Assembly: GCA_016185505.1 (NCBI GenBank)
Contig: JACPNL010000030.1
Coordinates: 1-45,797, forward strand
Reading direction: 5' to 3'
Origin: Candidatus Yanofskyibacteriota bacterium
Lineage (GTDB): Bacteria; Patescibacteriota; Minisyncoccia; 2-02-FULL-40-12; GWA2-44-9
Length of the DNA: 45,797 nt
The notes under the pieces were generated by a model that saw only the letters and a list, made by a program, of their open reading frames with translations, was not told the origin of the DNA and made no database searches. Position numbers and translations under genes: made by a program. Shown here piece by piece: positions 1 through 45,797 of this stretch; within the stretch, counting starts at the first letter, position 1, and every line of letters begins with the position of its first letter.

Positions 1-79
1 ACTCCGTGAGTATAGAGTCAATGTGGATAACCTATCGCTACCCTTGTTGCGGATTTTGGATGTCAGAACTTTTTAAATT

Positions 80-673
80 TTAATGAGTATGCTCGTTATC
101 GCCGCCGCAACCATCCGAGAGATTCCAAACCTCGGTGAGCTGTTCGCCGGTGAATTGATAGTTTTTGATTAGATATTTTCCTAAACCGCCATACACATAC
201 CACCGCCAGCACTTGCAACAGCAAGGCCCTTTTTCGTGCGAGTTCTCCATTGCATAATCATACGCCATCTGTTCTTTCGGCGTAAGTTCCATATCATAGT
301 AGCCCAACAATTTTTCAGCCAATCCTGCCTCAATATCATACGGGTCTGGTGGAATTTCTGAAATGTCGGAGTACTTTTTTAGTCCTTCGACCTGTTCGGT
401 ATATCGATGAAGGCTCATTGGCGAACAACAAGAACCTTGGAGCCGCGCTCCAACGGGTAACAACGGAATTGATTCCTTAAACGAAGCAGAACAAGAAGAG
501 TTTCCATTTTGAGATAGATAGTCAAATTTAGCGGCTAATGCCGTTTGAACCTTACCGGTTTCGTTATGAGTAGTATCACTGATCAGAGATTTGTCGAATT
601 GGTTAGTAATATAAAAATAGACACCTCCGACCACAATGATCAAAGCGGTGACAAGAAGTAAATTTCTGTTCAT
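80..673 (-). CDS. Exported Cys-rich protein of a mercury-type cluster
   Basis: I recognise no named family. Seen: 197 residues with one N-terminal hydrophobic segment (about residues 5-22), most likely an uncleaved anchor that puts the rest outside the membrane. The outer part has eight cysteines: C61, C82-C83, C151-C152-C153, C155 and C189, with a GPCCCKCWRW block and a GCGGDNEHTH tail. The middle (about 85-148) is helical and charged. Such paired thiols plus terminal histidines fit a soft-metal binding protein. It is the last gene of the run that contains merA, 15 bp after a membrane protein with CxxC motifs, so I infer an extracytoplasmic Hg(II)/thiophilic-metal scavenger that does the job of MerP without being homologous to it. 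Function is inferred from cysteine pattern and context only. Confidence 0.75.
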   Translation of the reverse strand: MNRNLLLVTALIIVVGGVYFYITNQFDKSLISDTTHNETGKVQTALAAKFDYLSQNGNSSCSASFKESIPLLPVGARLQGSCCSPMSLHRYTEQVEGLKKYSDISEIPPDPYDIEAGLAEKLLGYYDMELTPKEQMAYDYAMENSHEKGPCCCKCWRWYVYGGLGKYLIKNYQFTGEQLTEVWNLSDGCGGDNEHTH

Positions 674-688
674 AGATTTAAAATCATT

Positions 689-1198
689 TTAGCACGAATT
701 GCACACCTTGTTTATTTTTCTAGCAGTAAAATAAACGGAAATAATCACAAGCGCTATTGATCCAAGAAGAAAGAATGTTTGGTATTTCAATACAAACGCA
801 ACACTGCCGATTCCTAATCCCACAACGCCAAACAATGAAGCAAGGCATGATGCGCAGGTGGCAGTTCCTACAATCGCCCCGAAAGCTCCCCCGAATCCTG
901 CCGCAGTGCCGCTCGCCGCAGATTTTGAAATGTTGACCGATTGGCTTTGTTTTCTCCGAGCATAAATATTCATTGAAAAATTAAGTCCCACCAAAAGCGC
1001 GAGACATATCATCAAGAAATAATCCTGTATGCGGAAAATAGACAACTGAAACGCAAGCGTATTGCCGGGAGTCGTGACAACGGGAATAAAAACGAATAGT
1101 CCGAAGAAGAATAGCGCAAACAAAAGAACGATAACGACATGCTTTTGTTCCCCGAGCATTTGCCTAGCCGCGCTATGTATTTGTTGTAGTTTACTCAT
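689..1198 (-). CDS. Four-helix membrane protein with CxxC motifs, candidate metal transporter
   Basis: 169 residues with four predicted membrane segments at about 21-41, 59-79, 98-137 (long, Gly/Ala-rich) and 140-158. Cysteine pairs C115-x-x-C118 inside the third segment and C166-x-x-C169 at the very C terminus are the striking features. MerT, MerC and MerF transporters move Hg(II) with membrane cysteine pairs, but this sequence is not clearly any of them. Its place between merA and an exported Cys-rich protein suggests a Hg(II) or related soft-metal importer that feeds the reductase. A hairpin terminator lies just upstream, so expression may depend on read-through. An alternative is a thiol-redox membrane protein. 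Confidence 0.7.
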   Translation of the reverse strand: MSKLQQIHSAARQMLGEQKHVVIVLLFALFFFGLFVFIPVVTTPGNTLAFQLSIFRIQDYFLMICLALLVGLNFSMNIYARRKQSQSVNISKSAASGTAAGFGGAFGAIVGTATCASCLASLFGVVGLGIGSVAFVLKYQTFFLLGSIALVIISVYFTARKINKVCNSC

Positions 1199-1200
1199 AT

Positions 1201-1231
1201 AAAACCAAAAGGCGCCTTGAAAAAAGACGCC
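1201..1231 (-). terminator. Hairpin terminator or attenuator behind the AroE-like gene
   Basis: Read on the minus strand, GGCGTCTT and AAGGCGCC pair over 8 bp with one G-U wobble, followed by TTTTGGTTTT. It directly follows the stop at 1238 and ends at the start of the membrane-protein gene, so it could separate or attenuate the last two genes of the cluster. Confidence 0.6.
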
Positions 1232-1237
1232 GGAAAA

Positions 1238-2659
1238 TTAAGAACTAGCGGCTCGTTTCATGACCTCAGCCACTTGTTCTTTTGTAATATTTCTTGCTTG
1301 AAGTTCTTTGCCGTAGAGCAGCCAAAACGCTTCTACGCCCTGATTGATCACCATTGGAATTCCATCAAGAATTTCAAAACCGGCGTTTCTTGCTTCTCTC
1401 AAGGTCGCAGTAGGATTTTTTCGGATCATAATATCTGAAATAATGACTCCCCGGGGAAGCTCTTTCAGAATAGAAGCGGCCTCGTCAATATTCTTTTTTA
1501 TATTTTCTTCGGTCGGCGGTAAAGTTATATCACTAAAAGCCGCGTAACTCTCTAGCGGGCTCTTTGGATCATCAATCACGGCAATAATTACATCGGCATC
1601 GAAAATTTTTCCTTTTATTTCGTCCCGGCCGCCGCCATAAGCCCTTTGCTCGCCAAAATATTTATTTATTCTCTCGGCCAAATTCACCGCTTTATCTTTT
1701 GTTCTGTTTAAGATGCTGACTTGCATTCCTTTCTCCGCTAATGCGAAAGCTATGGCATTGCCGGCGCCGCCGGCTCCCAAAACAACCACTTTTTTACCGA
1801 CAAGTTTTTCGTTCCTCTTTTTGAACGCTTCTTCCAAGCTTTGCGCGTAGCCAAGACCATCGGTATTAAACCCCTTGGATTTTCCCTCCGATGTTTTCAT
1901 AATGAAATTAACGGCGCCGATTTCTTTGGCCAGCGGCTCCACCTCGTCAAGAAAAGGAATAACCTCATCCTTGAATCCCGTACCAGCTCCGCCTCCTTTG
2001 TATTTTGTGTCTTTGCGGAGTACATCCAGTATGTGCCCGCATTGCTTCGGATCGCCAACCAGCATAATGTTTCCGGCATCAATTCCAAATTCTTGGTATG
2101 CCGCATTCCACATTACGGGTGTTTTAGCAGGATAATCATGTTCTATGAGTGGAATAGTGTAAGCGGGAAAGTCTAAATTTTCCAGGTTACTTTTAGGTTC
2201 GCGGGCGTAAGCTAAAGTTCTCGTCCTGATTAAATCTCCAGCCTCATTTAGATCGTCCGCGTATTCAAACCTCACAATTGTAACGACATCGCTGTCGGTA
2301 AAATCCTTTCCGTAAAGCCGTTTTAATTTTTCAACGAGCTCTGCTTTGGTTTTTGGAAGCAAGGGTGTACCTTCTAAATCTGCCGGCTCAATTTCTCCAA
2401 GCGTTTTCTTTTCCGCGGCATATACCACTACCGTAGTTTGCCAAGGATCAAATTCCTTATCTTCTTTCTGAATTTTTATCCGAATAAATCGGCCTTCTCT
2501 GTATCCATTCTTGGGATCGTCTGTTTCAGCCGTTCTATCTCCCACCCTGACGCTTGCTGTAATAACTTTATTTTGAAGGAGCTCTTTTTCGTCTTCTCGA
2601 AACCAAAGCTCATTGGCAAAAAACGGCTTTTTATGTTCTTTCTCTCGTGAATTTTCCAC
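1238..2659 (-). CDS. ASCH-like domain fused to shikimate dehydrogenase (AroE-like)
   Basis: The C-terminal two thirds is an AroE fold: a substrate half with TPVMWNAAYQEFGID, a Lys in TGFKDEVIPFLDEV at the place of the catalytic Lys, NTD in GFNTDGLGY, a GAGGAGNA nucleotide loop, and a DGIPMVINQGVEAF ending. The first ~140 residues resemble an ASCH/PUA-like domain (LWFREDEKELLQNKVITASV onward), an unusual partner for AroE. I place the start at the GTG at 2657-2659, preceded by AAGGAGG eight bases upstream. An in-frame ATG at 2705-2707 gives 16 more residues, but it lies about where transcription from a TATAAT at 2713-2718 would begin. No other shikimate gene is in the window. It follows merA by about 140 bp and may have its own promoter. 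Its role beside a metal-detoxification gene is unknown. Confidence 0.85.
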   Translation of the reverse strand: MENSREKEHKKPFFANELWFREDEKELLQNKVITASVRVGDRTAETDDPKNGYREGRFIRIKIQKEDKEFDPWQTTVVVYAAEKKTLGEIEPADLEGTPLLPKTKAELVEKLKRLYGKDFTDSDVVTIVRFEYADDLNEAGDLIRTRTLAYAREPKSNLENLDFPAYTIPLIEHDYPAKTPVMWNAAYQEFGIDAGNIMLVGDPKQCGHILDVLRKDTKYKGGGAGTGFKDEVIPFLDEVEPLAKEIGAVNFIMKTSEGKSKGFNTDGLGYAQSLEEAFKKRNEKLVGKKVVVLGAGGAGNAIAFALAEKGMQVSILNRTKDKAVNLAERINKYFGEQRAYGGGRDEIKGKIFDADVIIAVIDDPKSPLESYAAFSDITLPPTEENIKKNIDEAASILKELPRGVIISDIMIRKNPTATLREARNAGFEILDGIPMVINQGVEAFWLLYGKELQARNITKEQVAEVMKRAASS

Positions 2660-2667
2660 TTTTCCGC

Positions 2668-2718
2668 CCTCCTTATTCAATTGTAATTTTTCGCAGCAGT
2701 TTTCCATTTTATATTATA
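2668..2718 (-). promoter_or_regulatory. TATAAT box and strong Shine-Dalgarno for the AroE-like gene
   Basis: Minus-strand TATAAT (2713-2718) has no convincing -35 box. AAGGAGG (2668-2674) sits eight bases before a GTG. Together they favour a start at 2659 with a leader of roughly 45 nt, though a leaderless start at 2707 is possible. Confidence 0.4.
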
Positions 2719-2802
2719 GTATCGTTTTTGCCAAACCTCAGCGAATAATGCTGGTTAAAAATTTAAATCGATAGCGCCGAGGCGATTTTTGTATCCATTA
2801 AT

Positions 2803-4239
2803 TTATTCAGTACAACAGGAAAGTTTCGACACATCTTTCCTGAATGACTGCGCGACCCATTTAATTGATTCGGCTATTGTGGGGAAAATGAATGTGTTTT
2901 TAATAATGTCGTCCAGCTTCATTTTGTTCTTGATAATAAAACTTGCCATTGAAATAATTTCGTCCGCTTTGGCGCCAGCCATGTGAATACCGACAACCTC
3001 TTCTGTTTTGGCGTCTATCGCCATTTTAATTAAGCCGTCTGATGCTTCTAAAATGTGCGCTTTGGGAACAAGTCCCAAACTCAAAGTGCGGCAACTGCAG
3101 GTAAGCCCGCTTTGCTTGACGATTGCCTCATCGGTAAGGCCGACGCTGACGAGCGGCGGGTCGGTGAAAATGGCGTGGGGTACCGCGTGAAAATCAACTT
3201 TAATGCCCTTATTTTCCAAAAGGTTGGATGCGGCAACAAACCCCTCTCTACCGGCAACCGTTTCTAACTTGAGATTGACCTCATCTCCCGCCTGATCAAC
3301 AACATCACCGGCCGCGAATATATGAGGAAGATCGGATTGCAAAAATTCATTGGTTATTATTCCTCCTTTTTTGCCGATGCCGACACCAATACTTTCAAGG
3401 TTCAAAGATTGGGTGTTAGCCCTAACGCCGGTTGCTACCAAAATTTTCTCTGCCTTAATAGTAATTTCTTTATCTTGTATATCGGCTTGAATCTCGATAA
3501 GGCCGTCATGTCGCCCCACGCTTTTTGTTTTGACGGATGTGTGAATGGTAATTCCTTCCTCTTCCAGCTTTTTTTGCAGGAAGTTTGATAATTCCGGCTC
3601 TTCGCGATCGGCTATTCTTTCAGCTGATTGCAGAACCATAACCTTCGTTCCGAAACGGTTATAGATTTGGGCAAATTCAAGACCCAAAGGCCCGCCGCCC
3701 AAAATGATCACTGATTTCGGCAATTCTTTTAAGCTCAAGGCCTCTATGTTGGTCAAATAATCCACACCATCCAATCCGGGAATCGGCGGAATAAAAGTGG
3801 ACGAGCCGGTTGAGATTAAAAACTTTTCTCCCGTAATTTTCTCACCGTTAACTTCAATCGTGTGTTCATCAATAAACCTGGCGGAGCCTTCTTTGAGGGT
3901 GACATAAACCAAGAATTTGAGAGTGCCGGCGTACGCCTTGCTTTGAAGTTTGCTGATAAGGGCGTCTTTTGACTCAACGACTTTTTTAAAATCCAAACTC
4001 GGTACACTATCTGGCACACCGGCAAATTTGCTGTGTTTAGCATTCCAATAGGCCTCCGCTACGGTAAGCAACCTTTTAGATGGCATACAGCCGACATTGA
4101 TACAAGTACCGCCCAGAGGCACTTTTCCGCCTGAAATCATCAAAGTTTTTATTTTTAACGAGTCGGCTTTGATAGCCGCGGCAAATCCCGCTGCCCCGCC
4201 CCCGATAATAATAAACGGATAATCGTATTTATTTTCCAT
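2803..4239 (-). CDS. merA: Mercuric reductase MerA, core form without the N-terminal metal domain
   Basis: Flavin disulfide reductase that would use NADPH to reduce Hg(II) to Hg(0) in the cytoplasm. Seen: FAD loop GGGAAG (13-18), redox pair C46/C51 in GGTCINVGCMPSK, a second Rossmann loop GGGPLG, the AAGD FAD motif, and a C terminus ending DVSKLSCCTE. The Cys475-Cys476 pair there is the MerA hallmark and is absent from lipoamide dehydrogenases. Length 478 matches the MerA core, and the HMA/MerP-like N-terminal domain is missing. In my remembered alignment, the active-site Tyr near the C terminus (FPYLT in Tn501 MerA) is Phe452 here, while a Tyr is kept in DYLTNIEAL. It starts 2 bp after arsR ends, so the two are co-transcribed. 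Confidence 0.9.
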   Translation of the reverse strand: MENKYDYPFIIIGGGAAGFAAAIKADSLKIKTLMISGGKVPLGGTCINVGCMPSKRLLTVAEAYWNAKHSKFAGVPDSVPSLDFKKVVESKDALISKLQSKAYAGTLKFLVYVTLKEGSARFIDEHTIEVNGEKITGEKFLISTGSSTFIPPIPGLDGVDYLTNIEALSLKELPKSVIILGGGPLGLEFAQIYNRFGTKVMVLQSAERIADREEPELSNFLQKKLEEEGITIHTSVKTKSVGRHDGLIEIQADIQDKEITIKAEKILVATGVRANTQSLNLESIGVGIGKKGGIITNEFLQSDLPHIFAAGDVVDQAGDEVNLKLETVAGREGFVAASNLLENKGIKVDFHAVPHAIFTDPPLVSVGLTDEAIVKQSGLTCSCRTLSLGLVPKAHILEASDGLIKMAIDAKTEEVVGIHMAGAKADEIISMASFIIKNKMKLDDIIKNTFIFPTIAESIKWVAQSFRKDVSKLSCCTE

Positions 4240-4241
4240 AG

Positions 4242-4559
4242 TTACGGCGTCAGTTGTTGTTTCACAATACCAAATAAAGGCGACCTTTTATCGATGTGAT
4301 AATAAACGGTCTTAAAATCCCTTCTTGATTTCACTAGACAGCATTTTCTTAAATTTTTAAGCGAATGTGAAACGGCGGAAACGGAAACACCCACCAGTCC
4401 GGCAATCTCCGATACGGATAGCTCTTTGTGTTTGCACAGCAAATAACAAATCTTCATTCTCGTCAGATCGCCAAGAATATTAAAATCACAAGCGCATTTT
4501 ACGAGGGCCTTTTTGTTAGTAAGTTCTTTTTTTATTCTGTTTCTGGTTTTTATATTCAT
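4242..4559 (-). CDS. ArsR/SmtB-family metal-sensing repressor
   Basis: 105-residue winged helix-turn-helix protein: ILGDLTRMKICYLL, then ELSVSEIAGLVGVSVSAVSHSLKNL (recognition region) and a wing with YYHI. Cysteines at 22, 24, 38, 42, 73 and 74 give candidate thiolate ligands. The canonical CVC of ArsR is not at its usual place (ELSVSEI), so sensing probably uses C22/C24 plus others. It is the first gene of the operon with merA, and its promoter carries a clear ArsR/SmtB-type palindrome, so autorepression and release by Hg(II) or a related metal is the natural model. ArsR-type rather than MerR-type control of merA is known in some actinobacteria. Confidence 0.88.
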   Translation of the reverse strand: MNIKTRNRIKKELTNKKALVKCACDFNILGDLTRMKICYLLCKHKELSVSEIAGLVGVSVSAVSHSLKNLRKCCLVKSRRDFKTVYYHIDKRSPLFGIVKQQLTP

Positions 4560-4585
4560 TGGTAAGGTAAATTAGGCGTTATCAT

Positions 4586-4601
4586 TTGAACAGCCATTCA
4601 A
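4586..4601 (-). promoter_or_regulatory. ArsR/SmtB-type operator
   Basis: An imperfect palindrome, TGAACA-GC-CATTCA on the plus strand (4587-4600) with one extra pair each side. It closely resembles the SmtB operator core TGAACA-N2-TATTCA. It begins at the edge of the -10 box and covers the expected transcription start of arsR-merA. Confidence 0.8.
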
Positions 4602-4629
4602 GTATACTACCGGACAAATATAAAGTCAA
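4601..4629 (-). promoter_or_regulatory. Sigma-70-type promoter of arsR-merA
   Basis: Minus strand TTGACT (4624-4629), 17-base spacer, TATACT (4601-4606). Near-consensus boxes with ideal spacing; the operator lies directly downstream, as expected for an ArsR-repressed promoter. Confidence 0.85.
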
Positions 4630-4640
4630 CCGTCAATGTG

Positions 4641-4670
4641 GATAAAAAACAACCCCCTTCGGGGGTTGTT
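4641..4670 (-). terminator. Rho-independent terminator of the flavodoxin-like gene
   Basis: AACAACCCCC and GGGGGTTGTT form a 10-bp stem with a short GAA loop on the minus strand, followed by TTTTATCC. It lies 26 bp past the stop at 4696 and insulates the arsR promoter. Confidence 0.85.
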
Positions 4671-4695
4671 TAACTTCTATCGCTGGGCATTTCTT

Positions 4696-5367
4696 TCAAT
4701 AGCACTTCGGTTCCTCCTCTGGTGCCGACCCTTGCGACATGTTTTCTTCAAACTCGTTAATTTCTTCTTTGTGGGCCTTGAACAGCATGGCGTAATTCAT
4801 TAAATTACGAGCCATCACATCAAGCATCGCTTTGGTGGCTTGATTTTTGCGGCGTTTTACCGCGTCCTCATTCATGCCCCCGCCAACCTCACCCACCCAA
4901 TAAGCAACGCTTTCAGGCGGTATGACAAATCCAAGCCATTGCAAAAAGTTATACAAATTACCGACAATATGCTGAACTCCGTCTTCGTGGCCGGTAATAA
5001 CCAGGCCGGCGACTTTATGATAGAGATCGGATTTTCCGGTCATAATATACGACTCATCAAAATGGGTCATCCTTTCCATAACTCGCTGGATCAAACTTGA
5101 TTGTCCGCCCCACCAAATGGGCGTAGCGAAAATAACGATGTCCGCTTTTCGCAGAGCATTGGCGATTTTAGGCCACTCGTCATCATCAGACATCTGCTCT
5201 CCTAGCCCGACCGGAATATTCATATTGGCCAAACGGAACTTCTCTACTTCTACTCCATATTCGGTAAAATACTTTAGAAGGTCGTCAACAAGCTCGTCGG
5301 TATTAGAAAGCTCCTCCCCCGCCTTAAGAGTTCCCAATAAAACTACTGCTTTTAATTTTTCGTTCAT
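4696..5367 (-). CDS. Flavodoxin-family NAD(P)H-dependent oxidoreductase
   Basis: 223 residues with the flavodoxin-like (FMN reductase) fold: an N-terminal strand and phosphate loop VVLLGTLKAGEELSNT, then ADIVIFATPIWWGGQSSLIQRVMERM, the typical isoalloxazine-contact segment. It should be a cytoplasmic FMN enzyme reducing quinones, nitro compounds or metal complexes. The C-terminal ~35 residues are acidic and end EEEPKCY. It overlaps the upstream small membrane-protein gene by 4 bp (translational coupling) and has its own terminator. It is next to, but transcribed apart from, the mer-type operon; a link to metal or oxidative stress is only suggested. Confidence 0.85.
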   Translation of the reverse strand: MNEKLKAVVLLGTLKAGEELSNTDELVDDLLKYFTEYGVEVEKFRLANMNIPVGLGEQMSDDDEWPKIANALRKADIVIFATPIWWGGQSSLIQRVMERMTHFDESYIMTGKSDLYHKVAGLVITGHEDGVQHIVGNLYNFLQWLGFVIPPESVAYWVGEVGGGMNEDAVKRRKNQATKAMLDVMARNLMNYAMLFKAHKEEINEFEENMSQGSAPEEEPKCY

Positions 5368-5603
5368 AACTTATGTTTTAATCTTAAAAATTTTGCGAAA
5401 AATTTATCCCAAAAATCAGGATGATCGACAACTAGCTCTTCCAGTATAGCAAACGGGATAACGATAACAACGGCTCCTAATATAATACGAGGATTTATTA
5501 TTTGATCGGTCAAAAAATGCAAAGATAACAAATTGTCGGCCAGATTGGATATCAGGCCAAAAATTACAAATTCCAAAATTCTGAATTTAGTCCGTATTTT
5601 CAT
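5364..5603 (-). CDS. Small two-helix membrane protein, unknown function
   Basis: 79 residues; two hydrophobic stretches (about 11-30 and 38-57) with a basic C-terminal end (KFFAKFLRLKHKL). I recognise no family. Its last 4 bp overlap the start of the flavodoxin-like gene, so the two form one unit. It may serve as a membrane partner of that enzyme, but this is inference from coupling only. Confidence 0.6.
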   Translation of the reverse strand: MKIRTKFRILEFVIFGLISNLADNLLSLHFLTDQIINPRIILGAVVIVIPFAILEELVVDHPDFWDKFFAKFLRLKHKL

Positions 5604-5926
5604 TTGGAAGAAGTTTTTTAAACATTGCGTTATGGATTCTAACTCTAATTATTACATTTATAAAAGCAGCTGACAATTTCTTAAATCAACAAAAAATCAC
5701 CGATTTTTTGTTCTTGAATACTGCACTCCTCCCTACACTATCTCCTTCGCATAAAGCTACGGAAGTACGCGGTAAGACGTTTCTGAGGGTCTTTTCCAGT
5801 GGCCATTTGACCCGCTTGCCCATCGCGCCACCGGCATAGCCTTTGGCGACGCACGGCCGTAAGTTTACTGACCGCGTGCCGCCATAGCTGGCTTCAGCGG
5901 TGGCGCAAGGAGGGTCTCGGTCGGGG
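5604..5926. other. Gene-free, structured, GC-rich block downstream of purD
   Basis: No supported reading frame. An 11-bp hairpin with AACAAAAAATC arms (5688-5712) may act as a terminator. 5730-5926 is clearly richer in GC than the flanks and holds nested repeats: a 9-bp inverted pair GCGCCACCG (5825-5833) / CGGTGGCGC (5898-5906), GCACG/CGTGC inside it, a repeated CATAGC, and an imperfect palindrome at 5748-5768. It could be a palindromic mobile element or an unrecognised RNA. Confidence 0.4.
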
Positions 5927-6685
5927 TCATTTCCCTATGTCTTTTCGGAAAAACATACCGGGAAAAGATATTATTTTTGTAGCTCCATATGCCTTGGAGA
6001 GAGCTTGGTTCAATGTTCTTCCGGTAGCCGTTATCCCAAATACCCTACCCCCGTTCGTTAGAATGTGGCTGTCTTGAATTTTAGTACCAGCATGAAATAA
6101 AACTATATCCTTATTCGAAATCTTATCTAAACCACTGATAGTTTTACCAGATATATAATTACCTGGGTAACCATCCGAAGCACAGACGACACAGCAGGCA
6201 TAGTTATTGTTCCAATGCACATTCACATCTTTTAATTTGCCCCGTACACTAGCAAGTAAGATATCTAACAAATCTGTTTCTAAAATTCTCATATAGGATT
6301 GTGCTTCTGGATCTCCAAAACGAGCATTGAACTCAATTACCTTAGGACCGTCTTTTGTAATCATTATCCCTGGATATAAAATACCAACAAATGGATAGCC
6401 TCTCTTTTTAAGGGCAGAGAGAGTGGGAATAATAATTTTCTGTTCTATTTCTTTTTTATCCCTATTATTAACTGCTGATACGGGAACAATAGTTCCCATT
6501 CCGCCAGTATTTGGCCCCTTATCTCCATCAAATATTCTTTTATGATCTTTGGCCGCTGGAAAGAGAGTTGCATGTTCTCCATCACAAAAGGCATGGATAG
6601 AAATTTCTCTTCCCGATAAATATTCTTCAATAAGTACTTTTTTACCAGCCTTACCATGAACCCCTCTTTTCATCATATCCGTCAA
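5927..6685 (-). CDS. purD: Phosphoribosylamine-glycine ligase, C-terminal part (frameshifted purD)
   Basis: ATP-grasp and C-terminal domains of GAR synthetase, which makes glycinamide ribonucleotide in purine synthesis. Seen: VLIEEYLSGREISIHAFCDG, the D-H-K-R segment of AAKDHKRIFDGDKGPNTGGMG, and VIEFNARFGDPEAQ with metal ligands, all typical of PurD. The part lacks its own good start: the first triplet is TTG, and reading continues from the upstream half after a one-base shift in an A7 run. The two halves make about 416 residues, the normal PurD length, with no other damage seen. No other purine gene is nearby, and the gene looks more AT-rich than its neighbours, so transfer is possible. Confidence 0.85.
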   Translation of the reverse strand: MTDMMKRGVHGKAGKKVLIEEYLSGREISIHAFCDGEHATLFPAAKDHKRIFDGDKGPNTGGMGTIVPVSAVNNRDKKEIEQKIIIPTLSALKKRGYPFVGILYPGIMITKDGPKVIEFNARFGDPEAQSYMRILETDLLDILLASVRGKLKDVNVHWNNNYACCVVCASDGYPGNYISGKTISGLDKISNKDIVLFHAGTKIQDSHILTNGGRVFGITATGRTLNQALSKAYGATKIISFPGMFFRKDIGK

Positions 6686-6695
6686 AGTTTTTTTG
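6682..6695 (-). other. A7 slippage site splitting purD
   Basis: On the minus strand the codons GCA AAA AAA CTT TGA run over seven consecutive A (6688-6694). A -1 slip on A-AAA-AAA reads on as ACT TTG ACG and restores the full-length protein. Compatible with programmed frameshifting, transcript slippage, mutation or an assembly error. Confidence 0.75.
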
Positions 6696-7173
6696 CCTCC
6701 TCTAAGTTTTTAGCAATTACAACCCCTTTACCCAAAGATAGGCCATCTGCTTTTATTACCAAAGGAAATTGCAGAGTTTGTATGTATTTAAATGCTCGAT
6801 TGTAATTATTAAAAGTTCGGAAACGAGCAGTAGGAATATGCTCTTCTTCCATAAATTTTTTGGCAAAAGACTTTGACCATTCAATTTTGGCTGCTGCTTT
6901 GGTCGGCCCGAATACCGGAACCTTCTTTTCTTGCAATATATCTACTATTCCCTCCGCTAAATAACTATCCGGACCAACAATCACCAGATCGATTTTATTT
7001 TTATCAATCCATTTGAGAATTTCTTTTGATTTTGAAATACCTAAATTTGTTGCGATAAATGAAGTTCCTGCATTTCCAGGAGTAACAAATATTTTTTTCA
7101 CTTTTGACGACTGAGAAAGTTTCCATGCTAAAGCATGTTCTCTGCCGCCAGATCCAATAATTAGAATATCCAT
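6682..7173 (-). CDS. purD: Phosphoribosylamine-glycine ligase, N-terminal part (frameshifted purD)
   Basis: Starts MDILIIGSGGREHALAWKL, the classic PurD N terminus, and continues through VGPDSYLAEGIVD, GPTKAAAKIEWSKSFAKKFM and IKADGLSLGKGVV, all family motifs of the N-terminal and ATP-grasp domains. It ends at a TGA right after EEAKKL, where intact PurD continues. A shift of -1 on the A run gives EEAKK-TLTDMMKRG and joins the C-terminal part smoothly. This is either a real defect, a sequencing error in the homopolymer, or slippage that restores the protein. The ATG at 7171-7173 is the natural family start. Confidence 0.85.
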   Translation of the reverse strand: MDILIIGSGGREHALAWKLSQSSKVKKIFVTPGNAGTSFIATNLGISKSKEILKWIDKNKIDLVIVGPDSYLAEGIVDILQEKKVPVFGPTKAAAKIEWSKSFAKKFMEEEHIPTARFRTFNNYNRAFKYIQTLQFPLVIKADGLSLGKGVVIAKNLEEAKKL

Positions 7174-7405
7174 AGTAGATTGACCCGTCGAGATTAGCTC
7201 GACCCGTCGTGGTCGCCAGAACCTATACTGTGAACATATATTTTACATGGCCACGAAAAATTCGCTGCGTCCCGAAAAACTCACTTCGCTGCGCAAAGAG
7301 GCTGACGCCTCCGCCCAGCTTTTCTTTGTTCGTCTCGGGACAAGCTCATCTCGTGGCACGCTCAAAGCTGGCTTGCCGCGAGGCGGCGAAGCCGCTTTTC
7401 GCGGC
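7174..7405. other. GC-rich intergenic stretch with short palindromes
   Basis: Between purD and tRNA-Gln. It contains a repeated GACCCGTCG pair (7190-7210) and a GGCGGCGAAGCCGC palindrome (7382-7395). Open frames across it have no recognisable protein and run through the tRNA. I see no gene. Confidence 0.4.
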
Positions 7406-7474
7406 TGCGGGACTAGGACTCGAACCTAGATACCATGGACCAGAACCATGTGTCCTACCATTAGACGATCCCGC
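7406..7474 (-). tRNA. tRNA-Gln (CUG)
   Basis: Minus strand: acceptor GCGGGAT paired with GTCCCGC, D arm with AATGGTA, anticodon stem CATGG/CCATG with loop TTCTGGT (anticodon CTG), and T arm TAGGTTCGAGTCCTA. CCA is not encoded. The D loop is short, giving about 69 nt. Confidence 0.88.
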
Positions 7475-7485
7475 AATATTGCCAA

Positions 7486-7514
7486 ATTTTACAACAAAAA
7501 TCACCTTTTTGCAA
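7486..7514 (-). promoter_or_regulatory. Promoter of tRNA-Gln
   Basis: Minus strand TTGCAA (7509-7514), 17-base spacer, TAAAAT (7486-7491), with the tRNA 5' end 12 bases further on. Good match to sigma-70 rules. Confidence 0.65.
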
Positions 7515-7520
7515 TATAAA

Positions 7521-7556
7521 TGAATGGCTCAATGGATTCATCCATTGAGCCATTCA
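7521..7556 (-). terminator. Terminator behind ftsX
   Basis: Perfect inverted repeat with 16-base arms TGAATGGCTCAATGGA and a 4-base loop, 22 bp past the ftsX stop. The U tract is weak (ATTTATATTG), so termination may be partial. Confidence 0.65.
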
Positions 7557-7578
7557 GTAAATTTATTGACGGTTTAAA

Positions 7579-8487
7579 CTAGACCTTCAAAAATCGGCGA
7601 ATTGCCACAAAACTTGAGATGACACCGAGAAGGACGCCGACAGAAAATACGAGGAATAAGAACTGGAACATATTGGCCGTAAAATACGACATCAAGCTAA
7701 CTCCGGGCATAAGGGATTCTACTTTGGGAGAAACAAAGAATATCGCCGGATAGAAGAGAACAGCCGTAACTGCGGCAGCGAACGCGCCATATAGTCCTCC
7801 CTCTATAAGATACGGGGCCTTGATATGCCAATTGGAACCGCCGACAAGCTTCATTATCTCTATCTCCTGTCTCTGGTTATATATCGTAAGGCGAATGGTG
7901 TTAAAAGTAACCAACACGGCGATGACCGCCAATAACATCGTGATGATAAAGCCCCAGTTCTGAATACCGCTGGAGATACTTTGAAGACGGCCGATGACTT
8001 TCTCGTTCTCGTAAAAATTAATCTTATCTATGACGCTCCTGAATTTATTGGCCTCAAGAAATTGGACTATGGAAGCAAACTGCGACGGATCGTCCGCTTT
8101 AATGTTCAAAGACGCTTGCAAAGGGTTAAAATCAAGTTCAGCCAGCGAATCCTGTATAACGGCGTCGCCGGCATGCCTTTCTTTAAACTCATTCAGGGCT
8201 TGATCGGCTGAAACATACTCAACCTTCTTTACGTTGTCCAGCGACTCCAGTTCTGACTTGATACTCAAAATATCGCCTTCGGATATGTCTGATTTGAAAT
8301 ACGCGCTCACGTCAACCTTTTCCTGAAGATTAACCACTACTTGGGATGACAAAAAGTTGACCGCCATCAAGCCGGAGAACAGTATAAGAACCAAAACCAT
8401 AACCCCCGTTGTGCCTAAACTTACATAGGAATTTCTCTTAAAATTCGTATATCCCACCAAAAAAATCCTATTCAATGATTTTTTCAT
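7579..8487 (-). CDS. ftsX: Cell-division ABC permease FtsX
   Basis: 302 residues with FtsX architecture: an N-terminal cytoplasmic part and first membrane helix (about 23-47), an extracytoplasmic domain of some 120 residues (VDVSAYFKSDISEGDIL onward), then three helices (about 176-198, 229-250, 270-295) with the conserved RQEIEIMKLVGGSNWHIKAPYLIEG coupling segment. With FtsE it forms the complex that controls peptidoglycan hydrolases at the septum. It follows ftsE by about 125 bp of AT-rich repeats instead of the usual overlap. A palindromic terminator follows. Confidence 0.93.
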   Translation of the reverse strand: MKKSLNRIFLVGYTNFKRNSYVSLGTTGVMVLVLILFSGLMAVNFLSSQVVVNLQEKVDVSAYFKSDISEGDILSIKSELESLDNVKKVEYVSADQALNEFKERHAGDAVIQDSLAELDFNPLQASLNIKADDPSQFASIVQFLEANKFRSVIDKINFYENEKVIGRLQSISSGIQNWGFIITMLLAVIAVLVTFNTIRLTIYNQRQEIEIMKLVGGSNWHIKAPYLIEGGLYGAFAAAVTAVLFYPAIFFVSPKVESLMPGVSLMSYFTANMFQFLFLVFSVGVLLGVISSFVAIRRFLKV

Positions 8488-8584
8488 AAACCCTAAATCC
8501 TAAACTCTAAATCCTAAACTTTTTGAATTTTGGATTTTAAATTTTGGATTTATTTAGAAATTAGATATTAGAAATTAGAAATTG
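8488..8584. repeat. AT-rich spacer with AAATCCTAAA and TAGAAATTAG repeats
   Basis: Between ftsE and ftsX, short units such as AAATCCTAAACTC and TTAGAAATTAGA recur. Similar wording appears at 9330-9450, 13590-13614, 21287-21385, 44375-44455 and 45155-45276, so it is a dispersed spacer repeat of this genome. Confidence 0.6.
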
Positions 8585-8618
8585 CATCTGAAAATTTTAT
8601 TTATAAAATTTTCAGATG
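8585..8618 (-). terminator. Palindrome at the ftsE stop
   Basis: 15-base arms CATCTGAAAATTTTA around TTTA; it includes the ftsE stop codon. AT-rich and without a clean U tract, so it may be an RNA-stabilising or weak termination hairpin. Confidence 0.45.
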
Positions 8619-9295
8619 ATGTATTTACCATTGTGACTTTGATCTTTTACTATCCTGCCCTTTTCCATCGTTACCACTCGTTTCCCTATAATATTAACTA
8701 TTTCCCTGTTGTGGGTAGCGAGAATAACCGTCGTGCCAAGTTTATTTATCTTTGTAAGTAATTCTACCACATCGTGCGCGTTCACCTGATCAAGATTGCC
8801 TGTGGGCTCGTCGGCCAGAATTATCCTGGGTCGGTGAATGAGAGCCCTGGCAATGGCTAAGCGCTGCTTCTCTCCGCCGGACATTTGGTGAGGAAAACTA
8901 TTCATCTTGTCCGACAGACCGACAATGTTTAAGACCTTCGGCACATCGTCCTGTATCTGATACTCGTCAACTCCGCAAACCTCAAGAGCAAAAGCGACAT
9001 TCTCAAAAGCGTTCTTATTGGAAAGAAGTTTGAAATCCTGATATACAGTTCCTATCTTCCTCCTTAAAATAGGGATCTCGCCGCTGGAGAGCGTAGCCAG
9101 ATTAACGCTGTCCAAGACCACTTCGCCTTCTTGGGGAGTAAGTTCTCTCGTGAGAAGACGAAGAAGAGTTGATTTACCCGCGCCGGAAGGCCCAACCAGA
9201 GAAACGAATTCCCCCTGTTTAACTTCTAAATTAACATCCTTCAAAGCCATAAAGTTATCGTCGTATATTGTGGAGATGTTCTTGAGTTGTATCAT
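8612..9295 (-). CDS. ftsE: Cell-division ATP-binding protein FtsE
   Basis: ABC ATPase of FtsEX. Seen: Walker A GPSGAGKS (35-42 from my start), a YQDFKLL Q-loop, signature MSGGEKQRLAIARAL, Walker B IILADEPTGNLD and the H-loop THN. The TGNLD wording is typical of FtsE and LolD-type ATPases, and ftsX downstream settles the identity. I choose ATG 9293-9295 (MIQLKNIS), which matches the family start; an upstream GTG at 9316 adds seven residues (MFCVFYN) with no homology. It energises FtsX to control wall hydrolases at division. Confidence 0.92.
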   Translation of the reverse strand: MIQLKNISTIYDDNFMALKDVNLEVKQGEFVSLVGPSGAGKSTLLRLLTRELTPQEGEVVLDSVNLATLSSGEIPILRRKIGTVYQDFKLLSNKNAFENVAFALEVCGVDEYQIQDDVPKVLNIVGLSDKMNSFPHQMSGGEKQRLAIARALIHRPRIILADEPTGNLDQVNAHDVVELLTKINKLGTTVILATHNREIVNIIGKRVVTMEKGRIVKDQSHNGKYII

Positions 9296-9344
9296 GTTAT
9301 AAAAAACACAAAACACAGGAACCAGTTTAGAAATTTCTAATTCC

Positions 9345-9445
9345 TAATATCTAATTACTAACAAAATGTCCAATGTTTTAATGTCCAATTAGAAATTTGA
9401 AATTAGGCATTTGGCATTTCATTAGAAATTAGTAATTAGATATTA
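9345..9445. repeat. 17-bp inverted repeat between prfB and ftsE
   Basis: TAATATCTAATTACTAA (9345-9361) and its exact complement (9429-9445) enclose 67 bp. The units belong to the TTAGAAATTAG spacer family. Nothing else is seen in the 178-bp gap. Confidence 0.6.
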
Positions 9446-9473
9446 GATATTTGGGTTGTGCTTTTATCTAAAT

Positions 9474-10193
9474 CTACTTCAAATTTATGAATTTGTCGAG
9501 GTCGCCATCCAACACTTTGTCCGGCTGGGACGACTTAACCCCGGTCCTATGATCCTTGACCATCTGATACGGGTGCAAGACGTATGAACGGATCTGGCTT
9601 CCCCACTCTATCGCAACCCCGGGTTTTAGCTCGTTGATCTGGCTTGCCTTTTCTTTCTCCATTCGTTGGACCAACTTTGAGTAAAGCATCTGAAGGGCCT
9701 TCTCTTTATTCTGCGCTTGCGACCGCTCGGACTGAACAGCAACGGAAGTACCGGTTGGCAGGTGCGTCACGCGTACCGCCGTTTCCAATTTATTGACATT
9801 CTGACCGCCGGGGCCGGAGGAACGGAACACGTCAAATTTCAAGTCATTCGGTTCCAGTTTAACTTCAGTGGCAACTATCTCCGGCAGGAACTCCACCATA
9901 GCAAACGACGTATGGCGAAGTTTCTTTGCCGAGAAAGGAGAAATTCTCACCAGACGATGAACGCCTGACTCATTTTTCAAGGTGTCATAGGCGCTGTCAC
10001 CTTTTATCTCCGCGGAAACACTCTTCGCCCCCCCCTGCTCTCCAAGTGACCGATGAAGCGCCACAAAAGACCAACCCTTCCTCGAGGCATATCTTTGATA
10101 CATTCTAAATAGCATTGAAGCCCAATCCTGGGCATCAACTCCTCCAGCTCCGGCATAGATGTTCATTAGGGCTTTATTTTTCGCATATTCCAT
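9474..10193 (-). CDS. prfB: Peptide chain release factor 2, short form lacking domain 1
   Basis: Catalyses stop-codon-dependent peptide release at UGA/UAA. Seen: the SPF anticodon-like tripeptide in RISPFSAKKLRHTSF (specific to RF2) and the catalytic GGQ in RSSGPGGQNVNKLETAVR. About 239 residues against the usual ~365: the N-terminal helical domain is missing, and the divergent ftsH start only ~90 bp away leaves no room for it. I choose ATG 10191-10193 because a TATAAT box covers the codons of a five-residue longer start, and the spacing predicts that transcription begins exactly at this ATG (leaderless). The classical RF2 autoregulatory frameshift region is also absent. Confidence 0.88.
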   Translation of the reverse strand: MEYAKNKALMNIYAGAGGVDAQDWASMLFRMYQRYASRKGWSFVALHRSLGEQGGAKSVSAEIKGDSAYDTLKNESGVHRLVRISPFSAKKLRHTSFAMVEFLPEIVATEVKLEPNDLKFDVFRSSGPGGQNVNKLETAVRVTHLPTGTSVAVQSERSQAQNKEKALQMLYSKLVQRMEKEKASQINELKPGVAIEWGSQIRSYVLHPYQMVKDHRTGVKSSQPDKVLDGDLDKFINLK

Positions 10194-10199
10194 ATTTAT

Positions 10200-10228
10200 A
10201 TTATACATTTAGCATTGGCTTTTTCCAA
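10200..10228 (-). promoter_or_regulatory. Promoter of prfB, predicted leaderless
   Basis: Minus strand TTGGAA (10223-10228), 17-base spacer, TATAAT (10200-10205). The A of the ATG at 10193 falls at +1. Confidence 0.7.
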
Positions 10229-10279
10229 ACGCTTATGTTTTAATCTGTTTAAATCAGAACCTTGATAAACAGAGGGGTT

Positions 10280-12070
10280 ATGAGAGATAAAACGATCTTA
10301 AGGGGTCTCATATGGATATTTTTAGGGTTATTCACCGTCTTTTTAATCAGTATCAACTCATCTCAAAACAATATTAAAATCAGTTTCAGCGAATTTATCA
10401 AAGGGGTGGATGAAGGGCAAATTGACACTGTTACCATTACAGAAAATAACATTCGAGGCCAGACCGTTGCAGGCGTTCACTTTACAACTTACGCGCCGAA
10501 TCAATACGAAGGTCTCGCCAACCGACTAATTGAAAAAGGGGTAGTAGTCAACGCCGCTGAACAAAAAAATAACCCTCTAATAAGTTTCCTGTATAGCTGG
10601 GGGCCCTTACTTCTGATTGCGGGGTTTTTCATCTTTTTCATGAAGCAAGCACAGACAGGCGGGAAAAACGCCATGTTATTCAGCAAATCCAAGGCCAAAC
10701 TTAATCAAAGCAAAAAGAAAGTAACGTTCAAAGACGTAGCCGGTATCGACGAAGCCAAGGAAGAATTACAAGAAGTTATAGAATTTTTGAAAGAGCCCCA
10801 GAAATTCCAAAAATTGGGTGGCAGAATTCCGAAGGGCGTTCTCCTTATGGGCCCTCCGGGTACGGGCAAGACATTGCTGGCGCGCGCGGTTGCGGGCGAG
10901 GCAAACGTACCGTTTTTCTCCATGAGTGGCTCTGGTTTCGTTGAAATGTTCGTGGGCGTCGGCGCTTCACGCGTACGCGACCTGTTCAAACAAGGTGAGA
11001 ATAATGCGCCCTGCATCATATTCATTGATGAGATAGACGCCGTAGGCCGGCAACGCGGCGCGGGCCTAGGCGGAGGACACGATGAGCGCGAACAAACGCT
11101 CAATCAACTTCTGGTTGAGATGGATGGATTTGAGTCAAACGACGGAGTAATTCTCGTCGCGGCAACAAACCGGCCGGACGTACTTGACCCGGCTCTGCTC
11201 CGTCCAGGCAGATTTGATCGCCGTGTCGTAGTTAACAAACCCGACGTAAAAGGCCGAGAAGGAATCCTGTCCGTACATACTCAAAAAATTCCACTCGGCA
11301 ATGACGTCAACCTTACCGTACTGGCGCGCGGCACATCAGGTTTCTCGGGAGCTGATCTCGAGAATCTAGTCAATGAAGCAGCGCTCAACGCGGCACGATA
11401 TAACCAGCAAACTGTTCGAATGCTTGACTTTGAGTTCGCCAAAGACAAAGTACTAATGGGCGCTGAGCGGCGTTCGATGGTAATCAGCGAAGAAGAGAAG
11501 CGGGTCACCGCGGTTCATGAAGCCGGCCACGCGCTGCTCGCCATGCTGTTGCCTCACGCTGAACCCCTCCACAAAGTAACGATCATTCCCCGAGGGATGG
11601 CAATGGGGCTGACCCAACTACTTCCTTTGGACGATAAGCACAATCACTCGCGTGAATACTTGATGGACCAGATCGCCGTGCTCCTTGGCGGAAGAATTGC
11701 CGAAGAAATAACGAACGACGGTAGGATAACCACTGGCGCCAGCAATGATCTCGAGCGTTCTACAGAACTCGCGCGCAGAATGGTGTGTGAGTGGGGTATG
11801 AGCAAGGCCATGGGTCCGCTGACATTCGGCAAAAAGGACGGGAATATATTTTTGGGACGCGAACTGACACAATACCAGGATTACAGCGAGGATACGGCGC
11901 GGCGTATTGACGAAGAGGTCAAAGAGATAGTGACCGGAAATTATGAACGAGCGAGAAATTTACTTGACTCGCGCAAAGATACCTTATTGATCATCGCCCG
12001 GGAGCTGCTAGACCACGAAACGCTGGACGCGGAGCAGGTCAAACAAATAGTATTAGGAGAAGGACTATAA
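10280..12070 (+). CDS. ftsH: Membrane ATP-dependent zinc metalloprotease FtsH
   Basis: AAA+ protease that degrades membrane and regulatory proteins. Seen in order: a membrane helix near residues 6-25, a short extracytoplasmic domain, a second helix near 105-120, Walker A GPPGTGKT (~190), Walker [37 protein letters not shown], and zinc site HEAGH (~412-416). The length of ~596 is slightly short, with no long C-terminal tail. ATG 10280 follows AGAGGGG; an upstream TTG at 10262 would add six residues. The promoter region is shared with the divergent prfB. A terminator overlaps the stop codon. Confidence 0.95.
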
Positions 12071-12085
12071 TGGTCCTTTTTTATT
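12061..12085 (+). terminator. ftsH terminator
   Basis: AGGAC-TATAATG-GTCCT hairpin followed by a run of T; it contains the ftsH stop codon. Confidence 0.65.
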
Positions 12086-12125
12086 ATTGAAAAACTGGCT
12101 AATTTAGTATATTTTATACATATTC

Positions 12126-12365
12126 GCCCCCGTAGCTTAGTGGCAAAGTCCCGATAGTCAAAGCTATCGAGGATCCACGATTGTTAGTTGAAAATCAAGA
12201 GCCGCCTTAGCTCAGCTGGTAGAGCAGCACTTTCGTAAAGTGAAGGTCCGGAGTTCGACTCTCCGAGGCGGCTCTTGGTTTTCAAACAATCGGGACAACG
12301 ATTTTCCGCCAGAGGCGGATAAGCTCCAGCCGTGCACGGAAGTCCGATTCTTCCCGGGGGCTCCA
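12126..12365 (+). pseudogene. Split tRNA-Gly-like gene interrupted by a palindromic insert holding tRNA-Thr
   Basis: 5' part: GCCCCCG acceptor strand (12126-12132), TA, then a D arm containing AGTGGCA. 3' part: T arm GGAAG-TCCGATT-CTTCC (12338-12354), acceptor CGGGGGC (12355-12361), discriminator T and encoded CCA. The two acceptor strands pair over all 7 bp. Discriminator U and the GTCCGATTC T loop match the intact tRNA-Gly next door. About 190 nt separate the halves: an arm GTCCCGAT, a hairpin with CGAGGATCC, the whole tRNA-Thr gene, then ATCGGGAC and a CCGCC/GGCGG hairpin. I cannot form a normal anticodon arm from what is left, so I take it as a broken gene. Confidence 0.6.
12201..12273 (+). 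tRNA. tRNA-Thr (CGU)
   Basis: Acceptor GCCGCCT/AGGCGGC, D arm GCTCAGCTGGTAGAGC, anticodon arm GCACT-TTCGTAA-AGTG with anticodon CGT, and T arm TCCGGAGTTCGACTCTCCGA. No encoded CCA. Flanking arms (12180-12200 and 12274-12292) pair with each other and extend the acceptor stem, so the tRNA sits at the tip of a long hairpin. Confidence 0.92.
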
Positions 12366-12376
12366 TTTTAAATACT

Positions 12377-12450
12377 GCGGGTGTAGTACAGTGGCAGTAC
12401 GATTGCTTCCCAAGCAATAGACGAGGGTCCGATTCCCTTCACCCGCTCCA
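12377..12450 (+). tRNA. tRNA-Gly (CCC)
   Basis: Acceptor GCGGGTG/CACCCGC, D arm GTAC-AGTGGCA-GTAC, anticodon stem ATTGC/GCAAT with loop TTCCCAA (anticodon CCC), T arm AGGGTCCGATTCCCT, discriminator T, encoded CCA. Confidence 0.92.
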
Positions 12451-12454
12451 GAAT

Positions 12455-12480
12455 AAATGCCCAAGCCGGCTTGGGCATTT
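12455..12480. terminator. Bidirectional terminator between tRNA-Gly and the ftsB-like gene
   Basis: Perfect palindrome with 13-base arms AAATGCCCAAGCC. It serves the tRNA cluster on the plus strand and touches the stop codon of the minus-strand gene. Confidence 0.75.
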
Positions 12481-12841
12481 AATTTCCCGTCAGCCAATCC
12501 CACCATTTCTTGTAGTTTGGCCGTTCTTCAGAAAGCTCCTCGGACGAAGACGCTTTTTGCGAGTTCGCGTCTCTATACACAAATACTACCTCTTCGCCGA
12601 ACAACTTATAGTTTAAACGGAGGCGGGCTTCTTTCTCAAGAAATTCCGGATTTTTAAAATTCTCAATATATCTCTCCAGTAATTGATTATCTCGGCTTAT
12701 ACCGGCCATCTTGTTCTCAATAGCCGTTTCTTCCTTTTTTACTTGGCCCTTTTCAGCTTCAATAGAAATCACGGAAAATAATATCCAGACAGATAAGACC
12801 AAAAGCGGAACAGTTAAAATTTTGGAATTAATCCAGCACAT
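12479..12841 (-). CDS. FtsB/DivIC-family septum formation protein
   Basis: About 120 residues: a short cytoplasmic start, one membrane helix (about 8-27), a coiled coil (EAEKGQVKKEETAIENKMAGISRDNQLLERYIE), then FKNPEFLEKEARLRLNYKLFGEEVVFVYRD, the hallmark end of FtsB/DivIC proteins. It should act in the FtsQLB bridge that activates septal wall synthesis. I choose ATG 12839-12841, preceded by AAGGA; a GTG at 12859 adds six residues. Its start overlaps the end of the PH-domain gene by 14 bp, so the two are coupled. The Ser/Glu-rich tail after the domain is not conserved in the family. Confidence 0.85.
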   Translation of the reverse strand: MCWINSKILTVPLLVLSVWILFSVISIEAEKGQVKKEETAIENKMAGISRDNQLLERYIENFKNPEFLEKEARLRLNYKLFGEEVVFVYRDANSQKASSSEELSEERPNYKKWWDWLTGN

Positions 12842-13322
12842 ATTTTCCTTTTTCTTCACTTCTGGCTTTATTGATTATTTCAACGATTTTCCCCGGTGAC
12901 GGAGCCTTGTCAAAAATTATCTCGCTTCCCGACGGTGTTTTCATTATTAATTCTCCGTAACGATTAATAAGAGCCGAGAGACCGACCTGTCTGAAGCTTA
13001 TGTCATAGATGTCTCGATAAAGAAGTTCCGTCACGGTTCTTGAGAACACTCCCTGCCTGATATTCAATACAACTCTCTGGTTAGTTATGATGAGAGTATT
13101 TTTGCGCCAAATGTAAATCTTGTATAGAATAATCAGAGTGGCAAGCAATATAGCCCCGACGGCTATTTCCCAAGAATAGCCAAAGATATAAATATCGAAC
13201 CTCAAGAAAGAGAACGTTACGAATCCTGCAAATATAACAGCCCAGGAAACCGCTCCCGCAATAACGGATTTATGTTGCCTGACCATCTTGATTAACTCCT
13301 CATTTTCCCGTAGTGTAAGCAT
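12828..13322 (-). CDS. Membrane protein with bacterial PH-like (bPH2) domain
   Basis: 164 residues. Two membrane helices (about 20-40 and 48-70) are followed by a domain with NTLIITNQRVVLNIRQGVFSRTVTELLYRDIYDISFRQVG, the wording of bacterial PH-domain (DUF304/YdbS-like) proteins. Function is not established in this family; a membrane-associated structural role is usual to assume. It is the first gene of a pair with the FtsB/DivIC-like gene and overlaps it by 14 bp, which suggests a link to the cell surface or division. Confidence 0.8.
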   Translation of the reverse strand: MLTLRENEELIKMVRQHKSVIAGAVSWAVIFAGFVTFSFLRFDIYIFGYSWEIAVGAILLATLIILYKIYIWRKNTLIITNQRVVLNIRQGVFSRTVTELLYRDIYDISFRQVGLSALINRYGELIMKTPSGSEIIFDKAPSPGKIVEIINKARSEEKGKYVLD

Positions 13323-13323
13323 G

Positions 13324-13478
13324 TTGCGATACTAATATACCCATCCGACAAGCTCAGGGTCCTGAGTTAATCGAAGGACGAATGCATACTAATTATACTA
13401 ATGGCTGCGAATTATTTATCATCAGCATAGTATTTATTTGTATCATTAGAATGAATTAGTATATTAGCATCGCATTAT
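13324..13478. repeat. Intergenic repeat with TGCGATACTAATATAC ends, copy 1
   Basis: Begins TGCGATACTAATATAC and ends with the complement of TGCGATGCTAATATACTAA. The second copy is at 24532-24628. Inside copy 1 (about 13346-13378) sits another dispersed unit with CAAGCTCAGG...CGAAGGAC, also met in pgk. Confidence 0.65.
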
Positions 13479-13479
13479 T

Positions 13480-13578
13480 ATGTTCAACAAACGAATACTA
13501 AGAATAGTCACTATTATAGTAGCATTGTTAACCGCTCTAAGCATGTTGGGGTTTTTGCTCTTACCTTTAGCATACTAA
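13480..13578 (+). CDS. Possible 32-residue membrane peptide
   Basis: ATG at 13480 to TAA at 13576-13578. The translation starts MFNKRILRIVTIIVALL and ends GFLLLPLAY: a basic start followed by one membrane helix. No Shine-Dalgarno is seen, and the ATG lies at the edge of the intergenic repeat. It could be a real small membrane protein or chance. Confidence 0.35.
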   Translation: MFNKRILRIVTIIVALLTALSMLGFLLLPLAY

Positions 13579-13614
13579 ATAAAAAACTCAATTTCTAATA
13601 TCTAATTACTAATT

Positions 13615-15516
13615 TTAACGCTTAAGCATTTTCAAGAACACCTCTTGAGGTAAATTAACTCTTCCTGTTTCTTTCATTTTCTTTTTTCCTTTCTTTTGTT
13701 TCTCCAGAAGCTTCATCTTTCGCGTCACGTCACCGCCATATAGATAACCCGTCACATCCTTGCGTCGCGCTCTAATAGATTCTCTCGCTATAATTTTGCC
13801 GCTGATAACAGCTTGTATCGCCACTTCAAACCATTGGGGTGGAATAATTTCTTTGAGTTTTGCCGCCATTGCCCTTCCTTCATAATAGGCCTTGCTCTTC
13901 GGAACTATCCTTGAGAAAGGTTCTACAAGTTCACCGGCTACCAGCATGTCAAGCCGCGTTAAATCACCAATCTTCACTCCCGTGAGTTCATAGCTCATAG
14001 AAGCGTAGCCGGACGATACACTTTTTAATTTATCGTAAAAGTCCGTAATTACTTCCGACAGAGGCATTTCGTATTTCAAAAAAGCAGTCTCTTTACCCAA
14101 ATATTCAGTAGCTTTGTAAGTATTCCTGAATGAAGACACGAGTTCCATAACGCTGCCGAGATAAGAACTCGGCGTTATTATTTCAATATCAACTATAGGT
14201 TCGGCGATGCTTCCTATTTTTGACACGTCGGGAAGTAAAGACGCTGACCTTATTTTTACCTCCTCGCCATTGGTCAGTTTAACCGCATACTCTACAGATG
14301 GGCTTGAGATAATCAATGATAAATTAAATTCGCGTTTGAGCCGTTCCGAAATTATCTCAACATGCAGCATGCCAAGAAAGCCAAGACGAAAACCGCGCCC
14401 CAGGCCGATCGATGACTCGGGTTCATATATCAGTGAAGCATCCGTGAGTTTTAATTTACCTAAAGCGTCTTTCAGCAAGTCGTAGTCCTCGGCATTCTCT
14501 GGGAAAAAGCTGGCAAAGACCATTGGCTTGGGCTCCTTATAACCAGCCAAGGGCTGGAAATTTCGATATGTCGATATTTCGATATTTCGAAATGTCGTGA
14601 GAGTGTCCCCCACTCTCACGAGCCCGGGGTCTTTCAATCCGGTGGCTATGTAACCGATATCTCCGGCGGACAGTTCAGCGCTCGCTATAAGCTTGGGAGC
14701 AAAGAACCCGGTCTCAAGAACGTCGAATTTGGCTTTCGTTGCCCAGGACGCAATTTTGTCTCCTCTTTTGAAACCGCCGTCAAAAACGCGAACATAGGCG
14801 ATAACTCCTTTGTATGCGTCAAATGACGAATCAAATATCAACGCTCTCGATTGGTCCTTAATACTTAATTCTTGATACTTAATACTCGCATTCGGCGGAG
14901 GCACTTTTTCTATTACCGCTTGAAGAAGTTTTTCAACATTTTCTCCCGTTTTACCCGACACCTCCAGTATCTCATCTTGTTCTATCTCCAAAAGATATGA
15001 GAGTTCTTCTTTTACCCGCGCGGTTCTAGCATTAGGCAGATCTATTTTATTTACCGCCGGAATGATTACCAATCCCTGTGTCTTGGCCAGATGCAAATTG
15101 GCAAGCGTTTGCGCTTGCACACCCTTTGAAGCATCAACGAGAAGTATCGCCCCTTCAACCGCCACCAAAGACCGCGACACTTCGTATGAGAAATCGACAT
15201 GCCCGGGAGTATCGATCAAATTCAAAATATAAGTTTGATCGCTCTGCTTGTTCGAATTGTTTGATCGCTCTGCTTGTTCGAATTGTTCATTTCGATCAAC
15301 TCCAACATTTCCAACATCTCGAACAGTATAAAGCATTCTTACCGGTTGTAATTTGATGGTTATTCCTCTCTCCCTCTCAAGTTCCATGGTATCCAAATAT
15401 TGCTCCTGCATCTTTCTTTTCTCCACCGTTCCGGTCAATTCTAAAAACCGATCCGCAAGGGTCGATTTTCCATGGTCAACGTGCGCAACGATAACAAAAT
15501 TTCTTATATTTTCCAT
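13615..15516 (-). CDS. lepA: Elongation factor 4 (LepA)
   Basis: Ribosome-bound GTPase that back-translocates or remodels elongating ribosomes. Seen: G1 AHVDHGKS (10-17), G2 region ERERGITIK, G3 DTPGHVD, G4 NKID, G5 SGKTG, and the LepA C-terminal domain with YGGDVTRKMKLLEKQKKGKKKMK, its tRNA-binding signature. About 633 residues against the usual ~600. The excess comes from repeat-like inserts: a 26-bp tandem duplication (15234-15285) inside the GTPase domain, a TTAATACTTAA-type unit (14855-14888) and a TTTCGATAT palindrome (14557-14596). I choose ATG 15514-15516 (MENIRNFVIVAHVD); a longer frame to 15606 has no homology. Confidence 0.93.
   Translation of the reverse strand: MENIRNFVIVAHVDHGKSTLADRFLELTGTVEKRKMQEQYLDTMELERERGITIKLQPVRMLYTVRDVGNVGVDRNEQFEQAERSNNSNKQSDQTYILNLIDTPGHVDFSYEVSRSLVAVEGAILLVDASKGVQAQTLANLHLAKTQGLVIIPAVNKIDLPNARTARVKEELSYLLEIEQDEILEVSGKTGENVEKLLQAVIEKVPPPNASIKYQELSIKDQSRALIFDSSFDAYKGVIAYVRVFDGGFKRGDKIASWATKAKFDVLETGFFAPKLIASAELSAGDIGYIATGLKDPGLVRVGDTLTTFRNIEISTYRNFQPLAGYKEPKPMVFASFFPENAEDYDLLKDALGKLKLTDASLIYEPESSIGLGRGFRLGFLGMLHVEIISERLKREFNLSLIISSPSVEYAVKLTNGEEVKIRSASLLPDVSKIGSIAEPIVDIEIITPSSYLGSVMELVSSFRNTYKATEYLGKETAFLKYEMPLSEVITDFYDKLKSVSSGYASMSYELTGVKIGDLTRLDMLVAGELVEPFSRIVPKSKAYYEGRAMAAKLKEIIPPQWFEVAIQAVISGKIIARESIRARRKDVTGYLYGGDVTRKMKLLEKQKKGKKKMKETGRVNLPQEVFLKMLKR
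14557..14596. repeat. In-frame TCGATATTTCGAAAT palindromic unit in lepA
   Basis: Imperfect palindrome built of TTTCGATAT and ATATTTCGAAAT blocks. It encodes TTFRNIEISTYRNFQ in LepA. The same blocks occur in pgk (25657-25694), where they encode SKFRNIDMSKFNF. Confidence 0.7.
14855..14888. repeat. In-frame TTAATACTTAA unit in lepA
   Basis: CTTAATACTTAATTCTTGAT followed by ACTTAATAC. It encodes SIKYQELSIKDQS in LepA. A close relative in the DUF4012 gene (about 18228-18262) encodes SIKYKVLSIKEGE. Confidence 0.7.
15234..15285. repeat. 26-bp tandem duplication in lepA
   Basis: Two exact adjacent copies (15234-15259, 15260-15285) starting TTTGATCGCTCTGCTTG. As 26 is not a multiple of three, the copies are read in two frames, giving QFEQAERSN and then NSNKQSDQ without a stop. 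Confidence 0.8.
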
Positions 15517-15544
15517 TTTATAACGGCAAATTTCCTGGCTGTTC

Positions 15545-15772
15545 CTAGGATTTTTCTTCAAATTCTTCTTTACACTCACCGCATCTGCCCAAATGGTCAG
15601 TAACAACGTCTTGGACCTCTTTTGGTTGATTGCGCCATATTTTTCTCAACTTGGGATTCAAGTGTCCCGGCATCCAGGGCTTCTCTCTTTCAGAAAGTAT
15701 CCTTTCCCTGTCAGGAATACCGTTTTCATCTATATATTTATGTAATGAGTAGATTTTTTCTCTTCTTTCCAT
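15545..15772 (-). CDS. Small protein with HxxxCxxC zinc motif
   Basis: 75 residues, charged and mostly helical, with VTDHLGRCGECKEEFEE near the end. HxxxCxxC is the pattern of zinc-finger anti-sigma (ZAS/zf-HC2) modules, but the rest of such a domain and any membrane anchor are absent, so only zinc binding can be suggested. It lies 28 bp upstream of lepA on the same strand and is probably co-transcribed. I recognise no named family. Confidence 0.65.
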   Translation of the reverse strand: MERREKIYSLHKYIDENGIPDRERILSEREKPWMPGHLNPKLRKIWRNQPKEVQDVVTDHLGRCGECKEEFEEKS

Positions 15773-15904
15773 AATTATACTGGGATATTACCTCATTCCA
15801 CCTTAAACCTCAACCCCGTTAGGGGTCCGTCTTGTTTAGCGTGGGATTTTGGTTGTATAGTTATGTATTTTATTGCTCATTAAGATTCAGAAGAAAAAAT
15901 TTAT
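15773..15904. other. Intergenic repeat unit with CCCCGTTAGGGGTCC
   Basis: Between the zinc-motif gene and the DUF4012 gene. ACCCCGTTAGGGGTCC (15811-15826) is a member of a unit family also met at 15926-15943 and at the broken end of folD (about 38230-38242). A hairpin AGAAAAAATTTA / TAAATTTTTTCT (15892-15919) overlaps the DUF4012 stop and could terminate it. Confidence 0.5.
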
Positions 15905-18826
15905 TTATAAATTTTTTCTGTCTAGGGCCTCTAACGGGGTCAGCTCTAGGTCTTTGTCAAACTCCCCGTTGTAGAGGAGAGCATCGCCAACTTTGAATTC
16001 GAAATTATCAACTTCCAGTCCCGGTTGCTTCTGTATATAAATTCCGTATTGGTCCGTTTCTTGTCCGTTACTGTCTGTGTGGTTAATCGGAACGACATAT
16101 TCAAGTTCAACCGTTTTTTGCTTCCCCGGATCGGTTATGAGCCAGAAAGCAAAGCCGGTTTTGCCTGATTCGTTATAAATGTCAACCCCGATCTCATCGT
16201 CAAAATTAAAACTGGACTCTAATTTGAACAAATCGTTATCTTCCTTAAAATCGATGCCGGAATAACTGATGAGTGGTTTGTATTCTGGACGAGAGTTTCC
16301 ATAAATATTCAATAATTCCGAACCCTCGGGCACAAGCACTCGTACGTAAGCCGGATTTTGTTTGTTATAAAATCCGTACCGCGAGGAGCCACCGTTATGC
16401 TGACGCATTATCGTTAATTTGTGTTTTATTACCGGTTGTGAATTGTGAATTGTGAATTGTGAATTCAATTTCAGGAAATTATCCGTCACTGTATCGGTCT
16501 TAGAACCCTTCACGTTGCTAAGCGTAATCATTAAATAATCTCCGTCAGTATCTTTTATAGCACCGCCAAATCCGTTATCAACAACAAAGCTCTGTAAATT
16601 CAAATCGTTGAAATACATCAATATGTCTTTTTTGTCCAAACCGGACACGAACGCGTTAAATATTTCCAGCCACCGGCTCGGACCCGATGAGTTTATCCTC
16701 TCAAGTAATTTAGGCGCCAGATCTTTTACAACCTGCTTGGGTTGTTCGCGATTGTCTCCGTATTCCACTTCCGCCTGGATGGTAAGTAAAAAGTTCTCAT
16801 CATTAACCGCAAAGCCGTATTCCGACATTTCTATCGGACCGACTACCTTCAGTATGTCCAATATAATCCTCGGGCTTATAGTTATAACGCCATCCACCTT
16901 TCTGCAAGTCAGACTTGTACTACAAGCCGAACGTGTAGTTTTTTCATAGAATTCAATCGTTTTCTGGGCGGACACCGAAAAGTCAATGAACCAACTAGCA
17001 TCTCTCATCCCCCAGTTGGGCGTTATATGTTGTAAGGGTTTAGGCGGAATTATATTTTCTTTCAATTGTCCGTCCAGATTATATACATCGTCAACCAGAA
17101 AGTCGGCCAAACGTCCATCCTTGAACGTTACAACCGCGTAGGTTCCGGGAAACCCGCCGGTCGGCCTTAACTCACTATCGTTCTGGAAAAGAACAATGTA
17201 TTTCTTGGTGGTACCATTGGCACCGAGCAGATTCTCAAGGAAAGAAACGTATCCTACCGCGTCAAAGACAATCCTTTCAAATCCGGGAAGTTTTGATTGA
17301 AATTCCAGAAATGACACTCTTTTGTCTTCCGGTAAGGCATCGGGGCTCACGTCGGACAGGAGAGCATCGGCCTTTGAAAGATTCTTGCTCGCAATCTCAA
17401 GCGACTTTTTAAGCTCGCCAAAGAGGTCGGACCTTATATTAACGAGATCAGACCTCAATAATGTCCCGGTTTTTGACAGAGAATTAACAGCTTCAGACAT
17501 TGACCTGCCGGCTTCCGCAAGCAACTTCCCCGCTTCAACAAGATTCTTTGCCGATTTCAGCTTGCCGGCTCCGCCTGCGGTGAGCTTGTCGAGTCCGGGT
17601 AACTCGGCAAATAAAGAGGTAATACTTGCTCCCAGAAAGTTCAAGCGCTCCCCCGCCCTTGAAAACTCTTGATATGCCTCGGAAAAGTTACTTGACGCCG
17701 ACTCAAAATCAAATGCCCTTAAGTTATCATCCGCCCGCTCTAGATTAGCTACTGCGGAATTACTCTCTTTCATCACCTCGTTCTTTAAGTTTATCCCATA
17801 CCAGCCGAATGAAGTGAAAAGAACAAAAACCAGTAAGCCAACAAGCATGTAAGTTAGCAAGCTCTTATTTAACCTCTTCAACCTCGGCAGTTTAACTCTC
17901 GCAAATTTGATGGTTTTTAGTCTGTCCGCATAAGTTTGTTTATAGTCCGTATCAGTCCGTTCCTTGTCCGTGTTTGTCCGCGTATCTTTGGCGTACCTGA
18001 CCCAGCTTTCTATTTCGGGCGACGGCCTGACATCGCAAGTCCCACGGACTTGCGATGTCGTTAATTCAAACGGATAAATTTCCTTTGGCTCCCCTGTTAG
18101 CACTTCATCGCGGCTTGGTGTAACTTTTTCGTTAATTTGCCTTAATACCGTTTCGTAGTTTTCACCAACATCTTCGTATTTAGTATTAGGTATTAAGTAT
18201 CCGGTATCTGATGTTTTGGTTTCACCTTCCTTAATACTTAATACTTTATACTTAATACTATTCTGTATGGGTCTTATCCTGGGTTTTGCGTTTTGCATTT
18301 GGCTCTTTACGCTTGTTACCGCTCCGACCGCTTTCAGCTCCCTTTTTACGTTAATTCTTGAGTTGAGATACTTTTCCAACTCGTCTTGAGAAATTAACTT
18401 TTCTTGGTATGATTGTTTTACCGTGGGCGGTGTGTAGTACCGGTTCGGGTTCGTCAGCCAGGAACCGACGGGTGCAAATTCCGTACCGTCCACGGAATCG
18501 GAGATATCCACATATGTATTTGACTTGTTAATTCGTTCTGCTATACTTAAACTAGGCTGACGAGCCCGAACCACGGTACTATATGCGGCTCCGACAGAGT
18601 TCACAAGCTTGTTGCTTGCGGCATCTGTCGGAGCTTTTTTGGTATTTTTTTTGTTACCCAAACCCTTACTTACCCCATAATCCCTAATTCCTAATTCCTT
18701 ATTCCCACTAACTAAATTCACAACCGGCTGGACTCTGTAAATTTTTGCAACATTAACCCTCCCCGTCTTGTCTACGGGTTTTATGTCAAATAAAGATTTT
18801 AGAATATTCTGATTTTCTGAAGACAC
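15905..18826 (-). CDS. DUF4012 protein of the envelope glycan cluster
   Basis: 973 residues. Residues ~1-315 are low-complexity and repeat-laden. A membrane helix lies at about 322-343 (LLTYMLVGLLVFVLFTSFGW), a helical coiled-coil stretch at ~350-520, then the DUF4012 domain (VLFQNDSELRPTGGFPGTYAV, DVYNLDGQ, HITPNWGMRDASWF). The large C-terminal part is predicted to be outside the membrane. DUF4012 function is unproven; its neighbours here, two GT4 enzymes and a sugar-phosphate transferase, tie it to surface polysaccharide. Several dispersed DNA repeats are translated in frame (16436-16464, 17935-17986, 18029-18067, 18172-18262, 18675-18707). The start is GTG, with AAGG set at the foot of an 18-bp hairpin. 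Confidence 0.88.
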   Translation of the reverse strand: MSSENQNILKSLFDIKPVDKTGRVNVAKIYRVQPVVNLVSGNKELGIRDYGVSKGLGNKKNTKKAPTDAASNKLVNSVGAAYSTVVRARQPSLSIAERINKSNTYVDISDSVDGTEFAPVGSWLTNPNRYYTPPTVKQSYQEKLISQDELEKYLNSRINVKRELKAVGAVTSVKSQMQNAKPRIRPIQNSIKYKVLSIKEGETKTSDTGYLIPNTKYEDVGENYETVLRQINEKVTPSRDEVLTGEPKEIYPFELTTSQVRGTCDVRPSPEIESWVRYAKDTRTNTDKERTDTDYKQTYADRLKTIKFARVKLPRLKRLNKSLLTYMLVGLLVFVLFTSFGWYGINLKNEVMKESNSAVANLERADDNLRAFDFESASSNFSEAYQEFSRAGERLNFLGASITSLFAELPGLDKLTAGGAGKLKSAKNLVEAGKLLAEAGRSMSEAVNSLSKTGTLLRSDLVNIRSDLFGELKKSLEIASKNLSKADALLSDVSPDALPEDKRVSFLEFQSKLPGFERIVFDAVGYVSFLENLLGANGTTKKYIVLFQNDSELRPTGGFPGTYAVVTFKDGRLADFLVDDVYNLDGQLKENIIPPKPLQHITPNWGMRDASWFIDFSVSAQKTIEFYEKTTRSACSTSLTCRKVDGVITISPRIILDILKVVGPIEMSEYGFAVNDENFLLTIQAEVEYGDNREQPKQVVKDLAPKLLERINSSGPSRWLEIFNAFVSGLDKKDILMYFNDLNLQSFVVDNGFGGAIKDTDGDYLMITLSNVKGSKTDTVTDNFLKLNSQFTIHNSQPVIKHKLTIMRQHNGGSSRYGFYNKQNPAYVRVLVPEGSELLNIYGNSRPEYKPLISYSGIDFKEDNDLFKLESSFNFDDEIGVDIYNESGKTGFAFWLITDPGKQKTVELEYVVPINHTDSNGQETDQYGIYIQKQPGLEVDNFEFKVGDALLYNGEFDKDLELTPLEALDRKNL
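16436..16464. repeat. Heptamer tandem repeat in the DUF4012 gene
   Basis: Four units of TTGTGAA. Because 7 is not a multiple of 3, the frame cycles; the tract encodes NSQFTIHNSQ. A comparable heptamer tract is in the GT4 gene at 20671-20710. Confidence 0.75.
18029..18067. repeat. GACATC...GATGTCGTTAATTC element in the DUF4012 gene
   Basis: 14-base arms GACATCGCAAGTCC and complement around CAC, then GTTAATTC. The same right end GATGTCGTTAATTC occurs in the GT4 gene (19388-19433) and in rel (35447-35557), all inside coding sequence. Confidence 0.75.
18172..18262. repeat. TTAAGTAT/TTAATACTT units in the DUF4012 gene
   Basis: Two opposed clusters of TATTAAGTAT and CTTAATACTTAATAC. They encode the SIKYKVLSIKEGE to LIPNTKYED part of the N-terminal region. 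Related to the lepA unit at 14855-14888. Confidence 0.65.
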
Positions 18827-18829
18827 TAC

Positions 18830-18890
18830 CTTAAGAGAGCAGGATTTGAACTTTCCTCAAGTGATGAGAATTAAATCCTGCTCTCTTAAG
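18830..18890 (-). promoter_or_regulatory. 18-bp inverted repeat over the DUF4012 ribosome-binding region
   Basis: CTTAAGAGAGCAGGATTT (18830-18847) and its exact complement (18873-18890) around 25 nt. In the minus-strand transcript the 3' arm ends in CTTAAG directly before G-TA-GTG, so the AAGG that would bind the ribosome is half buried in the stem. Confidence 0.55.
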
Positions 18891-19016
18891 TATACCCTAA
18901 AAAACTTTATTTATTCCTGTTGAGAAGTGGGTTATAAAAATAGTTCGCCTGCTAAGTATAACATCCTTGAGCTTGCGAGATGAACTAAAACAAGAGTGAG
19001 AAGATTTTTGGGACTT
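18891..19016. other. Short intergenic gap between GT4 and DUF4012 genes
   Basis: AT-rich. It contains AAGCTCAAGGATG-like fragments of the dispersed repeats but no open frame or clear promoter. Confidence 0.3.
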
Positions 19017-20198
19017 TTATGTTTTGGCTCTGATTAAGGTCTCCAAGGTTTTGGTGGCAGTACTACGCCAGTTGAATTTAGATGATTGTTCGATTCCCTT
19101 TTTTACCATCAAATTGGCTAAATCTTTATCCAATAATTTGGTCACCCACAGTTCTAATTCGCTTATGTCATAAGGATCTATCATTATAGCGGCATCGCCG
19201 ACAACCTCCGGAAGAGAAGAATTTCGCGAAGTGATGACGGGAATGCCGGATACCATCGCCTCAAGCGGAGGAAAGCCAAACCCTTCAAAGAAAGATGGGT
19301 AAACGAAAACATCGGCCGCGCGATAGTATAGAGATCTTTCCTCGTCGTTGATCTGGCCGGTAAAAATTATATTACCAACATCGCAAGAATTAACGACATC
19401 TGATGTCCAACAGACATCAGATGTCCCGACATTCGCTTCTCTGAAAAGATCATCACACTTCCACCCTTTCGCGCCAGCTATGACTAGACCGACATCGTTG
19501 TATTTTGGATTCGACTTCAGATTGTTGAATGCCCTGATAACGCCTACTGTGTTTTTACGCGGCTCCAGTTTGCCAAGAAAAAGAATGAACCTGTCGGGAA
19601 GATTCTTCTCCCGCTTAAACTTGTTGAGGTTAAACCTCATGTTGAGGTTTAACCTCAACAGAGCGCCGGAATGTATTACTTCAACGCGAGCGGGGTCAAC
19701 TTTGTAAAAATTAACAAGGTCATTCTTTGTTGACTCCGAAACAGCAATGAGCTTGTCGGAGAATTTTGCCTGCCATTTTGGATTCATCTGAACACTGTGC
19801 CAAATTTTTTTTCTTAAAGTAAGGCGCTCGGGAAAATGCACGTAGGAAAGATCGTGGAAAGTCGTCACTCTTTTACAGCTTGGGGACAATGAGGAAAGAA
19901 AAAAATGAGGAAAGAAAAAAACATCCGCTCCCCCGACCATCTTGTCTATGAACGGCCTATTCAAAAACCGAGCTGAAGTGAAAAGTAGATTGTTCGAATA
20001 GTTGAATGTGTGTAGCTCGACATTCTTTTCTTTCAGCCAAGAATAATTGGGGAGTTTATTTTTTGAAGAAGAATAGAAAAGCTTAAACTGAATATCACCG
20101 CCTTCCTTAATCAGGAGGGGTATTAAATTTTCGGCATATTCTTCAATACCGCTTTTCACAGAGTAGCCGAGTACTCTTATATCAATGCCAATAATCAT
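19017..20198 (-). CDS. GT4-family glycosyltransferase
   Basis: 393 residues, GT-B fold: an N-terminal [25 protein letters not shown], then a donor domain with [29 protein letters not shown] and [26 protein letters not shown], the E-x7-E signature of GT4 enzymes. It probably transfers a sugar from a nucleotide donor to the lipid-linked glycan started by the phosphotransferase upstream. Two repeat elements are translated in frame: a TTAAACCTCA palindrome (19623-19659, [12 protein letters not shown]) between the two domains and a GACATC element (19388-19433, [17 protein letters not shown]) in the donor domain. Its start overlaps the upstream GT4 gene by 4 bp. Confidence 0.9.
19388..19433. repeat. 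GACATC element in the GT4 gene
   Basis: Two 13-base inverted arms GACATCTGATGTC (19395-19407) and GACATCAGATGTC (19413-19425) with GAATTAAC at one end. Same family as 18029-18067 and 35447-35557. Confidence 0.75.
19623..19659. repeat. GTTGAGGTTAAACC palindrome in the GT4 gene
   Basis: Arms GTTGAGGTTAAACC and GGTTTAACCTCAAC around CTCATGTTGA. It is translated in frame as an Asn/Leu/Arg-rich linker. Confidence 0.7.
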
Positions 20199-21286
20199 AG
20201 TGAGGACAGTTTTTCAAACACTTTAGTTTTAAACACACCGACGTCAAATCGTTCTGCTTGTTTTCTGCAATTCTCTGAATCAAATTTGCTTGAGTCAAAA
20301 TTCTTCACGGCATAGGCAAGGGAGTCCACCGTTTGCTCATCAAAAAATGCGCCGGTTTTGTTTTCTACTGTGGTTTCCACCGCTCCCCCGCTTCGAAACG
20401 CGATAACCGGCCTGCCGGATGCCATCGCTTCCAAGGGCACAATACCGAAGTCCTCCTCTTGAGGAAATATGAGAGCTTGAGTTTTAGAATAAAGGTCTGC
20501 CAGACGGTCATCAGAAACAAGGCCCAGGAACTCAATGTTGTCATTAGCTATTCTTTTTAACTTTTTAAATTCCGGCCCTATGCCCACTATCTTCAGAGGA
20601 AAGCCGAGTTTGTTGAACGCTTTAACTCCAAGGTCAAACCTTTTATAAGCAACCAAACGACCGGCCATTAAAAAGTAGGTTGTAGGTTGTAAGTTGTAGG
20701 TTGTAGGTTTTGGAAATTTTGAAATATCGATTGGCGGATAAACAAGTTCTGACTCTCTACCGTAGTATTTCTTAATTCTTTGTCTTATAAAATCCGATAT
20801 CGCCCAAAATTCGTCTACTCTACAGGACGCTTCCTTGTCCCATACTCTCAAGTATGAAATAAAAGGTGGCAAAATATTCCGAATTAACTTTGGATATCCG
20901 AATTCTTCAACAAACTTCTGGCTGTCATCCCACAGAAAACGCGGCGGGGTCAGACAAATGCAGATATGCTTGGTATGCGGCTTGGTTATAACACCTTTGG
21001 CAAAAGAGGCGGATATGGATATCACCGCGTCGAAATCCGAAAAATCGAATTGTTCAACGGCAAGAGGCATCAGCAGAGGAAATCCGCGATGATGCTTTTT
21101 TACAAAAGGTAAGTTCTGAAGAAAAGACGTCCTGACGTCCCTCCCTTCAAATACACCCCCGGTGGCATTGGCGTCGTAAAAAAGAGTATAAATTGGGGCA
21201 TCAGGAAAGATGGCGCACAAAGCCAGAAGCATCCTCTCGGCTCCCCCGAATTGGTTAAGATATTCGTGAACAAATGCTATTCGCAT
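20195..21286 (-). CDS. GT4-family glycosyltransferase (WbaZ-like)
   Basis: 363 residues: MRIAFVHEYLNQFGGAERMLLAL, the GGAE motif near the acceptor site, ICICLTPPRFLWD, then donor domain GRLVAYKRFDLGVKAFNKLG and FPQEEDFGIVPLEAMASGRPVIAF with the E-x7-E pair. The wording fits mannosyl- or glucosyl-transferases of O-antigen type, but the sugar cannot be read from sequence. A heptamer GTAGGTT tract (20671-20710) is translated in frame as PTTYNLQPTTY right before the donor domain. It overlaps the next GT4 gene by 4 bp (coupled). Confidence 0.9.
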   Translation of the reverse strand: MRIAFVHEYLNQFGGAERMLLALCAIFPDAPIYTLFYDANATGGVFEGRDVRTSFLQNLPFVKKHHRGFPLLMPLAVEQFDFSDFDAVISISASFAKGVITKPHTKHICICLTPPRFLWDDSQKFVEEFGYPKLIRNILPPFISYLRVWDKEASCRVDEFWAISDFIRQRIKKYYGRESELVYPPIDISKFPKPTTYNLQPTTYFLMAGRLVAYKRFDLGVKAFNKLGFPLKIVGIGPEFKKLKRIANDNIEFLGLVSDDRLADLYSKTQALIFPQEEDFGIVPLEAMASGRPVIAFRSGGAVETTVENKTGAFFDEQTVDSLAYAVKNFDSSKFDSENCRKQAERFDVGVFKTKVFEKLSSL

Positions 21287-21388
21287 TGGAATTTCTAATT
21301 TCTAATTTCTAAATAATTTCAAAATTCAAAATTTTAAAAAGTTTTTGAGATTTGAGTTTAGAATTTGTTTAGAGATTAGAGATTAACT
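21287..21388. repeat. AT-rich spacer repeat
   Basis: TTTCTAATTTCTAA and AATTCAAAATTTT units upstream of the GT4 gene, of the same family as 8488-8584. No gene. Confidence 0.5.
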
Positions 21389-22777
21389 TTATACGGCTGA
21401 TTTATCAGTAAGCAGTTTTAGCATTGTTTTGACGATCACTTTGAGATCCAGCCACAAAGACCAGTTCTCAATATAATATGTGTCCAGAGTAACTTCCTGT
21501 TCGAATAGTATATCAGAACTGCCCGAAACCTGGGCAAGTCCGGTCGCCCCCGCTTTTATCGCCAGAACTTTTTTATGATGTTTTTGGTAGAGTGATATCT
21601 CGTCCGGCTGATGTGGCCTCGGACCGACTAAACTCATCTCTCCCCTTAAAATATTTATAAATTGCGCCAATTCATCTATGCGGTATTTTCTTATAATTTT
21701 ACCGACACGGGTAATGCGTGGATCATTTTTCATCTTAAATAATGGTCCGTCTTTGCGTTCGTTGAACGCCGCCAGAGAAGCCTTGAGCGACTCCGCTCCT
21801 CCATCGGGATCATAAGCGATCATCCCCCGAAATTTATACAATAAAAATTCCCTATTCCTACTCACCCGCTTCAAACGCGCGAATACTGGCCCTGTTGTAT
21901 CTAGTTTTATGGCCATCGCCACAATCGCAAACAAAGGAGAAAGTATAATTAGGCTAAGCAAGGATACAAAAATATCAAAAGTTCTTTTGATAACCTTCCC
22001 CCAGCCGTCAAGGCGAGTCCTTTTGAGTTCAATGAGGGGAAGCCCGCCTATGGTGTCTATATCAAAATTGGCTGTCAGGGTCTTGTAAATATTCGGGATA
22101 TATTTGAAAACAATATGATTTTCATGGCAAAAATCAACCAGTTCCAAGACGTTTTTCTCCGGATAATTCGGGTTGGTCAGTATGACTTCGTCCGGCTTTG
22201 CCGACCTAACCATGTCTAGATCCGGCGAATTCGTGCGCTGGAGCAGCCGATAGCCGTATGAAAGATCAGAGCTGATCCCTTCCACCACGGCTGTCGCTAA
22301 CTCGTCGTTACCTACAACCACGACATTATGTACGCCGAAATTTCGTCTTATCACATAGTACTTCTGAAGTAGAGAAACCAAAAGCCGGCCAATGAAAACA
22401 AAAATTACGGCAAAAAACCAGCCGCCCAAAATCAGGAACCTGGAGTCAAAAAGCTCCTGCCTTAAGAAAATATAAATGATGATCATCATTATGCCGGCGG
22501 AAGAGGCAACCAATATCTTCAACAGTTCGTCGAAGAGTCCTCGGCGTATCTTAAGAGAGTAAAGCCCCGAGACGGCATATGACGCAAGAAATAAAAACGA
22601 CACGAAAACAACCAGATAAAAATATTTGTAAAATGGAAGATTAAACTCAAAAAGCACCGGCCTAAAGGAGGACAGTATCTCTGTTCTCAAAAAATATGTG
22701 GAGACGCCGGCGGCAACCAACATCAGAAAATCAACCGGCAGGCGCAAAACATTAAAATAGAGCTCTGATTTCTTCAC
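21389..22777 (-). CDS. Polyprenyl-phosphate sugar-1-phosphate transferase (WbaP/CpsE type)
   Basis: 462 residues: four N-terminal membrane helices (about 15-30, 46-70, 85-105, 112-140), a CoA-binding-like cytoplasmic domain (VVVVGNDELATAVV), then a membrane-associated bacterial sugar transferase domain: VIKRTFDIFVSLLSLIILSP, KFRGM, KYRIDELAQFINILRGEMSLVGPRP, AGATGLAQVSGSS. It would start the glycan by moving hexose-1-phosphate to undecaprenyl phosphate at the inner face of the membrane. It is the first gene in the direction of transcription of the cluster with the two GT4 enzymes and the DUF4012 protein. Confidence 0.92.
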   Translation of the reverse strand: MKKSELYFNVLRLPVDFLMLVAAGVSTYFLRTEILSSFRPVLFEFNLPFYKYFYLVVFVSFLFLASYAVSGLYSLKIRRGLFDELLKILVASSAGIMMIIIYIFLRQELFDSRFLILGGWFFAVIFVFIGRLLVSLLQKYYVIRRNFGVHNVVVVGNDELATAVVEGISSDLSYGYRLLQRTNSPDLDMVRSAKPDEVILTNPNYPEKNVLELVDFCHENHIVFKYIPNIYKTLTANFDIDTIGGLPLIELKRTRLDGWGKVIKRTFDIFVSLLSLIILSPLFAIVAMAIKLDTTGPVFARLKRVSRNREFLLYKFRGMIAYDPDGGAESLKASLAAFNERKDGPLFKMKNDPRITRVGKIIRKYRIDELAQFINILRGEMSLVGPRPHQPDEISLYQKHHKKVLAIKAGATGLAQVSGSSDILFEQEVTLDTYYIENWSLWLDLKVIVKTMLKLLTDKSAV

Positions 22778-22822
22778 GCCTGAAAATTAGCATATTACCA
22801 TCTCATTTACAACCAAACCCGC

Positions 22823-22866
22823 CCTGTGGAGGGCGGCCCTCCACAGGTTTAGAAATGTGGTATAAT
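22823..22866 (+). repeat. REP palindrome with TATAAT tail, copy 1
   Basis: 12-base arms CCTGTGGAGGGC / GCCCTCCACAGG (22823-22847), then a spacer and ATGTGGTATAAT (22855-22866). Same module as 24032-24077 and 33921-33993. Confidence 0.75.
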
Positions 22867-22869
22867 ATG

Positions 22870-22897
22870 TTAAAAATCCCCTTTCGGGGATTTTTAA
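22870..22897 (-). terminator. rnpB terminator
   Basis: TTAAAAATCCCC / GGGGATTTTTAA with a 4-base loop, directly after the rnpB 3' end; symmetrical, so it can act both ways. Confidence 0.85.
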
Positions 22898-22898
22898 C

Positions 22899-23345
22899 TC
22901 TGTGTTCAATAAGCCGAGTTCTGTCTGAGACAATAATTTATCTGGGCCATACATTACTATATGGCTCTAGCGAGCTAACTTTTCGAACCATGCACTTTCT
23001 AAGTTTCCAAAGAAAGTGCATGGAACGCTGCTCTTGCACCCAAGTAAGGATTTAGCTCCGACGCTCTTACGAGGTCGGAGTCCCGACTGAAACGTCGGGA
23101 CCGTTTCACCCCGATACTTCTAACCCACCGTATCGGACTAGACTCAAAATGATTAAATCAAATTTTTGGGTTGTCTTCCTCAAGGTTGCCCTATCGGACG
23201 TCTCTGCTCGCACCTCTCACATTACTGTGGACGGGCGTTACCCGCTACCCTGCTCCCAGCCCTCTTTTAAAAAAAGTAGAGCCGGGGAATGCTCGGACTT
23301 TCCTCCCCTGCCAACTGACAGGAGTAATTGCCTAGAACACAGAAC
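22899..23345 (-). ncRNA. rnpB: RNase P RNA (type A)
   Basis: Catalytic RNA that trims tRNA 5' leaders. On the minus strand I see the conserved GAGGAAAGTCCGAGC (P4 5' strand), ACAGTAATGTGAGAGG, CGAGCAGAGACGTCCGATAG, GGGTGAAACGG, CTTGGGTGCAAG and CAGACAGAACTCGGCTTATT (3' region, P4 3' strand). TCTGTGTTC at the 5' end pairs with GAACACAGA at the 3' end (P1) and sets both ends. A promoter upstream predicts the same 5' end; a terminator follows. Confidence 0.95.
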
Positions 23346-23351
23346 ATGTTA

Positions 23352-23380
23352 AGCATATCACAAAAACTAGTGCTAAGCAA
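23352..23380 (-). promoter_or_regulatory. rnpB promoter
   Basis: Minus strand TTGCTT (23375-23380), 17-base spacer, TATGCT (23352-23357), which puts the start near 23345 and agrees with P1 of the RNA. Confidence 0.7.
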
Positions 23381-23385
23381 TCGCT

Positions 23386-23406
23386 TGTGGAGGGCCGCCC
23401 TCCACA
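23386..23406. repeat. REP palindrome, copy 2, at the RAYT 3' end
   Basis: 10-base arms TGTGGAGGGC / GCCCTCCACA around C; 8 bp past the transposase stop. No TATAAT tail. Confidence 0.8.
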
Positions 23407-23414
23407 GGTTTAAT

Positions 23415-24020
23415 TTAGTCATCAAATGTTAAGTGACTTATTTGTAGCTCGTCCTTGTTAGTATAATCATGAAAAAATTCTTTATAAGTTTTTGTAGTTC
23501 CGCCAGTCATTTTAATAATCAAATCTTTATCAACTAATGGATCTCTCCCTCTCCCAACATAGTCAGTTAGACTGGAGTACGGCCACCTGAAAGGTTGTTT
23601 TGGATTTTTGTGTATGTAAACCGAAAGGTGTGTCAAATAAGAATCGTCATCTACTAGTTTGGCCTTAAATCTGCCTTGAAATACGGCTCCGATGTTTTCA
23701 TACTTTTTATTAAAGTAAATACTGTATGAGGTGCATAATTTACTAATAAACTTTGAGGTAGGGAGGTTTGTTTGTTGAAGAATCAGAAAGTGAAAGTGAT
23801 TCGGCATAAGACAGTAACTTAATACCGAAAAGGACCCTTCAGGTAAAGTGCTCATCCACTTGCTCATTCCTGTCTTTTGCAACCCTAAAATTTGTTTAGC
23901 GCGTTTAATAAAAAACAAATAATCTTCCTCGTCTTTAAAAACTAGGTCTTTATTGTGCCCACGGTTATAAATATGGAAGAAACCTCCCGTATGAAAATTT
24001 TTATAATCTCGGTAGCGCAT
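23415..24020 (-). CDS. REP-associated tyrosine transposase (RAYT, Y1/IS200-like)
   Basis: 201 residues of the Y1_Tnp fold. HUH metal site H75-F-H77 in LMPNHFHFLI, GAVFQGRFKAKLV, and the catalytic Tyr135 in YLTHLSVYIHKNP, all typical of RAYTs. Domesticated single-strand transposases of this class bind and move short palindromes. The gene lies exactly between REP palindromes at 23386-23406 and 24032-24077, with further copies at 22823-22866 and 33921-33993, so it is probably their mobiliser. A TATAAT in the upstream REP module (24032-24037) should start transcription about 5 nt before the ATG, giving a nearly leaderless message. No frameshift or lost catalytic residue is seen. Confidence 0.92.
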   Translation of the reverse strand: MRYRDYKNFHTGGFFHIYNRGHNKDLVFKDEEDYLFFIKRAKQILGLQKTGMSKWMSTLPEGSFSVLSYCLMPNHFHFLILQQTNLPTSKFISKLCTSYSIYFNKKYENIGAVFQGRFKAKLVDDDSYLTHLSVYIHKNPKQPFRWPYSSLTDYVGRGRDPLVDKDLIIKMTGGTTKTYKEFFHDYTNKDELQISHLTFDD

Positions 24021-24031
24021 AACGGTACAAT

Positions 24032-24077
24032 ATTATACCACAAATCAATTTGTGTGAAGGGCCGCCCTCCATAATAC
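24032..24077 (-). repeat. REP module with TATAAT tail, copy 3, upstream of RAYT
   Basis: Read on the minus strand: GGAGGGCGGCCCTTC, CACAAATTGATTTGTG hairpin, then GTATAAT (TATAAT at 24032-24037). Arms are imperfect compared with copies 1 and 2. It probably supplies the RAYT promoter. Confidence 0.75.
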
Positions 24078-24090
24078 AGTATTTTAGCGG

Positions 24091-24528
24091 TTACAAGTCG
24101 AGTTTGTTGGTTTCCTTGTCCAAGACCTGATTGACTATCCTGTCGGCTTCTACATTTTCCTCCCGAGAAATATGTTTGAAAACAACTTTGCCGAAATCGG
24201 TCTTAAGATTCCATATTTCAAGAAATAGTACTTTGATGTCCTTGTCCTTTATCTTGTATCCGCCATTAAGCTGGCGTTCAAGCAGTTCGGAGTCAACATG
24301 AAATTCCACGCTTGAGTCCTTCGCTTTCTCGCCACCGATAAGATGCTTTAATTTTTTCAGCGCGATAACTACCGCTCTATATTCAGCTTCATTATTTGTG
24401 AGCTCGCCCAGATATTCTCCATATTCCTTATGGCCTAGCGGCTCGCCGTCTATCACAACACCGGCGGCCGCCGGCCCCGGATTGCCTCTTGCTCCGCCAT
24501 CGGTATGAATTAAGAATTTATGTTTCAT
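24091..24528 (-). CDS. Ribonuclease HI-family protein
   Basis: 145 residues: HTDGGARGNPGPAAAGVVI with the first catalytic Asp, LTNNEAEYRAVVIALK with the Glu, VEFHVDSELLERQLNGGYK with the second Asp, and REENVEADRIVNQ with the last Asp. The DEDD set is complete. It cuts the RNA of RNA-DNA hybrids (primer and R-loop removal). It belongs to the short rnhA-like form that lacks the basic protrusion. The start codon directly follows the repeat copy at 24532. Confidence 0.92.
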   Translation of the reverse strand: MKHKFLIHTDGGARGNPGPAAAGVVIDGEPLGHKEYGEYLGELTNNEAEYRAVVIALKKLKHLIGGEKAKDSSVEFHVDSELLERQLNGGYKIKDKDIKVLFLEIWNLKTDFGKVVFKHISREENVEADRIVNQVLDKETNKLDL

Positions 24529-24531
24529 AAA

Positions 24532-24628
24532 GTGCGATGCTAATATACTAATTCATACTAATGATACGAATAGCATTTCGTTTTTCATTAATATAATTAG
24601 TAGGTCATTTGTATGTTGGTATCGCATT
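24532..24628. repeat. Intergenic repeat with TGCGATGCTAATATAC ends, copy 2
   Basis: Begins GTGCGATGCTAATATAC and ends GTTGGTATCGCAT, forming loose terminal inverted repeats. Inverted relative to copy 1 at 13324-13478. Confidence 0.65.
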
Positions 24629-25502
24629 ATACTTTTTTCCAGGGAAGTTTGAAACAATTCTCAAGCTTAAAACCGGCGGCTCTTTTGTGCCCTCCGCCTC
24701 CTTTAAATTTTGAAGCAATTTTAGAAACATCAACCGCGCCATTTGACCTTAGAGAAACATGGACACTACCGTCATCGTTCTGAACCCACACTATCCCGAT
24801 AGGCGGAAGTTTTTTATACAAGGCATTGCCTATCTGGGAGTTAAAGACCGGCGAGTTCACGGCATAAGTCTTGTGGCCAAAAAAACTAACAAGCTCAGCA
24901 TGATTTGAAATTATCCTTTCTATTATTTTGTCTTCGTGCTTTAACAATAGAGAGCCCTGTTTCACATACGCGTCAAACTTGGATTTAACTTCCACGTTAG
25001 CAGCGATCTTGTCCCATTCTTTAAAATCAAACTCTACCATATCAAGATAAGCTATCAGCGCCTTAACCTTAGGTAATTTCAGTTTCCAAAGGTCCATATC
25101 CTCAACATATTTAAGAAACTTGGGTACCCTAACCTTCGGGTGAAAATAATTCCAGGCCAGAACAGCACCGGAATGTTTTATATCAAAGAGGCCATTCAAG
25201 ACAACTTCAAAAGAATTCTTATTGGAAACATGGTGGTCAACGGCAACAAATTTTTTATTGTCTGTTATCAACTTTTTTAAATATTGTATCGGATAAATAA
25301 CGTCCACCATATATATCTCTTTATTTTTAAGTCCTTTTAGCGGTTCGCTTCCGGGATCTATGCCAATATAATCAGCGTCGGAACCAAACCTCTTCCACGC
25401 AGTCCATGCAGCACTGAAACCGTCAGTACAGTCGTTGTGATAAAACACAACAATATCTTTAGTTGGTTTTCGTGTGCTTTTTCTTTTTTCTTTAAATCTG
25501 AT
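24627..25502 (-). CDS. DHH-family phosphoesterase
   Basis: About 291 residues. FYHNDCTDGFSAAW and VAVDHH (DHH motif) in the N-terminal catalytic domain, and the DHHA1 ending KFKGGGGHKRAAGF. Family members cleave nanoRNA, cyclic dinucleotides or polyphosphate with Mn2+; the exact substrate cannot be told, and the size is below NrnA or RecJ. I choose ATG 25500-25502 (MIRFKEKRK); a TTG at 25544 adds 14 residues. It lies between pgk and the RNase HI gene on the same strand. Confidence 0.87.
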   Translation of the reverse strand: MRFKEKRKSTRKPTKDIVVFYHNDCTDGFSAAWTAWKRFGSDADYIGIDPGSEPLKGLKNKEIYMVDVIYPIQYLKKLITDNKKFVAVDHHVSNKNSFEVVLNGLFDIKHSGAVLAWNYFHPKVRVPKFLKYVEDMDLWKLKLPKVKALIAYLDMVEFDFKEWDKIAANVEVKSKFDAYVKQGSLLLKHEDKIIERIISNHAELVSFFGHKTYAVNSPVFNSQIGNALYKKLPPIGIVWVQNDDGSVHVSLRSNGAVDVSKIASKFKGGGGHKRAAGFKLENCFKLPWKKV

Positions 25503-25560
25503 CATACTTCGTATAACCAGTTCATTCGGATAAAGTGTAAGCAATCTTTCACTTTACTCC

Positions 25561-26709
25561 TCATTCACGATTATAATATCCTAAGGCCTCGAGTCCGGAC
25601 AGTTTGTTGCCAGCCAGAAATGCCAGCATCGCTCCCCCGCCGGTAGAGATGAAATTAAATTTCGACATATCGATATTTCGAAATTTCGATATCGCGGCCA
25701 TGGTATCGCCGCCACCGATTATTTTATAAGCAACCGACTCGGCTACCGCTTCGGCTATTTTTTGAGTACCCGTCGCAAAAGACGAACTCTCAAAAAGCCC
25801 CATCGGACCGTTCCATATTACCACAGAAGCGCGACTGACCGCGTCGGCGTATTTTTGTATCGTCTTTTCTCCTATATCAAGAATTTTATTGTCAAAAACA
25901 ACAAAATCCTCCGGCACAAGTAATCTGGGGTCGTTGATATCCAGGCCGACAAGCAACTCCTGATAATTCTCGTCAACGACGGAATCGCCCATATCCTGAC
26001 CTCTTGCTTTAAGCACGTCGTTGGCCACTACTCCGCCAAGCAATATCAGTTCGGCTTTACCAACAAAATTTTTAATAACCGGCACTTTCGTCTCCGCTTT
26101 CGCGCCGCCTATTATCACGACCTTGCCGGCTTTGGGAGAATCTATGGCTTTTTGAAGTCCTGTCACCTCTTCTTTAACCAACAACCCGGCGTAACTCGGC
26201 AAAAATTCGGTAATGGCTGATACGGAAGCATGGTTGCGATGAGACACGGCAAAATCATTATTAACGTAAATATCAAATCCCTTCGACCCTTCGACGAGCT
26301 CAGGACTGCCTGCGGCAGCAAGCCGTTTTGCAAATTCCGGGTCGTTTTCTTTTTCTCCCGGGAAATTGCGGATATTATCCAAGAGACCGACGCCCGGATA
26401 GTTAGCGAGGTATCCCTCAATATCTTCTACCTTTTTGATAAACCCCACCTCGCGCCCAAGAAGGATGAGAAGTTGAGGGATCAATTCTCCAAAAGAACCA
26501 TCGTCCTCGTGAAGGTGAGCAATCATTACCACCTTAGCCCCGCGTTCAACAAGCCAGTCAATCATCTCCTTTTGTTTCTTTATCCTGAAACCTTCTACTA
26601 TTTCTAACCCCCTACCTCCAACTTCTAACTTCTTAATTGGTACATCAAAATCAACTCTCAACAAAACTTTTTTATTTTTCAGGTCGGGAATATCGAATAT
26701 TGTTTTCAT
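25561..26709 (-). CDS. pgk: Phosphoglycerate kinase
   Basis: 382 residues. RVDFDVPI, NIRNFPGEKENDPEFA, NNDFAVSHRNHAS, IIGGAKAETK, WNGPMGLFE and GGGDT are the family motifs; the reaction is 1,3-bisphosphoglycerate + ADP to 3-phosphoglycerate + ATP. HLGRP of standard enzymes reads HLHED here, so one substrate-loop Arg is replaced. Three repeat units are translated in frame: LEVGGRGLEIVEG (26597-26635), AAAGSPELVEGSKG (26280-26325) and ISKFRNIDMSKFNF (25657-25694). AAGG precedes the ATG. Upstream, two TGATATATCA palindromes 21 bp apart may be operator sites. tpiA lies immediately upstream on the same strand. Confidence 0.93.
   Translation of the reverse strand: MKTIFDIPDLKNKKVLLRVDFDVPIKKLEVGGRGLEIVEGFRIKKQKEMIDWLVERGAKVVMIAHLHEDDGSFGELIPQLLILLGREVGFIKKVEDIEGYLANYPGVGLLDNIRNFPGEKENDPEFAKRLAAAGSPELVEGSKGFDIYVNNDFAVSHRNHASVSAITEFLPSYAGLLVKEEVTGLQKAIDSPKAGKVVIIGGAKAETKVPVIKNFVGKAELILLGGVVANDVLKARGQDMGDSVVDENYQELLVGLDINDPRLLVPEDFVVFDNKILDIGEKTIQKYADAVSRASVVIWNGPMGLFESSSFATGTQKIAEAVAESVAYKIIGGGDTMAAISKFRNIDMSKFNFISTGGGAMLAFLAGNKLSGLEALGYYNRE
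25657..25694. repeat. In-frame TCGATATTTCGAAAT unit in pgk
   Basis: AAATTTCGACATATCGATAT followed by TTCGAAATTTCGATATCG; same block family as lepA 14557-14596. Confidence 0.7.
26280..26325. repeat. In-frame SPELVEG-type unit in pgk
   Basis: CCCTTCGACCCTTCGACGAG followed by CTCAGGACTGCCTGCGGCAG. It encodes AAAGSPELVEGSKG. Fragments of the unit also occur at 13346-13378 (intergenic) and 17568-17600 (DUF4012 gene). Confidence 0.7.
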
Positions 26710-26723
26710 CTTTTTGCCTTATC

Positions 26724-26754
26724 TGATATATCAAACAAATTTTATGATATATCA
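26724..26754 (-). promoter_or_regulatory. Two TGATATATCA palindromes upstream of pgk
   Basis: Identical 10-bp palindromes at 26724-26733 and 26745-26754, 21 bp apart (two helical turns), in the 59-bp gap between tpiA and pgk. Spacing on one face of the helix suits a dimeric regulator; alternatively an AT-rich termination hairpin of tpiA. Confidence 0.4.
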
Positions 26755-26768
26755 TAGTATCATAAAAT

Positions 26769-27545
26769 TTATAATTTACTGGCTATAGCCAGAATCTTCA
26801 CGAATTCTTCTTTGTTAGTACTTGCGCCGCCAATTAAAACACCGTCAAAACCGTCATTACTCAAAAATTCACGAGCATTAACTGACGTTATGGAACCACC
26901 GTATAAATAGCGCGGTAGCGCAGTAGATTGTAGCGCGGTAGCAAGAGTTTCTTTAATCACCTCTACTGACTCAAGGGCCGATTCCGGGGTGTCGGGACGG
27001 GCGCCGGGGGTAGTGCTTATTGCCCAAACCGGCTCGTAAGCAATAATACACCTTGCCACTTCTTCGGCCGAAAGACCGGCAAAGGTATTCAAAACCTGTT
27101 CTTTGAGGAAATCCTCAAAATTATCGTCGCGAGTTTTCTCGCCTACAGCGACGATGGGCATCATTTCATTCCGCAAAACTGCTTTCAACTTTTTATTAAC
27201 CACTTCGTCTGACTCGCCTAATTTCCAGCGACGTTCAGAATGACCAACAATTACATACCTAGCTCCGAGTTTCTTGAGCATGGGACCCGACACTTCTCCG
27301 GTTAGAGCCATTCTGTCGTCTGTTGATATATCCTGCGCTCCCAATCCCGACTGATGAAGAAGATGTGATGTCTTTAAAATTTTCCCCACTTCTTCCGTAA
27401 AAACGAACGGCGGACAAAACACCAAATTCAACTCCCGCTCACTAAGAGAGCCGAGATATTCATCAACCAAATCTAAGATCTGCTCTGCTTCGGCGAGAGT
27501 GGTGGGTTGCATCTTCCAGTTAGATACTATCAACTTCTTTTTCAT
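26769..27545 (-). CDS. tpiA: Triose-phosphate isomerase
   Basis: About 258 residues. NWKM with the substrate Lys, VIVGHSERR with the catalytic His, AYEPVWAIS with the catalytic Glu, and YGGSI / LIGGAS phosphate loops. It interconverts dihydroxyacetone phosphate and glyceraldehyde-3-phosphate. I choose ATG 27543-27545 (MKKKLIVSNWKM), preceded by GGGAGA. A GCGCGGTAGC repeat (26909-26942) is translated as ATALQSTALPRYL between the Glu loop and the phosphate loop, a tolerant surface position. It forms a glycolytic pair with pgk. Confidence 0.93.
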   Translation of the reverse strand: MKKKLIVSNWKMQPTTLAEAEQILDLVDEYLGSLSERELNLVFCPPFVFTEEVGKILKTSHLLHQSGLGAQDISTDDRMALTGEVSGPMLKKLGARYVIVGHSERRWKLGESDEVVNKKLKAVLRNEMMPIVAVGEKTRDDNFEDFLKEQVLNTFAGLSAEEVARCIIAYEPVWAISTTPGARPDTPESALESVEVIKETLATALQSTALPRYLYGGSITSVNAREFLSNDGFDGVLIGGASTNKEEFVKILAIASKL

Positions 27546-27690
27546 GGTATTTTCTCCCGATTTGTCCCCCGCCAAGGCGGGGTTGACAAATCGAGGATCC
27601 TCGATTTTCTAATCGCGCTTTGCACGAAGAAAATCGGGACAGTTCGATACAATTAATTTTTTCATAGTGATTACTAAAGTAAATCAGTAA
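27546..27690. repeat. Intergenic CGAGGATCCTCG/GTCCCGATT element
   Basis: CCCCGCC/GGCGGGG hairpin (27568-27583), then AATCGAGGATCCTCGATT (27588-27605), TTTCTAATCGCG and AATCGGGACAG (27632-27642). Related copies lie at 12148-12296 (around tRNA-Thr) and 41671-41762. No gene in the gap. Confidence 0.65.
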
Positions 27691-28317
27691 TTAATTGTGG
27701 GTTAAATGTTTTTTTCTGATATGGCGAATAATATACCAAACAATTACCGCCGCCAATATTAAGATCATAACAAATTGGCCTTTTTCCAGAAACTCGATGA
27801 CTTTTGACCAATTCTCGCCTAGCGTAAAGCCCAAAAATATCAATATGAAATTCCTGGGCAAAGAGCCAAACAGCGTATAAATAGAGAATTTAGCGAAATT
27901 CATCCTGGCCAAACCGGCGGGAATGGAGATAAAAGTGACAATAATAGGAATAAATCTGCCCCAAAATATAAGTTTGCCGCCGTGTTTTTCAAATAATTTC
28001 TCGGTATGATTCAGGTCGTGGGCAGAGATAAAAAAATATCTTCCAAACTTCTCAACAAATCTGCGACCACCCCTCAGAGAAACCCAATAAATAATCGCGT
28101 CGCCGACAAAATTACCCCCGACTGTTAAAGCCAGGGCGAGGGCAAAATTAAATTTCGCCTGGCTTATCAAAAAACCAAGCAACGAGAAAACAACTTCTCC
28201 GGGGATAAATTGGAATGTAAGCCGATCGGCGATGGATAACAAAAAAACACCAAGATATCCTCCTTGGTTTAAAACATCCAAAGACCATTGGCCCACTAAT
28301 GAAATAAAGTTAAGCAT
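27691..28317 (-). CDS. DedA-family membrane protein
   Basis: 208 residues, several membrane helices, with FIPGEVVFSLLGFL, GDAIIYWVSLRGG and the DedA/SNARE-associated signature FWGRFIPIIVTFISIPAGLARM (conserved F-x-R-F/x-P-x-x-R-x3-P-x-x-A-G). DedA proteins flip or transport lipids such as undecaprenyl phosphate or phosphatidylethanolamine. The gene start overlaps the end of galT by 8 bp, so the two are coupled. Confidence 0.9.
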   Translation of the reverse strand: MLNFISLVGQWSLDVLNQGGYLGVFLLSIADRLTFQFIPGEVVFSLLGFLISQAKFNFALALALTVGGNFVGDAIIYWVSLRGGRRFVEKFGRYFFISAHDLNHTEKLFEKHGGKLIFWGRFIPIIVTFISIPAGLARMNFAKFSIYTLFGSLPRNFILIFLGFTLGENWSKVIEFLEKGQFVMILILAAVIVWYIIRHIRKKHLTHN

Positions 28318-29305
28318 TTCTCAATAATTCCGCCGCCTCATCGGGATCAATAATATTCACGTCCACCCCCGTACCCATTTCAACGCCGGCGTCAATCTTG
28401 ATCTTTGGTAAAATCTCAATGTGCCAACTGTAAAATTCGTGCACACTCTTCAGCTCTGTTTCCGCCGGCGCGGTATGAACAAATAAATTGTAAGGAGGGT
28501 TTCCAAGCGCTTGTCTTATTTTTTTCAGAACTGTAAGTAAAACATCGGCTAAATATTTATCAAACTCGTCTGGCATTTTTTCAAAATGAGCATGGCTGTC
28601 TCTGGAAAATATTCTGACCTCATAAGGCGTCTTTGAAACGAACGGACAAAAAGCAATAAAAAGATCGTTCTCGTATATAGTTCTGTTGCCATGCTCTCTT
28701 TCCCACTTCATAAGCACGTCATAGACCCTCTCTTTATGTTCTTTGTAAAAATTATAAGAGCCGTTTATGCTTCTTGATACATCGGGCGGCAGGATGGGCA
28801 TTGAGATTATCTGGCTGTGCGGATGGTAGATACTCGCTCCAGCGTCGCGGCCGAAATTGTGGAATATTAAAACATAACGCACGCAACCTTCCGATTCAGA
28901 TATTTCGCGGTATCTTCTTTTATACGAACGTATCACTTCAACAACTTCTTCTTGAGAAAAATCAGCAAAGTGCTGATCGTGGTTTTTGTAGACAAACACA
29001 TCATGGAATCCTACTGCTTCCTGAATACTAAAAGGGCCGAAATCGGTTGCCTGTTTACATACACCCGGCTTAACTGCTGGGAATTTGTTCTTAATAACGG
29101 CAATACGCCAGTCGGCTTCGTTAGGATAGAACCATACCGGTTCATTGCCTGACCTTTTAAGGTCCTCAAATGGGCAGTTTTGTATTGACTTGTATTCTTT
29201 ATCTGCGACATCATTATTTTCGTCGGCATGGGGCCGCTTAGCTCTTCCAGTGGCAAAAAGCACCCATTCACCGGAGACAAGATCTTGTCTAAATTCATTG
29301 AGCAT
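28310..29305 (-). CDS. galT: Galactose-1-phosphate uridylyltransferase-like protein
   Basis: 331 residues of the HIT/GalT superfamily. FRQDLVSGEWVLFATGRAKRP start, YVLIFHNFGRDAGASIYHPHSQI with the nucleophile motif HPHSQ (usual HPHGQ/HPHAQ), and HAHFEKM plus a final SVHEFYSWHIEILPK (HWHIE-type). It swaps UMP between UDP-glucose and hexose-1-phosphate. The usual N-terminal zinc cysteines (CxxC) are reduced to NCPFE, with only one Cys. It may serve nucleotide-sugar supply for the glycan genes; ADP-sugar phosphorylase activity is an alternative. Confidence 0.85.
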   Translation of the reverse strand: MLNEFRQDLVSGEWVLFATGRAKRPHADENNDVADKEYKSIQNCPFEDLKRSGNEPVWFYPNEADWRIAVIKNKFPAVKPGVCKQATDFGPFSIQEAVGFHDVFVYKNHDQHFADFSQEEVVEVIRSYKRRYREISESEGCVRYVLIFHNFGRDAGASIYHPHSQIISMPILPPDVSRSINGSYNFYKEHKERVYDVLMKWEREHGNRTIYENDLFIAFCPFVSKTPYEVRIFSRDSHAHFEKMPDEFDKYLADVLLTVLKKIRQALGNPPYNLFVHTAPAETELKSVHEFYSWHIEILPKIKIDAGVEMGTGVDVNIIDPDEAAELLRNA

Positions 29306-29418
29306 AGCTCAACATAATGCAAAACTACAAATCTATGCGAATACTACAAATAGTCTGCTGACGCAACATAATGCGATAGCATTTGCGGCATTCGCATGTC
29401 ATTCGCGGATTGGCATTG
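29306..29418. other. Intergenic stretch with CATAATGC and ATTCGC repeats
   Basis: CAACATAATGC occurs twice (29310-29320, 29363-29373), and GCGAATACTAC / GCATTCGCATG fragments recur. No gene or clear promoter. Confidence 0.35.
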
Positions 29419-30138
29419 CTACTTATATCTTCCAGATATAAGGTTCCATCTTATTTTAACCGTTTCTATAAGCACTTGAAAGTAGGCCTTCAGGCCGACG
29501 TGGGATTCGGGAGCGTTTTTCCAATCAACGGGCACTTCTTTTATCTTAAAGCCAAATTTTCTGGCCAGAGCCAACGCCTCAACATCAAAACCCCATCTCT
29601 CAATAGTTAATTTCGGAAATATCTTTTCCGCCGCTTCGGCAGTGAAAAGTTTGAATCCTCTTTGGGTATCATATATTCCTGGCACAGCTATTATTTGAAT
29701 AAATAAGTTGCCGAGTTTGCCAAAAACCCTCCTCCACGCCGGCTCGCTTCCAGCGGCAACTTTGTGTCCGGCAACGGCAATGGAACCGATAATGACAGAA
29801 AAACCATCATTGATATAAGGAAGGAAAATTTCCAGATGATTTATCGGGGTTGAGTTATCGGCATCGATAAAAAGACGCAGATCGCCGCTTGCTTTGGACA
29901 TGCCTTGCTTTACAGCGTAACCCTTGCCATGGTTCATTGTATAATCAAGAAGTTGGAGAGTCGGTATTTCAGAAATTAACGAATGAACAATTTCATTGGT
30001 CTTGTCATTCGATCCGTCGGTTACAACTATTATTTCATATTCGATGTTCTTGGGCTTTAAATAATTAAAAATCGACCTGACGGTCTTTTCTATATTCTTC
30101 TCCTCGTTGTAAGCGGGAATGATAACTGACAAAAACAT
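29419..30138 (-). CDS. GT2-family glycosyltransferase (dolichyl-phosphate glucosyltransferase-like)
   Basis: 239 residues, GT-A fold: SVIIPAYNEEKNIEKTVRSI, EIIVVTDGSNDKT, NHGKGYAVKQGM, FIDADNSTP with the metal-binding D-x-D, and GIYDTQRGFKLFTAEAAEKIF with DTQRGFK, then RWGFDVEAL. This is the wording of polyprenyl/dolichyl-phosphate beta-glucosyltransferases, which load a glucose onto a lipid phosphate. There is no C-terminal membrane helix. It probably supplies lipid-linked sugar for envelope glycans. Confidence 0.9.
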   Translation of the reverse strand: MFLSVIIPAYNEEKNIEKTVRSIFNYLKPKNIEYEIIVVTDGSNDKTNEIVHSLISEIPTLQLLDYTMNHGKGYAVKQGMSKASGDLRLFIDADNSTPINHLEIFLPYINDGFSVIIGSIAVAGHKVAAGSEPAWRRVFGKLGNLFIQIIAVPGIYDTQRGFKLFTAEAAEKIFPKLTIERWGFDVEALALARKFGFKIKEVPVDWKNAPESHVGLKAYFQVLIETVKIRWNLISGRYK

Positions 30139-30154
30139 AATTTAAAATGTAAAT

Positions 30155-30568
30155 ATCAAAATGTAAAATGACAGTTATAAAATTGCAAAATTATTTTTTA
30201 CCCTTTAGAGTTAGTATGCTGGAAGCTAACACGTTAGATATTTCTATGAGTTCTTTAAGCAGCCATTCTAATTCATTCCGGTCCCCTTTTTCAGAATCTC
30301 GCAATAAAGTTAGCCAAACTTTTGATTCATTTGAGGACTTGAGAGAATGGGTAAAAAAGTTTATAAAGTCCTTTCTAGAACTCGCGGAATTTGCTTCTAT
30401 GTAGTTAGCAAGTATACTAGTACCGCTTCTTAGCAGTTGTTTCCCCATAACGTCGCTTACGGAATCTTTAGGTAGTTTATCAATAAATTTGATCAAACGC
30501 AAAACCCAGCCATATAGACGTTTTTTGAATTCATTTTTAAATTTTACATTGTCATTTTGCATTTTGAT
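30155..30568. mobile_element. IVP-like gene bounded by 19-bp inverted repeats
   Basis: ATCAAAATGTAAAATGACA (30155-30173) and TGTCATTTTGCATTTTGAT (30550-30568) are inverted repeats with one mismatch around the four-helix-bundle gene. An equivalent pair with no gene inside lies at 31495-31598. Confidence 0.55.
30191..30562 (-). CDS. Four-helix-bundle protein (23S rRNA IVP/S23 family)
   Basis: 123 residues with FKKRLYGWVLRLIKFIDKLPKDSV, GKQLLRSGTSILANYIEANSASSRKDFINFFTHSLKSSNESKVWL, the typical IVP family sequence (LRS-GTSI-ANY-EA). Members were first found inside intervening sequences of 23S rRNA, but many in CPR genomes stand alone, as here. Biochemical function is unknown. The ATG at 30560-30562 lies inside the right inverted repeat, so the first eight or nine residues (MQNDNVKF) are encoded by the repeat. 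A mobile cassette is suggested. Confidence 0.88.
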   Translation of the reverse strand: MQNDNVKFKNEFKKRLYGWVLRLIKFIDKLPKDSVSDVMGKQLLRSGTSILANYIEANSASSRKDFINFFTHSLKSSNESKVWLTLLRDSEKGDRNELEWLLKELIEISNVLASSILTLKGKK

Positions 30569-30603
30569 TTTTAAACTTTACATTAAAGCATCATAAACAT
30601 CAA

Positions 30604-31485
30604 ATGACGTATCCCATTACCCAAATAAGATTAGGTGAGAAGAATTACCCTAAATTATTGGCCCAGATCTCCGATCCGCCAAAGCAACTATACTGCCGAG
30701 GGAATTTGGAATTACTTAACAGCGAATGCATAGGAGTGGTCGGTACAAGAAAACTTACGCCATACGGAAAAGATTCGGCCCAATATATAACTCGGGGGTT
30801 GGCAACAGCCGGTTTTACAATAGTAAGCGGCCTGGCGATGGGAATTGACGCTATCGCTCATCAGACAACCTTAGACATCGGAGGAAAAACGATAGCCGTT
30901 TTGGGGGGCGGAGTAAGCGACGCAAAAATAGGTCCTAAAATAAACTTATCCCTTGCCCAAAAAATATTGGGGAACAATGGCCTTATTATTTCCGAATATT
31001 CCGATGAAGAAGAAATTCATGCCGCAAACTTTGCCGCCAGAAACAGAATAATAAGCGGCCTGTCAAAAGGCGTGGTCATAGTTGAAGCAGACAGAGACAG
31101 CGGTTCCTTAATTACCGCTAAATGCGCGTTGGATCAGAACAGGGATGTTTTTGCCGTTCCGGGAAATATATTTTCTCAAAAATCAACCGGCTCAAACGAA
31201 CTGATAAAAAGCGGAGCAAAACTTATTACATCCGCTCAAGATATAACCGATGAGTATGGTTATAATCTAGATATTTTTAACGGCGCTGGGAGCAGTGTGT
31301 CAACAGAAAATTCTATACAACAAAACATACTTGCTATACTTAAAGAAGAAGGAGAATTATCAACCGACGAAATAATGTCTCACTTGCCAGACGCAAATAC
31401 CTCTGATATATTGTCGTCCTTGTCCGTGCTTGAAATAAACGGATTGATAAAACAGTCGAGTAATGGGAAATATAGAAAAATGTAA
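30604..31485 (+). CDS. dprA: DNA-processing protein DprA
   Basis: 293 residues. Rossmann-like DprA domain: IGVVGTRKLTPYGKDSA, VSGLAMGIDAIAHQTTL, AVLGGGVS, FAARNRIISGLSKGVVIVEADRDSGSLITAKCALDQNRDVFAVPGN, then a C-terminal winged helix (EGELSTDEIMSHLPDANTSDILSSLSVLEINGLI) of the DprA_WH type. It loads RecA on incoming single-stranded DNA in natural transformation. The N-terminal SAM-like domain of longer DprA proteins is lacking. It is plus strand, head-to-head with the IVP-like gene. Confidence 0.93.
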   Translation: MTYPITQIRLGEKNYPKLLAQISDPPKQLYCRGNLELLNSECIGVVGTRKLTPYGKDSAQYITRGLATAGFTIVSGLAMGIDAIAHQTTLDIGGKTIAVLGGGVSDAKIGPKINLSLAQKILGNNGLIISEYSDEEEIHAANFAARNRIISGLSKGVVIVEADRDSGSLITAKCALDQNRDVFAVPGNIFSQKSTGSNELIKSGAKLITSAQDITDEYGYNLDIFNGAGSSVSTENSIQQNILAILKEEGELSTDEIMSHLPDANTSDILSSLSVLEINGLIKQSSNGKYRKM

Positions 31486-31494
31486 AGTTAAAAA

Positions 31495-31598
31495 ATCAAA
31501 GTGTAAAATGACAATTTAAAATTCAAAATTAACGAGTGATAAAACTGCTTAAAAATTCTTCCAGTTTTACATTTTAATCTGTCATTTTCCATTTTGAT
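31495..31598. repeat. Empty counterpart of the IVP inverted-repeat element
   Basis: ATCAAAGTGTAAAATGACA (31495-31513) and TGTCATTTTCCATTTTGAT (31580-31598) enclose 66 AT-rich bases with no frame, between dprA and topA. Confidence 0.6.
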
Positions 31599-31620
31599 AT
31601 TTACATTTTAAATTTTAATC

Positions 31621-33786
31621 ATGCACCTACTCATCGTTGAGTCACCCACCAAAAGCCGCACTTTGTCCAAGCTTCTTGGGAAGGATTTTAACATACGCGC
31701 ATCCGTTGGCCATATACGCGATCTGCCAAAAAGCGATAAAGACGCCGTCGACATAAAAGGTGGTTTTATCCCCCATTATGAAATAAACGAGGACAAGAAA
31801 GAAATAATAGAGGAATTGAGAACCAGTGCCGCCAGGGCCGATGACATCTACTTAGCCACTGACCCTGATCGCGAAGGCGAAGCAATCGCATGGCACATAG
31901 CCCAAGTTCTGAACTTAGGAAACTCCAAGCGGATCGTTTTTCACGAAATAACCAAAGAAGCTATCCTAGAGGCATTGAAGCATCCTCGCGCAATAGACGA
32001 AAAACTTGTGAAAGCGCAAGAAGCGCGCCGGGTTTTGGACCGACTATTCGGATACGACCTCTCCGGTCTCATTTGGAAAAAGGTTCGCTATGGACTTTCA
32101 GCCGGACGCGTCCAGTCGCCGGCGCTTCGCATCCTTGTCGAACGCGAAAGAGAGATAAATTCTTTCAAAAGCGAGGCCTATCATATCATCACTGCTGATG
32201 TTTTCGGGAACAATAAGACGGTCTTCAGGACAACCTGTGAAGAACAACCGAAGGAAAAAACAATCGCCGAAAGCATACTTAAAATGGGTCGTTCCGGTTC
32301 ATGGTTTGTCAAAGACGTGACCGAAAGCGAAGTCAAGCGCTCGCCACGGCCGCCATTCACAACTTCGACACTCCAACAAACGGCAAGTTCCCGTCTTGGT
32401 TTTTCTCCATCACGAACTATGGGCATAGCCCAAAAACTATACGAGCAGGGATACATTACATATATGAGAACCGACAGCGTTAACCTCGCCTCAACTGCCC
32501 AACAACAGATAGTCGGTCTCGTTGAAAGGATTTACGGCAAAGGATATGTGGAGCCGAGAACGTATAAAACGAAAAGTAAAAGTGCCCAAGAAGCCCATGA
32601 AGCGATCCGACCGACTGACGCAGGCAGAGAAAACGCCGGAAGTAACGAAGAACAGAAAAAACTGTATAGAATTATCAGAGAACGGGCCATCGCTTCCCAA
32701 ATGGCTGACGCCAAACTTGTCCGCACAAAGATAACTGCAACCATAAAAGAAGGCGGTATTCCCGATTTTGCGGCTACAGGTTCACGCGTTCTTTTTGACG
32801 GCTGGCTTGCTTGCGACACCAGATCCCGAGGCGAAGACGTGGAACTTCCTAAAGTTGCTACAGACGAGTCATTGACCCTTAAAGACATCGCAAGCGAAGA
32901 GAAACATACTGAACCGCCGCCAAGGTACACCGAAGCCGGCCTGGTCAAAGAACTGGAAAAGAGAGGCATCGGAAGGCCGTCAACTTACGCGTCCATCATC
33001 AAGACCCTCTATGACAGGAAGTATGTGTCAAGGGATGGCCGGGCAATGAAACCCACCGATACGGGAGAAGTGGTAAGTTCATTTCTTGAAAAAAACTTTA
33101 TGAATTACATCAACGACACCTTTACCGCTGAAATGGAAAACGAGCTTGACGAGATAGCCGAAGGAAAAAGAGAATATGTCAAAACGTTGAAGGAATTCTA
33201 CGAGCCGTTCCACAAAGACGTCAGGTCAAAAGAAAATATAGAAAAACTCACCAATCTCGGCCCTGCTCCGGCCAAGTGGAAATGTCCCAAATGTGATAGT
33301 TCGATGACTTTCAAACTCGGCAAAAGCGGCAAATTTATGAGCTGCGAAAATTACCCCGAATGTAAAGGCGCCCGCCGAGCAGACGGTTCGGTGGTTGAAC
33401 CGAACAAACCTATGGGAACAGACCCCGCAACCGGTCTGCCTATATTCGTTATGGAAGGAAAATTCGGACCTTATGTTCAGGTCGGAGAAACCGTTAAGGG
33501 GGACGAAAAGCCACGAAGAGCCAGCTTGCCCAAAGGCAAAGACCCGGCAACAGTCAGCCAAGAAGAAGCCCTTAAATACTTGAGCTTGCCGCGAGTGCTT
33601 GGAACCCATCCGGAAACAGGCAAAGAGATAATCGCCAGTATCGGTCGCTTCGGACCGTATATTATGCACGACGGGGACTTTCGTTCACTTAAAAAAACCT
33701 CTGGTGACGACGTCTACACAATTGAACTGCCAAGAGCTCTTGAAATACTTAAAGAAGAAAAGAAGAAAAAGAAACATCGTAATTAA
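31621..33786 (+). CDS. topA: DNA topoisomerase I
   Basis: 721 residues. Toprim domain (LLIVESPTKSRTLSKLLG, DPDREGEAIAWH), the type IA core (HEITKEAILEALKHPR, LSAGRVQSPALRILV), the catalytic Tyr281 in YITYMRTDSVNLA, then GRPSTYASIIKTL, one four-Cys zinc ribbon (about 555-581), and two further C-terminal repeat modules (KFGPYVQVGE, RFGPYIMHDG) without cysteines. It relaxes negative supercoils. The lysine-rich end is typical. It is on the plus strand after dprA, with a terminator 90 bp past the stop. Confidence 0.95.
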   Translation: MHLLIVESPTKSRTLSKLLGKDFNIRASVGHIRDLPKSDKDAVDIKGGFIPHYEINEDKKEIIEELRTSAARADDIYLATDPDREGEAIAWHIAQVLNLGNSKRIVFHEITKEAILEALKHPRAIDEKLVKAQEARRVLDRLFGYDLSGLIWKKVRYGLSAGRVQSPALRILVEREREINSFKSEAYHIITADVFGNNKTVFRTTCEEQPKEKTIAESILKMGRSGSWFVKDVTESEVKRSPRPPFTTSTLQQTASSRLGFSPSRTMGIAQKLYEQGYITYMRTDSVNLASTAQQQIVGLVERIYGKGYVEPRTYKTKSKSAQEAHEAIRPTDAGRENAGSNEEQKKLYRIIRERAIASQMADAKLVRTKITATIKEGGIPDFAATGSRVLFDGWLACDTRSRGEDVELPKVATDESLTLKDIASEEKHTEPPPRYTEAGLVKELEKRGIGRPSTYASIIKTLYDRKYVSRDGRAMKPTDTGEVVSSFLEKNFMNYINDTFTAEMENELDEIAEGKREYVKTLKEFYEPFHKDVRSKENIEKLTNLGPAPAKWKCPKCDSSMTFKLGKSGKFMSCENYPECKGARRADGSVVEPNKPMGTDPATGLPIFVMEGKFGPYVQVGETVKGDEKPRRASLPKGKDPATVSQEEALKYLSLPRVLGTHPETGKEIIASIGRFGPYIMHDGDFRSLKKTSGDDVYTIELPRALEILKEEKKKKKHRN

Positions 33787-33820
33787 GTAATTGAGTAATT
33801 GAGTAATTGAGTAATTGAGA
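33787..33820. repeat. TAATTGAG octamer tandem repeat
   Basis: TAATTAAG followed by four copies of TAATTGAG directly behind topA. Simple tandem repeat, no spacers. Confidence 0.8.
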
Positions 33821-33878
33821 CGATTAATTACCATAAATTACGACAAATTACTTAATTACAATAAATCTTTAACAGTTG

Positions 33879-33908
33879 AAAACTACTCCAAATGGGAGTA
33901 GTTTTTTA
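33879..33908 (+). terminator. topA terminator
   Basis: AAAACTACTCC / GGAGTAGTTTT hairpin with a 5-base loop and a T run. Confidence 0.85.
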
Positions 33909-33920
33909 TTATGGTCGACA

Positions 33921-33993
33921 TAAGTGTGGAGTAAGTGTAGAGGGCGGCCCTCCACACAAACGGCCCTCCACACAAAGGCATTTGTGGTATAAT
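33921..33993 (+). repeat. Doubled REP module with TATAAT tail, copy 4, upstream of rel
   Basis: GTGTAGAGGGC/GCCCTCCACAC palindrome (33936-33957), a second half palindrome CGGCCCTCCACAC (33961-33973), then ATTTGTGGTATAAT (33980-33993). TATAAT ends one base before the ATG of rel. Confidence 0.75.
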
Positions 33994-33994
33994 A

Positions 33995-35803
33995 ATGGAC
34001 AATTTATTAACGAAAATACTGGAAAGTCCGGGTAGGAAGAAAGATCCCGGCTTGATAGAGAAGGCCTACAAATTCGCCGAATATGCCCACGGCGGACAAA
34101 AACGGCTTTCTGGCGAGGACTATATAACCCACCCTCTGTGTGTGGCCTATTTTCTGGCCGACCTGGGGCTGGACTCGCCGACCATAGCGGCCGGATTGCT
34201 GCATGACGTTATCGAAGATTCCGGCATTACTCTCGAAGAACTCAAAAAGGAATTCGGCGCGGATATCGCTTTTTTGGTTGAAGGCATGACCAAACTAAGG
34301 AAAATATCCGACGCGGCTAACAAAGAAGATGGCGCTCATCGAAGCCACTTTAATTCGCTCAAAAAAATGTTTTTCGCCACTGCCGAGGACATAAGAGTCA
34401 TCCTTATAAAACTGGCCGACAAGTACCATAATATGGAGACCCTCAAATTTATGTCCAAAGCAGACCAAAAAAGAATAGCGCTGGAGACATTGGAAATATA
34501 CGCCCCCATTGCGGCTCGACTGGGAATGGGCCGATTGAAAGGCCAGCTGGAAGACATGGCTTTCCCGTATGTTTATCCGAGAGAATATTCCTGGCTTTTA
34601 AAAAAAGTTAAAGAAAAATACTCCGACCGCCTCAACTACATAGAAAGGACAAAACCGATGATCAGGCGGTATCTGAAAGACGCTGGTGTTGCGATAATTG
34701 ACCTTAATTCAAGAGCAAAACACTATTATAGTTTGTATCAAAAATTGAAGAGGAAAGACCTAGACCCAGAAAAAATACACGATCTTGTCGCAATGCGGAT
34801 CATCGTTCCCGACATAAGTTCCTGCTACGAGGCGCTGGGGGTCATTCATAAACACTACAAGCCCCTCCCCGGCTTAATAAAGGACTACATAGCCCTTCCC
34901 AAGCCCAATGGCTACCAGTCGCTTCACACAACCATATTCTGCGAAAAGGGCAGGCTTGTTGAAATACAAATACGAACAGAGAGTATGCACGACTATGCCG
35001 AAAACGGTATCGCGGCTCATTGGGCTTATAGCGAAAGCGGGAAAACAAAACCGATCGCGGCTAATGCCAAAGAGGTTGAATGGGTAGCCCAATTAAAGAA
35101 GTTCCTTGGAGAATCAAAAACAGGTGAAAGTTTAGCTAGCTTGAAAATTGATTTCTTCAAGAACAGAATATTCGCATTCACACCAAAAGGCGATGTGAAG
35201 GATTTGCCTGAAGGCGCCACTCCGATCGATTTCGCTTACGCCATTCATACAGATCTTGGCCATACTACCAAGGGAGCAAAAGTTAACGGTAAAATCGTTT
35301 CTCTGAATTACGAACTAAAGAACGGCGATGTAGTTGAGATAATGAAAGGCAAAGAAAAGAAACCGTCTTTTGATTGGTTGAAAGTAGTAAAGACGGCTAT
35401 GGCAAAAAAGGCGATCAATTCATGGCTACGAGAGGCGGGAGATAAAACATCGGATGTCGCGCTGAAGACATCGGATGTCCAACGGCCAACGGAGACCCGG
35501 CTACGCACGGGTCCCTCTCCAGGTTCCGATGTCGTTAATTCACGTCGTAGAATTAACGCTAAACACCAACCAAAAACTCCTTCCGTCGTTATCCAAAACA
35601 AGCAAACCGGCGAACCGCTTATAGCCGGCCAGCGCGGCCTACTATACAAAGTAGCAAAATGCTGCAACCCCATACCGGGACAAAAAATAGCAGGATATAT
35701 GACGTTGAACCAGGGCGTTTCGGTTCATACTGCTACTTGCACCAACCTTAAAAAATCAAAAGGCGACGGAAAAAGGATCGTAGCGGCAAACTGGTCAAAG
35801 TAG
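33995..35803 (+). CDS. rel: Rel/SpoT-type (p)ppGpp synthetase-hydrolase
   Basis: 602 residues. HD hydrolase domain (YITHPLCVAYFL, LLHDVIEDS, KLADKYHNMETL), synthetase domain (KHYYSLYQKLKRKD, IHDLVAMRIIV, YKPLPGLIKDYIALPKPNGYQSLHT, EIQIRT), TGS domain (RIFAFTPKGDVKDLPEGATPIDFAYAIHTDLG), then a zinc-type CC motif AKCCNPIPGQ. The C-terminal ACT domain is absent; normal Rel is ~720 residues. A ~110-bp repeat element (35447-35557) is translated in frame between TGS and the CC motif. The ATG is only one base after the TATAAT of a REP copy, so either another promoter serves it or a downstream start is used. Confidence 0.9.
   Translation: MDNLLTKILESPGRKKDPGLIEKAYKFAEYAHGGQKRLSGEDYITHPLCVAYFLADLGLDSPTIAAGLLHDVIEDSGITLEELKKEFGADIAFLVEGMTKLRKISDAANKEDGAHRSHFNSLKKMFFATAEDIRVILIKLADKYHNMETLKFMSKADQKRIALETLEIYAPIAARLGMGRLKGQLEDMAFPYVYPREYSWLLKKVKEKYSDRLNYIERTKPMIRRYLKDAGVAIIDLNSRAKHYYSLYQKLKRKDLDPEKIHDLVAMRIIVPDISSCYEALGVIHKHYKPLPGLIKDYIALPKPNGYQSLHTTIFCEKGRLVEIQIRTESMHDYAENGIAAHWAYSESGKTKPIAANAKEVEWVAQLKKFLGESKTGESLASLKIDFFKNRIFAFTPKGDVKDLPEGATPIDFAYAIHTDLGHTTKGAKVNGKIVSLNYELKNGDVVEIMKGKEKKPSFDWLKVVKTAMAKKAINSWLREAGDKTSDVALKTSDVQRPTETRLRTGPSPGSDVVNSRRRINAKHQPKTPSVVIQNKQTGEPLIAGQRGLLYKVAKCCNPIPGQKIAGYMTLNQGVSVHTATCTNLKKSKGDGKRIVAANWSK
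35447..35557. repeat. GACATC element, long copy, in rel
   Basis: ACATCGGATGTC twice (35448-35459, 35468-35479), an inner GGAGACCCGG / CGGGTCCCTCTCC pairing, then GATGTCGTTAATTC (35528-35541) with an inverted GAATTAAC. It encodes about 37 residues (TSDVALKTSDV... SDVVNSRRRIN) between domains. Confidence 0.75.
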
Positions 35804-35868
35804 TCGCTCAACCGTCAATTAATTTTTGAGCATTGAAATCCTTAAGATAACTTAATTGTAGATAACTT

Positions 35869-36753
35869 TTAGTCAATTATGCTTTTAGCGATCTTGTTGA
35901 GATCTTGGAGAGTGGCGAATCGGATGACTATCTTGCCGCCTTTTTCGGTGCTGTGAATTAAAACCGGGGTTTTAAGCGTGTCGGCGAGATTTTTCTCAAG
36001 TTCTAAGAATTTGCTGTCTTTTTTGGCTGAAGATTTTCCCTTTTTGGCAGTTGAAGCGATACTTTCAACTTCCCTTGAAGAGACGCCTCCGGCCAATATT
36101 TGCTTATACATCTCTCTCTGCTTAGTCTCGTCGCTAAAAGCAAGCAACGCTCGTGCATGGGCTCGGCTTAGTTTACCCGAACGCAGGGATTCCCTGATAT
36201 CTTTGGGAAGATTGAGTAAACGAATGGCGTTGGCAACAACCTCTCTTGATTTTGCCACTTTCTCGGCAATTTCTTTTTGAGTTAAACCAAATTCTTTGGC
36301 AAGACGATCGTACGCTTCCGCTTCTTCAAGAGGATTGAGATCGGTTCTCTGCAGGTTCTCTATCAAAGCCACCTCAAGAGCAACTCTTTTGTCCCCGCCT
36401 TCCGGAGAAAGATCGTCTCTGATAATAACCGGCACATGGGGCAGACCGGCCTGCTTGGATGCTCTTAATCGCCTTTCCCCCGCTATCAACTGATAGTAGA
36501 CATTCATTCCCCGATTGCTTTCTTCTTCAACTTTAGACACAAGCAAAGGCTGAAGAACTCCGTATTTTCGTATTGACTTTGACAACTCTTTCAAACCTTC
36601 GTCGTCAAAATCATGCCGTGGCTGCTGGGGATTCGGCCTCACCTTATTTATCTCAACATAAAAAACACTGTCCTTCTTTATATCAGGAGTTATGTGTTTT
36701 GCGTCGGGAATTAGTGAATTGAGACCCTTGCCTAGTCCAAATAATTTTTTCAT
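35869..36753 (-). CDS. parB: Chromosome-partitioning protein ParB
   Basis: 294 residues. GLGKGLNSLIP start, ParB/Srx CTPase domain with VRPNPQQPRHDFDDEGLKELSKSI and GERRLRAS (C-motif), ALIENLQRTDLNPLEEAEAY, the helix-turn-helix FGLTQKEIAEKVAKSREVVANAIRLL, LSRAHARALL, and a C-terminal dimer domain. It binds parS and slides as a CTP clamp. It follows parA by ~115 bp on the same strand. I found no TGTTTCACGTGAAACA-type parS in the window. Confidence 0.94.
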   Translation of the reverse strand: MKKLFGLGKGLNSLIPDAKHITPDIKKDSVFYVEINKVRPNPQQPRHDFDDEGLKELSKSIRKYGVLQPLLVSKVEEESNRGMNVYYQLIAGERRLRASKQAGLPHVPVIIRDDLSPEGGDKRVALEVALIENLQRTDLNPLEEAEAYDRLAKEFGLTQKEIAEKVAKSREVVANAIRLLNLPKDIRESLRSGKLSRAHARALLAFSDETKQREMYKQILAGGVSSREVESIASTAKKGKSSAKKDSKFLELEKNLADTLKTPVLIHSTEKGGKIVIRFATLQDLNKIAKSIID

Positions 36754-36867
36754 TCGCTAATCGCTCTACTACTAATTACAAATTTCACAAATATACAAAT
36801 TTTACAAATATGAAATTCCATTCGTAAGATTTGTATATTCGTAAAAATTAGTAATTCGTAGTAAAGG

Positions 36868-37632
36868 TTAACTTGTCAACCTAATGATTTCCTCTGCCAA
36901 CTGCCGATACGCTCTCGCCGCGCGCGAACCGGGGTCGAATTGCAAGATGGTCTTCCCAAAACTCGGCGCTTCGGCCAGCGACACCAACCTTGGTATTACG
37001 GAATTAAAGACGCGGCCGGGAAAACTTTTGTGAACTTCATTCAGCACCTGTCGCGACAACTGATTCCTCTTATCATACATTGTAAGCAATACTCCGAGTA
37101 CTTGCAAATCAGGATTAAGCCCTTGTCTGACAAGGTTGATAGTATTGAGAAGCTGACTTAACCCTTCAAGGGCGAAATACTCCGTTTGAACCGGAATTAT
37201 CACATGCTCGGAAGCGGCAAGAGCATTTACCGTTAAAAGCCCAAGCGACGGCGGACAATCTATTAGAATGTAGTCATAGTTCGTGCGGATAGAATTAAGA
37301 ACCTTCTTCAAACGGGTTTCTCTTTCATCCATCGTCACCAACTCAACCGTCGCTCCGGCTAAACTCTGTGAAGCGGGAAGAATGTCAAAACCAAAAATCG
37401 AGGTTTTTCGTATTATTGTTTCGGGGTTCTGGTCAATAATAAGAGAATGATAAATATTCGGATGGTCGGGATTCATATTAATTCCCAAACCAAGAGTGGC
37501 ATTTGCCTGTGAATCCAAATCAACTAATAAAACATACTTCCCCATCGCGGCAAGATAAGCGCAAATATTTGTGGCGGATGTACTTTTCCCAACCCCACCT
37601 TTTTGATTACAAACACTTATTACTCTAGCCAT
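36868..37632 (-). CDS. parA: Chromosome-partitioning ATPase ParA (Soj-like)
   Basis: 254 residues. Deviant Walker A KGGVGKST (11-18), DLDSQANATLGLG, IDCPPSLGLLTVNAL (Walker B), and LTMYDKRNQLSRQVLNEV. No N-terminal DNA-binding extension, so it is of the chromosomal Soj type. With ParB it positions the replication origin; in many bacteria parAB lies near the origin, but no dnaA, gidA or other origin marker is in view. Confidence 0.94.
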   Translation of the reverse strand: MARVISVCNQKGGVGKSTSATNICAYLAAMGKYVLLVDLDSQANATLGLGINMNPDHPNIYHSLIIDQNPETIIRKTSIFGFDILPASQSLAGATVELVTMDERETRLKKVLNSIRTNYDYILIDCPPSLGLLTVNALAASEHVIIPVQTEYFALEGLSQLLNTINLVRQGLNPDLQVLGVLLTMYDKRNQLSRQVLNEVHKSFPGRVFNSVIPRLVSLAEAPSFGKTILQFDPGSRAARAYRQLAEEIIRLTS

Positions 37633-37691
37633 ATAATTAACTTTATTTTATACTTACTATCAAAACTTTTCAAATTATAAAGGCCAAGGAG

Positions 37692-38048
37692 ATGGAACTC
37701 TCTGGGGTTTTACACTTCTGGTCGGAAACAGGCACTGAAGGCGGCCATTGGGCATTTCAAGATGAAAAGTTTATTTTCCCGCCGACTCCCGATTGGCCAA
37801 ATGAGAGGTGGTCTTACGACGGCCTTCATGTGTTGGAAGACGATGACGAGCTCATAATTTATTCGAAAGAAGATCCAAACCAAATTGTATGGTCCGGTAA
37901 AATCGAACTCATACAACATCCACTCTTTACCGAGTCGGCTCATGGAATGTGGATCCATACTGACCAGAAAGGAGTTAACAGAGATACCTGGGCCAACTGG
38001 TTCATTAAAAAATACCCGGCCAAACTTATTAAATCCAGACCTCGATAA
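37692..38048 (+). CDS. Conserved-looking soluble protein, unknown function
   Basis: 118 residues: ELSGVLHFWSETGTEGGHWAFQDEKF, aromatic- and acid-rich, probably beta-rich and cytoplasmic (no signal or membrane helix). I think I have met this kind of HFWSETGTEGG protein in other CPR genomes, but no function is known to me. AAGGAGATGG precedes the second codons, so the Shine-Dalgarno is close to the ATG. Divergent from parA, single-gene unit with its own terminator. Confidence 0.75.
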   Translation: MELSGVLHFWSETGTEGGHWAFQDEKFIFPPTPDWPNERWSYDGLHVLEDDDELIIYSKEDPNQIVWSGKIELIQHPLFTESAHGMWIHTDQKGVNRDTWANWFIKKYPAKLIKSRPR

Positions 38049-38060
38049 CGAGGTCTTTAA
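38037..38060 (+). terminator. Terminator of the unknown gene
   Basis: AGACCTCG-ATAA-CGAGGTCT hairpin followed by TTAAAATT; it covers the stop codon. Confidence 0.75.
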
Positions 38061-38062
38061 AA

Positions 38063-38091
38063 TTGTAAAACGGCCGGAAAAGTGATAAAAT
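38063..38091 (+). promoter_or_regulatory. tRNA-Leu promoter
   Basis: TTGTAA (38063-38068), 17-base spacer, TAAAAT (38086-38091), 13 bases before the tRNA. Confidence 0.65.
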
Positions 38092-38104
38092 AATGTAGTA
38101 GATT

Positions 38105-38189
38105 GCCGCTGTGGTGGAATTGGCTATACACGCACGACTCAAAATCGTGTGGTCGCAAGACCATGTCGGTTCGACTCCGACCAGCGGCA
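38105..38189 (+). tRNA. tRNA-Leu (CAA)
   Basis: Acceptor GCCGCTG/CAGCGGC, anticodon stem ACGA with loop CTCAAAA (anticodon CAA), long variable arm TGGTCGCAAGACCA, T arm GTCGGTTCGACTCCGAC. Class II tRNA of 85 nt, CCA not encoded. Confidence 0.92.
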
Positions 38190-38243
38190 CAATTGAACCT
38201 GTACAACCACGCCTTTCAGGCGAGTCGGACCTCTAGCGGGGTG

Positions 38244-38345
38244 AACCAAAACAGCCGCCAATCGGAGTTTTAAGTTTTTGAGCATTATTTCTTCTTTCAG
38301 CTCTTTCAAAACTTCCCGAGCGACTTGTTTGCCGTCAATTATCAT
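38244..38345 (-). pseudogene. folD: folD N-terminal fragment
   Basis: MIIDGKQVAREVLKELKEEI followed by KLRLAAVLV matches the start of methylene-tetrahydrofolate dehydrogenase/cyclohydrolase FolD (usual ~285 residues). After about 34 residues the frame runs into a repeat with CCCCGCTAGAGGTCC and CGCCT/AGGCG and then antisense through tRNA-Leu. The rest of folD is gone. The start lies 3 bp past the stop of the LAGLIDADG gene on the same strand, so the remnant may still be transcribed. Confidence 0.75.
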
Positions 38346-38348
38346 TGT

Positions 38349-39806
38349 CTAGATATTAATTATTCCGGTCTCTAAATCCTTTCTTAAACGTTTTCCTTTA
38401 TCAGTCAATTTATAATTTTTATTCACGAAACCATTTTTTCTCAACCATAATTTCACCCAACTTGCGGGTCGGTGTTCATTTAATAAAAACTTGACGGCTC
38501 CGACCGTATTTAGACGTTTAAAAAACGTGGCTCTTCGCTTTGGATAATAATTAAATATATGCGGTATGATAAATGGGAAATTACGAAGAAGGTCGAGTGC
38601 TCCAATTCTAATAGAGCGTCCGTGCCCTTTTCCGGAAATAACTTTAAATTTCAAGCCAATAGTAAAAAGCACTTGTTGAATAACATTATATTCAATATCG
38701 TTGGTTGATATAGAAAGATGCCCCCTCCTGGTTGCGGGAACGCACCCATCTCCCTCTAATACCCCGTGCAAAAACTCCCACCCCAGTTTTTTATCTTTTC
38801 TGCGATATATTTGTTGAATAAGTCCATCCAGCAGTCTTGAATATACATCTAAAAGAATCTGTCGTGGCTCACGAATTACAAGCGATCCGTACTTATTCCA
38901 CTTAGACCCGTTGGCGCCTTTTGCTTGCAATACCCTGATACTATTCACTTTTTGTCCGAGTTCGGTTTCCCACTTTTTGCGCAATAGTGTAATTTCAGCG
39001 CCGTCAGCGTTATGGTTTGTATAAACAAGAACAAGTTCTGGTTTTGCGTCTTTAATCAGCTCTTTGTGCATACGTAAATACCATCGCGCTTGGAGAAAGG
39101 TGGATGCGGTAATTGCCCAAGAATTACCTTTTTTGGTGCCATCAGAAAAGTAAGCGCCGAGGTACCTCGCCAGTTTCTCCCAACTTACACAAGGATTCAC
39201 TATTACTGGCACTTTATTACCTTGAAATAAGACTAAAAACCCGTTTTTGGTGAAAGCATAATTCATCCCTTGTCTTAAATGAGTCCGCAACAAACTAGAT
39301 TTCGGAGGTTTTATAGGAAGTTTTTCCAACCGAAATAATATGTCGGCTCTACAAAACTTGGGGCTAACTCTTATTATATTTTCGTTGCTACGACCCGGGC
39401 GTTGAAGCGAATAAATCTTTTTATAAAAAACTTGTGATTTATTATTTTGTTCGATAAGCACAATCTTAACTATGTCGTTTTTCTTTAAGTTATACTTGGC
39501 GACTACGTTTCTTGGTATATAAACTGTTCCATCTTTGGCTATCGGGGCATAAAACCCATCCGGTGATTTAGCCTTCCACCTTAAGACACTCCGAGGTAGG
39601 CCTAGGGCGATCCGCTTAGGAATATATATGCCTTTTCTTCTACGAATATTTAAAACAGGAGCATAGAAATGCTGTTGCTTTTCATACACAAACATACGCA
39701 ACAACATTCCGTCATTAAGCAATTCTTTCTTTTCGTCAGGAAAATGAATAGCCCCTGTACCTCGACCGTTTCCCTCTATTACCCTCGCCCTAAAATTAAT
39801 CGTCAT
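38349..39806 (-). CDS. LAGLIDADG-type homing endonuclease-like protein
   Basis: 485 residues. Two LAGLIDADG-like helices, ARYLGAYFSDGTKKG (about residue 222) and FLHGVLEGDGCV (about 346), each with the acidic residue at the end, so a monomeric two-repeat enzyme is likely. The N-terminal ~130 residues hold two IPK/IPRNVV...NDIVKIVLI stretches that resemble AbrB-like swapped hairpins, probably DNA-binding. The C-terminal WLRKNGFVNKNYKLTDKGKRLRKDL looks like a winged-helix. It is free-standing (no intein or intron motifs) and lies between glmS (11 bp upstream) and a truncated folD (3 bp downstream), so it appears to have inserted there. Confidence 0.82.
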   Translation of the reverse strand: MTINFRARVIEGNGRGTGAIHFPDEKKELLNDGMLLRMFVYEKQQHFYAPVLNIRRRKGIYIPKRIALGLPRSVLRWKAKSPDGFYAPIAKDGTVYIPRNVVAKYNLKKNDIVKIVLIEQNNKSQVFYKKIYSLQRPGRSNENIIRVSPKFCRADILFRLEKLPIKPPKSSLLRTHLRQGMNYAFTKNGFLVLFQGNKVPVIVNPCVSWEKLARYLGAYFSDGTKKGNSWAITASTFLQARWYLRMHKELIKDAKPELVLVYTNHNADGAEITLLRKKWETELGQKVNSIRVLQAKGANGSKWNKYGSLVIREPRQILLDVYSRLLDGLIQQIYRRKDKKLGWEFLHGVLEGDGCVPATRRGHLSISTNDIEYNVIQQVLFTIGLKFKVISGKGHGRSIRIGALDLLRNFPFIIPHIFNYYPKRRATFFKRLNTVGAVKFLLNEHRPASWVKLWLRKNGFVNKNYKLTDKGKRLRKDLETGIINI

Positions 39807-39817
39807 ATACTTCTATT

Positions 39818-41650
39818 CTACTCGACACTAACGGCCTTTGCAAGATTTCGAGGGTGGTCCACGTCGTATCCGCGCATTACACCGACATAATAAGCAAAAA
39901 GGTGGAGTGGCATCACCGAAAGCATCGGAGTAAGCATTTCAAGCGTTTTGGGAATGTAGATGACATCGTCGGCAATTTTGGAAATTTCCTTGTTGCCTTC
40001 GGTGGCTATGGCTACAACTTTTCCGTCCCTCGCTTTGATTTCTTGAATATTGCTTAGTACTTTTTCCCGCATACTATCAGATGGAATAATAACCATACTC
40101 GGAAAGTTCTTGTCTATCATCGCTATCGGCCCATGCTTCATTTCCCCCGCTCCATATCCTTCGGCATGAATATATGAGACCTCTTTCAGTTTAAGAGCGC
40201 CCTCCAGAGCGACTGGATAATTGTATTTTCTGCCAAGATAAAGGAAATGATCATATTTATGATACTTCCTCGCGATCTTTTTAATATTTGGCGCTTCTTT
40301 CAGAACTCTTTTCATTTTGTCGGGCAAGACCGAGAGTTCAGAGGCAATACGCCTTCCTATTACCAAAGACATATCTCTTTGACGGCCTATGAAAAGTGCC
40401 AGCAGAGACAATACCGCCAACTGTGAAACAAATGCTTTCGTTGAAGCAACTCCTATCTCCGGACCGGCGTGGTTGTACACTCCAGCATCGACTTCACGGG
40501 CAATTGACGAACCGACAACATTGACCAAGCCTAAATTGAGCGCCCCTTTTCTTTTCGCCTCTTTCAACGCTCCAAGCGTGTCAGCCGTTTCGCCCGATTG
40601 GCTTATGGATAAGAGCGCGGTTCTTGCGTCAAATTTTTGTTTCTTGTATCTCAACTCGGAAGCATATTCAACTTCAACCGGTATCTCTCCGTATTCTTCA
40701 AGCATATATTCTCCTGTCAGACCGGCCAGATATGCCGTGCCGCAAGCGGAAATTATCACTCGGTTCAATCGTTTTATCTTATCTTCTACCAACTCGAGAC
40801 CGCCAAGTTTGGCAAGTCCGTCCTTCACAATAAGCCGGCCCCTTATGGCGTTCTCTACGGCATCCGGTTCCTCATAAATTTCTTTGAGCATAAAATGCGG
40901 AAACTTATTTTTCTTGACTTCATCCTGTGACCACTCTATCAGCTCTTGATCGCGTGATACGGCTTTCCTGTCAAGCGTAGCGATACGAAAATCAGACGGC
41001 GTAAGAATTGCAAATTCTCCGTCGTGAAGATAAACAACTTTTCGTGTATGAGGCAGGATGGCCGATGCGTCGGAGGCAACAAACTTATGAGTATCGGAAA
41101 GACCCACAAGAAGTGGGCTTGAGTTCCTGGCTACTATCATAGTAGTCGGATTATCGGCATTGACGATAACGAAAGCGTAAGTGCCGACTATGGACTTAAG
41201 AGCCAGCCGAACCGCTTCTTCAAAACTATAACTCTTTGAAAAATCTTCTATGAGATGAGCCGCAACTTCGGTATCGGTATCCGATCTGAAAACATGCCCT
41301 CTTTTTTCAAGTTTGACCCGAAGCTCTTTGAAGTTCTCAATTATGCCGTTGTGAACCAGGTATATTTTTTTATCACAACTAAAATGGGGATGGGCGTTTT
41401 TATCTGAAGGTTTCCCGTGCGTAGCCCAGCGGCTTTGGCCGATCCCGATATTGCTTTCAATGTTATTGCCGACAACTTTTTCCAGCTCAAAAATCCGACC
41501 CGCCTTCTTTCGACAAAAAATACCTCTTCCGGTCATTAAAGCTAAGCCGGCCGAATCATAACCCCGATATTCCAGACGCTTTAAGCCGTCGATGATAACA
41601 GGTGTCGCGTTGATTTTTTCTTTGGATACAAAGCCGAAGATGCCGCACAC
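39818..41650 (-). CDS. glmS: Glutamine-fructose-6-phosphate aminotransferase
   Basis: 610 residues. MCGIFGF with catalytic Cys2, RWATHGKPSDKNAHPH, HNGIIENF, then two SIS domains (SACGTAYLAG, SISQSGETADTL, ASTKAFVSQ) and the C-terminal DHPRNLAKAVSVE with the conserved Lys. It makes glucosamine-6-phosphate from fructose-6-phosphate and glutamine, the entry to UDP-GlcNAc and the wall. All key residues are present and length is standard. Next to it in the same direction is the LAGLIDADG gene. Confidence 0.96.
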   Translation of the reverse strand: MCGIFGFVSKEKINATPVIIDGLKRLEYRGYDSAGLALMTGRGIFCRKKAGRIFELEKVVGNNIESNIGIGQSRWATHGKPSDKNAHPHFSCDKKIYLVHNGIIENFKELRVKLEKRGHVFRSDTDTEVAAHLIEDFSKSYSFEEAVRLALKSIVGTYAFVIVNADNPTTMIVARNSSPLLVGLSDTHKFVASDASAILPHTRKVVYLHDGEFAILTPSDFRIATLDRKAVSRDQELIEWSQDEVKKNKFPHFMLKEIYEEPDAVENAIRGRLIVKDGLAKLGGLELVEDKIKRLNRVIISACGTAYLAGLTGEYMLEEYGEIPVEVEYASELRYKKQKFDARTALLSISQSGETADTLGALKEAKRKGALNLGLVNVVGSSIAREVDAGVYNHAGPEIGVASTKAFVSQLAVLSLLALFIGRQRDMSLVIGRRIASELSVLPDKMKRVLKEAPNIKKIARKYHKYDHFLYLGRKYNYPVALEGALKLKEVSYIHAEGYGAGEMKHGPIAMIDKNFPSMVIIPSDSMREKVLSNIQEIKARDGKVVAIATEGNKEISKIADDVIYIPKTLEMLTPMLSVMPLHLFAYYVGVMRGYDVDHPRNLAKAVSVE

Positions 41651-41670
41651 GTTAGAAAATCAAAATGTCC

Positions 41671-41762
41671 CGATTGTTCCGATATAATTCTTACGAATTA
41701 TATCGAGAATCCTCGATGCCTTTGGCATCGGGACAATCGAGGATCCTCGACAAAGTCGGGAC
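41671..41762. repeat. GTCCCGATT/CGAGGATCCTCGA element upstream of glmS
   Basis: GTCCCGATTGTTCCGATATA, TATATCGAGAATCCTCGATGCC, GGCATCGGGACAATCGAGGA, and a CGACAAAGTCGGGACA end: nested palindromes. Same vocabulary as 12148-12296 and 27588-27642. The 240-bp gap between glmS and the metallopeptidase gene otherwise holds only the latter's promoter. Confidence 0.7.
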
Positions 41763-41827
41763 AAAATGACAACTTAAAACTCAAAATCATACAGACAGAA
41801 TAGCAATTGTGAGGTTAAAAAAGAATG

Positions 41828-41856
41828 TTGACAAACGCTAAAAAGCAACGTATCGT
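41828..41856 (+). promoter_or_regulatory. Promoter of the metallopeptidase gene
   Basis: TTGACA (41828-41833), 17-base spacer, TATCGT (41851-41856). CGTAT-CACA-ATACG (41854-41867) over the start site may be an operator. Confidence 0.6.
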
Positions 41857-41893
41857 ATCACAATACGGCATCTTGAAAACACGGGGATGAATT

Positions 41894-42568
41894 ATGAGAT
41901 ATCGTTCTTTCCTTTTAGCCACAAGCTTTGTCTTTTTGACATCTGGCTTTTCGCCTGTACTGTATCAAGAAAATCCAGAAGAAAAAATAAACCGTCTTTT
42001 AAGTCAGCTCTACTTGACGCCTAATTTCCCCAAACTTTCTCCTGTTAAAGCGCGAATAGACAAAGTTGAAAAGCAACATAAGGCCTATTACTTGAGAAGT
42101 CCTAAAAGATTTTTCGGCCTCACAACATCCAGAACCCCAGAAATTCACTTAAGTGAGAAATTTATAAGAAACTACCCCGACGATGCTGTCCTTGTTATAC
42201 TGGCCCACGAACTAGGCCACCATTTTGGTATGGCAAATGTGACCGAATTTAATTTTGGTTCAAAGGAGCCGCTTGATCGCTTGCTTAGAACACGTGAACT
42301 GGAAGAAGAAAATCAATATTTTGCTGAAGCATTCGCTCTTTATGTTCTCGGAGAAGAATTATACAGAAAAGGTAAGCTGGACTATGCCGTAACTTATTTC
42401 AAAGAACAAAATGGCGTCTACTGGCTATACATAGAAACAAACCCGTTACTTTATAACTACCACATGAATCAAGCAGAACTATGGATTAGTTATTGGTTTG
42501 AGGGAGCAAAAAGCAGATTAGACGACATAAAATTTAAAGTTAGGTTAAATCAACTTCTTGCACGATAA
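41894..42568 (+). CDS. Secreted zinc metallopeptidase-like protein (HELGH)
   Basis: 224 residues. N-terminal hydrophobic segment RSFLLATSFVFLTSGFSPVL, a probable signal peptide or anchor. Zinc-site HELGHHFGM at about 105-113, with a possible third ligand Glu in NQYFAEAFALYVLGEELY (about 140-157), which is the gluzincin-like arrangement. I cannot assign a family. Its own good promoter and terminator make it a single-gene unit. Substrate unknown; a role at the cell surface is inferred from the signal. Confidence 0.75.
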   Translation: MRYRSFLLATSFVFLTSGFSPVLYQENPEEKINRLLSQLYLTPNFPKLSPVKARIDKVEKQHKAYYLRSPKRFFGLTTSRTPEIHLSEKFIRNYPDDAVLVILAHELGHHFGMANVTEFNFGSKEPLDRLLRTRELEEENQYFAEAFALYVLGEELYRKGKLDYAVTYFKEQNGVYWLYIETNPLLYNYHMNQAELWISYWFEGAKSRLDDIKFKVRLNQLLAR

Positions 42569-42595
42569 CAGCTCGCGGATGCGAGCTGATTTTTA
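42569..42595 (+). terminator. Terminator of the metallopeptidase gene
   Basis: CAGCTCGC-GGAT-GCGAGCTG hairpin, then ATTTTTATT. It lies between convergent genes and ends at the rpsP stop. Confidence 0.85.
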
Positions 42596-43174
42596 TTGAG
42601 TAGAAGGTTGAGGTTCAACAGAGCTGGCTGGACTAGCCGGAGCCTCTTCCCGCTCCTCTGAAGCGCCCGCTTCGCTCTCGCTTAAGCGAGGCGAGAGGCT
42701 CGCCTCATCTGATGAGGCGGCTTGTTTTGGCTCTTCTACTGTAGCAGTTTCGGTTTTAACTTTCTCTTCTTCCGCGTTTTCCTGATTTTTCTGTGCTGTG
42801 CCCCGTACCGTGCCTTGCTCTGGTACCGGGGTTTCTGTGGTGTCTGTAATCTCTTTCTGTGCTTCCTTACCCTTCTGTATTTCTGTGGTGTCTTTTCCGT
42901 GTTTCTGTGGTTTGGGCTTCCAGCTCTGGACCTTCGGCTTATCCCAGTATTTATAGTTCACAAGAAGATTATTGACAGTAGGAGACACCTGCGCGCCCTT
43001 GGATACCCACCCATTTACTTTTTCCATATCGACTTTGAGCTCTTTTTTGTGGGGGTCATAAGAACCAAGTAGCTCTAAAAACTTCCCTTTCGGCTTTTTA
43101 GTGTGCTCTAAAACAACCACCCTGAAATAGGCCTGTCCCCGTTTACCGGTTCGTTGTAGTCGTACTTTTAACAT
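42593..43174 (-). CDS. rpsP: Ribosomal protein S16 with long C-terminal tail
   Basis: Residues 1-80 are a standard S16 (MLKVRLQRTGKRGQAYFRVVVLEHTKKPKGKFLELLGSYDPHKKE, VNGWVSKGAQVSPTVNNLL). The rest, some 110 residues, is a Lys/Glu/Thr/Ser/Pro-rich disordered tail, so the protein is 193 residues against a usual 80-100. Part of the tail (SSDEASLSPRLSESEAGASEE) is encoded by a stretch of short palindromes (42663-42718) such as CTCGCTTAAGCGAG, which suggests repeat insertion. No rimM or trmD follows, unlike the usual operon. Confidence 0.93.
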   Translation of the reverse strand: MLKVRLQRTGKRGQAYFRVVVLEHTKKPKGKFLELLGSYDPHKKELKVDMEKVNGWVSKGAQVSPTVNNLLVNYKYWDKPKVQSWKPKPQKHGKDTTEIQKGKEAQKEITDTTETPVPEQGTVRGTAQKNQENAEEEKVKTETATVEEPKQAASSDEASLSPRLSESEAGASEEREEAPASPASSVEPQPSTQ

Positions 43175-43218
43175 GGGTTAGATAATATCAATTTTTCTAA
43201 ATTTTAGCAAGGTTTTGC

Positions 43219-43491
43219 TTAATAAGTAGTAGAGGTGCGACGCTCTATTTCATACACATAAACTATTTTCTCGGTGTTTATAATTTGGAACCTTATTCTA
43301 AAAGAACCGACCCTGCGACGCCACAAGTTTTCACTACTTTGAAGTTTTATAATATCTCCCGCAAAAGGATTCTGGCTCAACTCAAAAAGGACCTCCTTTA
43401 TTCTTTCTTGGTCCTTTTTAGAAAAACCCAGAACAGATCTTTTAGCTTTTTCTCTTACGAGTAACGCCCAACTCATGTTTGAATTCGTCAA
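43219..43491 (-). CDS. RelE/ParE-type toxin
   Basis: 90 residues: WALLVREKAKRSVLGFSKKDQERIKEVLFELSQNPFAGDIIKLQ, then LWRRRVGSFRIRFQIINTEKIVYVYEIERRTSTTY, the RelE/ParE fold pattern with R-x-R-x-G-x-[YF]-R and a final I-x-R-R-x-x-x-Y. It should cleave ribosome-bound mRNA (RelE-like) or poison gyrase (ParE-like). ATG 43476 (MSWALLV) is an alternative start. It overlaps the antitoxin gene, whose product would neutralise it. Confidence 0.85.
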   Translation of the reverse strand: MTNSNMSWALLVREKAKRSVLGFSKKDQERIKEVLFELSQNPFAGDIIKLQSSENLWRRRVGSFRIRFQIINTEKIVYVYEIERRTSTTY

Positions 43492-43675
43492 AAGTTAAGT
43501 ACTTTCCTTGTTTATAGTCGTTTTTTGCTCTTTTCCACTCACGCTTCTCGGCATCAGTCATTTCTACCGCTTTAACATTCTTCTGCCATACCAAAAACTC
43601 CTCATAAACGTTCTTGGGAACAGCAATAAGGTCTTGATTTTTGCTTAATTCTTTGGGGATAATTACAACTGCCAT
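43442..43675 (-). CDS. Antitoxin of the RelE/ParE-type pair
   Basis: 77 residues from ATG 43673-43675 (MAVVIIPKELSKNQDLIAVPKNVYEEFLVW). The end TDAEKREWKRAKNDYKQGKYLTFDEFKHELG is the toxin-wrapping segment commonly seen in small CPR antitoxins. The N-terminal part may be a swapped-hairpin DNA-binding fold, which would autorepress the pair. A longer frame to 43717 is less likely. It overlaps the toxin gene by up to 50 bp. Confidence 0.8.
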   Translation of the reverse strand: MAVVIIPKELSKNQDLIAVPKNVYEEFLVWQKNVKAVEMTDAEKREWKRAKNDYKQGKYLTFDEFKHELGVTRKRKS

Positions 43676-43734
43676 GATTTTAATAATATCAATTTCCCTT
43701 AATTTTAGCAAATCCACATTCTCTGAAAATTAAG

Positions 43735-43759
43735 AGGCGTGGTTCAGTGAACCACGCCT
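43735..43759 (-). terminator. Terminator behind the 43781 gene
   Basis: 12-base arms AGGCGTGGTTCA / TGAACCACGCCT around one base, followed on the minus strand by CTTAATTTTC. Confidence 0.75.
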
Positions 43760-43780
43760 TACAACTCACACTACCTAAAT

Positions 43781-44149
43781 TTATGCAATAGCGCCCGCTA
43801 TTTCTTTCAATTTAGCGACTTCTTCAATACTGATGCCTTGGGACATAAAAGCAACATAATCCTCAAGTAGTTTTTTAAAAATCGGTTTTGATTTTTCATA
43901 CAACTGTTCGTTTGTGTACATGCCCTTTATAGTATTCTGGATTTCTACAAATTTGGGATCTCCCATGTCCGGCGCGGCTTGACTAAGCCACCCCTGCTGA
44001 TCCTGCGGTAACTCTCCTTTGACAGATTCGAGCAATTCAAAAGCGAGTTTTTTCTTGAACGTTTCGAGAGCTTCTTCTTTTTCAGATTGCATAAATTCTA
44101 AAACGTCGAAGATATCAAATAATACTCTTTTGTATTCTCCCTTGATCAT
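43781..44149 (-). CDS. Helical cytoplasmic protein, unknown function
   Basis: 122 residues, wholly helical by composition, no membrane segment: FDVLEFMQSEKEEALETFKKKLAFELLESVKGELPQD, then a second helix-rich part ending VAKLKEIAGAIA. It resembles the small helical DUF proteins common in Parcubacteria, but I cannot name it. It is preceded by 5 bp by a very small membrane-protein gene on the same strand and has its own terminator. Confidence 0.7.
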   Translation of the reverse strand: MIKGEYKRVLFDIFDVLEFMQSEKEEALETFKKKLAFELLESVKGELPQDQQGWLSQAAPDMGDPKFVEIQNTIKGMYTNEQLYEKSKPIFKKLLEDYVAFMSQGISIEEVAKLKEIAGAIA

Positions 44150-44154
44150 TTTAA

Positions 44155-44295
44155 TTAGAATAGATCTTCAAAGAAAAAACTGAACATAAAGACGGGAAAG
44201 AGCAACAGCCCTATCACCGCCTCTTTACCCTCCCACTGTTCATGGCGAGAATGGTTTTTTGACTTTGCCTCTTTTGTTGGAAATTTCTCTTTCAT
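44155..44295 (-). CDS. Small 46-residue membrane protein
   Basis: ATG 44293-44295 to TAA 44155-44157. MKEKFPTKEAKSKNHSRHEQ start (basic, hydrophilic), then a membrane helix AVIGLLLFPVFMFSFFF. AATAGG precedes the ATG closely. It ends 5 bp before the next gene, which suggests one transcript. Unknown function. Confidence 0.55.
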   Translation of the reverse strand: MKEKFPTKEAKSKNHSRHEQWEGKEAVIGLLLFPVFMFSFFFEDLF

Positions 44296-44458
44296 CCTAT
44301 TTATTATAATACTTTATTTATTTTTATTGCAAACACTTTATTCCGGTGTTTTAGTAAATCCTAAAATTTCCAGCCGTTCGTGTTTTATAAATTTTTTATT
44401 TTTGGATTTAGAATTTGTTTAGAAATTAGGATTTAGAAATTAGAAATTGTAAAAAGAA
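44296..44458. repeat. AT-rich spacer repeat downstream of rnc
   Basis: TTTATTTATTTTTATTG and TTAGAAATTAGGATTTAG units of the dispersed spacer family. A hairpin AATTCTTTTTAC (44455-44475) spans the rnc stop. No gene. Confidence 0.5.
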
Positions 44459-45148
44459 TTACCAATTCTTTTTACTTAGCGCGTCCTCCGCCGCCTGCTG
44501 TTGGGCTTCTTGTTTGGACGGTCCTTGGCCTGTGCCAATCAGTTCCTTTTCAAGAAATACTCCCACCTGAAAATTCCGGGCATGGTCCGGACCCCATTCT
44601 TTAAGAACTTCGTATGTCGGAGTGATGCCTACCTTATCCTGGGCCATTTCCTGAAACAAGCTTTTGGCGTCACGATAGAGCCGCTTTTCTATTATCGTAG
44701 GCAGTTCTTTAAGGATGAACCGATTTATGAACTTCTCGCAGGGTTCGTATCCTTGATCAAGATATATCGCTCCTATCAACGCTTCTATCGCGTTAGCTAA
44801 AATATACTGCCTTGCTCTGCCTGTATCCTTTGCCTCTCCGCGAGAAAGAAGAACATAATCATTCAAGTCAAATTCCCCGGTAATTTTAGACAGGATGTTC
44901 GCGTTCACCAAAGCCGCCCGCCAGTTAGTCATTTCCCCTTCGGGATTGGGATAGTTCTTGTACAGATGCTCGGTAACCACCAACTCCAAAACAGCATCCC
45001 CCAAAAACTCAAGGCGCTCATTGTGGTCTAAGTGCCACTTAGGATTTTCGTTCAAATAAGAACGGTGGGTAAGAGCGATAAGAAGGAGATCTTTATTTTT
45101 GAATTCGAAACCGATCTTTTGTTCGAGTTCGGAATATTTGTCAGACAC
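44459..45148 (-). CDS. rnc: Ribonuclease III
   Basis: 229 residues. RNase III signature NERLEFLGDAVLE (43-55), second catalytic set in ANAIEALIGAIYLD, and a C-terminal dsRNA-binding domain (TPTYEVLKEWGPDHARNFQVGVFLEKELIGTGQGPSKQEAQQQAAEDAL). It processes rRNA precursors and cuts double-stranded RNA, which may matter here because palindromic transcripts are abundant. It follows nusB on the same strand. Confidence 0.95.
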   Translation of the reverse strand: MSDKYSELEQKIGFEFKNKDLLLIALTHRSYLNENPKWHLDHNERLEFLGDAVLELVVTEHLYKNYPNPEGEMTNWRAALVNANILSKITGEFDLNDYVLLSRGEAKDTGRARQYILANAIEALIGAIYLDQGYEPCEKFINRFILKELPTIIEKRLYRDAKSLFQEMAQDKVGITPTYEVLKEWGPDHARNFQVGVFLEKELIGTGQGPSKQEAQQQAAEDALSKKNW

Positions 45149-45276
45149 TTAAAAATTTCTAATTATTCTAATTGACCTAATTGACCTAAATAAATCCCAA
45201 TTATCTAATAACTAAAGTTTAGTCATTAAGAAATTAGATATTCTTTAGAATAATTAGAGCAATTAGAATAATTAGG
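45149..45276. repeat. AT-rich spacer with AATTATTCTAATTG inverted units
   Basis: TCTAATTATTCTAATTGACC near 45158 and CAATTAGAATAATTAGG near 45261 form an inverted pair; TTCTAATTATTCTAATTGAC recurs again at 45759-45797, upstream of nusB. Dispersed spacer family. Confidence 0.6.
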
Positions 45277-45753
45277 TTAATTATTCACCTCTTCCTCTTT
45301 TTCCTTTTCCTCTTTAACATGTTCCTTTCCCGGTTCGCCTATCTCTCGATATACCGTTCCCAGAACGCCGTTCACAAACTTGCCGGATGATTCTCCGCCG
45401 AATGATTTTGCCAATTCTATGGCTTCGTTTATGGCAACTTTGGGAGGAACTTCTTCTCTTTTACCAAACAGCAATTCAAATAATCCAATTCTTAAAACAT
45501 TACGATCAACGACGGCTATCTGCTCCAGCGGCCATTGAGGGGCGGCTTTTTCTATTATCTTGTCCAGCTCTTTGATGTGTTTCATAACACCATCAACCAA
45601 ATCGTGGATAAATGACGGATCTTCCATTCCGGCCGCGAATTCTTTGATATTTCTCTCAACCACTTCCGGCAGATCACTCTTTTTTCTGCCTCGAAAATCC
45701 CACTCATAGAGTGATTGCATAGCAACTGAACGACTTAAGTGTCTAGAAGCCAC
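45277..45753 (-). CDS. nusB: Transcription antitermination factor NusB
   Basis: 158 residues. ASRHLSRSVAMQSLYEWDF start, then IEKAAPQWPLEQIAVVDRNVLRIGLFELLF and PKVAINEAIELAKSFGGESSGKFVNGVLG, the NusB signature. It binds boxA RNA with S10 in rRNA antitermination. A ~20-residue Lys/Glu tail is extra. It is upstream of rnc with a repeat-filled gap. Confidence 0.94.
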   Translation of the reverse strand: MASRHLSRSVAMQSLYEWDFRGRKKSDLPEVVERNIKEFAAGMEDPSFIHDLVDGVMKHIKELDKIIEKAAPQWPLEQIAVVDRNVLRIGLFELLFGKREEVPPKVAINEAIELAKSFGGESSGKFVNGVLGTVYREIGEPGKEHVKEEKEKEEEVNN

Positions 45754-45797
45754 TTAAAATTTCTAATTATTCTAATTGACCTAATTATTCTAATCAA

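Follow-up and report, generated by a model that had tools for sequence, protein, structure and literature searches.

A patescibacterial RAYT-like transposase and its dispersed palindromic repeats, with a 3' tag that resembles an extended -10 promoter

The transposase locus and its repeats

The window, meaning the whole stretch of 45,797 nucleotides that was analysed, belongs to a 681-kb genome (G000) and contains a gene for a RAYT-like Y1/HUH transposase of 201 amino acids (23415..24020, minus strand), the rnpB gene for a class A RNase P RNA (22895..23343, minus strand; Rfam RF00010, 103.9 bits) and rel, which encodes a RelA/SpoT protein of 602 amino acids (33995..35803, plus strand; Pfam HD_4, RelA_SpoT and TGS). 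Four copies of a short palindrome accompany these genes. The sequence GGAGGGCSGCCCTCC is matched exactly at 22828 and 23389, and the matches at 24056 and 33939 each contain one mismatch; shuffled sequence gave a mean of 0.48 matches at up to three mismatches and never four.

Copies D and C flank the transposase gene. Copy D, its left REP unit (24032..24071, minus strand), is composed of a palindrome with one mismatch (24055-24071), a 12-nt spacer and the tag TGTGGTATAAT (24032-24042), with 11 nt between its terminal hexamer and the RAYT ATG. Copy C (23388..23404), located 10 nt past the RAYT stop codon, is a palindrome without a tag. The rnpB gene lies between copy C and copy A (22823..22866, plus strand), in which the palindrome CCTGTGGAGGGCGGCCCTCCACAGG (22823-22847; core, 22827-22843) is followed by a tag at 22856-22866 that is directed into the rnpB terminator. 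Copy E precedes rel (33938..33993, plus strand); an extra half-repeat separates its palindrome (33938-33954, one mismatch) from its tag (33983-33993). An earlier note on this DNA had placed the enzyme exactly between palindromes, which describes copies D and C correctly, although rnpB is also enclosed by the outer palindromes. Its observation that three of the four window copies end in TGTGGTATAAT was confirmed, with exact occurrences at 22856 (plus), 24032 (minus) and 33983 (plus).

The genome-wide count of repeats and tails that the note had suggested yielded five palindromes, three exact and two with one mismatch, four of which are in the window. The fifth, copy B, lies antisense within an ORF on contig C11, and the palindromes are therefore not limited to the transposase locus. 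TGTGGTATAAT follows copies A, B, D and E; the whole 681 kb has just six occurrences, and four of these adjoin a palindrome (overlap probability, ~4e-14). A, B and D all have exactly 12 nt between palindrome core and tag, and E has 28 nt. Copy number is low, the REPs away from the RAYT gene being A, E and B, and among 28 family genomes scanned the combination of palindrome and tail was found in this genome only. In the window palindrome, GTGG on the 5' side and CCAC on the 3' side are both paired within the stem, and both are absent from the hairpins of G031, a second genome described below.

The order rnh, rnpB, sugar transferase is conserved across the family (L220-L242), while the orientation of rnpB flips among relatives, and the RAYT gene was found in the rnh-rnpB gap of this genome only, among the genomes compared. 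Yet another gene occupies the gap in G027. In the same-genus genomes G012 (L236) and G011 (L240), a 177-aa Cas2/PaaX_M-like gene (Pfam PF20803, 6.6e-24) stands in the place of RAYT, at a site whose counterpart in the window is 23344-24090. This gene is flanked by its own palindrome of ~38 bp, TTGTCTYATAA..CCGATCGG..TTATGAGACAA, and in G012 there is a third copy after rnpB; the palindromes are thus found before the gene, in the gap between gene and rnpB and after rnpB, which is the layout of copies D, C and A. A search of ~250 kb of G012 and G011 detected no others.

The RAYT-like enzyme

The window protein is a Y1 transposase (Pfam Y1_Tnp, 2.5e-10) with an HxH motif, H75-F76-H77, and one tyrosine, Y135, for which a catalytic role is predicted; H75, H77 and Y135 show no variation across a 29-row alignment of relatives. 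The name RAYT-like was chosen because the protein does not reach the NCBIfam model REP_Tyr_transpos (35.8 bits, below the cut-off of 80) and because the motif given for RAYTs near the tyrosine, NP(L/V)(R/K)xG (PMC2817692), is only partial: it reads YIHKNPKQPFRW here, with NP there and the remainder absent. Matches that carry names come nearly all from Patescibacteria, and a PDB search with the protein returned no sequence relative. In most RAYT relatives the gene is flanked by a palindrome pair of its own. The proposal that a Patescibacteria-type genome contains a RAYT-like enzyme with cognate REPs is accordingly upheld by the Y1_Tnp match and by the flanking and dispersed palindromes. No second copy of the gene was found in the 681-kb genome, where the only other match is 38% identical and has a different palindrome.

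A second RAYT-like gene is found at L016 (G000 C3:20026), L114, L115 and L124, together with a long palindrome, CCTGTGGATAAnCGACTTGCGAAGTCGnTTATCCACAGG, that is conserved in at least three genera and has a -10 box immediately after it.

Hairpin, spacer and tag as one unit

The survey of the tag mainly covered two genomes, G000 and the Zambryskibacteria genome G031, which was reached through the locus L033, plus the flanks of RAYT genes. All five exact occurrences of TGTGGTATAAT in G031 come after palindromes, of which there are four different sequences. A scan of this genome for near-tags detected 19 sites with an upstream palindrome (mirrored control, 2/70), and 17 of these were counted as units after removal of an opposite-strand duplicate and of a site whose palindrome, 20 nt distant, is AT-rich. 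The 17 repeats contain several different palindromes and have the common tail GTGTGGTNTAAT. Furthermore, near-identical units of ~42 nt, extending over hairpin, spacer and tail, are dispersed in G031, at several solo sites. The left unit of the second RAYT gene in G031 reads ...GAAGGGTTCCCCTTCTTCATTAAAAAAGTGTGATATAAT and the right unit has one base different in the tag, the similarity of the two units stopping exactly at TATAAT, and a RAYT gene from Vogelbacteria has the tag at both ends. Hairpin centre and hexamer are ~22-26 nt apart over four genomes (22.5-25.5 in 22/23 units, the exception being copy E). Because hairpin, spacer and tag are shared at a set distance, it was concluded that they move together, in a unit whose structure, geometry and dispersal as a whole can be read directly from the sequences.

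A different possibility is that the tail is not carried, and that the enzyme places hairpins at a constant distance from TGTGGTATAAT-like sites already present. IS200/IS605 enzymes are described as using a flanking target tetranucleotide (PMC6006769), and, in the relative G002, the site of copy B shows a similar ATTATACTAC (as AATATTATACTAC) and no palindrome, an observation that counts against a carried end tag and leaves room for target choice at this copy. However, whole units, including the spacer, recur at several places in G031, too few 11-mers are expected by chance to supply so many targets at gene ends, and the tail is missing in relatives both at rel (G012) and after rnpB (G011). Selection of pre-existing sites, in its pure form, is thus disfavoured by the dispersal of units and appears unlikely, copy B being what keeps it a rival.

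Other observations also count against a tag that marks the end of the repeat. Most of the patescibacterial RAYT genes sampled are without such a tag beside the gene, copy C has none, and at the nearest RAYT, L025, TATAAT is found before the palindrome and not after it. The tag is also scattered on the RAYT tree, with 9 changes compared with a shuffled mean of 9.8, and a single origin of the tag is unsupported by this distribution.

The variable -11 base and the orientation of units

Of the 17 G031 tags, six have A at the variable position of GTGTGGTNTAAT, nine have G and two have C, and every other position is conserved in at least 14 of the 17. The variable position corresponds to -11 of the -10 box, the base that is least free to vary in a working promoter. 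All four tags of G000 have A here, which counts against the reading as an end tag, and so do both left ends of the G031 RAYT genes (p = 0.11; two cases only). Ten non-left G031 units had enough flanking sequence for their orientation to be assessed. In seven of them the ORF that follows is on the opposite strand, with its stop codon at most 1 nt from the tag in four cases, 19 nt in one and 110-149 nt in two. The remaining three comprise a unit within an antisense ORF, a unit that points towards a gene start and a unit without any called ORF downstream. Including the intragenic unit, 8/10 face an antisense gene, a skew of modest numbers that depends on mechanical ORF calls. The variable -11 base in a fixed tag and the antisense genes ahead of the units together suggest that the tail is an end tag first and a promoter second; these sequence patterns are best explained by an end tag of the repeat, rather than by a promoter that is retained on behalf of neighbouring genes.

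The earlier note had described a promoter module and suggested that REP movement may spread promoters; in the corresponding explanation, REP movement puts working promoters before genes and the units are kept for that reason. In agreement with this idea, all four tagged units of G000 have a perfect extended -10 tail, copy D is at a good distance before RAYT, and L250, a unit of G031, has a gene start 127 nt ahead of it. On the other hand, G or C occupies -11 in 11/17 G031 tags, most units are faced by antisense genes, copy A faces a terminator and copy B an ORF in antisense. The rel gene, where the note had also envisaged a -10 box beside the start codon, provides a further objection. The TATAAT of copy E ends 1 nt before the rel ATG, a start codon that is conserved when the upstream regions of relatives are compared, and a transcript from copy E, starting 6-7 nt downstream, would therefore be without this ATG, the next in-frame ATG, GTG or TTG being a TTG at codon 20. 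A promoter for rel at copy E was rejected on these grounds. What persists of the proposal is a plausible RAYT promoter in copy D and a -10-like tail that belongs to a dispersed unit; its maintenance to drive neighbours does not fit the -11 data, and is not supported by the rel copy, by A and B or by the solo units, most of which face an antisense 3' end. As a whole, this explanation is quite improbable. It is scarcely credible that palindromes and ordinary -10 boxes are neighbours by accident within small intergenic gaps. As a promoter sequence TGTGGTATAAT is not unusual, being present in 24/28 family genomes, but a chance association was rejected given the overlap probability in G000, the palindrome before each exact TGTGGTATAAT in G031, a spacing fixed over four genomes and the conservation of non-promoter variants of the tag.

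Promoter use at RAYT genes and a proposed mechanism

TANNNT is positioned exactly 6 nt before the ATG in 46/104 RAYT relatives and in 37/344 control ORFs, i.e. other ORFs from the RAYT loci (p = 7e-13), and, judged by its spacing, TANNNT-N6-ATG at these genes is a signature of leaderless transcripts. At L029, L033, L082 and L109 the arrangement is TGTGGTATAAT-N6-ATG. The 11 nt from hexamer to ATG in the window RAYT predict a leader of ~4 nt. Tags with A at the variable base match a perfect extended -10, and RAYT genes seem to make use of it. Since the hairpin occupies the position of the -35 element, RAYT bound to its REP would be predicted to occlude the promoter of its own gene, and autorepression may follow.

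The reading that is considered probable is that of a patescibacterial RAYT-REP system with a tag that is kept by the enzyme and doubles as an extended -10 when N is A. The mobile unit of ~42 nt would comprise a hairpin and, beyond a free spacer, the fixed 3' tag TGTGGTNTAAT, which ends in the hexamer. RAYT would recognise hairpin and tag on single-stranded DNA and would cut and join near the end of the tag, and this presumed recognition is the reason for attributing conservation of the tag to the enzyme and not to neighbouring genes. With A as the variable base, the tag would also be a complete extended -10 promoter; if the left repeat of RAYT is used in this way, a leaderless or very short-leader RAYT mRNA would be made, and RAYT bound to the hairpin over the -35 and spacer region may repress its own gene. 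As judged from relatives, the tag is kept mainly as the end signal of the repeat and probably drives the RAYT gene itself. A more specific proposal is offered only tentatively, namely that these repeats form a third tagged REP class, distinguished by GTGTGGTNTAAT on the 3' side. The end signal would then be a core promoter as well, RAYT would be transcribed leaderless from its own site and would repress itself, and A units would act as portable promoters, G and C units being silent.

Relation to known repeat systems

Published REPs are tagged with GTAG or CGTC (PMC3733652), with a canonical GT[AG]G at the 5' foot and atypical repeats in some subclasses (PMC6006769), and REP cleavage occurs at CT or CA, directed by a GTAG guide (PMC8266576). 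The RAYT-REP literature, as represented by the portions of PMC2817692, PMC3733652 and PMC6006769 available here, deals with GTAG-tagged repeats, mainly from proteobacteria. The present system is similar to these RAYT/TnpA-REP systems in having a Y1/HUH enzyme with one presumed catalytic tyrosine, a gene flanked by cognate palindromes and short solo repeats elsewhere, often intergenic or near 3' ends and in some cases in ORFs. It differs in that TGTGGTNTAAT is on the 3' side of the hairpin, whereas the published GT[AG]G is at the 5' foot, in its low copy number (5 in G000 and at least 17 in G031) and in the leaderless promoter predicted in the left repeat of RAYT. A 3'-side tag at a fixed distance from the hairpin centre was not found in the portions of PMC3733652, PMC6006769 and PMC8266576 available.

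CGTC-tagged REPs and Rickettsia palindromic elements are likewise short tagged palindromes, some in coding genes, but the former are without a dedicated transposase (PMC3733652), whereas no CGTC is present in the repeats described here, which terminate in TGTGGTATAAT and lie on either side of a transposase gene. The IS200/IS605 family has the enzyme superfamily in common with this system, as well as subterminal hairpins and a cleavage motif at a set distance (PMC6006769); here, however, solo repeats and not whole gene elements are dispersed, and there is one copy of the gene. Neither RAYT genes nor tagged REPs from Patescibacteria were the subject of any paper in the literature searched. The systems described here are found in this group with a different and longer tag, in a layout that would tie together recognition site, promoter and leaderless start. 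The free base of the tag tells retention as an end signal apart from retention as a promoter on sequence grounds, and makes the proposed spreading of promoters by repeats directly testable.

Several further sequences related to the palindromes or the tag were observed. A tagged unit at L254 (G031 C2:8677) is in frame in a leucyl-tRNA-synthetase-like ORF, where it codes for LDHTSNVSKTVFDTF. Palindromes of the form GTGGAGG(A/G)(G/C)CGCCCTCCAC, or its reverse, occur within ORFs of G000 at C6:2233, C26:10229, C26:37567 and C1:27539 (L009-L012) and at C11:24374 (L004); they are always read in one frame (VEGAPP, VEERPP, VEGGPP) and may be compared with intragenic REPs of the Rickettsia type. Finally, two facing tag-like sites, ATTATACCACGAGTTGTGGTATAAT, are found downstream of a tRNA-like sequence at G000 C11:7921-7945 (L017) and constitute a palindrome built of the tag itself.
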